Assembly: GCA_016791265.1 (NCBI GenBank)
Contig: JAEUMY010000013.1
Span: forward strand, 62,001-126,000
DNA length: 64,000 bases
DNA from: Betaproteobacteria bacterium
GTDB lineage: Bacteria > Pseudomonadota > Gammaproteobacteria > Burkholderiales > Usitatibacteraceae
Reading direction: 5' to 3'
The notes under the pieces are model-generated. The model made no database searches. It saw only the letters and a program-made list of their open reading frames with translations, and was not told the origin of the DNA. This document shows positions 1-64,000 of this stretch, piece after piece (the first letter of the stretch is position 1; every line of letters starts with the position of its first letter). Both the position numbers and the translations under genes were made by a program.

Positions 1-80
1 AGCGTTTGCGCGAAGTGATGGCCCAGCCCGCTGGATGCGCCGGTGACGAGTGCGACTTTGCTGGTCAAATCGAATTGCAT
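1..80 (-). CDS. SDR-family oxidoreductase, N-terminal fragment (runs off window)
   Basis: Only the first 26 codons are inside the window. Read on the minus strand from the ATG at 80-78, the peptide starts MQFDLTSKVALVTGASSGLG. This is the first beta-strand and glycine-rich nucleotide-binding turn of a short-chain dehydrogenase/reductase (TGxxxGxG at residues 13-20). The family binds NAD(P)H and oxidises or reduces alcohols and ketones; the substrate cannot be told from this piece. It lies just downstream of the tRNA gene, on the same strand, 40 bases from the tRNA 3' end. Confidence 0.8.
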   Translation of the reverse strand, partial: MQFDLTSKVALVTGASSGLGHHFAQT

Positions 81-120
81 GCGCCCTCGCGAGAACGACG
101 GGTGAAATTGAAAGAAAGGA

Positions 121-197
121 TGGTGGGCCGTGTTGGACTTGAACCAACGACCAAAGGATTATGAGTCCTCTGCTCTAACCAACTGAGCTAACGGCCC
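121..197 (-). tRNA. tRNA-Ile (CAU anticodon, lysidine type)
   Basis: A 77-nt cloverleaf with encoded CCA (121-123) is visible on the minus strand. The acceptor GGGCCGT pairs with ACGGCCC, followed by discriminator A and CCA. The anticodon loop is CTCATAA, so the anticodon is CAU, which could mean Met or Ile2. The variable and T-arm region (TTTGGTCG, then TTGGTTCAAGTCCAA) matches the E. coli tRNA-Ile2 pattern better than elongator tRNA-Met. A tRNA-Ile2 gene near rpoD is also a known arrangement (ileX in E. coli). The C34 would then be changed to lysidine by TilS to read AUA. The Ile assignment is by resemblance; a tRNA-Met call remains possible. Confidence 0.85.
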
Positions 198-373
198 GTG
201 AAGTCATTTTCTCATGCAAAGCCGGTTCTGCCGGCCTCTCCTCGGCGCGACACGCCAGTCGCGCCGCCACATCGGCGCGCCGTTCAGCAGGCGCCATCGG
301 CGTCCACGGGGACATCGATTGAATTCCCCTTCGCACCCTGCTGAGCTAACGGCCTGAAGTTCGCATTTTCTCA
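183..373. repeat. Imperfect direct repeat carrying the tRNA 5' end
   Basis: Copy A (183-214) covers the first 15 bases of the tRNA on the opposite strand plus its 5' flank. Copy B (341-373) repeats ctgagctaacggcc, tgaag and cattttctca with small gaps. About 27-28 of some 32 positions agree by eye. Copy B keeps the tRNA 5' acceptor and D-stem start (GGCCGTTAGCTCAG in sense) but nothing of the rest of the tRNA. It ends exactly on the stop codon of the kinase gene (371-373). It looks like the remnant of a tandem tRNA duplication or of an insertion at the tRNA. The 126 bases between the copies hold no gene. Confidence 0.75.
244..265. terminator. Hairpin downstream of the kinase gene (possible weak terminator)
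   Basis: ggcgcgac (244-251) pairs with gtcgcgcc (258-265) across a 6-base loop. A second short hairpin (gccgg/ccggc, 221-235) follows, with TTTG after it on the minus strand. Neither has a clear run of T, so intrinsic termination is uncertain. They lie between the kinase stop and the tRNA. Confidence 0.3.
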
Positions 374-2560
374 CGGCTCGCGCGGAACGGGTCCATGGCT
401 GCCGGGCACCATGTCCGGCTCAACCTCTCGCGTGTGCATTCCCGCCACCAGATTGCCAAGGTGGGCCTGCCACCACAGCCTCGATTGGCGCGGCGTCCAG
501 CGTTCGTTGCGGGCGAGGAGTTCAAGCGCCTCCTGCACGATGTCGATGGATGCGGGCCGCTCGTCGCGCTCCTTGGCCAGACAGCGAAACAGGAGATCGT
601 CCAACTCAACCGGGACGCCGGGCACAAGCGCGGAAGCGCGGGGGGGCGCGACGTTGAGCACCTGATAGGTCAGTTCGTGGTCGGTGCTCGCATCGAAAAT
701 ATTCCTGGCGCTGAGCACGTGGAACGCGGTGGCGGCCAGCGCGTAAATGTCCGCTCGCGCATCTGCGTCCGACGGGTTGCGCAAGCGCTCAGGGGCCATG
801 TAAAGCGGCGTGCCAAGCACTTTCGAATATTGGGTGAGATCACGTGTGGTTTCGCGATCGATTTCCTTCACGAGACCGAAGTCCAGCACCTTCACCACGT
901 CGAACGCGCCGCCGCGCATCGAGAGCATGATGTTTTGCGGCTTGATGTCGCGATGCACCAGTCCGTGATCATGCGCCTCCTTCAGGGCGCCGCAGACTTG
1001 CAGCAGGATATGGATGACGCGCGAGGCGGGCTGCGCGCCATGACGCTGAACCAACTCGGCAAGGGTAATACCGTTGACGAACTCCATCGCGTAGTAGATG
1101 AGGCCGGAACGGGTCCGTCCGTAGTCGTAGATTTCGATGGTATTGGGATGCGAAAGCTGGCTGCAAAGCTGCACCTCGCGCTCGAAGCGGGCGAGCATCT
1201 CGTCGGACGCTTGATAGGCTTTGAGCACTTTCACCGCCGTGGGCCGGCGCATGTTTTCATGGCGCGCTAGATAGACCTTGCTGATGCCCCCTTCGCCGAT
1301 CTGGCGAATCAGTTCGTAGCGCCCCACTCTTCGCGCCTCGCGCAGCCGCAGCACGACCAGCCACCATGATGCCGCCAGCGCCAGAGCGGCCATCACCAGA
1401 ATGGTGAAGAAGAGCAACAGGAAGGCGCTGGTGAGGTAGCTGAGTGGTTCATACGCTTCCCGCGCCTCGACTTCCAGCGCAAGGCCCATCTCGTAGTCGG
1501 GCATCCACTGCCACGCGCCAATGACTGAAACACCGCGGTAGCTGTCGTAAGGTTCAAGCAGAATGCCGGACTGGCGCGCGCGATCGGACACGAGGCGACT
1601 GGCCAAAGCATCCTGCACCAGACGCGTCGGCTCGCTCTCGGCCGGCGGGGCGAACTCGGGATCGGTTGGCGGCGCGATGCGATGGCCGAATCCATAGGAC
1701 TTTCCGCTGTCGGATGCCGACCCGTGGCGACTATCCGACAACATACGCGCGGCGGTATCGAACGCATAAGACTCACCGGTGTCGCCCGGTCGCGAGACGC
1801 GCAGAATGGTGCTGAACTGCGCCGATGAGAGCTTTCCGAAGGCCAGGACTGCGATGACCTGCCCGTCGGTGTCTCGCACCGGCGCCAGCATCCAGAGGAG
1901 CGGCGTGGTGGGCGCGACGGGTCCCGGCGCACTGGCAGGAGGAGCAGCAATGTCGATCCGCATGCGCTCCAGCAGCGGCGGGACAAATCGGCTCTCGCCC
2001 GCCCACGCCTTGGCGAGTGCGGCAAGGAAGGAAGGCTCATTCACGCTTCGTCCGCACTGTTCGAAGTGGGAGCTCGCGAGAATCCTGCCCTCGCCGTCGA
2101 GCAAATTGAACATGACGCGCTCCTCCGTCAGCGCGAGCGGTTGGCGTCGCAGGCCAGCGAGGCTCTGGGTCAGTGGCGCGCACAGCATTTCACGGGAGGC
2201 TGGCAGCCGCGCGCCGATCTGCGTGAGCCGTCGCGCGTCCGCGACCAGATCCGGGTCGGCCGTCCACCGCTCCGCATTGCGCTTGCGATCCTCGATCCAG
2301 ACACTCAGCGCCGTCGCCTGCGTGTTGAGCAATGTGGCCAGACCCGTCTGCCGAATCTCTCTGACAGAGTCATTGATCGACACATAGGTCCAGCGACCGA
2401 GCCAGGCCAGTGCCAAGCATCCGGTCAGCACAATCAGCGTCCACTGGCCCAGCGACGGGGCGATGCGCGTGCCGGCCCTGACCGGCTTCAGCTGACCCGC
2501 TTCGATGCCTGGGGGATGGCCAGCATCGGCACCGCCCGCTTGGGTCAGACCCGATCGCAA
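371..2560 (-). CDS. Membrane-bound Ser/Thr protein kinase with extracytoplasmic Cache-type sensor
   Basis: A 729-residue protein. A short N-terminal tail leads to a membrane segment (about 41-57), then about 310 residues outside that look like a double-Cache sensor (FNLLDGEGRILASS near 151-164, GDTGESYAFD near 259-268). A second membrane helix follows (about 378-404), then a Hanks-type kinase domain (about 415-690). Kinase motifs are complete: glycine loop GEGGIS (422-427), K444, HRD at 537-539 with KPQN, and DFG at 560-562, so it should be active. Ligand and targets are unknown. The start is a TTG at 2560 with AAGGGG seven bases upstream; no ATG in frame gives both the N-terminus and a ribosome site. 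It is divergent from a universal stress gene, which may share its promoter region. Confidence 0.9.
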   Translation of the reverse strand: MRSGLTQAGGADAGHPPGIEAGQLKPVRAGTRIAPSLGQWTLIVLTGCLALAWLGRWTYVSINDSVREIRQTGLATLLNTQATALSVWIEDRKRNAERWTADPDLVADARRLTQIGARLPASREMLCAPLTQSLAGLRRQPLALTEERVMFNLLDGEGRILASSHFEQCGRSVNEPSFLAALAKAWAGESRFVPPLLERMRIDIAAPPASAPGPVAPTTPLLWMLAPVRDTDGQVIAVLAFGKLSSAQFSTILRVSRPGDTGESYAFDTAARMLSDSRHGSASDSGKSYGFGHRIAPPTDPEFAPPAESEPTRLVQDALASRLVSDRARQSGILLEPYDSYRGVSVIGAWQWMPDYEMGLALEVEAREAYEPLSYLTSAFLLLFFTILVMAALALAASWWLVVLRLREARRVGRYELIRQIGEGGISKVYLARHENMRRPTAVKVLKAYQASDEMLARFEREVQLCSQLSHPNTIEIYDYGRTRSGLIYYAMEFVNGITLAELVQRHGAQPASRVIHILLQVCGALKEAHDHGLVHRDIKPQNIMLSMRGGAFDVVKVLDFGLVKEIDRETTRDLTQYSKVLGTPLYMAPERLRNPSDADARADIYALAATAFHVLSARNIFDASTDHELTYQVLNVAPPRASALVPGVPVELDDLLFRCLAKERDERPASIDIVQEALELLARNERWTPRQSRLWWQAHLGNLVAGMHTREVEPDMVPGSHGPVPREP

Positions 2561-2654
2561 TCGATTTCCCCTTGATGGCCGTCAAACCGCTCAGGGCTGT
2601 GGCAACCTATGATTTCATTCATCAACCAGACGCGCCTTGTGCGAGGAGTTCAGC

Positions 2655-3080
2655 ATGAAGTTCCTGCTTGCCGTGGACGGATCGGATTGTTCGATTAGGG
2701 CGGCGAAGTATCTTGCCGCCCACTTGGACTTGTTCAAGACGCAACCGGAATTGCAACTCGTCAATGTGCATGCGCCGGTCGCCTCCGCCCGCGTTCGTGC
2801 CTATGTCGGAAAGGAAGCGCTGGACAAATACTACGCCGAGGAAAGCGAGGATGCACTGAAGCCCGCCTGCGCGGTCATGGATGCGCATGGCCTCAAGTAT
2901 CAGATCTTCAGGCTGGTGGGCGATGTCGCGGCGGAGGTCAATCGCAAGGCCACGGAACTGGGATGCACCATGATCGTGATGGGCACCCACGGACACGGCA
3001 ATCTAGGCAATTTGATGATGGGCTCGGTGGCCACCCGAGTGCTGGCCGAGAGCAAGATCCCGGTTCTGCTCATCAAGTAG
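2655..3080 (+). CDS. Universal stress protein (UspA family)
   Basis: A 141-residue single-domain Usp protein. It begins MKFLLAVDGSDCS, the usual first strand with the conserved Asp. It ends with the ATP-binding motif G-2x-G-9x-G-S (MGTHGHGN at 109-116, GS at 123-124), so it is of the ATP-binding type. Such proteins accumulate under starvation and oxidative stress; their exact role is not known. The ATG at 2655 is chosen over an in-frame GTG at 2637 because GAGGAG lies just before it and the family starts at this point. TATGAT at 2608-2613 could be a -10 element, with a poor -35. A strong hairpin follows the stop. Confidence 0.92.
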   Translation: MKFLLAVDGSDCSIRAAKYLAAHLDLFKTQPELQLVNVHAPVASARVRAYVGKEALDKYYAEESEDALKPACAVMDAHGLKYQIFRLVGDVAAEVNRKATELGCTMIVMGTHGHGNLGNLMMGSVATRVLAESKIPVLLIK

Positions 3081-3097
3081 GCACACGGGCTTTGCAA

Positions 3098-3131
3098 AGC
3101 GACAAGGGCAGCCGAGGCTGCCCTTGTCGCT
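3098..3131. terminator. Strong hairpin between convergent usp and rpoD genes
   Basis: A perfect 15-bp stem (3098-3112 with 3117-3131, core gcgacaagggcagc) closes a 4-base loop CGAG. It stands between two convergent stop codons, so it can stop transcription from both sides. There is only a short T-run on the minus strand (TTTGC) and none on the plus strand. Copy 1 of the iterated palindrome follows five bases later. Confidence 0.75.
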
Positions 3132-3185
3132 CTTACGAATATTCGCTTACGCAGGGAGCTGCTTAAGCGGCAATCCGGCCGTCGA

Positions 3186-5102
3186 TCAGCTCTCGTTTTC
3201 GAGGAAGCTGCGCAGTTTTTCCGAGCGGGACGGATGGCGCAACTTGCGCAGCGCCTTGGCCTCGATTTGACGAATACGCTCGCGCGTCACGTCAAACTGC
3301 TTGCCGACTTCCTCCAGCGTATGGTCGGTGTTCATCTCGATGCCGAATCGCATGCGCAGCACCTTGGCTTCGCGCGGCGTCAGAGAGTCCAGGACGTCCT
3401 TGGTCACGTCACGCAAGCTGGAGTACAGCGCGGAATCAGCCGGTGCCAGATTGGACTGATCCTCGATGAAATCGCCCAGGTGCGAGTCGTCATCATCGCC
3501 GATGGGCGTTTCCATGGAGATGGGCTCCTTGGAAATCTTGAGAATCTTGCGAATCTTGTCTTCGGGCATCTCCATCTTGACCGCCAACGTCGCCGGGTCC
3601 GGCTCGACGCCAGTCTCCTGCAGGATTTGCCGCGAGATGCGATTCATCTTATTGATGGTCTCAATCATATGCACCGGAATGCGAATGGTGCGCGCTTGGT
3701 CGGCGATTGAGCGGGTGATGGCCTGGCGGATCCACCAGGTCGCATAGGTCGAGAACTTGTAGCCGCGGCGGTATTCGAATTTGTCGACGGCCTTCATGAG
3801 CCCGATGTTGCCTTCCTGAATCAAATCCAGGAACTGCAGGCCACGATTGGTGTACTTCTTGGCAATTGAAATCACCAGGCGCAGGTTGGCCTCGATCATT
3901 TCGCGCTTCGCTCGACGCGCCTTCGCTTCGCCCGTGGACATTTGGCGGGCGATCTCCTTCAAGTCCTTGATCGGGATGCCGACATCTTTCTGCAACTGCA
4001 GAATGGCGTCTTGCTGTTCGAGAATGGATGGCTTGAAGCGAGCCAACGCGGCGGAATAGTTTTTGCCGAGCGCGATCTCTTCGGCGACCCACTTAAGATT
4101 GGTCTCGTTGCCGGGAAAGGTCTTGATGAAGTGCGCGCGCGGCATCAGTGCGTTCTTGGTGCAAAGCTCCATGATTTCGCGCTCGTGCTTGCGCACTTTC
4201 TCGACCAGACCGCGCAGCCCGTTGCACAACGCCTCGACTTGCTTCGCGCTGAAGCGGATTTGCATCAGTTCCTCGGAAATTTCTTCCTGCAGGTCCTTGT
4301 AGGCACGTGAGCGATAACCCTTCTCCGCCAGCGTCTTCTTCATCTTCTTGTACTGACGGCGGATGCGGTTGAACTTCTCCAGCGAGTCCTGCTTGAGCTG
4401 TTCGAGGTTGGCGGCGGCGATGGAGCCATCCTCGTCCTCCTCCTCGATTTCCTCTTCTTCGCTTTCTTCCTCGGGCAGAGCCTGCTCGGCCACTTCCGCT
4501 TCGTTGGGATCGACCAGGCCATCCACAACATCGTCAACCCGGATCTCGTCCTTCTCGATCATGTCGGCAAGACGCAGGATTTCCTCGATGGTGGTGGGGC
4601 AGGACGAGATGGCGAAAATCATGTGCTTCAGGCCATCTTCAATACGCTTGGCGATCTCGATCTCGCCTTCGCGCGTCAAAAGCTCGACAGACCCCATTTC
4701 GCGCATGTACATGCGGACGGGGTCGGTGGTACGCCCGAATTCGGAGTCGACCGTGGAAGACAATGCCTCTTCGGCCTCTTCAACCGCCTCCTCGTCGGTG
4801 ACGGGCGGCGGCGCGTCATTCATGAGCAGCGTTTCGGCGTCGGGGGCCTCGTCGTAGACCTGAATACCCATGTCGTTGAACATGGACACCACGCCTTCGA
4901 TCTGCTCGGCGTCGGTGATGTCTTCGGGCAGGTGGTCGTTGATCTCGGCGTACGTGATGTACCCACGTTCCTTGCCGAGGACGATGAGATTCTTCAGGCG
5001 CTTTTTCTGCGCCTCGACATCGGCAGCCTTGAGTTCGACCTTCTCGCTGGGCATGGCCTTGCGACTGGATGACGCTTGGGAGGATTGACGCTTTGTAGTC
5101 AC
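3186..5102 (-). CDS. rpoD: RNA polymerase primary sigma factor RpoD (sigma70)
   Basis: A 638-residue housekeeping sigma factor that directs core RNA polymerase to -35/-10 promoters. Visible parts are region 1.1 with the acidic linker (a run of Glu/Asp near 210-227), region 2 with the [20 protein letters not shown] core and the [10 protein letters not shown] -10 reading helix, region 3, and region 4 with the helix-turn-helix [19 protein letters not shown] near the end. Length and layout are as in other proteobacterial RpoD proteins. The start is GTG at 5102 and no clear Shine-Dalgarno sequence precedes it. It is the last gene of the rpsU-yqeY-dnaG-rpoD operon, 135 bases after dnaG; that gap holds AT-rich segments that could carry an internal promoter, but none is convincing. 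Confidence 0.97.
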
Positions 5103-5237
5103 GGTAGGTTCAGACCTGATGAAGGATTATCAGCGGCGTTGCGGAAAACCCTCAATTTTACTGAAGTTCGACGCGATTGGGAAGAATTTTGACGAGCAGA
5201 CCGTAATATCCACTTTGCGTTCAAGGACTTGCCAACT

Positions 5238-6971
5238 TCAAGAGAAGAGCGCGCGATATTCCCGTGACTCGGCCTCGGTGAGCTGACCTTCCGCCGCTCG
5301 CATGGCAAGCGCATTGCGGCGCGCACGTCTCTGATCCGATTTGAGTTTTTCCAGGCAGTCGGCAAACTCGGCTGCGGCCGCCGGCTCATCCAGCACAACA
5401 TCTGTCATGCTGGATGCGAGGGCCTCCGCGATGAAAGCGTCATCGGGTCTCCCTCGGAACGACTCGAGAATCAATGCCTGCGAGCACTCGAAGTCGCAAT
5501 CGCGCAAGAAAGCGGCCAGTTCGGCCGCGGCCCTGAGCGCGCCGCTGGACTCCGGCCCGACGGTGACATCAAAGTTTGCCGCAAGCCGTGGCCAGTTCAG
5601 CATCAACGCCGCGATACGATTCTCGGATGTACGGACTGGCGCCGACCGGCGGGCTGAGGCGTGTCTGGCTGATCCGGGGCTTGGAGCCGTCCTCTCCGCC
5701 GGGATCACCTGCAGCAACTCTTCCGACGTCATCCCCGCCAATTCCGCGAGTCGCTTTCGCAGCAGCAAAGAGAGCCCCGGGGCCTGAATCTGTCTGATCA
5801 GCGGCGCCGCCTCGCTCAGGAAGCGAACCCGACCTTCATCGCTCTTGAGGTCGTTGCGCTCGGCGAGCTCACTCACCAGATACGCAGACAACGGTTTTGC
5901 ATTGGCGGCGGCCGCGAGAAAGGCGTCCGCCCCCTTCGATCGAACAAACGAATCCGGGTCGTCCTCCGCAGGAAGGAAAAGAAAACTCACGGACTTGCCG
6001 TCGGCGACCACCGGCAGCACCACTTCCAATGCGCGCCAAGCCGCCTTTCGTCCCGCCTTGTCACCATCGAAGCAGAAGACCAGGTTGTCCGCGAGGCGAA
6101 GCAGTTTCTCGACATGCACAGGCGTGGTCGCAGTGCCGAGAGTCGCAACTGCGTTTTCGACGCCATGCTGCGCCAGCGCGACCACATCCATGTACCCCTC
6201 GACCACGATGACTTGCTTCAAGTCTCGAATGGCGCGTCTCGCGTGGTACAGACCGTACAGTTCACGCCCCTTTTCAAACAAGGGGGTTTCGGGAGAATTC
6301 AGGTACTTGGGCTCGCCGACACCAGTGACTCGCCCGCCGAATCCGATCACGTTGCCGCGCGCGTCGAGAATGGGAAACATGACTCGGCCGCGAAAGCGGT
6401 CGTAACGACGCCCCTCTTCGGAATCGATCACCAGGCCGGCGTCCTTCAGCGCGGCACTCGAATAGTCTTCGACCGCCGCCCTGAGTCCCTGCCAATCGTC
6501 CGGCGCGTACCCCAGGCCAAACTTGGCGGCGATTTCGCCGGAGAGACCACGGCCTTTCAGGTAGTCGATGGCTTGCTGCGAGCGCTTCAACTCACGGCGA
6601 TAAAAAGCCAGCGACTTGTTCAACACGTCACCCAGAGACAGTGCGGCCTGGTCCTGCTCCGCCGTGCGTTCGCGCCGCCCATCGTCCGGCACATTCAACC
6701 CGACGCCTTCGGCAAGCTCCTTCACCGCCTCGACAAAACCCAGCCCCGAGTATTCCATGAGGAAACTGATCGCCGTGCCATGCGCGCCGCAACCAAAGCA
6801 GTGATAGAACTGCTTCGTCGGACTCACCGAAAAGCTCGGAGTCTTCTCGTTGTGAAAGGGACAGCAGGCCGAAAAGTTCTGGCCGGCCTTCTTCAGCTTC
6901 ACATGGCGGTCGATCACGTCGACAATGTCGACGCGACCAAGTAGCTGCTGAATGAAGTCCTGGGGAATCAC
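5238..6971 (-). CDS. dnaG: DNA primase DnaG
   Basis: A 577-residue primase that lays RNA primers at the replication fork. The N-terminal CHC2 zinc finger is intact (C37, H40, C58, C61 in CPFHNEK and YHCFGCGAHG). The TOPRIM catalytic core shows VVEGYMDVVALAQHG and the acidic FCFDGDKAGRKA motif. The C-terminal helicase-binding domain is present but poorly conserved. The start is GTG at 6971, giving the family-typical MIPQDFIQ. It sits between yqeY and rpoD in the macromolecular synthesis operon. Confidence 0.97.
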   Translation of the reverse strand: MIPQDFIQQLLGRVDIVDVIDRHVKLKKAGQNFSACCPFHNEKTPSFSVSPTKQFYHCFGCGAHGTAISFLMEYSGLGFVEAVKELAEGVGLNVPDDGRRERTAEQDQAALSLGDVLNKSLAFYRRELKRSQQAIDYLKGRGLSGEIAAKFGLGYAPDDWQGLRAAVEDYSSAALKDAGLVIDSEEGRRYDRFRGRVMFPILDARGNVIGFGGRVTGVGEPKYLNSPETPLFEKGRELYGLYHARRAIRDLKQVIVVEGYMDVVALAQHGVENAVATLGTATTPVHVEKLLRLADNLVFCFDGDKAGRKAAWRALEVVLPVVADGKSVSFLFLPAEDDPDSFVRSKGADAFLAAAANAKPLSAYLVSELAERNDLKSDEGRVRFLSEAAPLIRQIQAPGLSLLLRKRLAELAGMTSEELLQVIPAERTAPSPGSARHASARRSAPVRTSENRIAALMLNWPRLAANFDVTVGPESSGALRAAAELAAFLRDCDFECSQALILESFRGRPDDAFIAEALASSMTDVVLDEPAAAAEFADCLEKLKSDQRRARRNALAMRAAEGQLTEAESREYRALFS

Positions 6972-7059
6972 GCTGGATCGAAAGATGTGCGATCCAAAGT
7001 ATAAGACTTCAGCTCATCCAGGCGGAGTCGAATTCCAGCCGCGTGCAAAAGTGCTGCGA

Positions 7060-7503
7060 TCAACCGAGGCGAGACTTCACCAAACCGGATAGCTTGCCCA
7101 TGTCAGCACGGCCCGCGACCATCGGCCGCAGCGCATTCATGACCTTGCCCATGTCCTTGGCGCCCTGTGCGCCGGTCTCGGCCACCACGCGATCAATTGC
7201 CGCCAAGACTTCGGCTTCGGACAATGGTTGTGGCATGTAGGTTGCCAAGACGGACAGTTCGAACTCCTCCTTTGCCACCAAATCAGGACGGCTGCCCGCT
7301 TTGTACAGCTCGATCGAGTCCTTCCGCTGTTTCACCATCTTGTCGATGATGCCGAGGATATCTGCGTCAGACAGCGTGATGCGTTCATCAACTTCCTTCT
7401 GCTTTAGCGCCGCCTGCAGAAGGCGTATCGCAGCGAGCCTGTCAGACTCGCGTGCCTTCATGGCGGCTTTCATGTCCTCATTGATCTGTTCACGCAATGA
7501 CAT
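7060..7503 (-). CDS. yqeY: GatB/YqeY domain protein
   Basis: A 147-residue helical protein of the YqeY family (MSLREQINEDMKAAMKARES start, LATYMPQPLSEAEV in the middle). The family resembles the tail domain of the GatB subunit of the tRNA amidotransferase, which contacts tRNA, but YqeY stands alone and its role is not settled. It lies between rpsU and dnaG, a common position in bacteria. Gaps of about 86-88 bases separate it from both neighbours. Confidence 0.93.
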   Translation of the reverse strand: MSLREQINEDMKAAMKARESDRLAAIRLLQAALKQKEVDERITLSDADILGIIDKMVKQRKDSIELYKAGSRPDLVAKEEFELSVLATYMPQPLSEAEVLAAIDRVVAETGAQGAKDMGKVMNALRPMVAGRADMGKLSGLVKSRLG

Positions 7504-7589
7504 GGAAACTCCTGGCTCAAAAAATACTTCGGGCAGGGCATCCAGATGGATGGCCTGCCCGACAATCGTCCGGATGAAACGTGTTCGGC

Positions 7590-7802
7590 TTAGTAAAGCT
7601 TGGGGGGCAGCATCTGGCTGCGCAGGCGCTTGAAGCGGCGCTTCACCGCGGCCGCATGTTTGCGCTTGCGCTCTGCGGTCGGCTTCTCGTAGAACTCGCG
7701 AGCACGAAGCTCGGTGAGCAGGCCGGTTTTTTCGACTGCGCGCTTGAAGCGGCGAAGCGCCACATCAAACGGCTCATTTTCCTTCAGGCGAACGATAGGC
7801 AT
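7590..7802 (-). CDS. rpsU: Small ribosomal subunit protein bS21
   Basis: A 70-residue basic protein ([20 protein letters not shown] start, then a Lys/Arg-rich tail) of the 30S subunit that helps mRNA selection at initiation. The ATG at 7802 gives the family length; the longer in-frame reading to 7850 adds 16 residues foreign to bS21 and would run into the -10 element. It is the first gene of the operon with yqeY, dnaG and rpoD. No good Shine-Dalgarno sequence is visible. Confidence 0.96.
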
Positions 7803-7839
7803 GGAATTCTGGGGTCCGGTGACGATTGAAAAGCTCGCT

Positions 7840-7868
7840 ATAATAATCACTTAGCTGACTCGCCGCAA
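7840..7868 (-). promoter_or_regulatory. sigma70 promoter of the rpsU-yqeY-dnaG-rpoD operon
   Basis: On the minus strand the -35 box TTGCGG (7868-7863) and the -10 box TATTAT (7845-7840) are 17 bases apart, and the rpsU ATG lies about 38 bases downstream. Four of six -35 bases match consensus (TTGACA), as do five of six -10 bases (TATAAT). The rest of the intergenic stretch up to tsaD (7869-7973) holds only the tsaD ribosome site. Confidence 0.7.
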
Positions 7869-7973
7869 GCCCCGATCCGGTTTTCCTCGCCGCACCGCAA
7901 GAATGTCCAGAGATGCCGCTTCGTCCATTCTCCGATCTCTCCACGCAGTCGCAATCGACCCTGAAGGACTACT

Positions 7974-9002
7974 TTGCTGATTCTGGGCCTCGAAACTTCG
8001 TGCGACGAGACTGGCGTCGCTCTATTTGACTCAAGTGAGGGCTTGCTCGCGGATGCGCTGCACTCTCAAGTCGCTATGCATGCGGACTACGGGGGGGTGG
8101 TGCCAGAGCTCGCGTCCCGTGACCATATTCGGCGTTTGATCCCTCTCACGCAGTACGCGCTCCAATCCGCCCAGCGCAAGCTTTCCGACATTGATGCCAT
8201 CGCCTTTACCGAAGGTCCAGGCCTCGGCGGCGCACTCCTGACCGGCGCGGGATTGGCCGCGGGTCTTGGCCTGGTGTTGCGCAAGCCCCTGATCCCCGTA
8301 CATCATTTGGAGGGCCATCTCCTATCGCCGCTGATGTCGGGTGAACGCCCAGCCCCGCCTTACGTCGCATTGCTGGTTTCTGGCGGCCACACCCAGATCA
8401 TGCTCGTATCCGGCGTCGGCCAATACGAATTGCTGGGCGAGACCATCGATGACGCGGCGGGCGAAGCTTTTGACAAGTCGGCATCACTGCTGGGCCTGGG
8501 CTATCCGGGTGGACCCGCATTGTCGCGCTTGGCTGAACGCGGAAACCCGGATCGGCATCCACTTCCGAGACCCATGCTGCGGAGTGGTGACCTCAATTTC
8601 AGTTTCAGCGGGCTGAAGACGGCCGTCGTCACACTCGTCCGGCAACGTCGCAGCGAACGCGAGCACCTCGATGAGCAAGACAAGGCTGACATCGCAGCAA
8701 GCTTTCAAGCGGCGGTGGTGGAAGTGCTAACCGCAAAGTGCCTGATCGCGCTCAAGGAGACCGGCGCCAAAACGCTCGTAGTTGCCGGCGGGGTGGGCGC
8801 TAACGCCTCGCTGAGATATCGCCTCAGGACGGACACGAAGGCCATCGACTGTAAAGTCATGTTCCCGCCGCCGAATCTATGCACCGACAACGGGGCGATG
8901 ATCGGCCATGCCGCGGCGCTGAGATGGGAGGCTGGCATTGCGAATATTCGCAACGCGGATGATGGTTTCGACATCCGGCCTAACTGGCCGTTAGGTGGCT
9001 AG
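7974..9002 (+). CDS. tsaD: tRNA N6-threonylcarbamoyladenosine transferase TsaD
   Basis: A 342-residue ASKHA-fold enzyme. With TsaB and TsaE it moves the threonylcarbamoyl group from TC-AMP to A37 of ANN-reading tRNAs. The metal site HHLEGH is at 110-115, SGGHTQ follows at 136-141, and [11 protein letters not shown] and TDNGAMIG are further on. The start is a TTG at 7974 ([14 protein letters not shown] in the family pattern) with GAAGGA six bases before it. It is divergent from rpsU. Its stop overlaps the stop of the convergent DUF4124 gene in the tetramer CTAG (8999-9002). Confidence 0.96.
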
Positions 9003-9583
9003 TCCGGGGCGCCGCGCCGATACTTCAATTCCGCCTCTTTCAGCGCCTCCTCGGCGTCCTGCACCGCCCGCTCCAAAGACTCGATACGCGTCCGGTACGC
9101 CTCGGAAGGCACCGGCACTGCGGGACAAACCACCCGCCCATGGCCATCTTTGCTGCACACCAGTTTTCCGCCTCGACCCGTGATCACGCCCTTCGAATTG
9201 GGCTTGCCGCCGTTGTCGGGACGCGTCACCGTCGGTTGCCATTCGTCTTCCTTGGGATCACGGCCCTGCTCCAAAGCCAACTTGGCGGCCGCCAATCTCT
9301 CGCGAGCGGCATCCACTGCGGCGCGCAACTCATCGCGCAATTGCGCACGTTTCCGTGAACGGTCGTCCTTGGCTTCGCTTTCCGCCACCGGGCGGGTGGC
9401 CTGCGACCGCCGTTGCGACTCGATGACGTTGGTGTTGCGGTCGTACTCGACCTTTTCGAAGGCCACCCCCTTGGGAGGCTGGTCACTAAGCACCGTGCGA
9501 CCCTGTTTATCGACATATCGATACAGCGTCTGCGCAGATGCGACGAGCGAACACAGCAACAGCGCGGCAAGGAGCAATCTCAC
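8999..9583 (-). CDS. Secreted DUF4124 protein with C-terminal coiled coil (copy 2)
   Basis: A 194-residue protein. A signal peptide (LRLL-type hydrophobic run ending near SLVASAQ) leads into a DUF4124 domain ([18 protein letters not shown]). A charged helical stretch and a C-terminal coiled-coil tail ([20 protein letters not shown]) follow. The function of the family is unknown; it is exported, probably to the periplasm. The GTG at 9583 is chosen because it overlaps the stop of the gene upstream (TAGTG) and gives a signal peptide at once. It is a tandem paralogue of that gene: both share a Glu-rich [14 protein letters not shown] block and the same tail. Confidence 0.85.
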
Positions 9584-10107
9584 TAGCTGGTCCCGCGTCG
9601 TACTTCGACTTCTACGCGCTTCAACTTTTCCTCGGCATTCTTCACCGCCTGCTCCAACGACTTGACGCGCTGATGGTAGGCCTCTGTCGGAATGCGCGTC
9701 GGTCTTCCCGACGCAGCACCGACGGTCTGCCACTCGTCATCCTGGGGGTCCTTCCCGGCTTCGAGCGCGGCCCTGGCTTCATCGAGCTCTTTTTGAGCTT
9801 CCTCGAGCTTGGCCTGCAACTGATTATTGCGCTCCAACCGCTTGTCGAACGCGCGCGTGCCGCTCTCGCCTTCGGATGACGACTTTGGCACGTAGGACTT
9901 GATGACATTGCGCTCCTTGTCCATGTCCAGCTTCTTCGCGGCGGGCTTTTCCGGTTTAGCGTCGGCCTTGGGGCCGTCTTTGGCCGGCGGCTTTTCCGAA
10001 TAGGTGACCTTGCCATCCTTGTCGACGTGCTTGTAGACCGTCGAGGTTTGCGCGACGGCGAAACCGGGCAGCAAAAGTGCGAAAAAAATCAGACTAAGCT
10101 GGCGCAT
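9583..10107 (-). CDS. Secreted DUF4124 protein with C-terminal coiled coil (copy 1)
   Basis: A 174-residue exported protein. The signal peptide is MRQLSLIFFALLLPGFAVAQ. The DUF4124 core follows (TVYKHVDKDGKVTYSEKPP), then a Lys/Pro/Ala-rich linker, a long coiled coil (NNQLQAKLEEAQKELDEA) and the tail EAYHQRVKSLEQAVKNAEE. The ATG at 10107 is chosen because it starts a clean signal peptide; it overlaps the end of the moeB gene by 14 bases, so translation is probably coupled. Its role is unknown; cell-envelope or periplasmic work is inferred only from the signal peptide. Confidence 0.88.
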   Translation of the reverse strand: MRQLSLIFFALLLPGFAVAQTSTVYKHVDKDGKVTYSEKPPAKDGPKADAKPEKPAAKKLDMDKERNVIKSYVPKSSSEGESGTRAFDKRLERNNQLQAKLEEAQKELDEARAALEAGKDPQDDEWQTVGAASGRPTRIPTEAYHQRVKSLEQAVKNAEEKLKRVEVEVRRGTS

Positions 10108-10879
10108 GTTGGGCGCTCCTGTGGAAATTGCGAACGACTGAGCAAACCGGACAGGCCGGGTCCTTGGCGAGGCGGACTTCCTGCCAACGCTGACTGAGCC
10201 CCTCATAAATCAAGAGCCTGCCCACCAAGGGGTCGCCGATGCCCGCCAGAATGCGCAGCGCCTCGCTGGCCTGCATCGCACCAATGACGCCCACGATCGG
10301 CGCGAACACACCCATGACCGCACAGCGCTCCTCTTCCAATTCGGACGCATCGGGAAAGAGGCAGTGATAACAGCTCGACGAGGCACGCCGCGGATCGAAA
10401 CTGGTGACCTGGCCGTCAAAGCGGATTGCCGCCCCGGAAACCAACGGCACGCGCGCGGACACCGAGGCGCGATTCAGTGCATGGCGGGTGGCGAAATTGT
10501 CCGAGCAGTCCAACACCAGGTTGACTTGGGCGACGGCATCGGACAGGTTGCTACCGGTCAGCCTGCTTTGAAGAGTGCTGACTTTGCAATCGGCATTGAG
10601 CGCCAGAACCGCTTCCGCGGCTGACGCGGCCTTGTTGCGGCCCAGTGAGGACTCGCGGTGAATGACTTGTCGCTGAAGGTTGGAGAGTTCAACGGTATCG
10701 CCATCCGCGATGACCAACTCTCCGATGCCCGCCGAGGCGAGAAACAACAAGGCCGCGGAGCCCAACCCGCCGGCGCCGACAACCAGCACGCGCGAAGCGA
10801 GGAGCTTTTCCTGCCCCTCGATACCAAACTCGTTCAGCAGCAGATGTCGCCCGTAGCGGAGCAGCTGCCGATCGTTCAC
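10094..10879 (-). CDS. moeB: ThiF/MoeB-type adenylyltransferase
   Basis: A 261-residue E1-like enzyme that adenylates the C-terminal glycine of a ubiquitin-like sulfur carrier (MoaD or ThiS) for molybdopterin or thiazole synthesis. It shows GAGGLG (35-40), NLQRQ with R70, DCSDN (D127 region), C186 in a mobile loop, and a zinc site C170/C173 plus C243/C246. Sequence alone does not separate MoeB from ThiF; no moa or thi gene is next to it. The start is GTG at 10879 (MNDRQLLRYGRHLLLNEFGI, as in the family). It lies 8 bases after the protease gene. Confidence 0.88.
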   Translation of the reverse strand: MNDRQLLRYGRHLLLNEFGIEGQEKLLASRVLVVGAGGLGSAALLFLASAGIGELVIADGDTVELSNLQRQVIHRESSLGRNKAASAAEAVLALNADCKVSTLQSRLTGSNLSDAVAQVNLVLDCSDNFATRHALNRASVSARVPLVSGAAIRFDGQVTSFDPRRASSSCYHCLFPDASELEEERCAVMGVFAPIVGVIGAMQASEALRILAGIGDPLVGRLLIYEGLSQRWQEVRLAKDPACPVCSVVRNFHRSAQHAPA

Positions 10880-10887
10880 GCGGCCGC

Positions 10888-12327
10888 CTATTTCGTGGCG
10901 ACAGCCACCTGCGGCGCTTCGGGATGAGCCTGCACCGGCAGACCCTTCAACTGATTCAGCGCCTGACTCAGCACAAAGTCTTCCCGCTCACCATTGGGCG
11001 TGCGAACGGACGAGGGTTTGGCGTCCTTCGCTGGCGCGGCGGCTTTGGGTGGCGCCTTAGGTGTCACCGCTGCCACGGGCGCCACCGACTTGTTGGCACC
11101 GCCCTTGCCTTCACCGGGCCCAGCCAGGTGCTTTTCCAAATCAGCCTCGCGCATGGTGAGGCGCTGGATGCCGTCCTCGACAACAACATCGGGCTCGATT
11201 CCTTTGGCTTGAATTGAACGGCCATTGGGCGTGTAGTAACGCGCCGTGGTCAACTTGATCGCATTGGCGTTGCCGAGCGGCAGAATCGTTTGCACCGAGC
11301 CCTTGCCAAAGGTCTGCGTACCCATCACCACGGCCCGCTTGTGGTCCTGGAGCGCACCCGCGACGATTTCTGACGCGGACGCGGTGCCGCTATTGACCAA
11401 CACCACCAACGGTACGTTCTTCACGCCCGCCGGGAGTTTGGCCAGATAGTCTTCCTTCAACGCACCGCGAAGATAATTCTCGCGCCGCGCGTGCAGCTTC
11501 ATCTTGGCGTCTTCGGTCCTGCCATCCGTGTAAACGACCAAGGCATCCTTGGGCAGAAAGGCTGCGGAGACCGCCACTGCCGCGTTGAGCAATCCGCCCG
11601 GATCATTGCGCAGATCAAGGACCAAACCCTTCAGATCCCCGTTGTTCTGGCGATAGACTTCGTTGATGGCCTTGGCCATTTTTTCGCCAGTCGTTTCCTG
11701 GAACTGACGCACCCGAATGGAAGCGAAGCCTGGTTCGAGTGTTCGCGCCACCACGCTCTGCACTTCGATGATCGCGCGCTTCAGCTTGAACACCAGCTCC
11801 TTGTCCTCGCCCTTGCGCAATATGGTGAGCGCCACTTCGGTGCCCGGCTCGCCGCGCATCTTCTTCACCGCATCCGTCGAGGACACGCCGCGCAGGCTCA
11901 CGTCGTCCACCTTGATGATGAGGTCTCCCGCCTTGACGCCGGCGCGCTGCGCAGGCGTGTCATCAATGGGAGAGATGACCTTGACGAATCCGTCCTCGGT
12001 GTTGATCTCGATGCCCAACCCGCCAAACTTGCCCTGGGTGCCGACCTGCAGCTCCTTATAGGCATCCGGATCGAGGAATGCGGAATGCGGGTCGAGGCCG
12101 GTCAGCATGCCGTTGATGGCCTCCTTGATGAGGCGCTTGTCATCGACGGACTCGACGTAATCGGACTTGATACGGCCAAACACTTCGCTGAAGACCCGCA
12201 GGTCCTCAATCGGCAGGTTGAGCGTCGTCGGCTGCTTCTCCGCGACTGCGGAAAAGTGCAGCGACATGCCAACGCCGATCACGGCGCCCAGCCCGATGAG
12301 TCCCGCAGCCTTTACCTTGTTGCCCAT
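10888..12327 (-). CDS. ctpA: S41 carboxyl-terminal processing protease (CtpA type)
   Basis: A 479-residue periplasmic protease with an N-terminal signal anchor (VKAAGLIGLGAVIGVGMSL). A PDZ domain follows (GKFGGLGIEI, RAGVKAGDLIIKVDD), then the S41 core. The Ser-Lys pair is seen in NSGTASASEIVAG (S317 in this numbering) and TFGKGSVQ (K342). Such proteases trim or degrade envelope proteins, often peptidoglycan hydrolases, which fits the M23-type gene just upstream. The ATG at 12327 is chosen over upstream in-frame starts because GGGGGC precedes it and the signal anchor begins there. The Ala/Pro/Lys-rich C-terminal tail is not conserved. Confidence 0.93.
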   Translation of the reverse strand: MGNKVKAAGLIGLGAVIGVGMSLHFSAVAEKQPTTLNLPIEDLRVFSEVFGRIKSDYVESVDDKRLIKEAINGMLTGLDPHSAFLDPDAYKELQVGTQGKFGGLGIEINTEDGFVKVISPIDDTPAQRAGVKAGDLIIKVDDVSLRGVSSTDAVKKMRGEPGTEVALTILRKGEDKELVFKLKRAIIEVQSVVARTLEPGFASIRVRQFQETTGEKMAKAINEVYRQNNGDLKGLVLDLRNDPGGLLNAAVAVSAAFLPKDALVVYTDGRTEDAKMKLHARRENYLRGALKEDYLAKLPAGVKNVPLVVLVNSGTASASEIVAGALQDHKRAVVMGTQTFGKGSVQTILPLGNANAIKLTTARYYTPNGRSIQAKGIEPDVVVEDGIQRLTMREADLEKHLAGPGEGKGGANKSVAPVAAVTPKAPPKAAAPAKDAKPSSVRTPNGEREDFVLSQALNQLKGLPVQAHPEAPQVAVATK

Positions 12328-12422
12328 TTCAGCCCCCATGTGGCGAGTCTTGAAGCACCGCCCGACAAATTCATACGTGATGACCACGCCGACAGTTTCA
12401 AGTTTCCCGGCGCGACCAATGA

Positions 12423-13670
12423 TCAACGGTTCAACCACTTGATCGGGTCAAACGGTTGACCCTGATATCTCAATTCAAAGTATACGCCCGATTCTCCGAC
12501 CCCTCCGCTGTCTCCGGCGGACGCCAGAATATCCCCGCTTTTGACCCGATCACCCACCTGTTTCAAGACGCTTTCGGTGTTGCCATACAGGCTGAGATAG
12601 GACTTGCCATGATCAACGATCACGAAGTTCCCGAAGCCCCGCATCCAATCCGAGTACACCACCTGGCCATCGGCGACCACCCGCACCGGCTGCCCACCCG
12701 CCGCCCGAATGAAAACGCCCTTGGACGAAAATCCCTCTCGCGGCAATCCGAAGCGGCTGATCAACTCCCCTCTTATCGGCAGCCGAAGCTTGCCCTTCAA
12801 ACTGGCGAACGCCTGGCCTGTCGACGACTCGTCGGCCACCTGCTCGATAGCTTGGCCGGGACGCGCGCCGGACGGTTTTGGCGGGACCGGCTTGATCAGT
12901 CGCGAGAGCTGCTCAATCAGCTTGGTAACGCGATCCTCATCCCGCTTCAACTTGCCGATCTCTCGGCGCCCCTTGGCAATCTCCCCCGCGAGCGCATTCA
13001 GCACTTTGCGCCGTTGGGAGCGCTCGCTTTCCAATCGTGCCTTGGCAGCCTTTTGCTCAACTTCGTTCTCGTTCAGCGCGACCTGCTTGGCGGCAAGCTC
13101 GGCTTCCAGCTTCCCCAGCATGTCCAGCCCTGACTTGAGTCGCTCAATGGCGGCTAGCCTTTCTCTTGATACATATTCAAGGTAACGCGCCTGGCGTTCG
13201 GTTTCGGCCAGATCCTTGCCTTCCAGAAGCAGGCGCAGCCCGTCTGAGGTGCCGTACTGATACTGATGCACGACGAGATCGGCGAGGCGCCGGCGCTGCT
13301 GCTCGACATCCGTGCGGGCACGCTCGGCACGGATGCCGATTTCCGCGCGTTCGCCGGCGAGACTTTTCTGCTCGGCGGCCAATTCATACAAGCTGCGATT
13401 GGCCTCCGAAATCGCCCGTTCCGATGCTTTCAGGGCATCGGCGGCCTCGCTCCGCTGAGATTCGGCTGACTCCACTTCCCGACCCAGCTTCCCCATGCGC
13501 GCACGTAGTTCGGCCAACTCGCGTTGGCGATCCGACTTTGCATCGGGCTTCGCGGCGGACGTTGAGGGGGGCGCCTTGGTGGAGGTGGAGGCGGCGGTGA
13601 ACGACGTGCAAAGGACCGCAGCGATGACAGCCGCGACCATGCCCCATTTCAGACGATTCAGCTCAGGCAC
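12423..13670 (-). CDS. EnvC-like murein hydrolase activator (coiled coil plus LytM domain)
   Basis: About 415 residues: a signal peptide, two long coiled-coil arms rich in Glu, Arg and Ala (roughly residues 45-260), and a C-terminal LytM (M23) domain ([15 protein letters not shown] to [19 protein letters not shown]). The zinc-binding His residues of active M23 enzymes are not complete ([11 protein letters not shown] where active enzymes have HxGxD), so it should be an activator rather than a peptidase. EnvC activates the amidases AmiA and AmiB at the septum. The start is most likely the GTG at 13670, overlapping the gpmA stop; an ATG at 13640 is the alternative. The downstream ctpA gene fits control of cell-wall enzymes. 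Confidence 0.9.
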
Positions 13671-14409
13671 CCCGGCCCTGATCGGCCACCGCGCGCGCGG
13701 CCGCCTCGATGGCCGCCGCATCGCCCAGGTAAGCGCGGCGACTCGGTCGCAAGTCAGCGTCGAGTTCATAAACCAAGGGGCGCGCAGTGGGAATATTCAG
13801 CTCCACGATGTCCGTGTCGGACACCTTGTCCAAATACTTGATGAGCGCGCGCAAGCTGTTGCCATGCGCCACGATGAGCACGCGCTTTCCGGCCCGAATC
13901 TGCGGCGCGATGACGCCGTTCCAATAGGGCATCACTCGTTTGACCGTGTCCTCCAGGCACTCCGCGACGGGGACCGATGTCGGTGGCAAATCGGCATAGC
14001 GGCGATCCTTGCCGGGGAACCTATCATCTGATGGATCCAGCGCAGGTGGCCGGATCGCATAGCTGCGCCGCCAGATCTTGACCTGCTCCTCGCCGTACTT
14101 CGCGGCAGTCTCGGCCTTGTTGAGACCTTGCAGCGCCCCGTAGTGGCGCTCGTTCAGCTCCCATGCCTTCACGACCGGCACCCAGAGGGCATCCATTTCC
14201 CGTTGCGCGATGTACAGAGTGCGAATCGCGCGCTTGAGGAGCGAGGTGTAGGCGATGTCGAACTCAAAGCCCTCATCGCGCAAGAGCGCGCCCGCGGCGC
14301 GCGCCTCGTCCACGCCCGCGTTCGACAAATCCACATCCGCCCAGCCGGTGAATCGGTTCTCCCGATTCCATTCGCTTTCGCCATGCCGCAGAAGAACGAC
14401 CTTGTGCAT
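13663..14409 (-). CDS. gpmA: 2,3-bisphosphoglycerate-dependent phosphoglycerate mutase
   Basis: A 248-residue glycolytic enzyme that interconverts 3- and 2-phosphoglycerate through a phosphohistidine. The catalytic motif LRHGESEWN gives H9; [13 protein letters not shown] and [14 protein letters not shown] supply the other active-site residues. The ATG at 14409 gives the family start [10 protein letters not shown]; the reading frame is open for 14 codons upstream but those residues are not family-like. The 3' end overlaps the EnvC-like gene by 8 bases. The 209 bases up to the divergent rhodanese gene (14410-14618) contain no other gene. Confidence 0.97.
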
Positions 14410-14618
14410 TGCCGCCTTGACCCCATATGCCGAAAATTGAAATTTTAGCAAACCGCCGCATCCGCAAGACGCCTTGGTCCGGAGACTCCAACTCGTCAGA
14501 AGCTCCGCAGGCCGAACGCGGCCATTCTGATAAACTTACCTGTTGATCTCAATGGCACCGCCCACCTGAACCGCTGTCTTGCTGCACCGGGCGCAATTTT
14601 CCACTCCTTTGTTCCGCC

Positions 14619-15032
14619 GTGACTGAATTCCTGTCTCAAAACATCCTGCTGGTCGTGCTGATTCTCGTATCGGGCGGCATGCTGATCTGGCCGCTTGTCA
14701 GTGGCGCGGGCGGCGGTGCCAAACAAATCGGCACGCTGGAAGCAACACGTCTCATGAACACAGGCGATGCGGTGTTCGTCGACGTCCGCGAGGCCACCGA
14801 GTTCGCCTCAGGCCGCATTCCAAAATCCAAGAATTTTCCGTTCACCGATCTTGGCAAGCGCCTTGGCGAGCTTGAGAAATTCAAGGCCAAGCCGGTGGTG
14901 GTGACTTGCGCGGCCGGATCACGCTCCGGTGGCGCGATTCGCGTGCTCAAGAACGCCGGCTTTTCCGATCTGTATCTCTTGAAGGGCGGCCTGGCCGCTT
15001 GGCGCGAAGCCAGCCTGCCCGTGGAGAAATGA
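14619..15032 (+). CDS. Membrane-anchored rhodanese-like protein
   Basis: A 137-residue protein: one N-terminal membrane helix (about 8-27) and a rhodanese domain (VFVDVREATEFASGRIPKSKN, then the active loop VVTCAAGSRSGG with C97). The loop Cys can carry a persulfide, so sulfur transfer is likely; the partner is unknown. The same arrangement with grxC and secB is usual in betaproteobacteria. The start is GTG at 14619. The stop overlaps the grxC start (ATGA), so the two are translationally coupled. Confidence 0.9.
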   Translation: MTEFLSQNILLVVLILVSGGMLIWPLVSGAGGGAKQIGTLEATRLMNTGDAVFVDVREATEFASGRIPKSKNFPFTDLGKRLGELEKFKAKPVVVTCAAGSRSGGAIRVLKNAGFSDLYLLKGGLAAWREASLPVEK

Positions 15033-15292
15033 CCATGGCCACCGTGCGAATGTACTCCACCGCCGTCTGCCCGTACTGCAACATGGCCGAGCGCCTGCTG
15101 ACCAGCAAGGGTGTGCAACACATCGAGAAGCTGCGCGTCGACGCCGATCCGGCCCTTCGCGAAGAGATGATGCAGCGCACCGGCCGCCGCACTGTGCCGC
15201 AGATTTTCATCGACGACAAACACATCGGCGGATTCGATGATCTAGCGGCGCTGGACAAGGCCGGCGGTCTCGATCCTCTGCTCGCGCGATAA
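15029..15292 (+). CDS. grxC: Glutaredoxin 3
   Basis: An 87-residue dithiol glutaredoxin with active site CPYC at 14-17 and the glutathione-binding TVPQIFI and GGFDDL elements. It reduces disulfides and mixed disulfides with glutathione in the cytoplasm. The ATG at 15029 overlaps the rhodanese stop and has GGAG before it; the second ATG at 15035 is also possible. It is followed by secB after 71 bases. Confidence 0.95.
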   Translation: MTMATVRMYSTAVCPYCNMAERLLTSKGVQHIEKLRVDADPALREEMMQRTGRRTVPQIFIDDKHIGGFDDLAALDKAGGLDPLLAR

Positions 15293-15363
15293 TTGGTACG
15301 CGATGAGCGCCAATTTTCCGCCCACAACCTGATTTTTCACCTGTAACCCGAGAAGGAAACGTC

Positions 15364-15852
15364 ATGAGCGACGTCGCATCGCAAGCCAATCAGCCTCTGT
15401 TTTCAATTGAAAAGATCTATCTGAAGGATCTTTCCGTCGAGGTGCCCAACGCGCCGCAAATCTTCCTTGAGCGCGAGTCCCCGCAGGTCGACGTGCAACT
15501 GCACCACAACAGCAGCAAGATCGATGAAGGCATTTATCACACCTTGCTGACCGTCACCGTTTCGGCCAAGGTTGGCGAGAAGACGATGTTCCTCGTGGAG
15601 GCCGGCCAGGCGGGCATTTTCACGGTCAAGAACATCCCCGACACCGACGTCGAGGTCGTGCTGGCGATTTCCTGCCCGAACATCCTGTTCCCCTACGCCC
15701 GTCAGGCGGTCTCCGACGCATTGGTCGCGGCCGGCTTCCCGCCCGTGCTGCTGAACCCGGTGAACTTCGAGGCGCTCTACGCCGCGCAGAAGCAGGCAGA
15801 CGCGGGGCAAGTCGCCGCCCCCGCCGCGCCGGCGGTCGCCACCACGCACTGA
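15364..15852 (+). CDS. secB: Protein-export chaperone SecB
   Basis: A 162-residue tetrameric chaperone that holds preproteins unfolded and hands them to SecA. Family motifs are clear: FSIEKIYLKDLSVEVPNAPQ, LEVTLTVTVSAK-like strand, and CPNILFPYARQAVSDAL, with the C-terminal PPVLLNPVNFEALYAA. AGAAGGAAA lies before the ATG. The partner secA is in this window (27.6-30.3 kb) but in another operon. Confidence 0.97.
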   Translation: MSDVASQANQPLFSIEKIYLKDLSVEVPNAPQIFLERESPQVDVQLHHNSSKIDEGIYHTLLTVTVSAKVGEKTMFLVEAGQAGIFTVKNIPDTDVEVVLAISCPNILFPYARQAVSDALVAAGFPPVLLNPVNFEALYAAQKQADAGQVAAPAAPAVATTH

Positions 15853-15866
15853 TTGATCCACACGCC

Positions 15867-16334
15867 GTGTCGGCCCATCGCCGCTCGCTGATGAGGCCCG
15901 CCTTGATCGCGGGCCTTTTCATGGGTGTCGCCGCGGTTTTGCCGGCGAGCGCGGCGGAGTTTCGCAGCATTGGGGATCGCCCCGCCGTGATGCACGACGC
16001 GCCAGCCACCAAGGCTGTGAAGCTGCACATACTCGGTCCGATGCAACCGGTCGAGGTCGTGGTCAAGCTCGACAAGTGGAGCAAGGTGCGCGACTTCTCG
16101 GGCGAATTCGCCTGGGTGGAAAGCGGCACGCTCGTCGACAAGCGCCACGTCGTGGTGAGCGTGCCCAACGCCGAGGCGCGTGTCCAGCCCCGCTTGGCGG
16201 CCGCCCTCGCGTTTGAAGCCAAACGCGGGGTGGTGTTGGAACTGACCGGCGCACCCGTCGACGGTTTCGCGCCCGTGAAGCATCGCGACGGCAGCGCCGG
16301 CTTCATCGCCATCAGTCAACTCTGGGGCCTATGA
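15867..16334 (+). CDS. Secreted bacterial SH3-domain protein
   Basis: A 155-residue exported protein. The signal peptide ends near ASAAEF (residue 29). Two SH3-like repeats follow (RSIGDRPAVMHDAPATKAVKL and KRGVVLELTGAPVDGFAPVK, each followed by a W- or I-containing strand such as WSKVRDFSGEFAWVE). Such domains bind cell-wall peptides or act as scaffolds; its own function is unknown. The start is GTG at 15867 or ATG at 15891; neither has a clear ribosome site. Its stop overlaps the gpsA start (ATGA). Confidence 0.8.
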   Translation: MSAHRRSLMRPALIAGLFMGVAAVLPASAAEFRSIGDRPAVMHDAPATKAVKLHILGPMQPVEVVVKLDKWSKVRDFSGEFAWVESGTLVDKRHVVVSVPNAEARVQPRLAAALAFEAKRGVVLELTGAPVDGFAPVKHRDGSAGFIAISQLWGL

Positions 16335-17320
16335 AGCTCGCGGTGCTGGGTGCGGGTGCGTGGGGCACTGCTCTCGCCACCAGCTTTTCCCGCGAGCACA
16401 CGGTCATGCTTTGGGCGCGCGATGCCGCTCAGGCCGCCGCCATTCGCCAGTCAAGAGTCAATCAGCGCTATCTGCCGGGCCTACCTCTCCCCGAGGCTGT
16501 CGCCGTGACCGCAGCGCTGGATGACGCGATCAGCGCCGCCGACTTGATTGTGCTCGTCACGAGCACGGCGGGCATGGCGCCGGTGTTGAGTTCATTGCGA
16601 GGTCTCGATGCGCGAATTCCGCTGCTATGGGCTTGCAAGGGGTTCGAAGTCAGCACCGGCCGGCTGCCGCATCAGATTGCCGACGCCCTGCTGCCCGCCG
16701 ACGTGTCGCGCGGGGCGCTGTCTGGGCCCAGCTTCGCCCAGGAGGTCGCGCAAGGCAAACCGGCCGCGTTGACGCTTGCCTCGGTGGACGCCCACTTCGC
16801 GTCGCGCGCCGCCGCCGATCTCAACAGCACCTCTTTGCGCGTCTACAGCAGCACCGACCTCATCGGCGTCGAGTTGGGCGGCGCGCTGAAAAACGTCATC
16901 GCCATCGCCGCTGGCGTTTCCGACGGTCTTGACCTCGGCAACAATGCGCGCGCGGCCTTGGTCACACGCGGGCTCTCCGAAATCAGCCGCCTCGGCATGG
17001 CGCTGGGTGGACGTCCCGACACGTTCATGGGACTCACCGGCCTGGGCGATCTCATCCTCACCGCCACCGGCGACCTGTCGCGCAATCGCACGGTGGGCCG
17101 GCGGCTGGCGGCGGGGCAGTCGCTCGATGCCATCCTGGCGGACCTGGGCCATGTTGCCGAAGGCGTCAATTCCGCCCGCGCCGCGCTCAGGTTGGCACGC
17201 GAGCACCATTGCGACATGCCCATCACCGAAGCGGTGTGCGGGCTGCTTTTTGATGGCCTCTCGCCGAAGGTGGCAGTGCGGCAGCTGATGGCCCGAGAAC
17301 CGAAGCCGGAAGCTCGCTGA
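16331..17320 (+). CDS. gpsA: NAD(P)-dependent glycerol-3-phosphate dehydrogenase
   Basis: A 329-residue cytoplasmic enzyme that makes sn-glycerol 3-phosphate for phospholipids from dihydroxyacetone phosphate. The Rossmann motif GAGAWGTALA is at 7-16. KGFEVSTGRLPHQI, LSGPSFAQEVA, KNVIAIAAGVSDGLDLGNNARAAL (read in two parts) and GLGDLILT follow the family pattern, including the catalytic Lys in LKNV. It follows the SH3 gene with a 4-base overlap and is convergent with trmL after 12 bases. Confidence 0.96.
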   Translation: MKLAVLGAGAWGTALATSFSREHTVMLWARDAAQAAAIRQSRVNQRYLPGLPLPEAVAVTAALDDAISAADLIVLVTSTAGMAPVLSSLRGLDARIPLLWACKGFEVSTGRLPHQIADALLPADVSRGALSGPSFAQEVAQGKPAALTLASVDAHFASRAAADLNSTSLRVYSSTDLIGVELGGALKNVIAIAAGVSDGLDLGNNARAALVTRGLSEISRLGMALGGRPDTFMGLTGLGDLILTATGDLSRNRTVGRRLAAGQSLDAILADLGHVAEGVNSARAALRLAREHHCDMPITEAVCGLLFDGLSPKVAVRQLMAREPKPEAR

Positions 17321-17332
17321 AGCGCTTGCGCG

Positions 17333-17806
17333 TCAAATTCCGCCGGCAAAGCCCTGCTGGCGCCACGCTTCGTACACCAACACCGCCACCGCATTCGACA
17401 GATTGAGGCTGCGATTGTTGGGCCGCATCGGCAGGCGAATCACCCGCTCCTTGGGCAGCGCGTCGAGGAGCGCCTGCGGCAACCCGCGACTCTCCGGACC
17501 GAACAGGAAGGCATCACCGGGCAGAAACGCCACCTCGTGATGCGCGCTTGTGCCGCGTGTGGAGAGTGCGAATATTCGCATCACGCCTTCGGCGCGCACC
17601 GCCGCATCCGCAGCCGGCCAATTCGCGTGCCGCCGCACGCTGGCCCAGTCGTGATAGTCGAGTCCGGCGCGACGGAGCTTCGCGTCGTCAGGCTCAAAGC
17701 CCAACGGCTCCACCAGATGCAGGCGCGCGCCGGTGTTCGCGCAAAGGCGGATGACATTGCCCGTGTTGGGCGCGATTTCCGGTTCGTACAGAATCACGTC
17801 AAACAT
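17333..17806 (-). CDS. trmL: tRNA (cytidine/uridine-34 2'-O)-methyltransferase TrmL
   Basis: A 157-residue SPOUT methyltransferase that 2'-O-methylates the wobble base of tRNA-Leu. It shows [21 protein letters not shown] at the start, [10 protein letters not shown] in the trefoil knot, and the SAM-binding [20 protein letters not shown] region near the end. Length is typical. An iterated palindrome copy encodes RIFA near residue 80. The gene overlaps the comF 3' end by 8 bases, so the two are cotranscribed. Confidence 0.93.
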
Positions 17807-18617
17807 GCAGCACCCCGTCGGCCTGCGTCATGGCCCCATCGCGACGGTCGGCGCGCGCGACCACCCAGGCTTCGACCCGCGCGGCCCCCGCCTGCTTCAG
17901 CGCGCGGGCAGCGGCGTCCAGCGTGGCGCCGGTCGTCATCACGTCGTCGATCAGCGCGACACGTTGTCCGGACAGCCTCGCATCGGGCGCGACATCGAAT
18001 GCGCCGCGCACGTTGCGCCAGCGTTCGTCGTGATCGAGACTTGCCTGCGGCGCGGTGTCCCGGACGCGCAGAAGTTCGTCGCGACGCAAGGGAATTGCCA
18101 ACCGCCTCGCCACAGCGGCGGCGATGAGTGCGGCTTGATTGAAACCGCGCTCGCCGAGGCGTTCACGGCTCAAGGGCACTGGCAACAACCAGTCCACCTC
18201 GACGGGCCCGCGTCGCGACACCGCTTCCGCCAGCACGTCCGCCATCCAGCCTGCCAGCGCGAGCCGCGATCCGTACTTCAACTGGCTGATGACCGGACTC
18301 ACGGGAAACGCATACACGCAGGCCGCGACAGCGGCGTCAAACGAAGGGGGGTCGGCGAGACACGCTCCGCATCGCCCCGGTGTTTGGATGGACGCGGCGC
18401 ATTGGACGCACGCATGCGGCGCCGGACGTGGCAAGTCGGCAGCGCAGCCCCGACAAACGTGCGCGCTGGCTGAGTCCTCGTGACGCAGGGCCGCGAGGCA
18501 AAACAGGCATTCGGAGCGGGCCTGCAGACTTAGGAACATGCGACTCAGGCGCAGGTCTTTCCAGAATCTGCCCGGCGCCTGCGTCGACTCGGCCCTGGTT
18601 CGACGCACTCTACTCAC
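17799..18617 (-). CDS. comF: ComF-family phosphoribosyltransferase-like protein
   Basis: Up to 272 residues. The N-terminal half has four Cys pairs (CLFC, CRGC, CVQC, CGAC) that form zinc sites. The C-terminal half is a type I phosphoribosyltransferase fold with [18 protein letters not shown] and the PRPP motif [13 protein letters not shown]. ComF is needed for uptake of transforming DNA in competent bacteria (known for the family), though non-competent bacteria also keep it. The GTG at 18617 follows a GGGG; an ATG at 18539 would give a shorter protein starting [10 protein letters not shown]. It is divergent from bioB, as in many proteobacteria. Confidence 0.88.
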
Positions 18618-18665
18618 GCGGCCCCGAGCGGCTGATTAATTTTTGAGCATGCATCCAAACATTCC

Positions 18666-18695
18666 CCTGTAAGACAGGACGGAAAAATCTATACT
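18666..18695 (+). promoter_or_regulatory. Putative bio operon promoter with overlapping inverted repeat
   Basis: TATACT (18690-18695) is a good -10 box; the spaced -35 (CTGTAA, 18667-18672, 17-base spacer) is poor. A small inverted repeat CCTGT-AAG-ACAGG (18666-18678) covers the -35, where a repressor could bind. It does not clearly match the E. coli BirA operator. The whole comF-bioB gap is 126 bases. Confidence 0.4.
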
Positions 18696-18743
18696 TGGCA
18701 CTGCTTCGCCACTCGGCGCCAGTGCCCCATATAGAGAGCTGCC

Positions 18744-19742
18744 ATGGACACCCAGGTCATTCCGCTTCCGACTCGCACACCCATCCGCAAGGACATTTCC
18801 AATCGTTTCACCGTCGCCGAGGTCGAAGCACTGTTCGCGCTGCCCTTCAACGACCTCATCCATCAGGCAGCGACCACGCATCGCGCGCACTTCGATCCCA
18901 ATCGCGTGCAGCTTTCGACGCTGCTCTCGATCAAGACTGGCGGCTGCCCGGAGGACTGTGGCTACTGCCCGCAGTCGGCACGCTATCACACGGGGGTCGA
19001 GAACCAGGCGTTGCTGAATCTTGACGCCGTCGTCTCCGCGGCGAAGGAAGCCAAGGCCCACGGCGCGTCGCGTTTTTGCATGGGTGCCGCGTGGCGCGGG
19101 CCGAAGCAACGCGATCTGGAGCCGGTGCTGGACATGGTGCGCGAGGTGAAGGCGCTGGGCCTGGAGACGTGCTGCACGTTGGGGATGCTGAAGGAAGGTC
19201 AGGCCGAGCAGTTGAAGGACGCCGGCCTCGACTACTACAACCACAACCTCGACACCGCACCCGAGTTCTACGGCGACATCATCACGACACGCGACTATCA
19301 GGACCGTCTCGACACGCTGGAGCGCGTGCGCGATGCCGGCATTCACGTCTGCTGTGGCGGCATCGTGGGCATGGGCGAATCGCGCACGCAGCGCGCGGGA
19401 CTCATCGCGCAATTGGCCAATCTCGATCCGCAGCCCGAGTCCGTGCCGATCAACAATCTGGTGCAGGTGGAGGGCACGCCTTTGCATGGCGAGTTGCAGG
19501 GTGAGAACGCGCTGGACTGGAGCGAATTCGTGCGCACCATCGCGGTGGCGCGCATCACCATGCCGAAGAGTTTCGTGCGCCTGTCCGCCGGGCGGCAGGA
19601 GATGCCGGAAGCGGTGCAGGCGCTCTGCTTTATCGCGGGCGCCAACTCGATTTTCCACGGCGAGAAGTTGCTGACCACCGGCAACCCGGAAGCGGACCGC
19701 GACCGCGCGCTCTTCGCCAAGCTCGACATCAAGCCGCTGTAG
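18744..19742 (+). CDS. bioB: Biotin synthase
   Basis: A 332-residue radical SAM enzyme that inserts sulfur into dethiobiotin. The 4Fe-4S site CxxxCxxC is C68/C72/C75 in [13 protein letters not shown]. The second cluster ligands lie in [15 protein letters not shown] and the later [10 protein letters not shown] stretch, and RLSAGR near the end carries the conserved Arg. AGAGAG precedes the ATG. It is the first gene of an ordered bioB-F-H-C-D operon that holds every step from malonyl-ACP methyl ester to biotin except bioA and the shared fatty acid enzymes. Confidence 0.98.
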
Positions 19743-19752
19743 CGAAACCGCC

Positions 19753-20919
19753 GTGACCGTCTGGGATTTCGGTAGCCGGCTCGATGCGCTGGCTGCGGAT
19801 CATCGCTTGCGCGTGCGGCGCACGGTGTCATCACCGCAGCGGCCGCATCTCACCGTCGATGGCCGCGAACTGCTCTCGTTCGCAAGCAACGACTATCTCG
19901 GGTTGGCCGCGCATCCCGAAATTGTCCAGGCGGCGCAGGCTGGCGCGGAGCGATTCGGCGTCGGGTCGGGTGCCGCGCACTTTCTCTCGGGCCATTCAAC
20001 CGCCCACGCCCAACTTGAAGCGGCCCTTTGCGAATATTCGCAATGCGAATCAGCGCTGCTTTTCTCCACCGGCTACCTCGCCAATCTCGCCCTCCTCACC
20101 GCGCTGGCCGACCGCGAGACGCTGATCTGCGCCGACAAGCTGAACCACGCCTGCCTGAATGACGGCGCGCGCCTCTCCCGCGCGGAATTTCGCCGGTATG
20201 CGCATGGTGACATTGCCCACCTGCGATCCTTGTTGGACGCATCGGACGCAAAGCGCAAGCTCATCGCGACCGATGCCGTGTTCAGCATGGATGGCGACGT
20301 TGCGCCGCTCGCCGAGATGCTGGCCCTGGCCGAGCGGCATGACGCGCTGCTGGTGGTTGATGACGCGCATGGCTTCGGCGTGCTGGGGCCGGAAGGTCGC
20401 GGCACGCTCGCCGAACTGGGTTTGCGGTCGCCGCGAATCGTTGTCATGGCGACACTGGGCAAGGCCGTCGGCACGGCAGGCGCCTTCGTGGCCGCGCGGC
20501 GCGACATCGCCGACTGGATCATGCAGACCGCCCCCTGCTATCTCTTCACCACCGCCGCGCCGCCCATGATCGCGCAGGCCACACTGAAGGCGCTGGACCT
20601 CGTGCGCGAAGGCGATGCGCTGCGGCGCGCATTGCGGGAGAACATTGCCCACTTCCGCCAAGGCGCCGCGCCGGTAGCGACCGCGCGCGGTTGGTGGCTC
20701 GGTCACGGCGTGACCGCCATTCAACCCCTCGTCATCGGTGACAACGCGACCGCACTGCGAGTTTCCGACGCGTTGCTGCGACGCGGCATCTGGGCGCCGG
20801 TCATCCGCCCGCCGACGGTGCCGGCAGGCACGGCGCGCCTGCGCGTGTCGCTCAGCGCCGCGCACACCTTCGACGACATCGACCGCCTGCTCGCCGCACT
20901 GCGCGAGGTGCCCGCGTGA
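19753..20919 (+). CDS. bioF: 8-amino-7-oxononanoate synthase
   Basis: A 388-residue PLP enzyme that condenses pimeloyl-ACP with alanine to give 8-amino-7-oxononanoate. The PLP lysine is K237 in MATLGKAVG; the cofactor-binding VVDDAHGFG is at 201-209, and SNDYLGL and GSGAAHFLSGH are typical of the alpha-oxoamine synthase family. The start is GTG at 19753, 10 bases after bioB. An iterated palindrome copy encodes EYS at residues 94-96. Its stop overlaps the bioH GTG start. Confidence 0.97.
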   Translation: MTVWDFGSRLDALAADHRLRVRRTVSSPQRPHLTVDGRELLSFASNDYLGLAAHPEIVQAAQAGAERFGVGSGAAHFLSGHSTAHAQLEAALCEYSQCESALLFSTGYLANLALLTALADRETLICADKLNHACLNDGARLSRAEFRRYAHGDIAHLRSLLDASDAKRKLIATDAVFSMDGDVAPLAEMLALAERHDALLVVDDAHGFGVLGPEGRGTLAELGLRSPRIVVMATLGKAVGTAGAFVAARRDIADWIMQTAPCYLFTTAAPPMIAQATLKALDLVREGDALRRALRENIAHFRQGAAPVATARGWWLGHGVTAIQPLVIGDNATALRVSDALLRRGIWAPVIRPPTVPAGTARLRVSLSAAHTFDDIDRLLAALREVPA

Positions 20920-21677
20920 GCCTCCATGTTGAAACGCTTGGCAACGGTCCCGATCTGGTCATGCTGCATGGCTGGGGCCTGCACGGCGGGGTTTGGGCGC
21001 CGCTTGCGGAGAAGCTCGCGGCGCATTTCACCTTGCATCTGGTCGATCTGCCGGGCCACGGTCACTCGCGTGACCAGGCGTGGCGCGACCTCGATGGCAT
21101 CGCCCGCGATGTCGCAGCGCATCTGCCTCGCGAATATTCGCTGGCGGGCTGGTCTCTGGGCGGACAGGTGGCGATGCGAATCGCGCTGCATGCGCCGCCG
21201 CGCAAGCTCGTGCTGATCGGCACCACCCCCTGCTTTGTGCAGCGCGCCGACTGGCACGCCGCCATGCGGCCCGAGGTGTTGGCGGACTTCGCGCAGAAGC
21301 TGGCGACGAACTACCGCGCCACGCTGAATTCCTTCCTGGCGCTGCAGGTGCTGCACGACAGCGCCGCGCGCGCCGCGCTGCGTGAGCTGACGCGGACACT
21401 CTTCCTGCGCGGCGAACCGCATCCGGATGTGTTGGGCGAGGGTCTCGATCTCTTGGGCGACACCGACTTGAGACCGGACATGACGCGCATAGCCGCGCCG
21501 ACGCTGGTGCTGCATGGCGACCGCGATGCACTCACCCCAGTGGGCGCGGGTCGCTGGCTGGGACAACACATCGAACGCGCGAAGTACGTTGAAGTGGAGG
21601 ACGCGGCGCACGCGCCCTTTCTGTCCCATCGCGATACCGTGGCCGACGCCATGACGCGATTCCTGAAAGCCACGTGA
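20916..21677 (+). CDS. bioH: Pimeloyl-ACP methyl ester carboxylesterase BioH
   Basis: A 253-residue alpha/beta hydrolase that removes the methyl group from pimeloyl-ACP methyl ester, ending chain elongation for biotin. The nucleophile is S80 in GWSLGG; the acid is in HGDRDALTP and the His in AAHAPFLSH. HGWGLHGGVW forms the oxyanion region. The operon position between bioF and bioC supports BioH over other esterases. The start GTG overlaps the bioF stop; the 3' end overlaps bioC. Confidence 0.95.
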   Translation: MSLHVETLGNGPDLVMLHGWGLHGGVWAPLAEKLAAHFTLHLVDLPGHGHSRDQAWRDLDGIARDVAAHLPREYSLAGWSLGGQVAMRIALHAPPRKLVLIGTTPCFVQRADWHAAMRPEVLADFAQKLATNYRATLNSFLALQVLHDSAARAALRELTRTLFLRGEPHPDVLGEGLDLLGDTDLRPDMTRIAAPTLVLHGDRDALTPVGAGRWLGQHIERAKYVEVEDAAHAPFLSHRDTVADAMTRFLKAT

Positions 21678-22555
21678 TGGCCGCTCCGCCCCCGCTCCCT
21701 GAACGCGCCGCCGTGCGCCAATCCTTCGAGCGCGCCGCCGCGACATACGACGCCGCGGCCACGCTGCAGCGCGAAATCGCGGATCGTTTGCTCGAACGCC
21801 TGGACTACATCCGCCTCGAGCCCGCGCGCGTGCTCGACCTCGGCAGCGGCACGGGTTACGCGACCAAGCCGCTGCGCCAACGCTTCGCGGGCGCGCATCT
21901 CGTCTCGCTCGACCTGGCGCTCACCATGCTCGACCGCGCGCGCGACTTGCACCAGCCCTCGTGGTTCAAGCGCATCGCGTCGCCCGCGCGCATGGACTGG
22001 GTGTGCGCGGATGCCGAAGCGCTGCCGCTCGCCGATGCCAGTGTGGATCTGGTGTTCTCCAACCTTGCGCTGCAGTGGTGCGATCCGGTGCGAATATTCG
22101 CGGAAGCCGCGCGCGTGCTCCGCCCCCGCGGTCTGCTGCTCTTCAGCACCTTCGGCCCGGACACGTTGAAGGAGCTGCGCGCCGCGTTTCTGGAAGTGGA
22201 CGGCAAGCCGCACGTCAACCAGTTCATCGACATGCACGATCTCGGTGACCAGATGGTGCGGGCACGCCTCGCCGACCCGGTGATGGACATGGAGCACCTT
22301 ACGCTGACCTACGCCGAGCTCCGGCCGCTCCTGTGCGAGCTGAAGGACATCGGCGCGCACAACGTCCTGCCCGGGCGCGAGCGCGGACTGATGGGCAAGT
22401 CACGCTGGGCTCGCCTGAACACTGCTTACGAAACCTTCCGCCGCGAGGGCCGTCTGCCCGCGACCTACGAAGTCGTGTACGGCCACGCGTGGAAGCCGGC
22501 GCTGGCCGCACGCGACAGTGGCCAGCAGGTTATTCACTTTCAACCGAAGCGCTGA
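21674..22555 (+). CDS. bioC: Malonyl-ACP O-methyltransferase BioC
   Basis: A 293-residue SAM-dependent methyltransferase that starts pimelate synthesis by methylating malonyl-ACP. The SAM motif VLDLGSGTGYAT lies at 53-64; CADAEALPLAD and NLALQWCDP are BioC hallmarks. It is longer than E. coli BioC (251), which is common in betaproteobacteria. It starts at GTG 21674 or the next codon ATG 21677, overlapping the bioH stop. An iterated palindrome copy encodes RIFA in the conserved PVRIFAEAARVLRP stretch. Confidence 0.96.
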   Translation: MMAAPPPLPERAAVRQSFERAAATYDAAATLQREIADRLLERLDYIRLEPARVLDLGSGTGYATKPLRQRFAGAHLVSLDLALTMLDRARDLHQPSWFKRIASPARMDWVCADAEALPLADASVDLVFSNLALQWCDPVRIFAEAARVLRPRGLLLFSTFGPDTLKELRAAFLEVDGKPHVNQFIDMHDLGDQMVRARLADPVMDMEHLTLTYAELRPLLCELKDIGAHNVLPGRERGLMGKSRWARLNTAYETFRREGRLPATYEVVYGHAWKPALAARDSGQQVIHFQPKR

Positions 22556-22559
22556 CCGC

Positions 22560-23246
22560 ATGAGCCACTTTTTCATCACGGGCACCGATACCGGCGTGGG
22601 CAAGACCGTCGTCACCGCCGGCCTGGTGCGCGCCCTGCAGGTGGGCGGGCGGCGCTGCGTGGGCATGAAGCCGGTCGCCGCTGGCTGCGAGCTGAAAGAC
22701 GGCGTCTGGCGCAACGAGGATGTGGATCAGCTATTGGCGGCCGCCAACGTCGCCGTGAGCGCGGACGACATCAATGTTTACCCGTTGCGAGCCGCCATCG
22801 CCCCGCACATCGCGGCGGCGCAGGAAGGTGTGGCCATCGATCTTGCGAATATTCGCAAGGCGTTCGCGGCCCTCACCGAACGCGCCGACGCCGTGTTGGT
22901 CGAAGGCGTGGGTGGATTCGTGGTGCCACTGAACGACGACGCCGACACCGCCGATCTGGCGCATGAACTGGCGCTGCCGGTGATTCTCGTCGTGGGACTG
23001 CGCCTCGGCTGTCTCAATCACGCGCTGCTGACGGCCGAAGCCATCCGTGCGCGGGGCCTCACGCTCGCGGGCTGGGTGGGCAACTCGATCGATGCCACCA
23101 TGCCCGCGCGCGACGAGAACATCGCGGCGCTCCATGCGCGTCTCGCGGCGCCGTGCCTCGGCATCGTGCATTGGACCGCCGCCGCCACGAATCCTGCCAT
23201 CATTGCGACCTTTCTCAACCCGACTTCACTTCTGCAAGGACCGTGA
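22560..23246 (+). CDS. bioD: Dethiobiotin synthetase
   Basis: A 228-residue ATP-dependent carboxylase that closes the ureido ring of dethiobiotin. The P-loop GTDTGVGKT is at 8-16; MKPVAAG and EGVGGFVVPL follow, as in the family. The ATG at 22560 is chosen over an open upstream extension that overlaps bioC and is not family-like. It is the last bio gene of the operon; the PCuAC gene starts 2 bases after its stop. Confidence 0.97.
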   Translation: MSHFFITGTDTGVGKTVVTAGLVRALQVGGRRCVGMKPVAAGCELKDGVWRNEDVDQLLAAANVAVSADDINVYPLRAAIAPHIAAAQEGVAIDLANIRKAFAALTERADAVLVEGVGGFVVPLNDDADTADLAHELALPVILVVGLRLGCLNHALLTAEAIRARGLTLAGWVGNSIDATMPARDENIAALHARLAAPCLGIVHWTAAATNPAIIATFLNPTSLLQGP

Positions 23247-23248
23247 CC

Positions 23249-23713
23249 ATGAACCTGCGAACCATCGCCCTGACTCTCTTCGCCTCTGCCGCACTCACCG
23301 CACATGCCCAGCCCGCTGGCAAGACCGAGTTGAAAGTCTTCGACGTCTGGGCGCGCACCACCGTGCCTGGCGCCAGCGTCTCCGCCGCTTACATGCACAT
23401 CAAGAGCGCCAAGCCCATGAAGCTGGTGAAGGCCGAGTCTCCGGTGGCCGGCATGACCGAAATTCATCAGATGTCGATGAAGGATGGCGTGATGAGCATG
23501 TCGGCGGTTGATGCCGTGGACATTCCGGCGGGCAAGCTGGTCGATCTCAAGCCCGGCGGGCTCCACGTCATGCTCATGCAGCTGAAGCAGCCGATCAAGA
23601 AAGGCGACGAGGTGCCACTCAAGCTCACGTTCGAAGACGCGGCGAAGAAGACCATCGTGCTGGACGTCAAGGCGAAGGCGCAGGAGAAGGACACGCACTC
23701 GCACAAGCACTGA
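23249..23713 (+). CDS. Periplasmic copper chaperone, PCu(A)C family
   Basis: A 154-residue exported protein. The signal peptide (MNLRTIALTLFASAALTAHAQ) is followed by a cupredoxin-like domain with the Met/His pattern of the family (AYMHIKS, VAGMTEIHQM, MSMSA) and LHVMLMQLKQPI. These bind Cu(I) and can deliver it to the CuA site of cytochrome oxidase. The C-terminus is His-rich (THSHKH), another possible metal site. AAGGA lies 8 bases before the ATG at 23249. It follows bioD directly and may be cotranscribed. Confidence 0.93.
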   Translation: MNLRTIALTLFASAALTAHAQPAGKTELKVFDVWARTTVPGASVSAAYMHIKSAKPMKLVKAESPVAGMTEIHQMSMKDGVMSMSAVDAVDIPAGKLVDLKPGGLHVMLMQLKQPIKKGDEVPLKLTFEDAAKKTIVLDVKAKAQEKDTHSHKH

Positions 23714-23716
23714 GTG

Positions 23717-24364
23717 ATGGCGCACCGCACCGCACTGCTCTTCGATCTCGACGGCACCCTGACCGATCCGAAGGAGGGCATCACCAAGTGCATCGCCCAT
23801 GCGCTGCAACGCATGGGCGCGACACCGCCACCGCTCGATGAGCTTCACTTCGCGATCGGGCCGCCGCTACGCCCGACCTTTGGTCGATTGCTCAAGACCG
23901 ATGATCGCGAGCGGATCGAAGTCGCGCTGGCCGCGTATCGCGAGCGCTTCGCCACAGTCGGCCTGTTCGAGAACGCGTTGTACGCGAATATTCGCGAGTC
24001 GTTGCTCCAGGCGCAAAAGATGGGACACCGCTTGTTTCTGGCGACATCGAAGCCGCATGTGTACGCGACGCGCATCCTTGATCACTTCGAGCTGTCGCCG
24101 CTGTTCAGCGGCATCTACGGTTGCGAGCTGGACGGGCGGCGCGACGACAAGGGTGAGTTGATCGCGCATCTCCTGGCGACCGAAGCGCTCGACCCCGCAT
24201 GCTGCCGCATGTTCGGCGACCGGAAGCACGACGTGATCGGCGCGGCGAAGAACGGCATCGAATCCGTGGGCGTGACCTGGGGCTACGGGTCAGCGGAGGA
24301 ACTCACCAACGCTGGCGCGCGCGTGCTGTGCCACGCGCCGGGCGATCTGCCCCGGCACTTCTAG
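23717..24364 (+). CDS. HAD-superfamily phosphatase (phosphoglycolate phosphatase-like)
   Basis: About 215 residues of a haloacid dehalogenase fold. Motif I FDLDGTLTD has the nucleophile D10 and D12; motif II is FLATSKPH, and motif III/IV lies in MFGDRKHDVIGAAKNG. The alpha-helical cap between motifs I and II marks a small-molecule phosphatase, but the substrate is not fixed by sequence. The start may also be GTG at 23714. The stop TAG and the stop of the convergent MutT gene share CTAG (24361-24364). Confidence 0.88.
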   Translation: MAHRTALLFDLDGTLTDPKEGITKCIAHALQRMGATPPPLDELHFAIGPPLRPTFGRLLKTDDRERIEVALAAYRERFATVGLFENALYANIRESLLQAQKMGHRLFLATSKPHVYATRILDHFELSPLFSGIYGCELDGRRDDKGELIAHLLATEALDPACCRMFGDRKHDVIGAAKNGIESVGVTWGYGSAEELTNAGARVLCHAPGDLPRHF

Positions 24365-25284
24365 AGCGAGCGCTGATAAGCCACACCTTGCGCGCCGAGC
24401 GCCTGCGCCTGCGCAACATCGCCCGCCGCGAGGCCCCCCAGCGCGAACACGGGCAGCGGCGGATCCCGCACCAGATCGGCGAATGCCTCCCAACCCAGCG
24501 ATGCGCCGGGATGCGACGCCGTGGCCAGCACAGGCCCGGCGACCACCGCGTCAAGCCCAAGCGCGTCGGCATGCGCGATGTCTTCACGCGTGTGGCAAGA
24601 CGCCGTGACCCGCGCGCCCTCGGGTCGCGCCGAGGACGCCATGAGATCGCGCGAGGTGAGATGGATTCCGTCGATGTCGGGAATGCGAGTTGCGTCATGA
24701 CGGCTGCTAAGCAGCAGCGTGCCGCCCACCGCATGCAGCTTCGCGCCCAATTCACGCGCGGCTTCGGCCACGTCCACATCGGGCAAGTCGGGTTCACGCA
24801 GCACCAGCCAGCGCAGACCTGACTGAAGGGCGCGCTCCAGCCTAAGCGAATATTCGCGCAGGCCCAGCGCTGCGACGTTGCTGATCGCCATGCGATCGGG
24901 CACCGCCAGCGCGCGAAACACGGGCGTGTTGGCCGGCAGCATCGGGCTGACGCTCGGGCGCCGCACGTCCTGCCAAACATGCGCCTGGCCTTCCATCCCG
25001 CGAAACTCGCCCTGCCATCGAGTCACCCGGAAGAAGTTGAGCCGGACCGTCGCATGGGTGTAGGCATGCACCCGCACGATCCACGGCGTGGCGTCCAGTA
25101 CCTCGACATCCAGCTCTTCCCTGATCTCACGGACCAGACAATCATGGGCTGATTCGCCCGGCTCGACCTTGCCGCCGGGAAATTCCCAGTAGCCCGGATA
25201 GGGCTTGCCGTCGGGGCGCTGTGCCAACAGAAACGCGCCGTCCGGCCGCAGGAACACAGCGGCGGCGACGTGGGTGACTTTCAT
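24361..25284 (-). CDS. MutT Nudix hydrolase fused to a thiamine-phosphate-synthase-like domain
   Basis: A 307-residue two-domain protein. Residues 1-130 are a MutT-type Nudix hydrolase with a complete Nudix box (38-60, GKVEPGE, then REIREEL), which should clean 8-oxo-dGTP from the pool. Residues about 135-307 resemble a TIM-barrel ThiE/TenI domain (LREPDLPDVDVAEAAREL, GIHLTSRDL, VAGPVLATASHPG, VFALGGL). Known fusions of this kind exist in proteobacteria; whether the second half has enzyme activity is not known. The ATG at 25284 overlaps the upstream ATPase stop (ATGA). Confidence 0.92.
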   Translation of the reverse strand: MKVTHVAAAVFLRPDGAFLLAQRPDGKPYPGYWEFPGGKVEPGESAHDCLVREIREELDVEVLDATPWIVRVHAYTHATVRLNFFRVTRWQGEFRGMEGQAHVWQDVRRPSVSPMLPANTPVFRALAVPDRMAISNVAALGLREYSLRLERALQSGLRWLVLREPDLPDVDVAEAARELGAKLHAVGGTLLLSSRHDATRIPDIDGIHLTSRDLMASSARPEGARVTASCHTREDIAHADALGLDAVVAGPVLATASHPGASLGWEAFADLVRDPPLPVFALGGLAAGDVAQAQALGAQGVAYQRSL

Positions 25285-26168
25285 GGCTTGCGCGAAGCCG
25301 CGTGTTCCGCCGCCCAATGGCGGGCGAATTGCCACGCGATGCGGCCCGATCGCGAGCCACGCTCCAGCGCCCAAAGCAAGGCATCCTTGCGAATATTCGC
25401 AATGTCGACGGACGTGCCTGACAACTCGCCCGACCAGTGCGCGGCGATGCGCAGATACTGGTCCTGGTCGAAGGGGTAGAACGACAGCCAGAGGCCGAAG
25501 CGCTCCGACAGCGACACCTTTTCCTCGGTCGTTTCCTCGGGATGGATCTCGCCTTCGCCGGTGTGTTTGGCGGCCAGGTTCTCCGCCATGTGTTCCGGCA
25601 TGAGGTGACGGCGATTGCTGGTGGCATAGATGAGCACGTTCTCGGTCAGCGCGGCCACACCGCCATCGAGCACCGACTTCAGCGCCTTGTAGCCGGGGTC
25701 GCTGGCCTCGAAGGAGAGGTCGTCGCTGAAAACGATGAACCGCTCGGGGCGTTGGGCAATGAGATCGACAATCTCGGGCAGATCGACGAGATCAACGCGA
25801 TCCACTTCAATCAGTCGCAGCCCGTGCTTCGCGTACTTTTGCAACGCCGCTTTCACCAGCGAAGACTTGCCGGTGCCGCGCGCGCCGGTGAGCAGCACGT
25901 TATTGGCCGGCAGGCCCTTCACGAAATGGCGGGTGTTGGCGTCGAGCCGCGCCTTCTGGTCGTCAATGTCGTGCAGATCGTCGAAGCGAATGACGTGCGG
26001 ATGCTTCACCGCATGCAGCGCGCCGGCGCCGTTGCGGCGCTTCCAGCGGAAGGCGAGCGCTTTCCAGTCGACGTCGGCGTTGCGGGGCGGGAGATGCGAC
26101 TCCAGCCGCGCGAGCACGGACTCCGCGCGAGCCAGCAATCGCTCCAACGACTTCGGGTCCACCGTCAC
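25281..26168 (-). CDS. AAA+ ATPase of the DUF815 family
   Basis: A 295-residue ATPase. Walker A GARGTGKS is at about 95-102; Walker B is [26 protein letters not shown] is typical of the sensor-1 region, followed by [17 protein letters not shown]. The cellular role is not established. The GTG at 26168 overlaps the argJ stop (GTGA), as usual in this cluster; a GTG two codons on is the alternative. Position between argJ and mutT is conserved in betaproteobacteria. Confidence 0.9.
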
Positions 26169-27394
26169 GATCTGTAATCTGCGTTGATTTTCACGTAATC
26201 GTAGGAAAAGTCGCAGGTCCACACCGTGGCCGCCTCGCGTCCGCGCTCAAGCGCGACCCGCACCGTGATTTCCGCCTGCTTCATGACGGCCTGGCCCTGC
26301 GCTTCCGTGTAGCTCGCGGCGCGGCCGCCGTTTTCGCTCACCAGAATGTCGCCCAGCCACAGTTTCACCCGTGACGTGTCGAGATCCTCCACGCCGGCGT
26401 TGCCGATGGCGGCGAGAATGCGGCCGAGATTGGGATCGCTCGCGAAGAACGCCGTCTTCACCAGCGGCGAGTGGGCGATGGACTTGCCGACCCGCACGCA
26501 CTCCTCGCGCGACTCGCCGCCCTCGACGGTGATGCTCATGAACTTGGTGGCGCCTTCACCATCGCGAACGATGGCCTGGGCGAGCAGGATGGCGACCTCG
26601 GTGATCGCGTCGCGGAGCTTGGTGAATTCCGCCGTGCCCTCGCCGTTGATGGGCGGGTTGCCGGCCTTGTTGGTGGCGGCGATGACGAAGGAATCATTGG
26701 TCGATGTGTCGCCATCCACGGTGATGACGTTGAACGACTGGTCCGCCGCGTACGCCGCGATGTGCTGCAGCACGTCCTCGCCCACTAAAGCGTCGGTCGC
26801 GATGAAGCCCAGCATGGTCGCCATGTTGGGCTGGATCATGCCCGCACCCTTTGAGATGCCGGTGATGGTGACCGGGGCGCCATCGATGTCGATGCGCTTC
26901 GACACGGCCTTGGGCACGGTGTCGGTGGTCATGATGGCCTCAGCGGCGGCGAACCAGTTGTCCGGCGCCAGCTTGGTGGCGGCGGCGGCCACCCCGGCGG
27001 CGAGCCGGTCCACGGGCAGGTGCTCCATGATCACGCCAGTGGAAAACGGCAACACATCCTCCGGCTTGCAGCCCAGCGCGACCGCGACGTGGCCACAGGT
27101 CTGCCGCGCGGCGGTGAGACCTTGCTCACCCGTGCCGGCGTTGGCGATGCCCGTGTTCACCACGATGGCGCGCATGGCTGATGACTTGCCGAGATGCTCG
27201 CGGCACACCCGCACCGGCGCGGCGCAGAACCGGTTTTGGGTGAACACGCCGGCGACATGGGAGCCCGCCTCAAGTTGAATGAGGAGCACATCCTTGCGGT
27301 TGGGCTTGCGAATATTCGCTTCGGTGATGCCGAGCGCGACGCCGGGCACGGGAAGCAGTGAAGCGGGATCGGGGGGCGTGTAGTTGACGGGCAT
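26165..27394 (-). CDS. argJ: Bifunctional ornithine acetyltransferase / N-acetylglutamate synthase ArgJ
   Basis: A 409-residue arginine-pathway enzyme that transfers the acetyl group from N-acetylornithine to glutamate, and in bifunctional forms also uses acetyl-CoA. The precursor cleaves itself before T193 in [14 protein letters not shown], giving alpha and beta chains with Thr as nucleophile. [12 protein letters not shown] and [10 protein letters not shown] are also family motifs. An iterated palindrome copy encodes ANIR at 26-29. It is 167 bases downstream of secA. Sequence alone does not tell mono- from bifunctional. Confidence 0.97.
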
Positions 27395-27437
27395 TTTTGC
27401 GGAACTCGGGGTTCGGGATTGGGGACTTGAAACTCTG

Positions 27438-27458
27438 GGCGTTCGCTGTGCGAACGCC
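27438..27458. other. Hairpin in the secA-argJ gap
   Basis: ggcgttcgc (27438-27446) pairs with gcgaacgcc (27450-27458) around TGT. No T-run follows on either strand, so it is not a clear terminator; it may lie in the argJ leader. Further GC-rich inverted segments (gcccgggc-like) lie at 27520-27565 just after the secA stop. Confidence 0.35.
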
Positions 27459-27561
27459 GCATGAACTCAACCTACGAATGCTAGCGCAGATTGATGGCAG
27501 CCCGAACCCCTGCTCCGGCCCCAATTCCCGAGCCCGAAGCCCGGGCTGAGAACCCCGGGTG

Positions 27562-30294
<2,733 letters not shown>

Positions 30295-30329
30295 GGGGGG
30301 TCCGGCTGGGAGGGTTCTGAACGGAATCC

Positions 30330-30363
30330 GCCGCCAGCAGCGGCGGCAAAACCCGGAATTATA
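30330..30363 (-). promoter_or_regulatory. Possible secA promoter -10 and leader hairpin
   Basis: TATAAT (30363-30358 on the minus strand) is a perfect -10 box, but no -35 box is seen at 17-18 bases, so strength is uncertain. Just downstream, CCGCC and GGCGG (30330-30345 region) can form a leader hairpin before the secA start. No secM-like ORF was recognised. Confidence 0.4.
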
Positions 30364-30470
30364 AAGGAATGCGCCCCGTCACCGGGACGCGCCAACGACC
30401 CGCCACGACCCTCGGAGAACAGAGGGGATATGGAGCCTCGCCCGGCGATTGCAAGCCGCCGGGATGGAAT

Positions 30471-31502
30471 TCAAGGCTTGTGGGTCGCCGCGGCGCGTGC
30501 GTCCTGCCGCAACGCGGCCGCGACGCTGGCGGCGGTCGGCGCACCGGGGGGCGGCGTGGGTATGGCTGAAACGCCGGCGGGCAGGCGGGTTGCGGCGAGG
30601 AAACGGTTGGGATTCAGCGGCACGCCCTTTTCGCGCACCTCGAAGTGCAGATGCGAACCCGTCGCGCGGCCCGTGGCGCCGACGTCGCCGACGTGTTGCC
30701 CCTTCAGCACCACGTCGCCCAGCTTGACCTGGTATTTCGACAGATGGGCATAGCGCGTCGTGAGTCCGTTGTCATGATCGATGTCGACCATGTGTCCATA
30801 TTCCGGGTGGAACTCGGCCGCGGAGACGACGCCGCCCGCCGCCGCCACCACTGGCGTGCCGGCTGGCGCCACGAAGTCGACGCCGGTGTGGAACACGCTC
30901 TTGCCGTTGAAGGGGTCGATGCGATAGCCGAAGTTCGATGAGAAGTAGCCCGCTTCCACCGGCAGCACGGTGGGTATGGCCTTCTGCGCGACCCGGCCTT
31001 CCATCAGGATGGAGTCGAGGATGCCCAGCTTGTCGCTGCGGTCATCCAGAACGCGGGTCAGCTCCTCCAGCCGCGTCTTCATTTCGACCGCTGAAATCTC
31101 GCGCTGCAGTTCCGCGGAGGGCACGGCGCCACCCTGGGCCGGCGGCTCGCCAAAGCGGAACTCGGTGGGTTTGATGCCCGCCGCCTTGCCGAGACGCTCG
31201 CCGAACGCATCCAGCCGCATGATGCGCGCCTGAATCTCGCCCAGCTTCACCGCCATGGCGTTCAGGTTGTCACGCATTTCGGTCTCGGCCTGCTGCATCT
31301 CTTTCTGATGCAGCTTGGAAAACAGCGTGCGCAGATAAGGATTCTTCAAGTCGACCGCATAGTTCATGGTCACGAAATACGTGCCCAGGGCCAGCACGAA
31401 ACCCGCAGCGAGCAGGCCAATCGCAGCGGCAATGATCTGCCCCTGTGAAATGGTCACGATGCGGCTCTTTGCTAGACTGTCCGACACCAGAATGATGTTC
31501 AC
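30471..31502 (-). CDS. M23 (LytM) zinc metallopeptidase, membrane-anchored
   Basis: A 343-residue protein. One N-terminal membrane helix (about 21-44) is followed by a helical linker and a C-terminal M23 domain (from about 190) with all zinc ligands: FHTGVDFVAPAGTPV (HxxxD), HLHFEV (HxH) and a catalytic His in YAHLS. It should cut peptidoglycan cross-links or stems, unlike the EnvC-like protein at 12.4 kb. The C-terminus is Ala/Pro-rich. The GTG at 31502 has GGGAGGG just upstream. The position between secA and the DUF721 gene is conserved in betaproteobacteria. Confidence 0.93.
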   Translation of the reverse strand: MNIILVSDSLAKSRIVTISQGQIIAAAIGLLAAGFVLALGTYFVTMNYAVDLKNPYLRTLFSKLHQKEMQQAETEMRDNLNAMAVKLGEIQARIMRLDAFGERLGKAAGIKPTEFRFGEPPAQGGAVPSAELQREISAVEMKTRLEELTRVLDDRSDKLGILDSILMEGRVAQKAIPTVLPVEAGYFSSNFGYRIDPFNGKSVFHTGVDFVAPAGTPVVAAAGGVVSAAEFHPEYGHMVDIDHDNGLTTRYAHLSKYQVKLGDVVLKGQHVGDVGATGRATGSHLHFEVREKGVPLNPNRFLAATRLPAGVSAIPTPPPGAPTAASVAAALRQDARAAATHKP

Positions 31503-31520
31503 TCAAACCCTCCCCACACC

Positions 31521-32024
31521 TTGAAAACCGTTCCGAAAAACCGCTCATTGGGAACGTTTCTTGGCGAGAACGACGCCCTGAGGCCGCTACTCAAACAGGC
31601 GCGGCATATCAATGCGCTGCAACACGTTTATCTTGACGCCCTCGCCACCCTCGTGGACGAAGACTTGCCCTTGCGCGAATCCTTCGTGCGGGCCAGCCGG
31701 GTTTCGGCTTTGGTGGGATCTACCCTTGTTGTGGGAACTGCCAGTGCGGCGGTGGCGACTCGGTTGAAGCCTTTGGTACCACGCCTGTTGAAGCAAATTC
31801 AAATGAAGGAACAAGAGGTTACAGAAATCCGCATTGAATTGCAACCTGGTTGGGCGGCCCATGATTCTCCCGCCGGACGCCGCCCGGTGGCGCGCGAACC
31901 GGTGCCGGCACCGGTATTGGACAAACTCGCCGAGGGCTTGTCGGACTCGCCCTTGAAAGACGTTGTGGAATCCATTCGCCGCCACCGGGCGCGGCAGGCC
32001 ACGAAGACTACAAAACGAGAATGA
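31521..32024 (+). CDS. DUF721 / DciA-like protein
   Basis: A protein of up to 167 residues with the DUF721 fold (LRPLLKQARHINALQHVYLDAL, then LVVGTASAAVATRLKPLVPRLL). The family includes DciA, which loads the replicative helicase DnaB in bacteria without DnaC; that role is known for some members and inferred here. The start is a TTG at 31521 without a clear ribosome site, so the N-terminus is uncertain. It is divergent from the M23 gene and overlaps the convergent small membrane gene by 17 bases. Confidence 0.75.
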   Translation: MKTVPKNRSLGTFLGENDALRPLLKQARHINALQHVYLDALATLVDEDLPLRESFVRASRVSALVGSTLVVGTASAAVATRLKPLVPRLLKQIQMKEQEVTEIRIELQPGWAAHDSPAGRRPVAREPVPAPVLDKLAEGLSDSPLKDVVESIRRHRARQATKTTKRE

Positions 32025-32196
32025 TCCGCTCAGCCAGGTAGATAAGGCCGATGGCAACCAGCAAAGCCACGATGACCTTGGCCGCCTTCAAGGCGAACTG
32101 GTAGAAGCGCGGATTGCGGGTGATGAAGTAGGCGAGGAGCGGCACCAGCACCACGACGATGCCCAGCAAGAGGACAATCCTCACGCCGATCATCAT
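32008..32196 (-). CDS. Small two-helix membrane protein
   Basis: A 62-residue protein made of two hydrophobic stretches (about 3-25 and 38-58) split by the polar ITRNPRFYQFALKAAK. No domain is recognised. It begins MMIGVRIVLLLG and lies 10 bases after the lpxC stop on the same strand, so it is probably the last gene of the dcw-lpxC transcript. It is likely real because small membrane genes sit here in related genomes and it has a clear hydrophobic pattern; function unknown. Confidence 0.7.
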   Translation of the reverse strand: MMIGVRIVLLLGIVVVLVPLLAYFITRNPRFYQFALKAAKVIVALLVAIGLIYLAERIILVL

Positions 32197-32206
32197 GGCG
32201 GCAAGC

Positions 32207-33121
32207 TCAGACGGACTGGAGACGCAGGTTGGCGAACGCCGCCGGCACGTCGTCGCGCGCCTCGAAGGTCACCATTTCAAACGCGGTCGCGTCGGCCAGC
32301 AGCGCGCGGGCCAGCTGATTGTTGAGCGCATGGCCGGACTTGTGGCCGACATAGGCGCCGATGAGCGGATGGCCCAACGTATAGAGATCGCCCACCGCGT
32401 CGAGCGCCTTGTGTTTCACGAATTCATCATCGAAACGCAAGCCCTCGGCATTCAGCACGCGGAAGTCGTCGATGACGATGGCGTTTTCCAGCGAGCCGCC
32501 GCGGCCCAGACCCTTTTCGCGCAGCATCTCGACTTCATGGGTGAAGCCGAACGTGCGCGCGCGCGACACCTCTTTGACGAAAGACATCTTGGCGAAGTCG
32601 AGCTCCACTTGCGACGCCGTGGACTGGAACACCGGGTGATTGAATTCGATGGAGAAGGTGAGCTTGAAGCCGTCAAACGGCACCAGCTTCGCGCCCTTGT
32701 CACCGGACACGATCTCGACCGGTTTCATGACTCTGATGTACTGCTTGGACTTCGACTGCTCAACCAGCCCGGCGGATTGGAGCAGGAACACGAACGGCGC
32801 CGCACTGCCATCCATGATCGGCACTTCCTCGGCGGATAGATCGACATAGGCATTGTCGATGCCCAGCCCGGCGAAGGCGGACAACAAATGTTCGATGGTC
32901 GAGATGCGCGCGCCATTGCCTTCGATCACCGTCGCCATGCGCGTGTCCTTGACGTTCAGCGCATGCGCGCGAACCTCTGGATTGCCTGGCAGATCCGTCC
33001 GACAGAACACAATGCCCGTGTCGGCCGGCGCGGGGCGCAGGACCATGACCACCTTGGTGCCGGTGTGGACACCGACGCCGGTGGCGCGGACGACATTGCG
33101 AAGGGTGCGCTGAAGGATCAT
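32207..33121 (-). CDS. lpxC: UDP-3-O-acyl-N-acetylglucosamine deacetylase LpxC
   Basis: A 304-residue zinc amidase that makes the committed step of lipid A synthesis. The zinc ligand H78 is in [17 protein letters not shown]; the second His and Asp are in [12 protein letters not shown] and the catalytic His is in [12 protein letters not shown]. The ATG at 33121 gives the usual MILQRTLRN start; 21 upstream codons are open but not family-like. No Shine-Dalgarno is visible, and a 6-bp hairpin lies 12 bases before the start. It closes the dcw cluster after ftsZ, though a promoter in front gives it its own transcript. Confidence 0.97.
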
Positions 33122-33168
33122 GTCAGTTTGCGAGAGAGAATTTAACTCTCTGATTTTGAATGGAATTG

Positions 33169-33195
33169 ATTTTAGCATGCGCAATGTTCAGCCAA
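33169..33195 (-). promoter_or_regulatory. Extended -10 promoter in front of lpxC
   Basis: On the minus strand, TGC-TAAAAT (TAAAAT at 33174-33169) is an extended -10 box, with TTGGCT (33195-33190) 15 bases upstream as a weak -35. The lpxC ATG is 48 bases downstream. The leader holds the hairpin agagag/ctctct (33133-33138 with 33146-33151). Confidence 0.5.
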
Positions 33196-33261
33196 GCTCG
33201 GCAAGAGGGTAATGTGAATGTGGCAGTCTTGCGAATATTCGCATCACCACATCAGTCCCTC

Positions 33262-33528
33262 ATGATCAACACGCCTTCGCACGACCTCATCGGCACCCTT
33301 GCCGCCACCTGCACCACGCTCGCCTTCGTCCCGCAGGTTTGGCAAATCTGGCGCACGCGCAACGCCCGCGACATCTCGCTACCCATGTATTGCGTTCTCA
33401 CCGTCGGCATCCTGCTCTGGCTCTCGTACGGATTGATGCTGAACGCGACGCCCGTCATTGTGGCCAACATCGTGACGCTCGGGCTTGCGCTGTCTGTGAT
33501 CGTGATGAAGCTGCGCTTTCGCACCTAG
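33262..33528 (+). CDS. SemiSWEET-type sugar transporter (MtN3/PQ-loop family)
   Basis: An 88-residue protein with three membrane helices, the half-transporter unit of the SWEET family (works as a dimer). FVPQVWQIWRTRNARDIS holds the PQ motif, and LPMYCVLTVGILLWLSYGL and VIVANIVTLGLALSVIVM are the other helices. Bacterial members move sugars down their gradient; the substrate here is unknown. The ATG at 33262 fits the domain. It is divergent from lpxC. An intergenic iterated palindrome copy (33231-33242) lies 20 bases before the start. Confidence 0.88.
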   Translation: MINTPSHDLIGTLAATCTTLAFVPQVWQIWRTRNARDISLPMYCVLTVGILLWLSYGLMLNATPVIVANIVTLGLALSVIVMKLRFRT

Positions 33529-33569
33529 CGCCAGAGCAACACACCAAAACGCAAGGGGGTGCGAGGCCG

Positions 33570-33634
33570 CCCGGCGCGAGAGAGGAGATCGCGCCGGGAG
33601 CCGGGTACATCAGGCAGGGCGAGGCAAGCCCTGC
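33570..33634. terminator. Two hairpins between semiSWEET and ftsZ
   Basis: cccggcgcga (33570-33579) pairs with tcgcgccggg (33589-33598) over 9 bases; then gcagggc (33614-33620) pairs with gccctgc (33628-33634). They stand between convergent genes (semiSWEET on plus, ftsZ on minus). Neither has a T-run, so factor-independent ends are not sure. Confidence 0.45.
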
Positions 33635-33662
33635 GATATCGCCAACTGCGGCGAACTGATCG

Positions 33663-34850
33663 TCAGTCCGCCTGCTTTCTCAAGAACGCCGGGATGTCAT
33701 ACATCTCAACCCCGGATTGCTGCATCGCGTTCACCGTGGCATCACGGCGGCGGCGAGTGACAGCGGGCGTGTCCAGCTCGCTGTAGTTGACTTGCGCGCC
33801 GGCCTGCATGCCGGGCATGTTGCCGATGGCGTCATCCGTGCCGGTACGCTGCATCACCGGCGCCGAGTACACCATCTTCGGCTGGCGCTGGGACGAACTG
33901 CCGCCGAGGCCGGTGGCCACGATGGTCACGCGGAGTTGATCGCCGATGGCGTCATCCAGCACGTTGCCATAGATCACGGTCGCATCTTCAGCCGTGAAGC
34001 TGCGGATGGTGTTCATGACCTCATGCACTTCCTTCAACTTCAGCGACTTGCTGGCGGTGATATTGACCAGCACGCCGCGCGCACCCGTCAGGTTCACGTC
34101 CTCCAGCAACGGGCTGGCCACGGCGCGCTCGGCGGCGACCTGGGCACGATCCGCGCCCGAGGCCATGGCCGACCCCATCATGGCGACCCCGTTCTCGCTC
34201 ATCACCGTGCGCACGTCGGCAAAGTCGACGTTCACGAGGCCCGGGCAGTTGATCACCTCGGCGATGCCGGCGACGGCGCCATTCAACACATCGTTGGACG
34301 CGCGGAAGGCATCCTCGTAGCTCACGTCATCGCCCAGCACTTCCATGAGACGGTCGTTGGGGATGATGATGAGCGAGTCGACATGCTGCTTCAGCGCCTC
34401 GATGCCGGCCTCGGCCACGCGCTGCCGTTTGCCTTCGAACGAGAAGGGCTTGGTCACGACGGCGACGGTGAGGATGCCCATTTCGCGAGCGATCTCGGCC
34501 ACGATGGGTGCGGCACCCGTGCCCGTTCCGCCACCCATGCCGGCGGTGATGAAGAGCATGTCCGCACCTTCCACCAGTTCCTGGATGCGCTCACGATCCT
34601 CGATGGCGGCCATGCGGCCCACATCGGGGTTCGCACCCGCGCCCAGGCCCTTGGTGGTGCCCGTGCCCAGTTGCAGTTGCGTGCGTGCCTGGCTGCGTTT
34701 GAGCGCCTGGGCATCGGTGTTCATCGTGATGAACTCCACGCCGTGGACGCCATTGTTGATCATATGGTCGACCGCGTTGCCCCCGCAGCCTCCCACGCCG
34801 ATCACCCTGATGACGGCTTCAGGTTGTTGTGATTCCACTAGCTCAATCAT
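33663..34850 (-). CDS. ftsZ: Cell division GTPase FtsZ
   Basis: A 395-residue tubulin homologue that builds the Z-ring. The tubulin signature GGGTGTGAAP, the N-terminal VIGVGGCGGNAVDHM and the synergy-loop FADVRTVM are present. The C-terminal anchor YDIPAFLRKQAD, which binds FtsA and ZipA, is intact. The ATG at 34850 has GAGGAGAG before it; an 11-codon open extension upstream is rejected. It is 70 bases after ftsA, the widest gap in this part of the cluster. Confidence 0.98.
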   Translation of the reverse strand: MIELVESQQPEAVIRVIGVGGCGGNAVDHMINNGVHGVEFITMNTDAQALKRSQARTQLQLGTGTTKGLGAGANPDVGRMAAIEDRERIQELVEGADMLFITAGMGGGTGTGAAPIVAEIAREMGILTVAVVTKPFSFEGKRQRVAEAGIEALKQHVDSLIIIPNDRLMEVLGDDVSYEDAFRASNDVLNGAVAGIAEVINCPGLVNVDFADVRTVMSENGVAMMGSAMASGADRAQVAAERAVASPLLEDVNLTGARGVLVNITASKSLKLKEVHEVMNTIRSFTAEDATVIYGNVLDDAIGDQLRVTIVATGLGGSSSQRQPKMVYSAPVMQRTGTDDAIGNMPGMQAGAQVNYSELDTPAVTRRRRDATVNAMQQSGVEMYDIPAFLRKQAD

Positions 34851-34920
34851 GGTTACTCTCCTCTGCTTGGTAAGTACGTCCACTGCGACACTTCATAGAA
34901 AACAACTTGAAAACGGAATC

Positions 34921-36159
34921 TCAAAAATTCCCCGTGAACCATTTCTTCATGCGCTCAAAAAGATGGTTCACATTGCCGACCTGCATGCGCACGTGCTGGT
35001 CGCGCTTCATCTGCTCAAGTCCGGAAATCAGCAGCCCGACGCCGGTCGAATAGCGCGGGTTGCGCACCACCTCCGACAAGCCCCCGGTGTAGTTCGGCAC
35101 GCCGAGACGCACCGGCATGTGGAACACCTCCTCGCCCAGCTCGACCATGCCCGCCAGCGATGAACTGCCCCCGGTCAGCACGATGCCGGAGGACATCAGC
35201 TCCTCGAATCCGGACTGGCGCAGTTCACGCTGGATCAGCGAATAGAGCTCCTCGACGCGCGGCTCGATCACTTCGGCCAGCGTCTGGCGCGATAGCTGGC
35301 GCGGCTCGCGATCACCGACACCCGGCACTTCGATCACATCGTTGACGCTCGCCAACTGGCGGAGCGCGCAGCCATGCGCGATCTTGATGTCCTCCGCATC
35401 CTTGGTCGGCGTGCGCAATGCCATCGCGATGTCATTGGTGATCTGGTCACCGGCGATCGGGATCACGGCGGTATGACGAATGGCGCCGCCAGTGAAGACG
35501 GCGATGTCAGTCGTGCCGCCGCCGATGTCCACGAGGCACACACCGAGGTCTTTCTCATCCTGCGACAGCACGGCCAGCGCGGACGCCAGCGGCTGCAACA
35601 CCAGATCACGCGGTTCCAGCCCGCAGCGGCGCACGCACTTCATGATGTTCTGCGCCGCCGAAACGGCGCCGGTGACGATATGCACCTTCACTTCAAGGCG
35701 CACGCCGCTCATGCCCACGGGTTCGCGCACGTCCTCCTGCCCGTCGATGATGAATTCCTGGGTCAGGATGTGCAGAATCTGCTGGTCCATCGGAATGTTC
35801 ACCGCTCGCGCGGTTTCGATCACGCGGTCCACGTCGAACTGCGAGACTTCCTTGTCCTTGATGGCGACCATGCCGTGCGAGTTGAAGCTCTTGATGTGCG
35901 AGCCGGCGATACCGGTCAGCACGTCGCGAATCTTCACATCGGCCATCAACTCGGCCTCCTCCAGCGCACGCTGGATGCCGTTGACCGTCGCCTCGATATT
36001 CACCACCACGCCCTTCTTGAGTCCCTTTGACGGGTGACTGCCCATGCCGATGACTTCGAGCGCGCCATCCGGCGTGACCTCGGCCACGATGGCGACGATC
36101 TTGGACGTGCCGATGTCGAGGGCAACGAGCAGATTCTTGGTTTCGCGCGGCTTGTTCAT
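34921..36159 (-). CDS. ftsA: Cell division actin-like protein FtsA
   Basis: A 412-residue ASKHA ATPase that ties FtsZ to the membrane and recruits late division proteins. ALDIGTSKIVAIVAEV is the first phosphate loop, CLVDIGGGTTDIAVF the second, and VLTGGSSSLAGM the third. The C-terminal amphipathic helix (LFERMKKWFTGNF) is the membrane anchor. It overlaps ftsQ by 4 bases (ATGA). Confidence 0.97.
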   Translation of the reverse strand: MNKPRETKNLLVALDIGTSKIVAIVAEVTPDGALEVIGMGSHPSKGLKKGVVVNIEATVNGIQRALEEAELMADVKIRDVLTGIAGSHIKSFNSHGMVAIKDKEVSQFDVDRVIETARAVNIPMDQQILHILTQEFIIDGQEDVREPVGMSGVRLEVKVHIVTGAVSAAQNIMKCVRRCGLEPRDLVLQPLASALAVLSQDEKDLGVCLVDIGGGTTDIAVFTGGAIRHTAVIPIAGDQITNDIAMALRTPTKDAEDIKIAHGCALRQLASVNDVIEVPGVGDREPRQLSRQTLAEVIEPRVEELYSLIQRELRQSGFEELMSSGIVLTGGSSSLAGMVELGEEVFHMPVRLGVPNYTGGLSEVVRNPRYSTGVGLLISGLEQMKRDQHVRMQVGNVNHLFERMKKWFTGNF

Positions 36160-37001
36160 GCTTTCTTCTTTCGGCTGGCTTGTTCTTTTTCGTATTGCAG
36201 AATTTCCGGTGTCTTCTGGATGGCGAGTCCGGACGGATAGCGCAGGTCCACGCGCAAACCCGGCTGCTTCAGCATCGTGATGTCCTGGCGCACGCGCGCG
36301 AATCGCTCCAGCCGCGCCAGCGTCTCTTCGCGCCCAAGTTCGATGCGGGTGTTGTCCGCCAGCTTCACCGACCAGGCGCGCCGGTCGGAGAGATGCACTT
36401 CCGCCGGAATCTCGCCCAGCACGGATGCCACGCGGGCGGCCTCCGCCACGACCAGCGATGCGGTGCCGGCCGGCCCCGCCATCACGGGCAGCTTGAGGTC
36501 GTGGTCGGCGGTGAAGATTTCGCTCTTCGTGTTCACCAGCAGCGTGCGATCCTGCTCCCGCCAGATCGCCAGCGGCTGATGCTCTTCGATGGTGATCTCG
36601 ATGCGCGCAGGCGGGCTGCGGCGGACTTCCACGTCGCGCACCCAGGGCAGCGCCTTGACGCGTTCACGCACTTGGGCCAAGTCCAGCATCAGCACGTCGG
36701 CGCCATCGGGAAGCGCATTGAGCCGAACCGCCTCCGCGTCGACACGCTCCAGCTTGCCGTACACCGCAAGCTCGGTCACCGGGAGGCGCGGCAGATGGCG
36801 TAGCCCGACCCACGCGCCCGCGATCACGCCAAGACCGATGACCACCCCAGCCAGCGCAGGCGCGAATTTCATGAGCGTGGTGCGAATATTCGCATCGCTC
36901 TTAGGCGCCCCGCGACGCGTCGCCATCGGCCCTCGCGGCTCGGGCTTGCCGCCGCCACGGCCAGTTCGCTTGGGACTCTGTTTCGGCGTCCAGATGATCA
37001 C
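36156..37001 (-). CDS. ftsQ: Cell division protein FtsQ
   Basis: A 281-residue bitopic protein: a basic cytoplasmic tail, one membrane helix (about 47-66, [17 protein letters not shown]), a POTRA domain ([34 protein letters not shown]) and the FtsQ beta domain. It bridges early and late division proteins through FtsB and FtsL. The GTG at 37001 overlaps the ddlB stop. An iterated palindrome copy encodes ANIR in the cytoplasmic tail. Confidence 0.95.
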
Positions 37002-37927
37002 TCGGACGCCTCCACATCGGTGGTCGCAAGGGCCAGGATTTCCACGCAGAGGTCCGGGTATTCGATGCCTTCCGCGCGGGCGGCCATGGGCACCAGGCTG
37101 TGCCCGGTCATGCCAGGTGCGGTGTTGATTTCAAGGAATGAGTAACTGCCATCCGCGCGCAGCATCACGTCGGCACGCCCCCAACCCCGGCAACCGAGCA
37201 AGCGGAACGCCTTCATGGTGTCAGCCTGGATGCGTGTCTCGGCGGCGGCGTCGATGCCGGACGGGCAGTGATACTTCGTGTCGTCGGTGAAGTATTTGTT
37301 CTGATAGTCGTAGTTGCCCTCCGGCGCCTCGATGCGCACGATGGGCAGCGCGCGTTCGCCCAGCACCGAGACGGTGAGTTCCTTGCCATCGACGAACTCT
37401 TCGGCGATGACCAGCGGATCGAACTTGGCGGCCAGCTCATACGCCGCACCCAATTGCACGGTGTTGACCACCTTGGTGAGACCGATGGTCGAGCCTTCGC
37501 GGCCCGGCTTCACGATGAGCGGCAGGCCCAGGTCTTGCGCCGTGGCGTGCCAGTCGCTGCTCTCGCCCAGCATGCGGTACTTGGGTGTGGGAATGCCGGC
37601 GCTCTGCCAGATCATCTTGGTCCGCCACTTGTCCATCGCAAGCGCGCTCGCCATGACGCCCGACCCGGTGTAGGGCAGCTGCATCACTTCCAGCGCACCC
37701 TGCACCGTGCCGTCCTCGCCGAAGCGGCCATGCAGCGCGATGAACACGCGCGCAAAGCCTTCGCGCTTCAGATCGAAGAGATCGCGCTCGGCCGGATCGA
37801 ACGCGTGCGCGTCGACGCCCCGCTCCCTCAGCGCTTTCACCACGCCCGTGCCGGACATGAGCGAGACCTCGCGCTCGGCAGAGGGGCCACCCATCAGGAC
37901 AGCGACCTTTCCAAAATCCTTAACCAT
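36998..37927 (-). CDS. ddlB: D-alanine--D-alanine ligase
   Basis: A 309-residue ATP-grasp ligase that makes the D-Ala-D-Ala dipeptide for Mur[18 protein letters not shown] is the N-terminal signature, [19 protein letters not shown] the ATP-binding loop, and [24 protein letters not shown] (read in parts) the metal-binding C-terminus. It directly follows murB (stop and start adjacent). Confidence 0.97.
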
Positions 37928-38881
37928 TCAATTGCCCACCTTTGCGTCGCCAATGACCCGTACTTCCTGAACCAGATCGACACCGGTCTTCGCCAGCACC
38001 GTGTCGTGCATGTGCCGCACCACCGCCTCGATGTCCGCCGCCTTCGCACCACCGAGATTCACCACGAAATTCGCGTGCTTCTCCGACACCTGCGCGCCGC
38101 CGACGGTGTATCCCTTCAGCCCGCACGCCTCCACCAGCCGACCCGAGTGATCGCCTGCCGGATTGCGGAACGTCGAGCCGGCATTGGGCTGGCCGAGTGG
38201 TTGCGTCGCCACGCGGCGCTTCAGCCATTCGGTGATGCGCGCCTTGGCAACCGCTTCGCTGCCGGGGCGGAACTTGAAAGTCGCGGCGATGAACCATTCT
38301 TCGGGAGGCGGGAGGCGGAGGGCGGAAGGCGGCTTCAGCGCGACGTGGCGATAGCCGATGTCGTAGTCCGCCGGGAAGCGCTCGCGCACCATGCCGCCGC
38401 GATCCACCGTGGTCACGGACTCCACGTACACCCAGGTCTCCGAGCCGTAGCAGCCCGCGTTCATGGCGAGTGCGCCGCCCACCGTGCCAGGCACGCCCGC
38501 GAGGAACTCAGCGCCCTCGAGACTCGCTCGCGCGGCATGGCGCGCGACCTTGGGCGAGGCGACGCCCGCCTCCGCGAATATTCGCGTGACGCCGTCAGCG
38601 TGCGGGCGTTCCTCGATGCCATTCAGCAATCCGTGCAAGAACACCACCGTGCCCTTGACGCCGCCATCGCGCACCAGCAAATTGCTGCCGAGACCGACGA
38701 AGTGGATCGGTTCATCGTCCCGCTGCAACTTGAGAAAGGCGATGAGATCGTCGCGATCCGCCGGCCAGTACGCGCGCGCCGCCGCGCCGCCCGCGCGCCA
38801 GCTGACGTGCTTCGCCATCGGCTCGTTCGATTTGAGCACGCCGCGCAGAGGGGTCATGGTGAGCGTCTCGGACATGTCCAT
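37928..38881 (-). CDS. murB: UDP-N-acetylenolpyruvoylglucosamine reductase
   Basis: A flavoenzyme of about 317 residues that reduces the enolpyruvyl group to give UDP-MurNAc. The FAD-binding part shows FVGLGSNLLVRDGG and GVPGTVGGALAMNAGCYG; the catalytic region includes GYRHVAL and the late NPAGDHSGRLVEACGLKG with FVVNLGGA. The ATG at 38881 overlaps the murC stop (TGATG); a GTG three bases earlier is also possible. An iterated palindrome copy encodes RIFA. Confidence 0.95.
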   Translation of the reverse strand: MDMSETLTMTPLRGVLKSNEPMAKHVSWRAGGAAARAYWPADRDDLIAFLKLQRDDEPIHFVGLGSNLLVRDGGVKGTVVFLHGLLNGIEERPHADGVTRIFAEAGVASPKVARHAARASLEGAEFLAGVPGTVGGALAMNAGCYGSETWVYVESVTTVDRGGMVRERFPADYDIGYRHVALKPPSALRLPPPEEWFIAATFKFRPGSEAVAKARITEWLKRRVATQPLGQPNAGSTFRNPAGDHSGRLVEACGLKGYTVGGAQVSEKHANFVVNLGGAKAADIEAVVRHMHDTVLAKTGVDLVQEVRVIGDAKVGN

Positions 38882-40302
38882 CACGCCGCCTTCCTGGCGT
38901 CGTTCGCGGGACCGGTGCCCGCCCTGCGCACGAGCTGTGCCGCGAGCTGGCCGATGGAACCGGCGCCCATGACCAGCACCACGTCGTCATGCCGCGCGGC
39001 GTTCGCCACGGCATCCGCCACGCCGCCAAGTTGCGGCACGAACAACGGCGGCGGCGCGCCAGCCCCCTGCACGGCGGCGGCCAGATCGCGGCCTTCCGCG
39101 CCTCGGATGAGCGGTTCGCCCGCCGCATAGACTTCCGTGAGCACGGCTGCATCGGCTTGCGCGATGACCTGCGCGAAGTCTTCGAGCAGATCGCGTGTAC
39201 GCGTGTAGCGGTGCGGCTGGAACACAAGCAGCAAACGACGTCCGGGATAGGCGCCCCTTGCAGCCGCGATCGTCGCCGCCATTTCAGCGGGATGGTGGCC
39301 GTAGTCGTCGATGACGAGTGCGGCGCCGTCCTTCAGCTTCAGCTCACCCGCGCGCTGAAAACGACGGCCCACGCCAGCGAAGCTCGCCAGCGCGCGCGCG
39401 ATGGCGGCATCCTCGACCCCGCACTCGCGCGCGATGGCGATGGCGGCCAGCGCGTTCTTCACGTTGTGTTCGCCCGCGAGGTTGAGCAGCACATCCAGCG
39501 CGCTGCCGTCCTTGCGGGCGACGGCCCTGAATGCCATGACGCCACCACGGGCCTCCATGTCGACGGCGCGCAGATCGACATCTTCCGACAGCCCATACGT
39601 CAGCACGGGCCGGGTCAGACGGCGCTGCAGGCTGCGAATATTCGCATCGTCGCCGCACAGCACGGCAAGCCCATAGAACGGCAACTGCTCGATGAAATCG
39701 GCGAAGGCGGACAGCAAACGGCCAAAGTCGTGGCCGTAGGTGTCCATGTGGTCGCGGTCGATGTTGGTCACCACCGCCATCACGGCCTTCAGATGCAGGA
39801 ACGACGCATCCGACTCGTCGGCCTCGGCCACGAGATACTCGCCCTGCCCCAGCTTGGCGTTGGTACCGATGCTGTTCAGCCGTCCACCGATGATCGCGGT
39901 CGGGTCCATTCCCGCCTCGGTCAGCACATGCGCGACGAGACTGGTGGTCGTCGTCTTGCCGTGCGTCCCGGCGACAGCGATGCCCTGGCGGAAGCGCATC
40001 AGCTCGGCCAGCATGACGGCGCGGGGAATGACGGGAATCTTCTTCTCGCGCGCCGCCACGACTTCAGGGTTGTCCTGCGCAACTGCGGATGAGACAACTA
40101 CCACATCCGCACTGCGAATATTCGCGGCAGCGTGACCGATGTTCACCGCGGCACCCGCTTCGCGCAAGCGGCGCACACCTTCGCCTTCCGACAGATCGGA
40201 CCCGGAAACGGAGTAGCCCAATTGCAACAGCACCTCGGCGATGCCGGACATGCCGGAACCACCGATGCCGACGAAATGGATGTGCTGAATCTTGCTTTTC
40301 AT
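38881..40302 (-). CDS. murC: UDP-N-acetylmuramate--L-alanine ligase
   Basis: A 473-residue Mur ligase that adds L-Ala to UDP-MurNAc. The UDP-binding [17 protein letters not shown], the ATP loop [18 protein letters not shown] and the [10 protein letters not shown] motif are complete. The ATG at 40302 overlaps the murG stop. Two iterated palindrome copies lie in this gene, 480 bases apart, both read as ANIR; this is the shortest spacing in the window. Confidence 0.97.
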
Positions 40303-41405
40303 TTCAGCACTCCCGTGCAAGCAGCCGCGCAGTGCGCGGTCGCGTCCGGCTTGCCCAGCGCCCGCGCCTTTTCCGCCATCGCCTGCAAGACATCGCGTGT
40401 CAGTGACTTCAGCATGTCCGCAAGCTTCTGCGGCGCGGTCTCCTTCTGCTGCGCGATGCGCGCCGCGCCCTGATCGGCCAAGAACGCGGCGTTGTGTGTT
40501 TGCTCGTCCTCAACCGCGTAAGGCAGCGGAATGAAGATCGCCGCGACACCGGCCGCCGCCACCTCGGCCACGGTCATCGCGCCTGCGCGGCAGATGATCA
40601 CGTCGCACCAGTCATAGCGCGCCGCCATGTCGTCGATGTAAGGCAGCACATCGGCCGTGACGCCGGTTGCGGTGTACAAGGCATTCAATTCATCGAACAG
40701 CTTGGCGCCGGATTGATGCACGACCTGCGGGCGATCCGCGACCGCCATCGCGGCCAGCGCTTCAACCACCAACTTGTTCATGCCTTGCGCACCCAGACTG
40801 CCGCCGACCACCAGCACGCGCAACGGCCCTGAACGACCGGCATAGCGTTGTGCGGGCGCTGCAATCGCCGCGATATCGGCGCGCACGGGGTTGCCCAGCC
40901 ACTGCGGGTTGCCCGGCTTCGGCAGCAGCTTGGGCAGCGCATTCTTGATGGGCTTGTCGTAGGCGTTCGGGAATCCAACCAACACCCGATCCGCGATGAC
41001 TGCCAGCACGCGATTGGCGAGCCCCGCCACCGCATTGGATTCGTGGATCACCAGCGGCGCGCCGTAGAGGACGGCCATCATGCCGCCGGGAAACGTGACG
41101 TACCCGCCCATGCCGAGCGCCACATCCGGCTTCACGCGCAACATGACCCGCCAGCACTGCCAGAAGGCGCGCAGCAAGTTGAGCGGCAGCAGCAGCCAGC
41201 GCACGACACCCTTGCCGCGAAGCCCGGAGAAGGTGATGCGCTCCAGCGGATAACCCGCCTTGGCGACCAGCGTGTTCTCGATGCCTTCAGGCGTACCGAG
41301 CCACACGATGCGCCAGCCTTGTGACGCGAGTTCACCGACAATGCTGAGTCCCGGGTAAACATGTCCACCGGTGCCCGCGGCCATGACGAGAAGTGTCCGG
41401 CTCAT
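40299..41405 (-). CDS. murG: Lipid II synthase MurG (GlcNAc transferase)
   Basis: A 368-residue GT28 glycosyltransferase at the inner membrane that adds GlcNAc to lipid [14 protein letters not shown] is the glycine-rich N-terminal loop, [14 protein letters not shown] the donor-domain linker, [13 protein letters not shown] and [16 protein letters not shown] the UDP-GlcNAc site. It overlaps ftsW and murC by 4 bases each. Confidence 0.97.
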
Positions 41406-42553
41406 GCGCGCCTCCCGCGCATGAGCGCCCTGTTCTCATAGTCAATCCGCAACAACACCGCGACCGCCACGCAATTGATCACGATGCCGGTGCCGCCATA
41501 CGACAGGAACGGAAGCGTGAGGCCCTTGGTCGGCAGCAACCCCATGTTCACGCCCATGTTGATGAAGGTCTGCACCGACAGCCAGAGGGCGATGCCTTGG
41601 GCGACCAGTGCCGCGAAATACCGCTCCAGCGATGCCGACTGACGGCCCACCAGAAACGCGCGCCACACCAGCCAGACGAAGAGTGCGACCACGGCCAACA
41701 CGCCAAGCAAGCCCAGCTCTTCGGCGATGACGGCCATCAGAAAATCGGTGTGCGCTTCGGGCAGATAGAAGAGTTTTTCCACACTCGCGCCCAGCCCCAC
41801 GCCAAACCACTCGCCGCGCCCAAACGCGATGAGGGAATGCGAGAGCTGATAGCCCTTGCCATACGCATCCGCCCACGGGTCCATGAAACCCAACACGCGC
41901 TGCAGACGATAGGGCGAGAGCAAAATGAGCGCCACGAACGCGCAGAGCAGCAGCATGATGAGGCCGGCGAAGAGGCGCCAGTTCAAACCGCCCAAAAACA
42001 GGATGCCCATGGCGATGGTGGTGATGACCACGAATGCGCCGAAGTCGGGCTGCATGAGCAGCAGTCCGCCCGCCAGGAACATCACGCCGAACATGGGCAG
42101 GAAGCCGCGCTTGAAATCCTGCATGAATGCGGCCTTGCGCACGGTGTAATCCGCCGCATACAGCACCACGGCGAGCTTCATCAATTCGGACGGCTGGAAA
42201 TTGGTGATGCCCAGCGGCAGCCAACGGCGCGAACCGTTCACCGTCACGCCAACGCCGGGAATGAGCACCAGCAGCAGCGTGAGAATGCAGGCGAGGAACA
42301 GAAAGGGCGCGCCACGCTGCAACCAGGCCACTGGAATCTGGAAGGCGATGACCGCCGCCACCACACCGATGGCGATGAACATGCCCTGCCGTATCAGGTA
42401 GTAGTGCGAGCGAAATCCGGTGAGCCGCGACATCTCCGCCGTTGCGATGGACGCGGAGTAGACCATCACGAAACCGATGGCGAGCAACGCCACCGCGCTC
42501 CACAGCAGCGAGAGATCGACTTCGGACATGGGGCGATTGGGGGCGTAGAGCAT
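41402..42553 (-). CDS. ftsW: Lipid II polymerase FtsW
   Basis: A 383-residue SEDS-family protein with about ten membrane helices; it polymerises septal glycan with Fts[23 protein letters not shown] (read in parts) is the SEDS signature and holds the catalytic-loop region; [20 protein letters not shown] closes the protein. The ATG at 42553 overlaps the murD stop (TGATG). An open 13-codon extension is rejected because it runs into murD. Confidence 0.96.
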
Positions 42554-43953
42554 CAGTGCGACGCTCCCTGCTTTGCGAGCCCGGCCACGCACGCTGCGAA
42601 TATTCGCCCACGCTCCTTGTAGTTCTCGAACATGTCGAAGCTGGCACAGGCGGGCGAGAGCAGCACCGCATCCCCGGCTTGCGCAAGGCCAGCGGATTGG
42701 CGCACCGCCTCTTGCATGCTGCCCGCATGAACCAGCGGCACACCACTCCCGGCAAGCGTGGCGTCGATCTTCGGCGCATCGCGGCCGATGAGCACGACGG
42801 CGCGGGCATGCGCCAGCACCGGGTCGCGCAACGGTGAGAAGTCCTGATCCTTGCCCACGCCGCCGGCGATGAGCACCACGGGCTGGGTCATGCCGTTCAA
42901 GGCCGCGACGGTGGCGCCGACATTGGTGCCCTTGGAATCGTCATACCAGCGGACTCCGCCAAACTCGCCCACCAGCTCGGTGCGATGCGACAGCCCCTTG
43001 AATCCGCGCAGGCCCTCCGCGAGGTCACGCAGCGGCAGGTCCAGCGCACGGCAGAGTGCGACAGCAGCCATCGCATTGGCAGCGTTGTGAAGGCCGGGCA
43101 GTGGCAAATCCTCCATGCCGATGAACGCATCATGGTTCTCGCAGAGCGCCTGCTTGCCCGAGCACATTCCAAACTCATCGGCGCCGCGCGGATGATCCAG
43201 ACCGAACGTCATGACCCGCCTACCGGCCTCACGCATGGCCATGCTGGCGGGGTCGTCGCGATTCAGAATCTGCACCGCCGCGTTTGCGAATATTCGCTGC
43301 TTGGCCGCGGCGTAGTCCGCCATGCTGGCATAGCGATCCAGGTGATCCTGCGACAGGTTCAGCATCGCGGCGGCATCGAGCCGCAGCGACGACGTGGTTT
43401 CCAGCTGAAAGCTGGACAGCTCCAGCACCCAGGCGTCCGGCATGCCGTTCACTTCGGCCGCGTTGTCCGCGTCCGCCAGCGCATCCAGCACCGGCGTGCC
43501 GATGTTGCCGGCGACAACCGTGCGCAAGCCTGCGGCGCGACACATCGCGCCGGCCATGGCGGTGACCGTGGACTTGCCGTTGGAGCCGGTGATGCCAATC
43601 ACTTTGCCGGGCCTCCCCTGGCTTTCGAGGAGGCGGCCGAAAAGCTCGACATCCCCAATGATTTCCTGCCCCGCTGCTTTTGCGCGCGCGACGGCCGGGT
43701 CACACGCGGGCCCTGCAACGGCCACCCCTGGGCTCGCGACGGCAAGTTCGGTGTCGCCAAATAAGGCATCGGTGAAGGCGCCAAGATGACATTCGATGTC
43801 CGCATGCTCATCTGCAAGGCGAGCCAGTCCCGGAGGAGTTGGTCGGGTATCGGCAACGCGAACACGAGCACCCGCGCGGGCGGCCCACCGGACGACCGAC
43901 AGTCCGGTGTCACCAAGGCCAAGAACCAGAATTTTCTTGCCATGCCAGTCCAC
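42553..43953 (-). CDS. murD: UDP-N-acetylmuramoylalanine--D-glutamate ligase
   Basis: A 466-residue Mur ligase that adds D-Glu. It shows [14 protein letters not shown] at the N-terminus, [16 protein letters not shown] as the ATP loop, LELSSFQLE, and [16 protein letters not shown]. The start is the GTG at 43953, 14 bases after the mraY stop; the frame is open far upstream through mraY, but that reading is not protein-like. Two iterated palindrome copies lie in it, both read as RIFA. Confidence 0.95.
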
Positions 43954-43967
43954 CTCTATCTCGACTT

Positions 43968-45053
43968 TTATCTCAGTTTCAACGTGGACAACCCGAACAG
44001 CACCAGCATCATCGTGATGATCCAGAACCTGACAACGACCTGGTTCTCCTTCCAGCCCTTCAACTCGAAGTGGTGATGCAAGGGCGCCATGCGGAACACG
44101 CGCTTGCCCGTGAGCTTGAAGCTGGCCACCTGGATCATCACGGAGAGGGTTTCCACCACGAACACGCCGGCCATGATGAAGAGCACGATCTCCTGGCGGA
44201 CGATGAGTGCCACGATGCCGAGCGCGGCACCCAGCGCCAACGCGCCGACATCGCCCATGAACACTTCCGCCGGATAGGCGTTGAACCAGAGGAAGGCGAG
44301 CCCCGCGCCCGCGATCGCGCCCATCACCACACACAGTTCGCCCGAACCCGCGATGTAGGGAAAGTTGAGGTACTTCGCGAACACCACGTTGCCCGAGACG
44401 TAGGCGAACACGGCCAGCGCGCTCGCGATCATCACCGTCGGCATGATGGCGAGGCCGTCGAGACCATCGGTGAGGTTCACCGCGTTTGACGTGCCGACGA
44501 CCACGAAGAAGCCGAGAATGATGAACCCGGCCACACCCAGCGGAATCGCCACCGTCTTGAAGAACGGCACGATCAGTTCCGTCTGCTGGGGCAGGTTGGC
44601 CTGATAGGCGAGATAGGACACGGCAACGAGTGCGATGACCGACTGCCAGAAGAATTTGGCGCGCGCCGACAGCCCCTTGGGATTCCTGTGGACCACCTTG
44701 CGGTAGTCGTCGACCCAGCCCACCGCGCCGAAGCCGATGGTGGTGAGCAGCACCGTCCACATGTACTTGTTGGAGAGGTCGCCCCACAGGAGCGTGGTCA
44801 CCACCACCGATGTGAGGATGAGCGCGCCGCCCATGGTGGGTGTGCCGGCCTTCACCAGGTGCGTCTGCGGGCCGTCGTCACGCACGGACTGGCCGATTTT
44901 CATCTCGGTGAGCTTCCGGATCATCCACGGCCCGATCACGAACGAGATCACGAGAGACGTCATCGCCGCGAGCACGGTGCGCAGCGTGATGTAGGTGAAG
45001 ACATTGAAGGTGCGAATGTCGCGGGCCAGCCACTCCGCCAGTTCGAGCAGCAT
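43968..45053 (-). CDS. mraY: Phospho-N-acetylmuramoyl-pentapeptide transferase MraY
   Basis: A 361-residue integral membrane enzyme with ten helices that makes lipid [21 protein letters not shown] holds the Asp pair and [13 protein letters not shown] the nucleotide region; the last [19 protein letters not shown] (in part) is the HHH motif. The ATG overlaps the murF stop (TGATG). Confidence 0.97.
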
Positions 45054-46456
45054 CAGTGCGTTCCTCCGTCGAATCCCACCGCGATCCGCTCCACCACGCG
45101 TTCCATTTTCATGAAACGCGAGCCCTTGACCAGCACGGTCGTGCGCTCATCCATGTGCCTGCGCAGCTCGTCGGCCAACTCAGTCACGTCGTCGAAATGC
45201 CAAGCATTGGCGGCGAGCTGCATCACCGTGTGTTCGGTGAGTTTTCCGATCGCGAAAAGACCGTCCAGTCCCGCACCCTTGATGTAGTCGCCGATCTCGT
45301 TGTGCATGCGCACTTCGTCCGCTCCCAGCTCGCCCATGTCACCCAGCACCAGGATGCGGCGTCCCTTGCGATGCGCCAGAACGTCGATGGCCGCGCGCAC
45401 GGAATCGGGATTGGCGTTGTAGGCGTCGTGGATCACCAGCGCGCCGTTGTCGCCCTGCAGGGTCTGCATGCGGCCCGGCACGCCGTGGAAGCGCTGGAAA
45501 CCATCGCGAATATTCGCAAGCGGGACGCCAAGCGCGATCGCGCCCGCCGCCGCGGCCAACGCGTTGCGCAGATTGTGCTCACCGGGCACGGCGAGCTTCA
45601 CGTCGATGCTTTCGCCGCGATGGTGGATCACGAGACTGTCATCGCTGAACACGCCTTGCACATCATCTTCCGGGAGCACGCCGAAGGTGAGGGGCGTGAC
45701 GCCGGGGAGCGCTTTCACGATGTCCTGCCAGTAAGCGCCGAAGCGGTCATGACGATTGATGACCGCGATGCCATTTGGCTTCAGGCCGGCGTAAATCTCG
45801 CCCTTGGCCTGCGCGATGGCTTCACGCGAACCCAGCTCGCCGATATGCGCCGTGCCGGCGTTGATGACCAGCGCCACGTCAGGCTCGGCCAGGTGAGTGA
45901 GGTAGTCGATCTCGCCCAGATGGTTCATGCCCATCTCGATGACCGCGTGACGATGCCAGGTGCGCAGCTTCAGCAGTGTCAGCGGCACGCCGATGTCGTT
46001 GTTGAGATTGCCCTCGGTCGCCAGCACGCTTCCGGCATCGCCCCCATGCACGGCGAGGATGCCGCGCAGCATCTCTTTGGTTGTCGTCTTGCCGTTGCTG
46101 CCGGTGAGCGCGATGAGTGGCAGGTCGAAGCGGCGCCGCCACCATCGGGCCAGCAGGCCCAGGGCGATGCGGGTGTCGGGGACGACGATCTGCGGAACCA
46201 TGGCACTGCCCGACAGGATGGACGGCAAAGCGCGCGACACGAGCACCGCCGAGGCGCCGGATTGCGCCGCCTTCATGGCGAAATCATGGCCGTCGAAGTT
46301 GGGGCCGGTGAGCGCCACGAATAGATCACCCGGCTCCACAGCGCGGCTGTCGGTGCTGACGCGGGAAACGCCAGCATCCCCACCAATGAGCTGCGCTTGC
46401 AACGCGGTGGCGGCTTCGGACGCCTGCATCATGAACATCGCATCCATGGCGTTCAT
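45053..46456 (-). CDS. murF: UDP-MurNAc-tripeptide--D-Ala-D-Ala ligase
   Basis: A 467-residue Mur ligase that adds D-Ala-D-Ala to the tripeptide. [16 protein letters not shown] is the UDP domain start, [15 protein letters not shown] the ATP loop, and [15 protein letters not shown] the third-domain contact. It starts at ATG 46456 overlapping the murE stop. An iterated palindrome copy encodes ANIR. Confidence 0.97.
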
Positions 46457-47961
46457 GCCTTGCCTCCGGAGGCGAATTTCTCCAGCGCCTCGCCAGCGAC
46501 AGCGAGATCGCTGAAGGGATGCTTGACACCCTTGATGTCCTGATACGGTTCGTGGCCCTTGCCCGCGATCAGCACCACATCACCCGGTGCGGCCTCACGC
46601 AGCGCGGCGAAAATGGCGGCGCGGCGATCCTCGATCACGAGACGGTCGGCCCCACCCGCGCCGCCCATGCCGGCGATGATGTCGTCCAGAATCTGGTGCG
46701 CGGGCTCGCTGCGCGGATTGTCGCTGGTGACAATGACGCGGTTGGCGAGACGCGATGCGATCTCGCCCATCACAGGACGCTTGCCGCGGTCGCGATCTCC
46801 GCCGCAGCCGAAGACGCAAAAGAGACGATGCCCCGCGGCCACAGTGGGCTTCAGCGCGGAGAGCGCCTTCTCCAGCGCGTCAGGCGTGTGGGCGTAGTCG
46901 ATGACCACGGTGGGCTTGCGTGCGGCCGGGCCACCCACGACCTGCATGCGCCCTGCGACCGGGCGGCGCGCGGCGGCGGCCTCCGCCGCCTTGGGCAACG
47001 GCACGCCGGCGGCGAGCAACACACCCAGCACGCCCAGCAGATTCAGCACGTTGAAGTGACCGACCAGTGTGCTGCGAATATTCGCATCACCCCTGGGCGT
47101 CTTCACCTTGAGTTCAAAACCGGACCCATCCATGCGCTCGATGTGGGCGGCGATGTCGCCGGTGCCGATGCCATGGGTCAGCGTTCGCACGCCGCGCTTG
47201 GCGCAGTCCAGCGCCAGCTTCTGCCCGAATGCATCGTCGATGTTGATCACCGCATGCTTCAGCCCCGGCATCGAGAAGAGCTTCGCCTTGGCCGCGCCAT
47301 AGGCGTCCATGCTGCCGTGATAGTCGAGGTGATCGCGCGTGAGATTGGTGAAAAGCGCGATGGTGAATTTGACGCCGTCCACGCGATGCTGATCCAGGCC
47401 GTGGCTGGAGACTTCCATCGCGCATGCTTCCGCACCCGCGGCGCGCAGGTTGGCGAGCGAACGCTGCACCACGATGGCATCCGGCGTCGTGTTGCCGCTT
47501 TCGATCAGCTGACCCGGGAAGCCGGCGCCCAGCGTACCGATGACGCCGGCTTTCCGTCCGCAGTCGGTGAGCGATTCCGCGATCCAGGTGCTGGTCGAGG
47601 TCTTGCCATTGGTGCCGGTCACGCCGACCATCAGCAGGTCCTCCGATGGCCGGCCGAAGAGATCACCGGCGATGCGGCTGATCTGGCGCTTCAGGTCCGG
47701 CACTGCGAGATGCGGCACCGGGCAATCGGCGAGCGTGAATCCGCCTTCGGGGTCCCACAAGATCGCGGCAGCGCCACGCTTCACCGCGTCAGCGATGAAT
47801 TTGCGGCCATCCGCACTCACGCCCGGATATGCAACGAACGCGCACGCGGCATCGACCGCGCGGCTGTCGGCGGTGACATTGCGAATATTCGCACTGACCA
47901 GCCATTGCGCGGCGGGATGGGCGGACGCGGGATCGAAGGCGGGATGGAAAGCGCTCATCAT
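46453..47961 (-). CDS. murE: UDP-MurNAc-L-Ala-D-Glu--meso-diaminopimelate ligase
   Basis: A 502-residue Mur ligase. GVTGTNGKTSTSTWIAE is the ATP loop, and SDNPRSEPA carries the DNPR motif that marks meso-diaminopimelate (not lysine) as the added residue, so the peptidoglycan is the Gram-negative type. Start ATG at 47961 or the next ATG, with AGGTAGG before. Two iterated palindrome copies encode ANIR. Confidence 0.97.
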   Translation of the reverse strand: MMSAFHPAFDPASAHPAAQWLVSANIRNVTADSRAVDAACAFVAYPGVSADGRKFIADAVKRGAAAILWDPEGGFTLADCPVPHLAVPDLKRQISRIAGDLFGRPSEDLLMVGVTGTNGKTSTSTWIAESLTDCGRKAGVIGTLGAGFPGQLIESGNTTPDAIVVQRSLANLRAAGAEACAMEVSSHGLDQHRVDGVKFTIALFTNLTRDHLDYHGSMDAYGAAKAKLFSMPGLKHAVINIDDAFGQKLALDCAKRGVRTLTHGIGTGDIAAHIERMDGSGFELKVKTPRGDANIRSTLVGHFNVLNLLGVLGVLLAAGVPLPKAAEAAAARRPVAGRMQVVGGPAARKPTVVIDYAHTPDALEKALSALKPTVAAGHRLFCVFGCGGDRDRGKRPVMGEIASRLANRVIVTSDNPRSEPAHQILDDIIAGMGGAGGADRLVIEDRRAAIFAALREAAPGDVVLIAGKGHEPYQDIKGVKHPFSDLAVAGEALEKFASGGKA

Positions 47962-47963
47962 TC

Positions 47964-49772
47964 CTACCTCAGCCTTGGCGAAGGGCCGGCGCCCTTCGCA
48001 ACCTGAACACTCACCAGTTCCGCTCGCGGGGAGGGGGTCGGAGGAGAAGGCGCCGAATCGACGGTGGCGCGACGCAAGATGCCGCTCGTCTCCGCATCAG
48101 GCGGCACGTTGGCGTTGCGCAACGCGCCCGCCATGATGCCGGCGAACACGGGGGCCGCCACATCGCCGCCGTAGTACTTGCCCGCACCCGGCTCGTCGAT
48201 GGACACGGCGATGATGAAGCGCGGATCGGAGACCGGGCCATAGCCGCAGAAAAAGGCCACGTGCTGATCATCCACATAGCGGCCGTTCACGAGCTTTCGC
48301 GCCGTGCCGGTCTTGCCGGCCAGGCGATAGCCGGGCACCTGGCCCTTGGTCGCCGTGCCGCCCGGTTGCACTACCGTTTCCAGCATGGCCGACATCATCT
48401 CGGCGGTCGCGGGTTTCAGAATCTGCCTGCCGATGGGAAGACTGTCTCTCTTCTGGAACGTGACCGGCAGTAGCTGCCCATTGTTGGTGAAGAGCGTGTA
48501 TGCGCGCGCCAACTGCAGCAGGCTCACGTTGAGGCCATAGCCATACGACATCGTCGCCTGCTCGATGGGCTTCCAGGTTTTCCAGGCCCGCAGCTTGCCG
48601 GTGGCTTCGCCGGGAAATCCTGTGCGTGGCGGCGTGCCAAAACCGAGCTCGCTGTAGAGCGTCCAGAGCTTTTCCGCCGGCAGTTGCAGCGCCAGCTTGG
48701 CCGTGCCGATGTTGGACGATTTCTGAATGATCTCGGCCACGGTCATGGCATCACGCGGATGCGCGTCGGTGATGGTGTTGGGCCCGAGCTGCCAGGTGCT
48801 GCCAGTCTGAAACAGGGTGTCGCGTTTCACCGTGCCCGCCTCCAACGCCGCGGCCACCGCGAAAGGCTTGAACGTCGAACCGGGCTCGAAGACATCCGTC
48901 ACGCTGCGATTGCGCGTTTGGCCGCCCTTCATCGTCGCGCGGTTGTTGGGGTTGTAGTCCGGCTGGTTCACCAGCGCCAGCACCTCGCCCGTCTGCGCAT
49001 CCAGCACGACGGCCGCACCACCCTTGGCGCGGTTGGCGGCGACGGCGTCCTTCAATTCCTTGTGCGCGATGTACTGCAGCTTGTGGTCGATAGACAGTGT
49101 CAGCGGCGAGCCGTCGCGCGGCGCGCGCAGATGCTGGATGTCCTCGACGATGCGGCCACGGCGGTCTTTGATGACGCGGCGGCTGCCCGGTTGGCCGGCG
49201 AGCTGGCGTTGCTGCGCCAGCTCGATGCCTTCCTGGCCGTTGTCATCCACGCCGGTGAAGCCGATGACATGGGCCATCACTTCACCTTGCGGATAGAAGC
49301 GGCGGAATTCGCGCTGCTGGAACACGCCGGGAATCTTGAGCGCCATGGCTTTCGCCGCCTGCTCCGGCGAAATCTGGCGCTTCAGCCAGACGAAAGTCTT
49401 GTCCTCGTCGGCAAGCTTCGCGTCGATTTCCTTCAGCTCCATGCCGAGCGCACGGCCCAATTGCTTTTTCTGATCGGCGGTGAGCTCCGCTTCGGACGGG
49501 CTGATCCAGATCGACTCGACCGGCGTGCTGATGGCGAGCGGCACACCGTTGCGATCCAGGATGGGGCCGCGCGACGCGGGCATTTCGACCACGCGGGTGA
49601 AGCGCGCTTCACCCTTGGCCTGGAGGAACTCGGTGTTGAGGCCTTGCAGATAGAACGCTCTCGCCGCCAGCGTGGCGAACCCCGTCAGCAACAGAATGAT
49701 GAGCAAACGCGCGCGCCAGCCCTGCAGCTTCAGCTGCAACGCGGGGTTGACTCTGGTGGAGGCATGGTTCAT
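47964..49772 (-). CDS. ftsI: Peptidoglycan D,D-transpeptidase FtsI (PBP3)
   Basis: A 602-residue septal transpeptidase. One N-terminal membrane helix (about 22-42) is followed by a pedestal domain (VEMPASRGPILDRNGVPLA) and the penicillin-binding domain with SxxK in GSTFKPFAV, SSN in IIQKSSNIG, and KTG in LAGKTGTARK. The C-terminal extension is Ser/Pro-rich. The gene starts at ATG 49772 overlapping ftsL. Confidence 0.97.
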   Translation of the reverse strand: MNHASTRVNPALQLKLQGWRARLLIILLLTGFATLAARAFYLQGLNTEFLQAKGEARFTRVVEMPASRGPILDRNGVPLAISTPVESIWISPSEAELTADQKKQLGRALGMELKEIDAKLADEDKTFVWLKRQISPEQAAKAMALKIPGVFQQREFRRFYPQGEVMAHVIGFTGVDDNGQEGIELAQQRQLAGQPGSRRVIKDRRGRIVEDIQHLRAPRDGSPLTLSIDHKLQYIAHKELKDAVAANRAKGGAAVVLDAQTGEVLALVNQPDYNPNNRATMKGGQTRNRSVTDVFEPGSTFKPFAVAAALEAGTVKRDTLFQTGSTWQLGPNTITDAHPRDAMTVAEIIQKSSNIGTAKLALQLPAEKLWTLYSELGFGTPPRTGFPGEATGKLRAWKTWKPIEQATMSYGYGLNVSLLQLARAYTLFTNNGQLLPVTFQKRDSLPIGRQILKPATAEMMSAMLETVVQPGGTATKGQVPGYRLAGKTGTARKLVNGRYVDDQHVAFFCGYGPVSDPRFIIAVSIDEPGAGKYYGGDVAAPVFAGIMAGALRNANVPPDAETSGILRRATVDSAPSPPTPSPRAELVSVQVAKGAGPSPRLR

Positions 49773-50047
49773 GGCTTCGGCTCCAATACAACCACTGCCG
49801 TCTTGCCCGGCTCAGGCGTGCGCATGCCGAGCTCGGCCACGGCTTTCTGCTCGATGCGCTTCGGCTTGGCCAGCGTCTGGCTTTCCAGTTGCAGTTCGCG
49901 CCACTCCTGGTCCAGTTTGCGTGCGGACTCCTGCTCTTTCTCGAGATCGATGAAGAGCTTGCGCGACTGGTGCTGCGACGTGATGACCGAGAGGGCGCAG
50001 CCGATCAGCACGATGAGCAGGAGGAAGTTGATGCGCGTCCACATCAT
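49769..50047 (-). CDS. ftsL: Cell division protein FtsL
   Basis: A 92-residue bitopic protein: a membrane helix (about 5-23, FLLLIVLIGCALSVI) and a periplasmic leucine-zipper coiled coil (LFIDLEKEQESARKLDQEW). It joins FtsB and FtsQ to activate FtsW-FtsI. The ATG at 50047 overlaps the rsmH stop (TGATG); a TTG three bases upstream is less likely. Sequence is poorly conserved, but position, size and topology are decisive. Confidence 0.93.
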   Translation of the reverse strand: MMWTRINFLLLIVLIGCALSVITSQHQSRKLFIDLEKEQESARKLDQEWRELQLESQTLAKPKRIEQKAVAELGMRTPEPGKTAVVVLEPKP

Positions 50048-51012
50048 CAATGGCTCCAGGCCACGTGAGTGCGCTCGGCCACGCGCATGATCGCGCTGCG
50101 CGAGCGCGGATTGGCCGCGACTTCCTCGTCGGACGGCTTGATGGCCCTGCCGACCAGAGTCAGCTTCGCGACATTCACCTCACCCGCACGCACCGGCAGT
50201 CGGTCGGGCAGGTGATCCGCCTTGGCCTCGTGCGCCATGAAGCGCTTCACGATGCGGTCTTCCAGCGAGTGGAAGCTGATGACCACGAGGCGGCCCTCGG
50301 GTTTCAACAGCTTCACGCACTGCGGCAGGACTATCTGGAGCTCTTCAAGCTCTTGATTGATGAAAATCCGAATAGCCTGAAAGCTGCGGGTCGCGGGGTG
50401 TTGCCCCGGCTCGCGCGTGCGGACCGCTTCGCCCACGAGCGAGGCAAGTTCGCCGGTCCGCCGAATACGTCCGCGCTGCCTTGCCGCAACAATCGTTCTT
50501 GCAATCTGTTTAGCAAACCGTTCTTCACCGTACTCACGGATGACCTCCCTGATTTCTTCTTCGGGCGCCGTGGCCAACCACTCCTCGGCGCTGATGCCGC
50601 GCGTGGTATCCATGCGCATGTCCAATGGCCCGTCATGGCGGAACGAGAATCCGCGGCCGGGGTCATCGAGCTGGGGGGACGAGACCCCCAGGTCAAGCAG
50701 AACGCCATCCACGTGAGCGACGTTGCGCCGCTGGAGCGCTTCGGCCATGCCGCCGAAGGATTCGTGGATGAGTTCAAAGCGCTGATCTGCAAAACCCAGA
50801 CCGGTGGGGACGGATTGGGAAGCAGCGTGCGCAGCGGGGTCGCGATCGAACGCGTAGAGACGTCCCGTGGGGCCGAGACGCGAAAGGATCAGCCGGCTGT
50901 GTCCGCCCCGGCCGAAGGTGCCATCGACATAGACGCCGTTTTCTCTGGGGGCAAGGGCGGCGACAGCTTCATTCTGGAGGACGGTGACATGCTGGAGAGT
51001 GGTGCCGCTCAC
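50047..51012 (-). CDS. rsmH: 16S rRNA (cytosine-1402-N4)-methyltransferase RsmH
   Basis: A 321-residue SAM enzyme that methylates C1402 at the ribosomal P site. [17 protein letters not shown] is the SAM motif; [21 protein letters not shown] (in part) and [15 protein letters not shown] are family signatures. The GTG at 51012 overlaps the mraZ stop (GTGA); the open frame upstream reads through mraZ and is not used. Confidence 0.96.
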
Positions 51013-51455
51013 AGCGAGAAGCTCTCCATGCCGGGTGGCAGTGAGGGACTGCCGCCGTTGACCAGTTTTTCGAGCTGCGCCTTCCAGCTCTCCACGCTCC
51101 ATATCTCGAAGTGCGTGCCCTGGCCCACGAACATGACCTGCTTGTCGATGTGGGCAAAGTCGCGGAGCTCCGGCGAGACCAGGATGCGGCCCGCGTTGTC
51201 CAGCGCGAATTCCTCGGCGAAACCCACGAGGATGCGCTTCCACACGCTAGCGGTCGGATCGGTTGAAGGGAAAGCCAGCACTTTCTGGCGGATCGGTTCC
51301 CAGGCGGGCGCCGGATAGAGCAAGAGGCAGCCGTGCGGATGCGCGGTCAGCGTGAGACGCCCGCCGCCCGGCAGGGCCAATGGCTCGCGATGCTTCGTCG
51401 GCACCGCCAGTCGGCCTTTTGCATCCAGATTGAGCTGAGACGCCCCTTGAAACAC
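51009..51455 (-). CDS. mraZ: Transcriptional regulator MraZ
   Basis: A 148-residue protein with two AbrB-like halves ([15 protein letters not shown] and [15 protein letters not shown]). MraZ binds repeats of TGGG upstream of its own gene and represses the dcw operon; such repeats are present here (51572-51603). The GTG at 51455 has GGGGGAG before it. It is the first gene of the dcw cluster. Confidence 0.95.
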
Positions 51456-51571
51456 TCTGCTCCCCCGAGCTGTTGTTGGCGTGCGGCAGTCGCATCAACT
51501 GAATGAGCGCATGCCGAAACGCGATCCACCACGGAAAAACCAGACGGCCGGGCTGATTCCTTCAGGAAACG

Positions 51572-51603
51572 CCCCACCGCCCATTTCTCCCACTTTTCCC
51601 CAC
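51572..51603 (-). promoter_or_regulatory. MraZ-box repeats upstream of mraZ
   Basis: On the minus strand, GTGGG (51603-51599), GTGGG (51593-51589), TGGG (51583-51580) and TGGGG (51576-51572) follow each other at 10, 9 and 7 bases. This matches the known MraZ operator of TGGGN repeats with 5-base spacers. They lie downstream of the -10 box, so binding would block the start of transcription. Confidence 0.75.
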
Positions 51604-51611
51604 TTGTGGAC

Positions 51612-51640
51612 ACTATAGGCAGAAAAAAACCCGCGGTCAA
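51612..51640 (-). promoter_or_regulatory. Promoter of the dcw cluster (Pmra)
   Basis: TTGACC (51640-51635) and TATAGT (51617-51612) on the minus strand are exactly 17 bases apart, both with five of six consensus bases. Transcription would start about 8 bases into the MraZ-box repeats. This is the best sigma70 promoter seen in the window. Confidence 0.85.
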
Positions 51641-51645
51641 GCGGG
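51623..51645 (-). terminator. Intrinsic terminator overlapping Pmra
   Basis: On the minus strand, CCCGC (51645-51641), loop TTGACC, GCGGG (51634-51630) and seven T (51629-51623) form a short rho-independent terminator, extendable by a G-T pair. It can end transcripts from the hydrolase gene that stops at 51834, and its loop is the -35 box of Pmra. The 378-base stretch 51456-51833 holds this, the MraZ boxes and AT-rich DNA, with no gene seen. Confidence 0.6.
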
Positions 51646-51833
51646 CTTCAGGGATTTTTTTGTTATGTGACAATGACTTACGCGCGTTTCTTGAGAAGAT
51701 TTCCTCGTGCAAAAAACTGTGGAAAATTAATGAAATAGCGTTTGAAGTGAATGTAACGCTTTAGGAGTGGCCCCTGTCTGGCCAGAATGTGAATCGCGGT
51801 ATTGGGCACGCGGAGTGCCGACAGCCAAGTCCG

Positions 51834-52589
51834 CTAGGAAAACAGTTCTTTCACCGCCCGAACGTATTTCACTTCATCGGCGGGATTCAATTCCCGACTG
51901 TCGTGGGACCCTTTTACAACTAGCGTTGTTGCCTTGCCCGCCAGCGCTTCAGCGACTTCTTGTTGAAAGCCATGTGGAGAAACCCTATCGCCCTCGGAAA
52001 CGACAAAGAGTGCCTTCGACATGCACCGCTTCGCGTTGAGCACGCAGTCAAGCCGGCGCTCCAATACGCGTTGAATCCGTCCTCGCATGCTTCCGGGAAA
52101 CAAACCGCTTGTTCGGCGTTCAACAAGCTGGTGAATCGGCGTGACATTCCGGAGAAGCAACAAACCTGTCTGATGTTCTGCGGCAACCAGAAGCGCAGCA
52201 GTAGTCCCCAGGCTCTTTCCGGCGACACAAATGGTTCGGCCAGCTGCGTGTTCATCTAGCACCTCCCCAACGCAGAGCGCGGCATCCGCATAACGCGTCA
52301 AGGTGGCTGGACCGGAAGAGGCACCATAGCCAGGCGGGTTGACCGTCCAGACCTCGGCGTCCATATCGGGAAGGCGGTCAGCGGGATCCAGGGTGGCCAT
52401 TTCCGCTCGGCCGCGACTACCCAGGAAACGCAGCACCAAGACGGAACGTTCAGGATTGCGGACGGCATGGAACTCACGCCATACCTGAATGTGTCCCCAA
52501 GGCGCAGGAATCAGCAGCTCCTGCTTGTGGCTTGGCAGATAATGATGGCCAGGCCGGAAGAAAAAGCGGTTGGCGAGAATTTCAAGCAT
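51834..52589 (-). CDS. Alpha/beta hydrolase
   Basis: A 251-residue hydrolase. The nucleophile is S126 in AGKSLGTTAA, the acid lies in SEGDRVSPHG and the His in KGSHDSREL, so the triad is complete. NPPGYGASSG marks the strand-4 loop. The substrate is unknown. It is divergent from the HD gene (27 bases between starts), its base composition looks less GC-rich than the dcw genes, and it holds no iterated palindrome. It may belong to a small acquired patch. Confidence 0.82.
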   Translation of the reverse strand: MLEILANRFFFRPGHHYLPSHKQELLIPAPWGHIQVWREFHAVRNPERSVLVLRFLGSRGRAEMATLDPADRLPDMDAEVWTVNPPGYGASSGPATLTRYADAALCVGEVLDEHAAGRTICVAGKSLGTTAALLVAAEHQTGLLLLRNVTPIHQLVERRTSGLFPGSMRGRIQRVLERRLDCVLNAKRCMSKALFVVSEGDRVSPHGFQQEVAEALAGKATTLVVKGSHDSRELNPADEVKYVRAVKELFS

Positions 52590-52616
52590 TTCAGCGAACG
52601 GAGAATACTTTCCAGA

Positions 52617-53285
52617 ATGAATGAATCGCTGCCGTCATGGGCCTCTTCGCTCAATCCCGAGTTGTTCGCAGGCGTCCAGCATGGGGTCCTGGAAAACGCT
52701 CGGACTGTCTATGACTCCCCTCCCAGGCACTATCACACATGGTCGCACGTTCTCGACTGCCTCACCCTCTTCGGGAAACTGGAGTTTGAGCATCCTCGTG
52801 CAGTGATGTTGGCACTGCTTTTTCACGACGCCATCTACATTGCCGGACAGCCCGACAATGAAGCCAGAAGCGCAGACCTTGCTCGAAGGCATCTGCGCGA
52901 AGGCAGCGATCTGGGCGAAGAGGAGATTGAACGGATTGCCGCTTACATACTCGCGACCGCGCATCATATTCCCCAGGGGGACGACCCTGATCTGGCAAAA
53001 ATTCTGGACATCGACATGTCCATTCTCGGGCAGCCTTGGCAGCGCTATCTCATCTATGCGGAAGGCGTAAGGCGGGAGTACTGCCCCCAAGCCGCAACGG
53101 AATTTCGCTTCAATGTGGGGCGACTGCACTTCCTGCAAAAACTGCTGAAGCAAGACAGGATTTTCCACAGCGCTGAACTGCATGCCGCACTGGAAGATGC
53201 GGCACGACAGAACGTCGCAAGAAAGATCGGAGTGCTGCAACAGAAGCTCGGATTGGTCGGCAGACTCATCGCCAGAATGATCTGA
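52617..53285 (+). CDS. HD-domain metal-dependent hydrolase
   Basis: A 222-residue protein with an HD-type core. The pattern H (H44 in HTWSHVLDCL), HD (H70-D71 in LLFHDAIY) and a late LDIDMSILG Asp fits metal-dependent phosphohydrolases of nucleotides or similar small molecules. The substrate is unknown. The ATG at 52617 is the best start; an open frame runs upstream through the divergent hydrolase promoter and is not used. It is followed by rnpB on the other strand. Composition again looks less GC-rich than the neighbours. Confidence 0.82.
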   Translation: MNESLPSWASSLNPELFAGVQHGVLENARTVYDSPPRHYHTWSHVLDCLTLFGKLEFEHPRAVMLALLFHDAIYIAGQPDNEARSADLARRHLREGSDLGEEEIERIAAYILATAHHIPQGDDPDLAKILDIDMSILGQPWQRYLIYAEGVRREYCPQAATEFRFNVGRLHFLQKLLKQDRIFHSAELHAALEDAARQNVARKIGVLQQKLGLVGRLIARMI

Positions 53286-53302
53286 TCTCCATAGCAGGAA
53301 AG

Positions 53303-53606
53303 TTGGAAGCAGACCTGTAAGCCGGATTCTGTTACGGCCCTTGCGGGCTATGACGGTCATTCCTCTGGGACGCGCGTTACCGCGCGCCTCAAGCTACCTA
53401 CCCGCAGGCTCCGCGAGCAGCCTCAACGCCTGCCTATTTGGTATTGCTCCGGATAGAGATTGCCCGTTTCACCCAGACTTAACTGGCTCGTCTCTGTTGC
53501 TCTGATCCTCACCTCACGGTGGATGGGTGTTACCCACTATCCTGCTCTGTGGAGTCCGGACTTTCCTCTGTACGGCAAGCGCACAGCGACCGTCCGGTCT
53601 GCTTCC
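53303..53606 (-). ncRNA. rnpB: RNase P RNA (type A)
   Basis: The RNA component of RNase P, which cuts the 5' leader from tRNA precursors. On the minus strand the ends pair (GGAAGCAGACC with GGTCTGCTTCC). The conserved P4 strand and its neighbours read GAGGAAAGTCCGGACTCC near the 5' end, and ACAGAATCCGGCTTACAG near the 3' end. Length is about 304 nt. The place between rsmI and mraZ is usual for betaproteobacteria. Protein-like frames across this region on both strands are therefore not genes. TAGAAT (53619-53614) seven bases upstream is a likely -10 box, lying in the DUF3025 stop codon. Confidence 0.95.
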
Positions 53607-53616
53607 GCTTCGCATT

Positions 53617-54456
53617 CTACGCGTCGGACGTGGCGGCGCCCTTCAATTCGCGCATGCGACCCGGGCGGAAGTAGTCGGTGTTGGCATAGAAATCGGGGGA
53701 TTCATTGCGCGCATCCCAACCGGGTATGCCAAGGACAGGCAGGGGTTGCAACTGGCGGCTGGTGCGAATATTCGAAAGGTCCATGAAGTGTACGGACAAC
53801 ACTGAATCAGCCTGGCTGCAGAGTTCTTCGCCCGCTTGTCCATTCACGGGATGATCAATCAGCACGCACTTGGCGGTCACGCCAATGTGCGGGTCCAGCA
53901 TCTTTTCCATCAGCGCATGGCCGAAGAGCAAGACGGTCGTTGTGACACCCCACTCGGCGCGCCGCTCGACAAACACTTCATTCCAGCGGAATCCGCGAAT
54001 CGCCTCCAGCATGGCCGGCGACTCGCTCAGGATGACGGCACCGCTCTCGTCGAACAGTGTGAGGACATCGCGCGCCGGGCTGCGCTGACGGCGCTCCGCC
54101 TCGCTTTGCGCTTCGATGATGCGCGCATGCATTTCGGAAATGGCGCACTTGGTCTTCGGCCAGCTGATCCACGCCAGAGCGTTGAAGAGGTCGTGCCAAT
54201 TCGCGCGGGTGGGAATTTCGCCGCGCAGCGCGATGCCGAGTTCGTAGGCTGCTGCGGAGGTATCGGGCTGTTCATCGGCAGACACGAATCGCAAGGGTGC
54301 GTTGCGAATATTCGCAATCCCAACAATCAGTTCATTCAGAACGGCCATTGTCGGCCAATCATCACCGCCCAGCCTAGTCCATACATCTCGTATGGAAAAG
54401 AAAGGAGGTTGGCCCAAAAGCGCCACGCCGTCTCGCCAGGATGGTTGAGCGCCCAA
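53617..54456 (-). CDS. DUF3025 family protein
   Basis: A 279-residue protein. It matches the DUF3025 pattern (WHDLFNALAWISWPKTKCAI, FDESGAVIL, FVERRAEWG, FGHALMEKMLDPHIG), a family of unknown function common in beta- and gammaproteobacteria. The start appears to be TTG at 54456, with AGGG a few bases upstream. Two iterated palindrome copies encode ANIR and SNIR, 540 bases apart. The stop is 11 bases before rnpB. Confidence 0.85.
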   Translation of the reverse strand: MGAQPSWRDGVALLGQPPFFSIRDVWTRLGGDDWPTMAVLNELIVGIANIRNAPLRFVSADEQPDTSAAAYELGIALRGEIPTRANWHDLFNALAWISWPKTKCAISEMHARIIEAQSEAERRQRSPARDVLTLFDESGAVILSESPAMLEAIRGFRWNEVFVERRAEWGVTTTVLLFGHALMEKMLDPHIGVTAKCVLIDHPVNGQAGEELCSQADSVLSVHFMDLSNIRTSRQLQPLPVLGIPGWDARNESPDFYANTDYFRPGRMRELKGAATSDA

Positions 54457-54464
54457 GGTCTGCC

Positions 54465-54920
54465 CTAGTCTATCCGGCGCTGAAAGAAAGTCAGCTGGTA
54501 ATCCTGCAACTTCTTATCTTCGGGTTCGTAGAATTCCACGACAAAACTCTTATCCGGAAACTGGGCAGCAAGTTTGGCCGCGTAGATTTCGCTGAGCACG
54601 CTTCCCAAATGGACAATTCTTTCGAGACTTGCATCTGGGCACTCAGCATGATGAAGATCCAGAATATGCAAGTGGTTGACCAGTGCTTCAAGCTCACCAG
54701 AGCCGCCAGCACAGCTTCGTTTCCACGATTCAAGTGACTGGCGATCCATGGGGGCGCGAAAGACCATGCCGTCCAGTTCTACAAACTCGGGCCAGAAAAT
54801 CAATGAATAGGCGGAAGCGAGCGTAAAGCTGCCTTCGCAAGCGATCCAACCCTCCGGATCAATTCCGCCTCCATTGTTCCAGCGCGAAAGGTCGGGGATC
54901 AACGCATTCCAATCAGTCAT
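54465..54920 (-). CDS. Hypothetical protein
   Basis: A 151-residue acidic soluble protein beginning MTDWNALIPDLSRWNNGGGI. It contains SLIFWPEFVELDGMVFRAP and a later helical part, without a signal peptide or membrane helix. I do not recognise a domain. It ends 8 bases before the DUF3025 start region and lies 22 bases after pyrC, so it may be cotranscribed with pyrC. Composition looks less GC-rich than its neighbours, and it holds no iterated palindrome. Confidence 0.65.
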   Translation of the reverse strand: MTDWNALIPDLSRWNNGGGIDPEGWIACEGSFTLASAYSLIFWPEFVELDGMVFRAPMDRQSLESWKRSCAGGSGELEALVNHLHILDLHHAECPDASLERIVHLGSVLSEIYAAKLAAQFPDKSFVVEFYEPEDKKLQDYQLTFFQRRID

Positions 54921-54942
54921 TGCCACGCCTCTCCCCTCAAAC

Positions 54943-55980
54943 TCAACGCGCCAACCGCCAACCAATCTCCTCCCCCGCCCGCAGCGGCGTGAGCGGATCG
55001 TTGTCGAGGAAGGGCAATCTGTCAGGCACCTTCCACGACTCGGCCACCAGCGTCACGCGCGCATCGTTGACCGGCAGGCCGTAGAACATCGGCCCGTTGC
55101 GGCTGGCGAAGCCTTCCAGTTTGTCCAGCGCGTTTTCGGCAGCGAAGAGTTCGGCATAGAGTTCGATACCCGCATGCGCGGTGTAGATGCCGGCGCCGCA
55201 GCAATGCGACTCCTTGTTGCTCTTCGGATGCGGCGCGCTGTCGGTGCCGAGGAAGAACTTGCCGCTGCCGCTGACGGCCGCCTTGACCAGCGCCAGGCGA
55301 TGCGTCTCGCGTTTCAGGACCGGCAGGCAGTAATGATGCGGGCGCAGGCCGCCCTTGAATATGGCGTTGCGATTCATCAGCAGGTGATGCGCGGTGATGG
55401 TGGCGCCCACATTCGCGCCGGCAGCGGAGACAAAGTCGGCGGCCTGTGAGGTGGTGATGTGCTCAAGCACCACGCGCAGTGCGGGGAAGCGCTCGACCAG
55501 CGGCCGGAGATGGCGTTCGATGAACACGGCCTCGCGATCGAACACGTCCACATCGCCATCGATGACTTCGCCATGGAGAAGAAGCGGCATGCCGACCGCC
55601 TGCATGGCCTCGAACACGGCGTCGCACTTGCGAATATTCGTCACCCCGGCGTCCGAGTTCGTTGTGGCACCAGCGGGGTAGTACTTCACCGCATGCACGA
55701 AGCCCGATGCCTTGGCCTTGCGGATTTCTTCGGGTGTCGTGTTGTCGGTGAGATAGAGCGTCATCAACGGCTCGAACCGGCTGGCACGCGGCAAGGCCGC
55801 AAGGATGCGCTCGCGATACGCCGCTGCCGCCGCAACCGTAGTGATGGGCGGCTTGAGGTTGGGCATGACGATGGCGCGACCAAAGCGCAGCGCTGTATCC
55901 GGCAGCACGGCGGCCATCGCCTGGCCGTCGCGGAGGTGCAGGTGCCAGTCGTCGGGTTGGATCAGGGTGAGTTCTTGCAT
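54943..55980 (-). CDS. pyrC: Dihydroorotase
   Basis: A 345-residue class II dihydroorotase of pyrimidine synthesis. Metal ligands are H13 and H15 (WHLHLRDG), the carboxylated Lys in [11 protein letters not shown], the His in LLLHGEV and VLEHITT, and the catalytic Asp in LGTDSAPH. Length fits the E. coli type (348). A near copy of the iterated palindrome (one end base changed) gives TNIR instead of ANIR. Confidence 0.97.
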
Positions 55981-56019
55981 GGTGAGGTTGAGCTTAATCA
56001 GGTGAAAATGGGTTTGACG

Positions 56020-56898
56020 TCAGCTTTTCAGCTTGAGCGCCAGATCGTACAACTCGTTCTTCTTCCGCCCGGTGATCTCCGCAGCCAACGCGGCCGCCTG
56101 CTTGGTCGGCAGTTCAGCTACGAGGATACCGAGTACGCGCTGTGCCTCGATCAAGTCAGCGGCGTCATCGTTTCGCGGCGCTGCATAGATGACGAGCACG
56201 AATTCGCCACGCTGCTGGTCCTCATCTGCGCGGACCCGTTCGAGCAATTCGGCAGCGCTGCCCGCCAGCACGGTTTCAAAACGCTTGGTCAGTTCGCGGC
56301 AGATGACGAGGCGGCGATCCGGCCCCAGCACGGCGTGAATGTCGGCGAGCGATTCCAGGATGCGGTGCGGCGATTCATAGCAGACGGTTGCTGCCTGCGC
56401 GTCTTTCAGCGCGGCCAGCCAATCCCGCCGCTGACCGCCTTTCACCGGCAAGAATCCGGCGAACGAGACCGCGCCCGTCTCGATGCCCGCAACGGAGAGC
56501 GCCGCGGTGAGCGCACTGGCACCCGGGATGGGCACCACGACATGCCCGGCCGCACGCACGGCATTAACCACCTTGGCGCCCGGATCGCTCACCGCGGGCG
56601 TGCCGGCGTCAGTGATGAGTGCGATGGCCTGGCCCTGGTCCAGCAGCTTCACGATGCCTTCCGCACCGGCCCGTTCGTTGTGTTCATGCACTGCGAATAT
56701 TCGCGTGGGAATCCCGAAGTGATCCAGCAGCGCGCGGCTGTGGCGCGTGTCCTCCGCCGCGATGGCATGGACCCCACGCAGGACATCCAGTGCCCGCAAA
56801 GTGATGTCGCCAAGATTACCGATGGGTGTCGCGACCACATATAATGCGGGCGACTTCACTTTCGGATGGTCAGGATGCGCTGCTGCGGAATTCGACAT
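56020..56898 (-). CDS. rsmI: 16S rRNA (cytidine-1402-2'-O)-methyltransferase RsmI
   Basis: A tetrapyrrole-methylase-fold enzyme that 2'-O-methylates C1402, the same nucleotide modified by RsmH in this window. It shows LYVVATPIGNLGDITLRAL, AEDTRHSRALLDHF, LITDAGTPAVSDPG and GASALTAALSVAG. The ATG at 56898 gives 292 residues, but it overlaps the divergent lpoA start by 33 bases; a GTG at 56859 would avoid this and still keep the first strand. An iterated palindrome copy encodes RIFA. Confidence 0.95.
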   Translation of the reverse strand: MSNSAAAHPDHPKVKSPALYVVATPIGNLGDITLRALDVLRGVHAIAAEDTRHSRALLDHFGIPTRIFAVHEHNERAGAEGIVKLLDQGQAIALITDAGTPAVSDPGAKVVNAVRAAGHVVVPIPGASALTAALSVAGIETGAVSFAGFLPVKGGQRRDWLAALKDAQAATVCYESPHRILESLADIHAVLGPDRRLVICRELTKRFETVLAGSAAELLERVRADEDQQRGEFVLVIYAAPRNDDAADLIEAQRVLGILVAELPTKQAAALAAEITGRKKNELYDLALKLKS

Positions 56899-58041
56899 GG
56901 TTTGCTGATCGGTCTGGCGGCGCTATTGTGCGCCTGCGCCACGCCCCCTGCACAACCTCCGGCGAGCGTGATCGACGCCAAGCCTGCGCAACCGGCGACT
57001 GCACCGGCCGCGACACAACCGGACACGCCGCCTGCGCCCGCGCAGCCCACGGCACCGCCGCCTGCCCCCCGCGAACACATCGCGCTGCTCCTGCCGACCG
57101 CCTCGGCCGCGTTCGCCTCGGTCGCGGAATCGGTGCAGCAAGGTTTCCTGGCTGGCGCGGCCGCCGAACCCAAGGGCACATTGCCGGTGCGTGTCTACAG
57201 CGCCGACAACGAGGCCGATGGTCTCACTGCGAATATTCGCAATGCGTTGAAGGAGGGTGCGGTGCTGATCGTGGGCGGTTTGACACGCGATGGCGCGACG
57301 TTGATGGCGCGGCAAAGTCTGCGCCAGCAGGACTTGCCCATTCTCGCGCTCAACACGCCCGACGCCTCCGTGTCGCCGCGGTTTCATTTCATTTCGCTGG
57401 GACTGGATCAGGAGGCGCGGCAGATCGCGCAGCTCGCGTTCAACGAGGGCGCCAAGATCGCGACCGTGATCCACGGCGCCGGCGGCCTCGCCAGACGCAT
57501 CCAGGATGCGTTCGAGAAAGAGTGGCAGCGGCTCGGCGGACAGGTCGTGCTGCGCATCGCCGTCACGGGCGACATGAATGAAGCCCAGGCCATCCGGCCG
57601 AAGCTTGAGAACCTGCGCAACGACATGGTGTTCCTCGCCACCGACATCGCGGGTGCGCGCACGGTGCGGCCTTACGTGCCGATCTGGATGACGACGTATG
57701 CGACCTCGATGTCCATCGATCCGCGCGCCGAAGCAGTGGCGAACGTGGACTTGGATGGCGTGCGTTTCCTCGACATGCCGTGGTTCGTGCAGCCTGATCA
57801 TCTGGCGGTGATGGTGTATCCCCGTCCGCCTGCGGGGACCGCCATCGAGCAGGAGCGGCTCTATGCGCTCGGCATCGATGCCTGGCGGTTGGCGCTGATG
57901 CAAACGCGCGAGCTGCAGAAGGTGCCGTCCGACGGCGTCACCGGCAAGCTGCGCCTCGACCCTTCGGGCCAGGTGTTGCGCAGTCTCACGCCGACTGAGT
58001 TCCGCGATGGCCGCGCGACGCCCTACGCCAAGGTCGAATAA
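56866..58041 (+). CDS. lpoA: Penicillin-binding protein activator LpoA-type lipoprotein
   Basis: A 391-residue protein with a lipobox-like end of the signal (LLCAC, C24), a Pro/Ala-rich linker and a periplasmic-binding-protein-fold domain (IALLLPTASAAFASVAESVQ, VGGLTRDGATLMARQSL, LDMPWFVQPD). LpoA in E. coli reaches through the peptidoglycan to activate PBP1a. E. coli LpoA also has an N-terminal TPR domain; here it is missing, as in many betaproteobacteria. The start is ATG 56866 or 56875. It overlaps the yraN start by 35 bases. Confidence 0.88.
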   Translation: MVRMRCCGIRHGLLIGLAALLCACATPPAQPPASVIDAKPAQPATAPAATQPDTPPAPAQPTAPPPAPREHIALLLPTASAAFASVAESVQQGFLAGAAAEPKGTLPVRVYSADNEADGLTANIRNALKEGAVLIVGGLTRDGATLMARQSLRQQDLPILALNTPDASVSPRFHFISLGLDQEARQIAQLAFNEGAKIATVIHGAGGLARRIQDAFEKEWQRLGGQVVLRIAVTGDMNEAQAIRPKLENLRNDMVFLATDIAGARTVRPYVPIWMTTYATSMSIDPRAEAVANVDLDGVRFLDMPWFVQPDHLAVMVYPRPPAGTAIEQERLYALGIDAWRLALMQTRELQKVPSDGVTGKLRLDPSGQVLRSLTPTEFRDGRATPYAKVE

Positions 58042-58384
58042 CGCCACGCCTGGCAGCGAGGCCGAGACGTTGGCGGAACAATTCCTGACGAAGAAAGGTC
58101 TCAAGCTCGTCCAGCGGAACTTTCGCTGCCGTGGCGGCGAGATCGATCTCGTCATGAAGGATGGTTCTGGTTTGGTATTCGTGGAAGTGCGGCTGCGCAC
58201 GAACAAGACCTTCGCCAGCGCGGCGGAAAGCATCGCCAGCCGCAAGCAGGAGCGTGTCATTCTCGCCGCGCAGCATTATTTGTCCGCCCTCTCGTCAACC
58301 CCGCCCTGCCGTTTCGACGTTATCGCCATGGACGCGCTGGATGTTTCGCGCATCGAGTGGATTCGCGACGCATTCCAGGCGTGA
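58007..58384 (+). CDS. yraN: UPF0102 / YraN family nuclease-like protein
   Basis: A 125-residue protein with the PD-(D/E)XK-like core of the YraN family (AEQFLTKKGLKLVQRNFRCRGGEIDLV, read in parts, then FVEVRLRTN). The Glu-Val-Arg motif is normally EVK; here it is EVR. Function unknown. It starts within the end of lpoA (35-base overlap). Confidence 0.9.
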   Translation: MAARRPTPRSNNATPGSEAETLAEQFLTKKGLKLVQRNFRCRGGEIDLVMKDGSGLVFVEVRLRTNKTFASAAESIASRKQERVILAAQHYLSALSSTPPCRFDVIAMDALDVSRIEWIRDAFQA

Positions 58385-58455
58385 GTCCGCCGAAGCGGTG
58401 GATGCGTCGTAGAATGCCGCCCAACATCAATCCCTTCAAATTTCCGGAGTCCGCC

Positions 58456-59145
58456 ATGCGCCGCAACGCCAAGCGTCTCACCCTCATCGCATTCGTCGCG
58501 CTTGTCGCGCCACTTCTCTCCGGCTGCTTCACCCTGGCCGCCACCGGCATCGTCGCCACCGCCGTGTCGGTCGATGACCGCCGCTCCACCGGCTTCCAGG
58601 TGGAAGACGAGAGCATCGAATGGAAGGCCGCCGCCCGCATCCGCGAGCAGCACAAGGACACGCATGTCGTCGCCGTGAGCTACAACCTCTCCGTGCTGCT
58701 GGTGGGCCAGGTGCCGTCGGAGGAGGTGAAGAAGCAGGTCGAAGCCACCGTGCGCGGCGTGCCCAACGTGAAGAACGTCATCAACGAACTGGCCGTGGCC
58801 GGCAACACTTCGCTCGCCGCGCGCGGCAATGACGGCCTCGTCACCACGAACGTCAAAGCCCGCCTGATCGGCAACGGCAAGGTGTCGCCCAACCACGTCA
58901 AGGTTGTCACTGAGAACAGCGTCGTCTTTCTGCTCGGCATCGTCACCGAGGCCGAAGGCAACGCCGCCGCCGAAATCGCGCGCACGACCAGCGGCGTGGC
59001 CCGAGTGGTGAAGGTGTTCGAGTACATCGCAAAGGCACCCGCCGCCCAGCCCGCGCCGGCGCAAGCGCCAGCAACCGCGCCGGTGTCGTCGACCACGCCC
59101 GCCCCGGGCACCGCCGCGCCGGTGGCGACACCCATCAAGCCCTGA
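58456..59145 (+). CDS. dolP: BON-domain outer-membrane lipoprotein (DolP/OsmY type)
   Basis: A 229-residue lipoprotein. The lipobox LLSGC (Cys at about 24) follows a basic start (MRRNAKRLTL). Two BON domains follow (IREQHKDTHVVAVSYN to INELAV, and VKARLIGNGKVSPNHVKV to VFEYIAK), then an Ala/Pro/Thr-rich tail. DolP keeps the outer membrane tight and supports the BAM complex in E. coli. The ATG at 58456 has CGGAG before it. The rsmI-lpoA-yraN-dolP order matches E. coli, except that the SIS gene (diaA) usually found before dolP is absent. Confidence 0.92.
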   Translation: MRRNAKRLTLIAFVALVAPLLSGCFTLAATGIVATAVSVDDRRSTGFQVEDESIEWKAAARIREQHKDTHVVAVSYNLSVLLVGQVPSEEVKKQVEATVRGVPNVKNVINELAVAGNTSLAARGNDGLVTTNVKARLIGNGKVSPNHVKVVTENSVVFLLGIVTEAEGNAAAEIARTTSGVARVVKVFEYIAKAPAAQPAPAQAPATAPVSSTTPAPGTAAPVATPIKP

Positions 59146-60560
59146 TGGCCGCCGCCCTGCCGCCCGCGGCGGCCCAGGCGCTGCGGCAGGCCGTGCAGGC
59201 GTTGCGTGGCGACGCCGCCGCCGCCGCTCGGGCCGACGCAGTCCTCCAGTCGCTCGCCAGCCAGTTTCCGCAGAGCGCGGAGGTGCATTACGCGACCGGA
59301 ATGAGTGCGGCGATACGCGGCGACACCGCTGGCGCGCTCGCGGCGATGCAGCGGGCGCTTGAGCGTGACCGGGGCAACGCCGCGATCCACTTTCAGATGG
59401 GCATGCTGCTGGACCAGGCGGGCCGCTTTGACGAATCGCCGAAACGCTATCGCGACGCGTTGCGGCTCAATCCGCGGTTTCCCGAGGCGCACTACAACCT
59501 GGGCCTGGCCCTGTCGCAAGGCGGCGACACGGACGGCGCCATCCGCAGTTATCGTCAAGCGCTGGCGCAGCGACCCACGTTCCTCGAGGCGCTCAACAAT
59601 CTCGGCAACCTTCTGCAAGCGCAGGGCAAGAACGACGAAGCCATCCGTCTGTTTCGCGAAGCGATCCGGATTCGTCCTGACTTCGCCGTGCCTTACAACA
59701 ACCTCGGCAACTCGCTCGCGCGGATGAATCAGCGCGACGAGGCGGTGCGCGCGTTCGAGCAGGCCTTGGCGCTGGCGCCGCGCTTCGCCGAGGCGTTGCA
59801 GAATCTCGCCGAAAACCTGCAGGCGCTGGGGCGGCACGATGAAGCCGCGCAGAGGTTCGAGGCGCTGCTCGCCGTGCATCCGGAGAACGAGAACGCGCGC
59901 TTTGCACTGGCCGCGCTACGCCAGGAGCGCGTCGCCGCGGCGCCCGACACCTTCGTGCGGAAGGTATTCGACGATCTGGCGCCGCGGTTTGAATCGCATC
60001 TGGTCGAGACGCTGGGCTATCGCATCCCCCAGGAGTTGTTGGCCCTGTTGAAGCCGTGGCTGGATGCGCGTGGCAAGGTCGATGTGCTGGACCTCGGCGC
60101 CGGCACGGGACTATTCGGCCGCGAGATCAAACGCTGGGCCAAGTCACTGGCGGGCTGTGATCTTGCCGGCGCGATGGTGGAACGCTGCCGCGCCAGTGGT
60201 ATCTACGACCGTGTGGAGCAACTTGAGCTGACGCCTTTTTTGGCGAGCTTCGGCGACGGGAGCGCGGATGTCGTGGCCGCGACAGATGTATTTGTCTACG
60301 TGGGCGATCTCTCGCGAATATTCGCGGAGGTGGCGCGGGTGCTGCGGCCAGGCGGCCGCTTTGGATTTTCAGTCGAGATCGTTGACACGGGCGACTTCAC
60401 GCTGCGCGCGACCGGCCGATTCGCCCAGTCAAAGGCATACATCGAGAAGCTGGGCGCGGAGCACGGACTCACACTCACCGTCGCGGTGGACACGCCCATC
60501 CGCAAGGAGGCTGGGACGCCTATTCCGGGGTGGTTGGTGGTGCTCGAAAAGCGCGCCTAA
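59145..60560 (+). CDS. TPR-repeat protein fused to a SAM-dependent methyltransferase
   Basis: A 471-residue protein. The first 270 residues hold about seven TPR repeats (for example HYNLGLALSQGGDTDGAIRSY and NNLGNLLQAQGKNDEAIRLF). The rest is a class I methyltransferase (VLDLGAGTGLFG near 316, VVAATDVFVYVGDL, VARVLRPGGRFGFS). The substrate is unknown; the TPR part suggests a protein target. The ATG overlaps the dolP stop (TGATG). An iterated palindrome copy encodes RIFA. The stop and the SnoaL stop share CTAA (60557-60560). Confidence 0.88.
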   Translation: MAAALPPAAAQALRQAVQALRGDAAAAARADAVLQSLASQFPQSAEVHYATGMSAAIRGDTAGALAAMQRALERDRGNAAIHFQMGMLLDQAGRFDESPKRYRDALRLNPRFPEAHYNLGLALSQGGDTDGAIRSYRQALAQRPTFLEALNNLGNLLQAQGKNDEAIRLFREAIRIRPDFAVPYNNLGNSLARMNQRDEAVRAFEQALALAPRFAEALQNLAENLQALGRHDEAAQRFEALLAVHPENENARFALAALRQERVAAAPDTFVRKVFDDLAPRFESHLVETLGYRIPQELLALLKPWLDARGKVDVLDLGAGTGLFGREIKRWAKSLAGCDLAGAMVERCRASGIYDRVEQLELTPFLASFGDGSADVVAATDVFVYVGDLSRIFAEVARVLRPGGRFGFSVEIVDTGDFTLRATGRFAQSKAYIEKLGAEHGLTLTVAVDTPIRKEAGTPIPGWLVVLEKRA

Positions 60561-60979
60561 CCAAGCCTGCGCTTCAACCATCGCATGAGCGCGCCCACCA
60601 GCGGCAACTGCTCGTACAACTCGCCTGCCGCATCCCAGTAGTCGCGGTGCCAGCGCACGCGGCCATCCGGCGCCAGCTTCAAGAGCGACAGGCCGTGAAT
60701 CTTGCGAGTGAAATCGGGCTTGAGCCTTTTGATGCGAAAGGTGAAGTCCCAGGTCAGCACGACACTGTCGCCCTGCACCACACGCTCCAGGATGACGAAC
60801 TTCGGCTCGTGCATGGCGACGTACATGTGCGCGAAGATGGGGCGAATATTCGCAAGGCCATTGACCTCGTTGAAGGGGTCGCGAAAGTACGCATCCTCGG
60901 TGTAGAACTCGTTCATGCGCACGACTGAATCGGCGGTGAGCGTCTCGAAGTACGTCACCAGCTCATCGATCGTCTTCAT
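60557..60979 (-). CDS. SnoaL-like / NTF2-like protein
   Basis: A 140-residue protein of the nuclear-transport-factor-2 fold (MKTIDELVTYFETLTADSVV, YTEDAYFRDPFNEVNGL, WDFTFRIKRLKPDFTRKI). Such proteins are small isomerases, cyclases or binding proteins; the function here is unknown. The ATG at 60979 overlaps the SDR stop (ATGA), so it is translated with that gene. An iterated palindrome copy encodes ANIR. Confidence 0.87.
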   Translation of the reverse strand: MKTIDELVTYFETLTADSVVRMNEFYTEDAYFRDPFNEVNGLANIRPIFAHMYVAMHEPKFVILERVVQGDSVVLTWDFTFRIKRLKPDFTRKIHGLSLLKLAPDGRVRWHRDYWDAAGELYEQLPLVGALMRWLKRRLG

Positions 60980-61755
60980 CCCTTCACCGCCTTCCGCACC
61001 GCCGAGAAATAGAACCTGTACGGCAGGTGACGCAGGAACTTGAGCTGGCGGGTGAAGGCGCGCGGAAAGTGGATCTCGAAGTCGCCATCCTCGAAGCCGT
61101 CGATGATGCTCGAAGCCGCTTCCTCCGGCGTGATGAGGTGCGGCATGGTGAAGTCGTTCTGCGCCGTGAGCGGCGTCTTCACGAAGCCGGGATTGATCAC
61201 ATAGACATCCAGCCCGCGCGGCTGCAAATCGAGATACAGGGTCTCGGCCAGATTGATCAGCGCCGCCTTGGTCGGGCCGTACACCAGACTCTTGGGCAGA
61301 CCGCGATAGCCCGCAACACTGGACACCAGCGCCACGCCGCCTTTGCCCTGCTTCATGAGCTGCGGCACCACCAGCGAGAGACCGTTGTAGAAGCCGTTCA
61401 GGTTGATGTCGATCATGTTCTTCGCGACAGCGAGATCGATCTCCCACGCGCGCATGGCCTTGTAGTCGCCCGCCATGAAAATGGCGAGGTCGTAGCCACC
61501 CCAGGCGGCCACGAGCTTGTCATGCGCGGCGGTGAAGGTGTCCAGCTTCACGATGTCGAGCGGCAGGGCGATGCTGCGATCCGTGCCGTAACGCTTGACC
61601 ATCTCGTCAAGCGGTTCGGCGCGGCGGGCGGAGACGGCCACCTTCGCGCCCAGCGCGATCAGCGCATCAGCGAGTGCAGCGCCGATGCCGGTCGAGGCGC
61701 CGATGATCCAGACGCGGCGGTCTTTCCATTGGGAAATCGGTTTGTTGAGTGCCAT
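60976..61755 (-). CDS. Short-chain dehydrogenase/reductase
   Basis: A 259-residue classical SDR. The cofactor loop is GASTGIGAAL, the catalytic Ser is in LVSSVAGY and the Tyr-Lys pair in YGPTKAAL. IDINLNGFYNGLS carries the conserved Asn. The substrate is unknown. Operon neighbours (SnoaL-like, DUF3833, transporter) suggest a lipid-related task. Confidence 0.9.
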   Translation of the reverse strand: MALNKPISQWKDRRVWIIGASTGIGAALADALIALGAKVAVSARRAEPLDEMVKRYGTDRSIALPLDIVKLDTFTAAHDKLVAAWGGYDLAIFMAGDYKAMRAWEIDLAVAKNMIDINLNGFYNGLSLVVPQLMKQGKGGVALVSSVAGYRGLPKSLVYGPTKAALINLAETLYLDLQPRGLDVYVINPGFVKTPLTAQNDFTMPHLITPEEAASSIIDGFEDGDFEIHFPRAFTRQLKFLRHLPYRFYFSAVRKAVKG

Positions 61756-61761
61756 GCCGGG

Positions 61762-62280
61762 TCACCGCTTGCGGAAGAAAATCGTGATCTCGGCCAGATG
61801 CACACCGAACTTGGACATGCGCGTCTTGTTGCCCAACGTGTCCTTGTCGATGAGGTACATCCAGTCATCCATGTCGACGTGATAGGTCTTGCCGTCCACC
61901 GGCAGCGCCAGCACGTAGTTCCAGCGCAGCGCATTGCCGACCGCCTCGCCCGCCGCCGTGCCGACCACGTCACCCGCTGTGCCGCTGTAGCGGTCGCCAT
62001 CCTTCTTGATAGTCCAGATGCGTTTCTCGGTCTTGCCGTCGGACCACTTGAAGCTCTCGTCGAGTACGCCAGTTTCACCATTCCATTTGGCGTCGATCAC
62101 GACATGGAAGCGCCGCGTCACCTTGCCCGAGCGGTCCTGCACCATGCCCCAGCCATCGATGGTGCCGTTGAAGTATTGCTTCAGATCGAGCTTGGGTTGC
62201 TCGGCGGCATAGTCCTTGATGTTCACGCTCGCACAGCCCGACAACAGCAGTGCGAATGCCAATGCAAAGAGTCTCTTCAT
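61762..62280 (-). CDS. DUF3833 lipoprotein
   Basis: A 172-residue lipoprotein (lipobox LLSGC, Cys 16) of the DUF3833 family, with the pattern FNGTIDGWGMVQDRSGKVTRRF, SFKWSDGKTEKRIWTI and DDWMYLIDKDTLGNKTRMSKFG (read in parts). The family is linked in other genomes to operons that modify membrane fatty acids. Function unknown. The ATG overlaps the transporter stop (ATGA). Confidence 0.88.
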   Translation of the reverse strand: MKRLFALAFALLLSGCASVNIKDYAAEQPKLDLKQYFNGTIDGWGMVQDRSGKVTRRFHVVIDAKWNGETGVLDESFKWSDGKTEKRIWTIKKDGDRYSGTAGDVVGTAAGEAVGNALRWNYVLALPVDGKTYHVDMDDWMYLIDKDTLGNKTRMSKFGVHLAEITIFFRKR

Positions 62281-63581
62281 GGATTGTCCTTCGAAGGAGA
62301 AGTGAAAAAGGGCGAGCGCCAGAGCAGGAGCGCCGCCACGGCCTTCAGCATGCAGGGCAGCAGCGCATACACCGCGGCCAGCGCGGACAACACCTCCGCG
62401 GTGTGCGCACCCTTGGGCGCATAGCCCAGCCAGCCCAGGAGCGGCAGCGCGACGCCGGCAGCCAATGCGAGATTGCCCTTGGTGACGAGGTTCCACAGGC
62501 CGAAGTACGCGCCTTCATTGCGCCCCTTGCCAGCCCGCTCGTCGATGTCGATCACATCGGCCAGGATCGACGGCGGCAACGCCAGATCGGCGCCTAGACC
62601 CAGGCCGGACATGATGCAGATGATGAAGAACGCGGTCGCATCCCCCGGCCCCAGCAGGAAGGCCCAGACGAATGCGGCGATGGACAGGATCATCCCGCAG
62701 AACCAGGCGCGGCCCTTGCCGATGCGCGAGGACAGGCGAACCCACAGCGGCATGCCGGCGGCACCCGCGGCGAAATAGGCGATGAGGAATTGGGCGGTGA
62801 GATCAGGGCGCTGGATGGCATCCTCGATGAAGAACAGCACCAGCGTGGCGGGAATCGATGCGGCGATTCCGTTCATCACGAAAATCCACAGCAACGGGCG
62901 GAAGCTCGCGTTGCCGAACGGCTTCAGCATGACTGCGAATATTCGCTTCTCGTCGCTGACATGCGTGGTGACCGCGGGCGGCGACGACCGCATCATCACC
63001 AGCGCCAGGATGACGATGAGCGGACCGAACAGGTAGCTGAACTGCGCGAAGCCCGCACGGGCGCCACTGGCCTTGGACAAAATCTCCGGCAGCGCCGCCG
63101 CGAGGAACACGCCGATCAAGCCCAGCCCCTCGCGAAACGAGACGATGCGGGTGCGCTCGTTGGCGTCGGCACTCATTTCCGCGCCATGCGCCTGATAACT
63201 GATGGTGATCATGCTGTAGGCGGTGTAGACGACGAGCAGCATCATCACCAGCCACACCGACAACCCGGAGGGCGATAGATTTGGCGGGACGAAGAGACCG
63301 ATCATGCCGAGCGCCAGCAGCGGCGCGCCAACGCCAATCCAGACACCGCGTCCACGCCCGGACTGGCGGGTGCGGTCGCTCCAGTAGCCGAGCAGCGGGT
63401 CTTGCACTGCGTCGAACGCGCGCGCGAGCAGCAACAAAAAGCCGATGCTGGCGAGCGACAGACCCAGGGTGTCCGCGTAAAACTTGGGCACATGCACATA
63501 GATGGGCAGCGCCGCCATCGCGAGCGGCAGACCCAGGCCGCCGTAGGCGAGCAGGCTCGCGGCGCTATGCCGGGTCGTCAC
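62277..63581 (-). CDS. GPH/MFS-type transporter
   Basis: A 434-residue membrane protein with about twelve helices and the GPH-family (MelB-like) signature PLLGYWSDRTRQSGRGRGVWI (in part). Substrate unknown; the context suggests lipids or their precursors rather than sugars. The GTG at 63581 overlaps the stop of the next gene (GTGA). An iterated palindrome copy encodes RIFA. Confidence 0.85.
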   Translation of the reverse strand: MTTRHSAASLLAYGGLGLPLAMAALPIYVHVPKFYADTLGLSLASIGFLLLLARAFDAVQDPLLGYWSDRTRQSGRGRGVWIGVGAPLLALGMIGLFVPPNLSPSGLSVWLVMMLLVVYTAYSMITISYQAHGAEMSADANERTRIVSFREGLGLIGVFLAAALPEILSKASGARAGFAQFSYLFGPLIVILALVMMRSSPPAVTTHVSDEKRIFAVMLKPFGNASFRPLLWIFVMNGIAASIPATLVLFFIEDAIQRPDLTAQFLIAYFAAGAAGMPLWVRLSSRIGKGRAWFCGMILSIAAFVWAFLLGPGDATAFFIICIMSGLGLGADLALPPSILADVIDIDERAGKGRNEGAYFGLWNLVTKGNLALAAGVALPLLGWLGYAPKGAHTAEVLSALAAVYALLPCMLKAVAALLLWRSPFFTSPSKDNP

Positions 63582-64000
63582 TTGTTCCCCAGCAGGCGCT
63601 TGCGCAATCCAGGCTGACTGGTCTTTTCGGAGAGCCAGATGTCGAAGAACGCGCGCGCGAACTCGGGGTCGGCCACTATGGCGATGAACTTCGAGCGCGT
63701 GTAAAAGCGCGCCTCCTTGCCGGGCACGTGAATCCCGATCAGCGTGTCGCCGGGCTTGATGTCGGGGAAAATTCTCGCCATCTCGCCATACCAGCGGTTG
63801 AGCTTCTCTTCCGGTCCGTAGCCCTGGCCGCGCTTTTCATCAATGCTGCGCTTGGCGATGTCCGCGCCCTTGAAATTCATGTCGTACACGAGCTCCAGCG
63901 CGAAAGGCTGGTCTGCCGCGTAGCGGCCCTCCGGCGCCCAAAGACGGATGTCGTAGACCTTCATGCCGATGAAGCGGAAGCTGGTGTCGCCGACAATGGC
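63578..64000 (-). CDS. Chalcone-isomerase-like protein, C-terminal part (runs off window)
   Basis: 141 codons from the window edge to the stop. The visible part starts AIVGDTSFRFIGMKVYDIRL, which is inside the fold, so the true start lies beyond 64000; the ATG at 63964 is not the start. It matches the bacterial chalcone-isomerase-like domain (VYDMNFKGADIAKRSIDEKRG, IGIHVPGKEARFYTRSKFIA, in parts). No flavonoid role is likely; the fold also binds fatty acids. It is probably exported, but the signal peptide is outside the window. Confidence 0.8.
   Translation of the reverse strand, partial: AIVGDTSFRFIGMKVYDIRLWAPEGRYAADQPFALELVYDMNFKGADIAKRSIDEKRGQGYGPEEKLNRWYGEMARIFPDIKPGDTLIGIHVPGKEARFYTRSKFIAIVADPEFARAFFDIWLSEKTSQPGLRKRLLGNK

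Follow-up and report, generated by a model that had tools for sequence, protein, structure and literature searches.

A probable furan fatty acid operon of eight genes in a betaproteobacterial genome

The 64,000-nucleotide stretch of betaproteobacterial DNA analysed here (the window) ends inside a run of minus-strand genes, and the question raised by this locus is which membrane lipid these genes might serve. An earlier note on this DNA had read five of them as part of a lipid-modification operon that leaves the window, and all five are present with Pfam support: a SnoaL-like protein of the NTF2 fold (SnoaL_2; 60557-60979; PF12680, 5.2e-15), an SDR oxidoreductase (60976-61755; PF00106, 3.4e-37), a DUF3833 lipoprotein (61762-62280; PF12915, 1.9e-69), an MFS_2/GPH-type cation-coupled transporter (62277-63581; PF13347, 5.3e-79) and a chalcone-isomerase-like (CHI) protein with a signal-like stretch at its N-terminus (63578 to 64183 in continued coordinates, the window stopping at 64000; PF16036, 2.7e-10). 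Read from the sequence, the junctions are also as described before, with 4-base overlaps at SnoaL/SDR (ATGA), DUF3833/GPH and GPH/CHI and a 6-base gap between the SDR and DUF3833 genes. The SnoaL gene is the last of the operon and, at this 3' end, overlaps the convergent gene at 59145-60560 by 4 bases.

Coordinates above 64000 continue the numbering of the window into the adjoining sequence (locus L002), where the earlier note had expected a cfa-like, a DUF1365 and an FAD oxidoreductase gene. All three are there, outside the window, on the same strand and in one run: a CMAS/Cfa-like methyltransferase (64210-65418), a DUF1365 protein (65415-66176; PF07103, 1.8e-77) and an FAD protein of the flavin amine-oxidase type (66176-67453; PF01593, 4.6e-23). 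Lipid-related genes thus lie within the next 10 kb and the run does not end at the CHI gene, the CMAS gene ending 26 bases upstream of its start. The genes for the FAD and DUF1365 proteins, ufaD and ufaO in the nomenclature used below, overlap by 1 base, and the order 5' to 3' is ufaD-ufaO-ufaM-CHI-GPH-DUF3833-SDR-SnoaL, eight tightly packed genes on one strand of which the window holds the 3' part.

The CMAS, DUF1365 and FAD families are the signatures of UfaM, UfaO and UfaD, respectively, so the lipid modification proposed in the earlier note can be narrowed down to the biosynthesis of furan fatty acids, a pathway not named there. The five genes at this end of the window are, on sequence evidence, very probably the tail of an eight-gene operon for furan fatty acids, membrane lipids that scavenge oxidation. 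The pathway itself is already known from other bacteria. In Rhodobacter sphaeroides and Rhodopseudomonas palustris, methylated furan fatty acids are reported to be the work of UfaM, UfaO and UfaD, UfaO being the DUF1365 protein, with the products established by genetics and GC-MS in both species (PMC7380195), and in Halomonas a UfaM homologue is reported to be active and ufaM, ufaD and ufaO are consecutive (PMC12089945). The core chemistry is experimental for such homologues in other species and predicted for this genome. UfaM would methylate, with SAM as donor, the cis-vaccenoyl chains of membrane phospholipids to give 11Me-12t-18:1, UfaD would desaturate this to 11Me-10t,12t-18:2 and UfaO would use O2 to form the furan ring of 9M5-FuFA, a lipid regarded as a scavenger of oxidants.

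Comparison with known systems is consistent with this assignment. The core order UfaD-UfaO-UfaM is that of R. palustris RPA2571-2570-2569, and, as there, more operon genes come after the core (PMC7380195). R. sphaeroides RSP1091-RSP1087 shares UfaD and UfaO, but according to the same source its ufaM (RSP2144) is detached, whereas here it lies in the operon, and the R. sphaeroides operon has five genes against the eight found here. Plasmid pAZKH of Azoarcus sp. KH32C (NC_020548, L234) carries the identical eight genes in identical order; there a divergent MerR regulator adjoins ufaD, whereas the genome studied here has a ferritin-like gene at that place. The UfaD homologue is 39-52% identical to the proteins in the same place at the five named loci compared, with Rhodobacterales and Rhodospirillales proteins serving, in this and in the active-site comparison, as proxies for the proteins characterised in R. 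sphaeroides and R. palustris.

The set of eight is more than a chance assembly: the genes recur together in 24 of 81 loci selected for DUF1365 and in 16 of the 19 loci of the host's own family, this genome included. UfaD is found in 78 of the 81 selected loci, UfaO in all 81 and UfaM in 80. Among genomes with DUF1365, the selection took in 33 of the 36 from relatives and 47 of the 77 from the class, this genome being counted apart, and left out fragments, short contigs and most of the lower-scoring DUF1365 genomes.

The Cfa-like protein had been expected to be a cyclopropane fatty acid synthase, and an ordinary cyclopropane fatty acid operon, with the CMAS protein making cyclopropane acids and the remaining genes being loosely linked envelope genes, is the reading that the family label would favour. 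Pfam and NCBIfam do name the protein CMAS or cyclopropane synthase, yet the NCBIfam scores fall far below the cut-offs (275.6 against 600 and 238.5 against 400). It belongs to the same CMAS family as E. coli Cfa, with 34% identity over 356 residues, but key residues differ: Cys139, His240 and His266 of Cfa correspond to Ser157, Ala262 and Gln288. The bicarbonate ligands of E. coli Cfa are reported to be Glu239, His266 and Tyr317 (PMC11387697); Glu239 and Tyr317 are retained as Glu261 and Tyr344 and the third, His266, is Gln288. The active-site residues match those of the Paracoccus, Azospirillum and Roseicitreum copies. Across genomes, 78 of 79 operon copies carry Gln in the His266 column and one has kept the His; of the unlinked copies, 21 of 23 have His. 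One copy with Gln (L217, genome G063) sits in a genome without DUF1365. In the LINK group, which is outside the main count, the column is Gln in 11 of 13, with one Arg and one His. Both L231_8, the row with Arg, and L231_3, one of the rows with Gln, come from an Azospirillum thermophilum locus in which the gene is seemingly broken; L227_3, the row with His, is part of a second CMAS group (PARA) that retains both His residues in 18 of 18 members. In a tree that took in 35 of the 79 operon (OPER) rows, the operon-linked copies fall into a single clade that excludes E. coli Cfa and has 100/100 support.

Its place in the operon-linked clade and the loss of His266 make it improbable that the protein is a cyclopropane synthase; most likely it is a UfaM-type methyltransferase. 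Cyclic acids are reported to have appeared as well in E. coli expressing Halomonas ufaM (PMC12089945), but with both His266 and His240 of Cfa lost, a separate clade and a close link with UfaD and UfaO, a cyclopropane operon is highly improbable. Slightly less probable still is a system of the Tms/Bfa type, in which the FAD protein would reduce a methylene intermediate to a 10-methyl-branched fatty acid. A CMAS protein is combined with an FAD protein in either system, but the Tms/Bfa methyltransferases were reportedly chosen for a conserved Cfa bicarbonate site, which is not kept here, and are encoded in a two-gene operon with the FAD protein (PMC7791843), against eight genes at this locus with DUF1365 as a constant partner.

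For the furan reading, the exchange of His266 for Gln and of His240 for Ala could change the catalytic base, the product released then being a methyl-branched alkene and no cyclopropane. The broader proposal that UfaM-type enzymes are a distinct CMAS branch, in which these two exchanges divert ring closure to the methyl-branched alkene, and that the accessory half of the operon is a unit for lipid salvage and repair, is put forward tentatively, as possible rather than likely. No literature on a UfaM-type enzyme and bicarbonate was found by title among the matches listed. If the proposal is true, the exchange would be a simple sequence mark by which many 'cyclopropane synthases' would be re-labelled as furan lipid enzymes. 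The residues also offer a quick test that may tell UfaM and true Cfa apart in genomes whose annotation calls both of them cyclopropane synthase.

The five operon proteins encoded in the window may serve to bind or transport the furan lipids or the products of their oxidation, or to repair or detoxify them, and their genes are not expected to be required for furan fatty acid synthesis. Each accessory gene is absent from at least two fifths of the 81 loci, and single deletions of RSP1087, RSP1088 and RSP1089 in R. sphaeroides are described as leaving the fatty acid profile unchanged (PMC7380195). The CHI-like protein and the DUF3833 barrel would act outside the cytoplasm. The lipobox Cys of DUF3833 is present in 15 of 15 aligned sequences, and its AlphaFold model (pLDDT 91.5) is a 10-strand calycin-like barrel, backed by fold matches and resembling ligand-binding proteins. 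The nearest solved relatives of the MFS_2 transporter include MelB (71.5 bits) and MFSD2A (67.7 bits). We take Asp19 and Asp124 of MelB to bind sugar and Asp55, Asp59 and Lys377 to form its cation site; the latter are retained in 44 of 44 operon transporters (Asp57, Asp61 and Lys368 here) and the former in none of the 44 (Ala21 and Thr126 here). A GPH sugar symporter of the melibiose type was rejected since, with the cation site present, the sugar-binding aspartates are gone, and the transporter may be a cation-coupled MFS_2 protein of another type.

MFSD2A is a lysophospholipid importer in animals, and a specific version of the salvage and repair unit would have the MFS_2 protein import lysophospholipid set free from oxidised furan lipids, with the acyl chain being carried by the CHI-like protein and the DUF3833 protein and reactive products being removed by the SDR and SnoaL proteins. 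MFSD2A being among the nearest solved relatives, the retained cation and lost sugar residues and the modelled calycin barrel would all suit such a unit, but the near-equal scores of MelB and MFSD2A indicate no special affinity to the latter, a common barrel fold says nothing of the ligand, and the patchy presence of the accessory genes and the R. sphaeroides deletions without a fatty acid phenotype also argue against it, so that we consider this version unlikely. A reading as secondary metabolism, suggested by the names SnoaL and chalcone isomerase, was set aside, since the genes recur with UfaDOM and no polyketide gene is among the annotated neighbours. For the five accessory genes, which have had no assigned role, the analysis proposes roles that can be tested.

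An RpoE-ChrR pair, which the earlier note associated with such clusters, does accompany them elsewhere, but was not found here. Of 274 class genomes, 9 have a ChrR that scores over the curated cut-off, each time within 1.2-5.8 kb of DUF1365 (80 of the 274 have a match at E<=0.001, 71 of these being under the cut-off and excluded from the count), and this genome (89.9% complete) has no TIGR02451 match at E<=0.001. A light-inducible ufaM cluster in Pseudomonas groups UfaM, an FAD oxidoreductase, an SDR and hypothetical genes, as here, and is reported to be, with phrB, under a class II LitR (PMC9758184), whereas no LitR/CarH homologue (MerR-B12 photoreceptor) was found in this genome at E<=1e-20, its one B12-binding_2 domain being in a 1285-aa frame. 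Since neither ChrR nor LitR/CarH was found, furan fatty acid synthesis here would have to answer to another controller or be constitutive, and the locus places the pathway in a betaproteobacterial genome where neither known controller was found. No sigma-70-like promoter match was present in L002:9300-9800, and no motif common to the upstream regions of the family was apparent by eye.

Upstream of ufaD, a divergent intergenic region (67454-67691, outside the window) separates the operon from FERR, a ferritin-like gene on the opposite strand that spans 67692-68552 in the continued numbering. Across 61 genomes, 24 have both FERR and DUF1365, 5 FERR only, 13 DUF1365 only and 19 neither, and in 20 of the 24 relatives having both the two lie within 10 kb. 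The structure model of a relative's FERR, moreover, has its best matches among stearoyl-ACP desaturases. These points speak for FERR as a ninth, oxygenase-type operon member, but it was left out, as an rfaE2-like cytidylyltransferase gene is its more constant neighbour: of 97 loci, 81 have that gene no more than 0.8 kb away, and it is beside FERR in 52 of 59 loci without ufaD nearby. Where FERR has no ufa gene nearby, in 49 searched genomes, DUF1365 is found elsewhere in 22. The link between FERR and the operon may be positional.

Sequence, ORFs and Pfam assignments bear out, exactly as the earlier note described them, five minus-strand genes encoding SnoaL-like, SDR, DUF3833 lipoprotein, GPH-type transporter and chalcone-isomerase-like (CHI) proteins, joined by 4-base overlaps (6 bases between SDR and DUF3833). 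The SnoaL gene (60557-60979) is the last of the operon, as a convergent TPR-methyltransferase gene (59145-60560) overlaps it by 4 bases. The window itself covers positions 62001-126000 of its contig. In coordinates continued past 64000, the ORFs and Pfam place the remainder of the CHI gene (to 64183) on the minus strand followed, after a 26-base gap, by genes for a CMAS/Cfa-like methyltransferase (64210-65418), a DUF1365 protein (65415-66176) and an FAD amine-oxidase-type protein (66176-67453), overlapping by 4 bases and 1 base, respectively. All three had been predicted beyond the window and, as the same strand continues to the FAD gene and the next gene upstream is divergent, the run comprises eight genes.

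In R. sphaeroides, UfaD (RSP1091), UfaO (DUF1365; RSP1090) and the Cfa-like UfaM (RSP2144) are reported to be required, and together sufficient in vivo, to form 9M5-FuFA, a methylated furan fatty acid; the acyl chains are modified while on phospholipids, the furan ring oxygen comes from O2, and single deletions of RSP1087-1089 left the fatty acid profile unchanged (PMC7380195). The R. palustris homologues given there are RPA2571, RPA2570 and RPA2569 (PMC7380195), a core order, by RPA numbering, identical to that found here. By homology, the operon described here most likely makes furan fatty acids, and it is a well-preserved member of an already known pathway; the earlier note had correctly sensed a lipid operon from partial evidence.

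The label of cyclopropane synthase, also proposed for the Cfa-like gene, fares less well. In E. coli Cfa, the catalytic bicarbonate is held by Glu239, His266 and Tyr317 (PMC11387697). In an alignment, 78 of 79 operon copies have Gln in place of His266, and 77 have Ala in place of His240, whereas His is present at both positions in 21 of 23 CMAS proteins not linked to such operons, including E. coli Cfa. The two exceptions, L225 (DUF1365 on another contig of its genome) and L217 (a genome without DUF1365), form one clade with 35 operon and 12 linked rows in a maximum-likelihood tree (100/100 support). The protein encoded here has Ser157, Glu258, Glu261, Ala262, Gln288, Ile290 and Tyr344, matched at these sites by copies from Azoarcus, Paracoccus, Azospirillum B510, Roseicitreum and the first of two in Cupriavidus. 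The 10-methyl fatty acid methyltransferases, in contrast, were picked for a conserved bicarbonate site (PMC7791843). Both substitutions and the clade argue that the gene is probably not a cyclopropane synthase, the comparison being with operon copies rather than characterised UfaM proteins, and this residue mark merits a second look. In E. coli, a Halomonas UfaM is reported to generate 11-methyloctadec-12-enoate (PMC12089945).

Some ufa clusters lie near a gene for a second, distant methyltransferase of the CMAS type (18 ORFs in the fetched loci, for example L078:5534-6586 and L039:14495-16090). This group forms one clade (100/100 support), keeps His240 and His266, has Phe at 268 and could be FufM-like (dimethyl furan), a label that is a guess. 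At L231 (8813-10029), on an Azospirillum thermophilum plasmid, the UfaM gene seems broken, with only a short methyltransferase stretch annotated.

Of 61 relatives, 37 carry DUF1365, as do 78 of the 274 genomes of the class. Among 81 loci (80 fetched around DUF1365 plus the one described here, so that UfaO is given), UfaD is encoded in 78, UfaM in 80, SDR in 49, DUF3833 in 47, SnoaL in 46, GPH in 45 and CHI in 33. The complete set of eight occurs in 24 of the 81, and in 16 of 19 same-family loci, and a plasmid of Azoarcus sp. KH32C carries these eight genes in unchanged order.

The accessory proteins, we would guess, deal with furan lipids or with products of their oxidation. The transporter belongs to the MFS_2 family, with MelB and the lysophospholipid symporter MFSD2A its closest solved relatives at nearly equal scores. 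By alignment, it keeps Asp55, Asp59 and Lys377 of E. coli MelB (44 of 44 operon transporters) and lacks Asp19 and Asp124 (kept in 0 of 44); given the roles of these five residues, the transporter is probably cation-coupled and not a sugar carrier of the melibiose type. The DUF3833 protein, a lipoprotein with the lipobox Cys in 15 of 15 aligned, is modelled as ten antiparallel strands (pLDDT 91.5). A designed barrel is the top match (Z 15.9), and others (Z about 9.5-15.7) include BFA1, a DUF3598 protein, the spirocyclase OssO, nitrobindin and fatty-acid-binding proteins, matches that support a calycin-like barrel but no particular ligand. In seven Pandoraea loci (L150, L165, L175, L179, L180, L186, L188), CHI-like and SnoaL-like genes adjoin the diiron gene FERR (below) without ufaDOM nearby, and DUF1365 is present elsewhere in six of these genomes. 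The CHI-like and SnoaL-like genes can stand separately from the ufaDOM core.

An RpoE-ChrR pair, also suggested to accompany such clusters, does so in general but apparently not here. ChrR scores above cut-off in 9 of the 274 class genomes, in all nine 1.2-5.8 kb from DUF1365, and, on named Azospirillum, Paracoccus and Qingshengfaniella plasmids, ChrR and sigma factor genes lie upstream of ufaD on the opposite strand (on the Paracoccus plasmid, the ChrR position is annotated only as 'anti-sigma factor'). A MerR-B12 protein (Pfam; LitR/CarH type) is a commoner neighbour, in 23 of the 81 loci and in 36 of 102 once loci selected for the ferritin-like FERR (below) are added, three of which repeat loci of the 81. 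A Pseudomonas ufaM cluster is reported to be light-induced under a class II LitR (PMC9758184), and the blue-light response of Vibrio cholerae to be shared by ChrR and a MerR protein (PMC5241685). In the 3.94 Mb assembly carrying the operon (24 contigs, 89.9% complete), ChrR was not found, nor was a LitR homologue at E<=1e-20; both are likely truly absent, with 10% of the genome missing, and this absence of known regulators merits a second look. The single B12-binding_2 domain is within a 1285-aa frame that, from its length, we take to be most likely methionine synthase. In some close relatives, a TetR-type regulator is encoded divergently upstream of ufaD (L043:11333-11989 and its cluster; 7 loci, 2 of them repeats), and TGACTAACTGGTCAC-like repeats are visible by eye in the sequence by the divergent TetR-type gene and ufaD; no TetR-type regulator adjoins the operon described here.

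Outside the window and divergent to the operon, positions 67692-68552 (L002:9693-10553 in the locus continuing the window) encode FERR, a highly conserved ferritin-fold diiron-type protein with EEQKH and DEARH motifs that is 67-80% identical to its counterparts in 13 family and order members. Stearoyl-ACP desaturases are closest to the model of a relative's FERR. As the constant neighbour of FERR is an rfaE2-like gene, the association of FERR with the furan genes may be positional. Recurrent neighbours in the 102 loci are glutathione peroxidase (17), FolE2, membrane fatty acid desaturase and DUF2878 (12 each), and lipocalin and photolyase-related DPRP (9 each).
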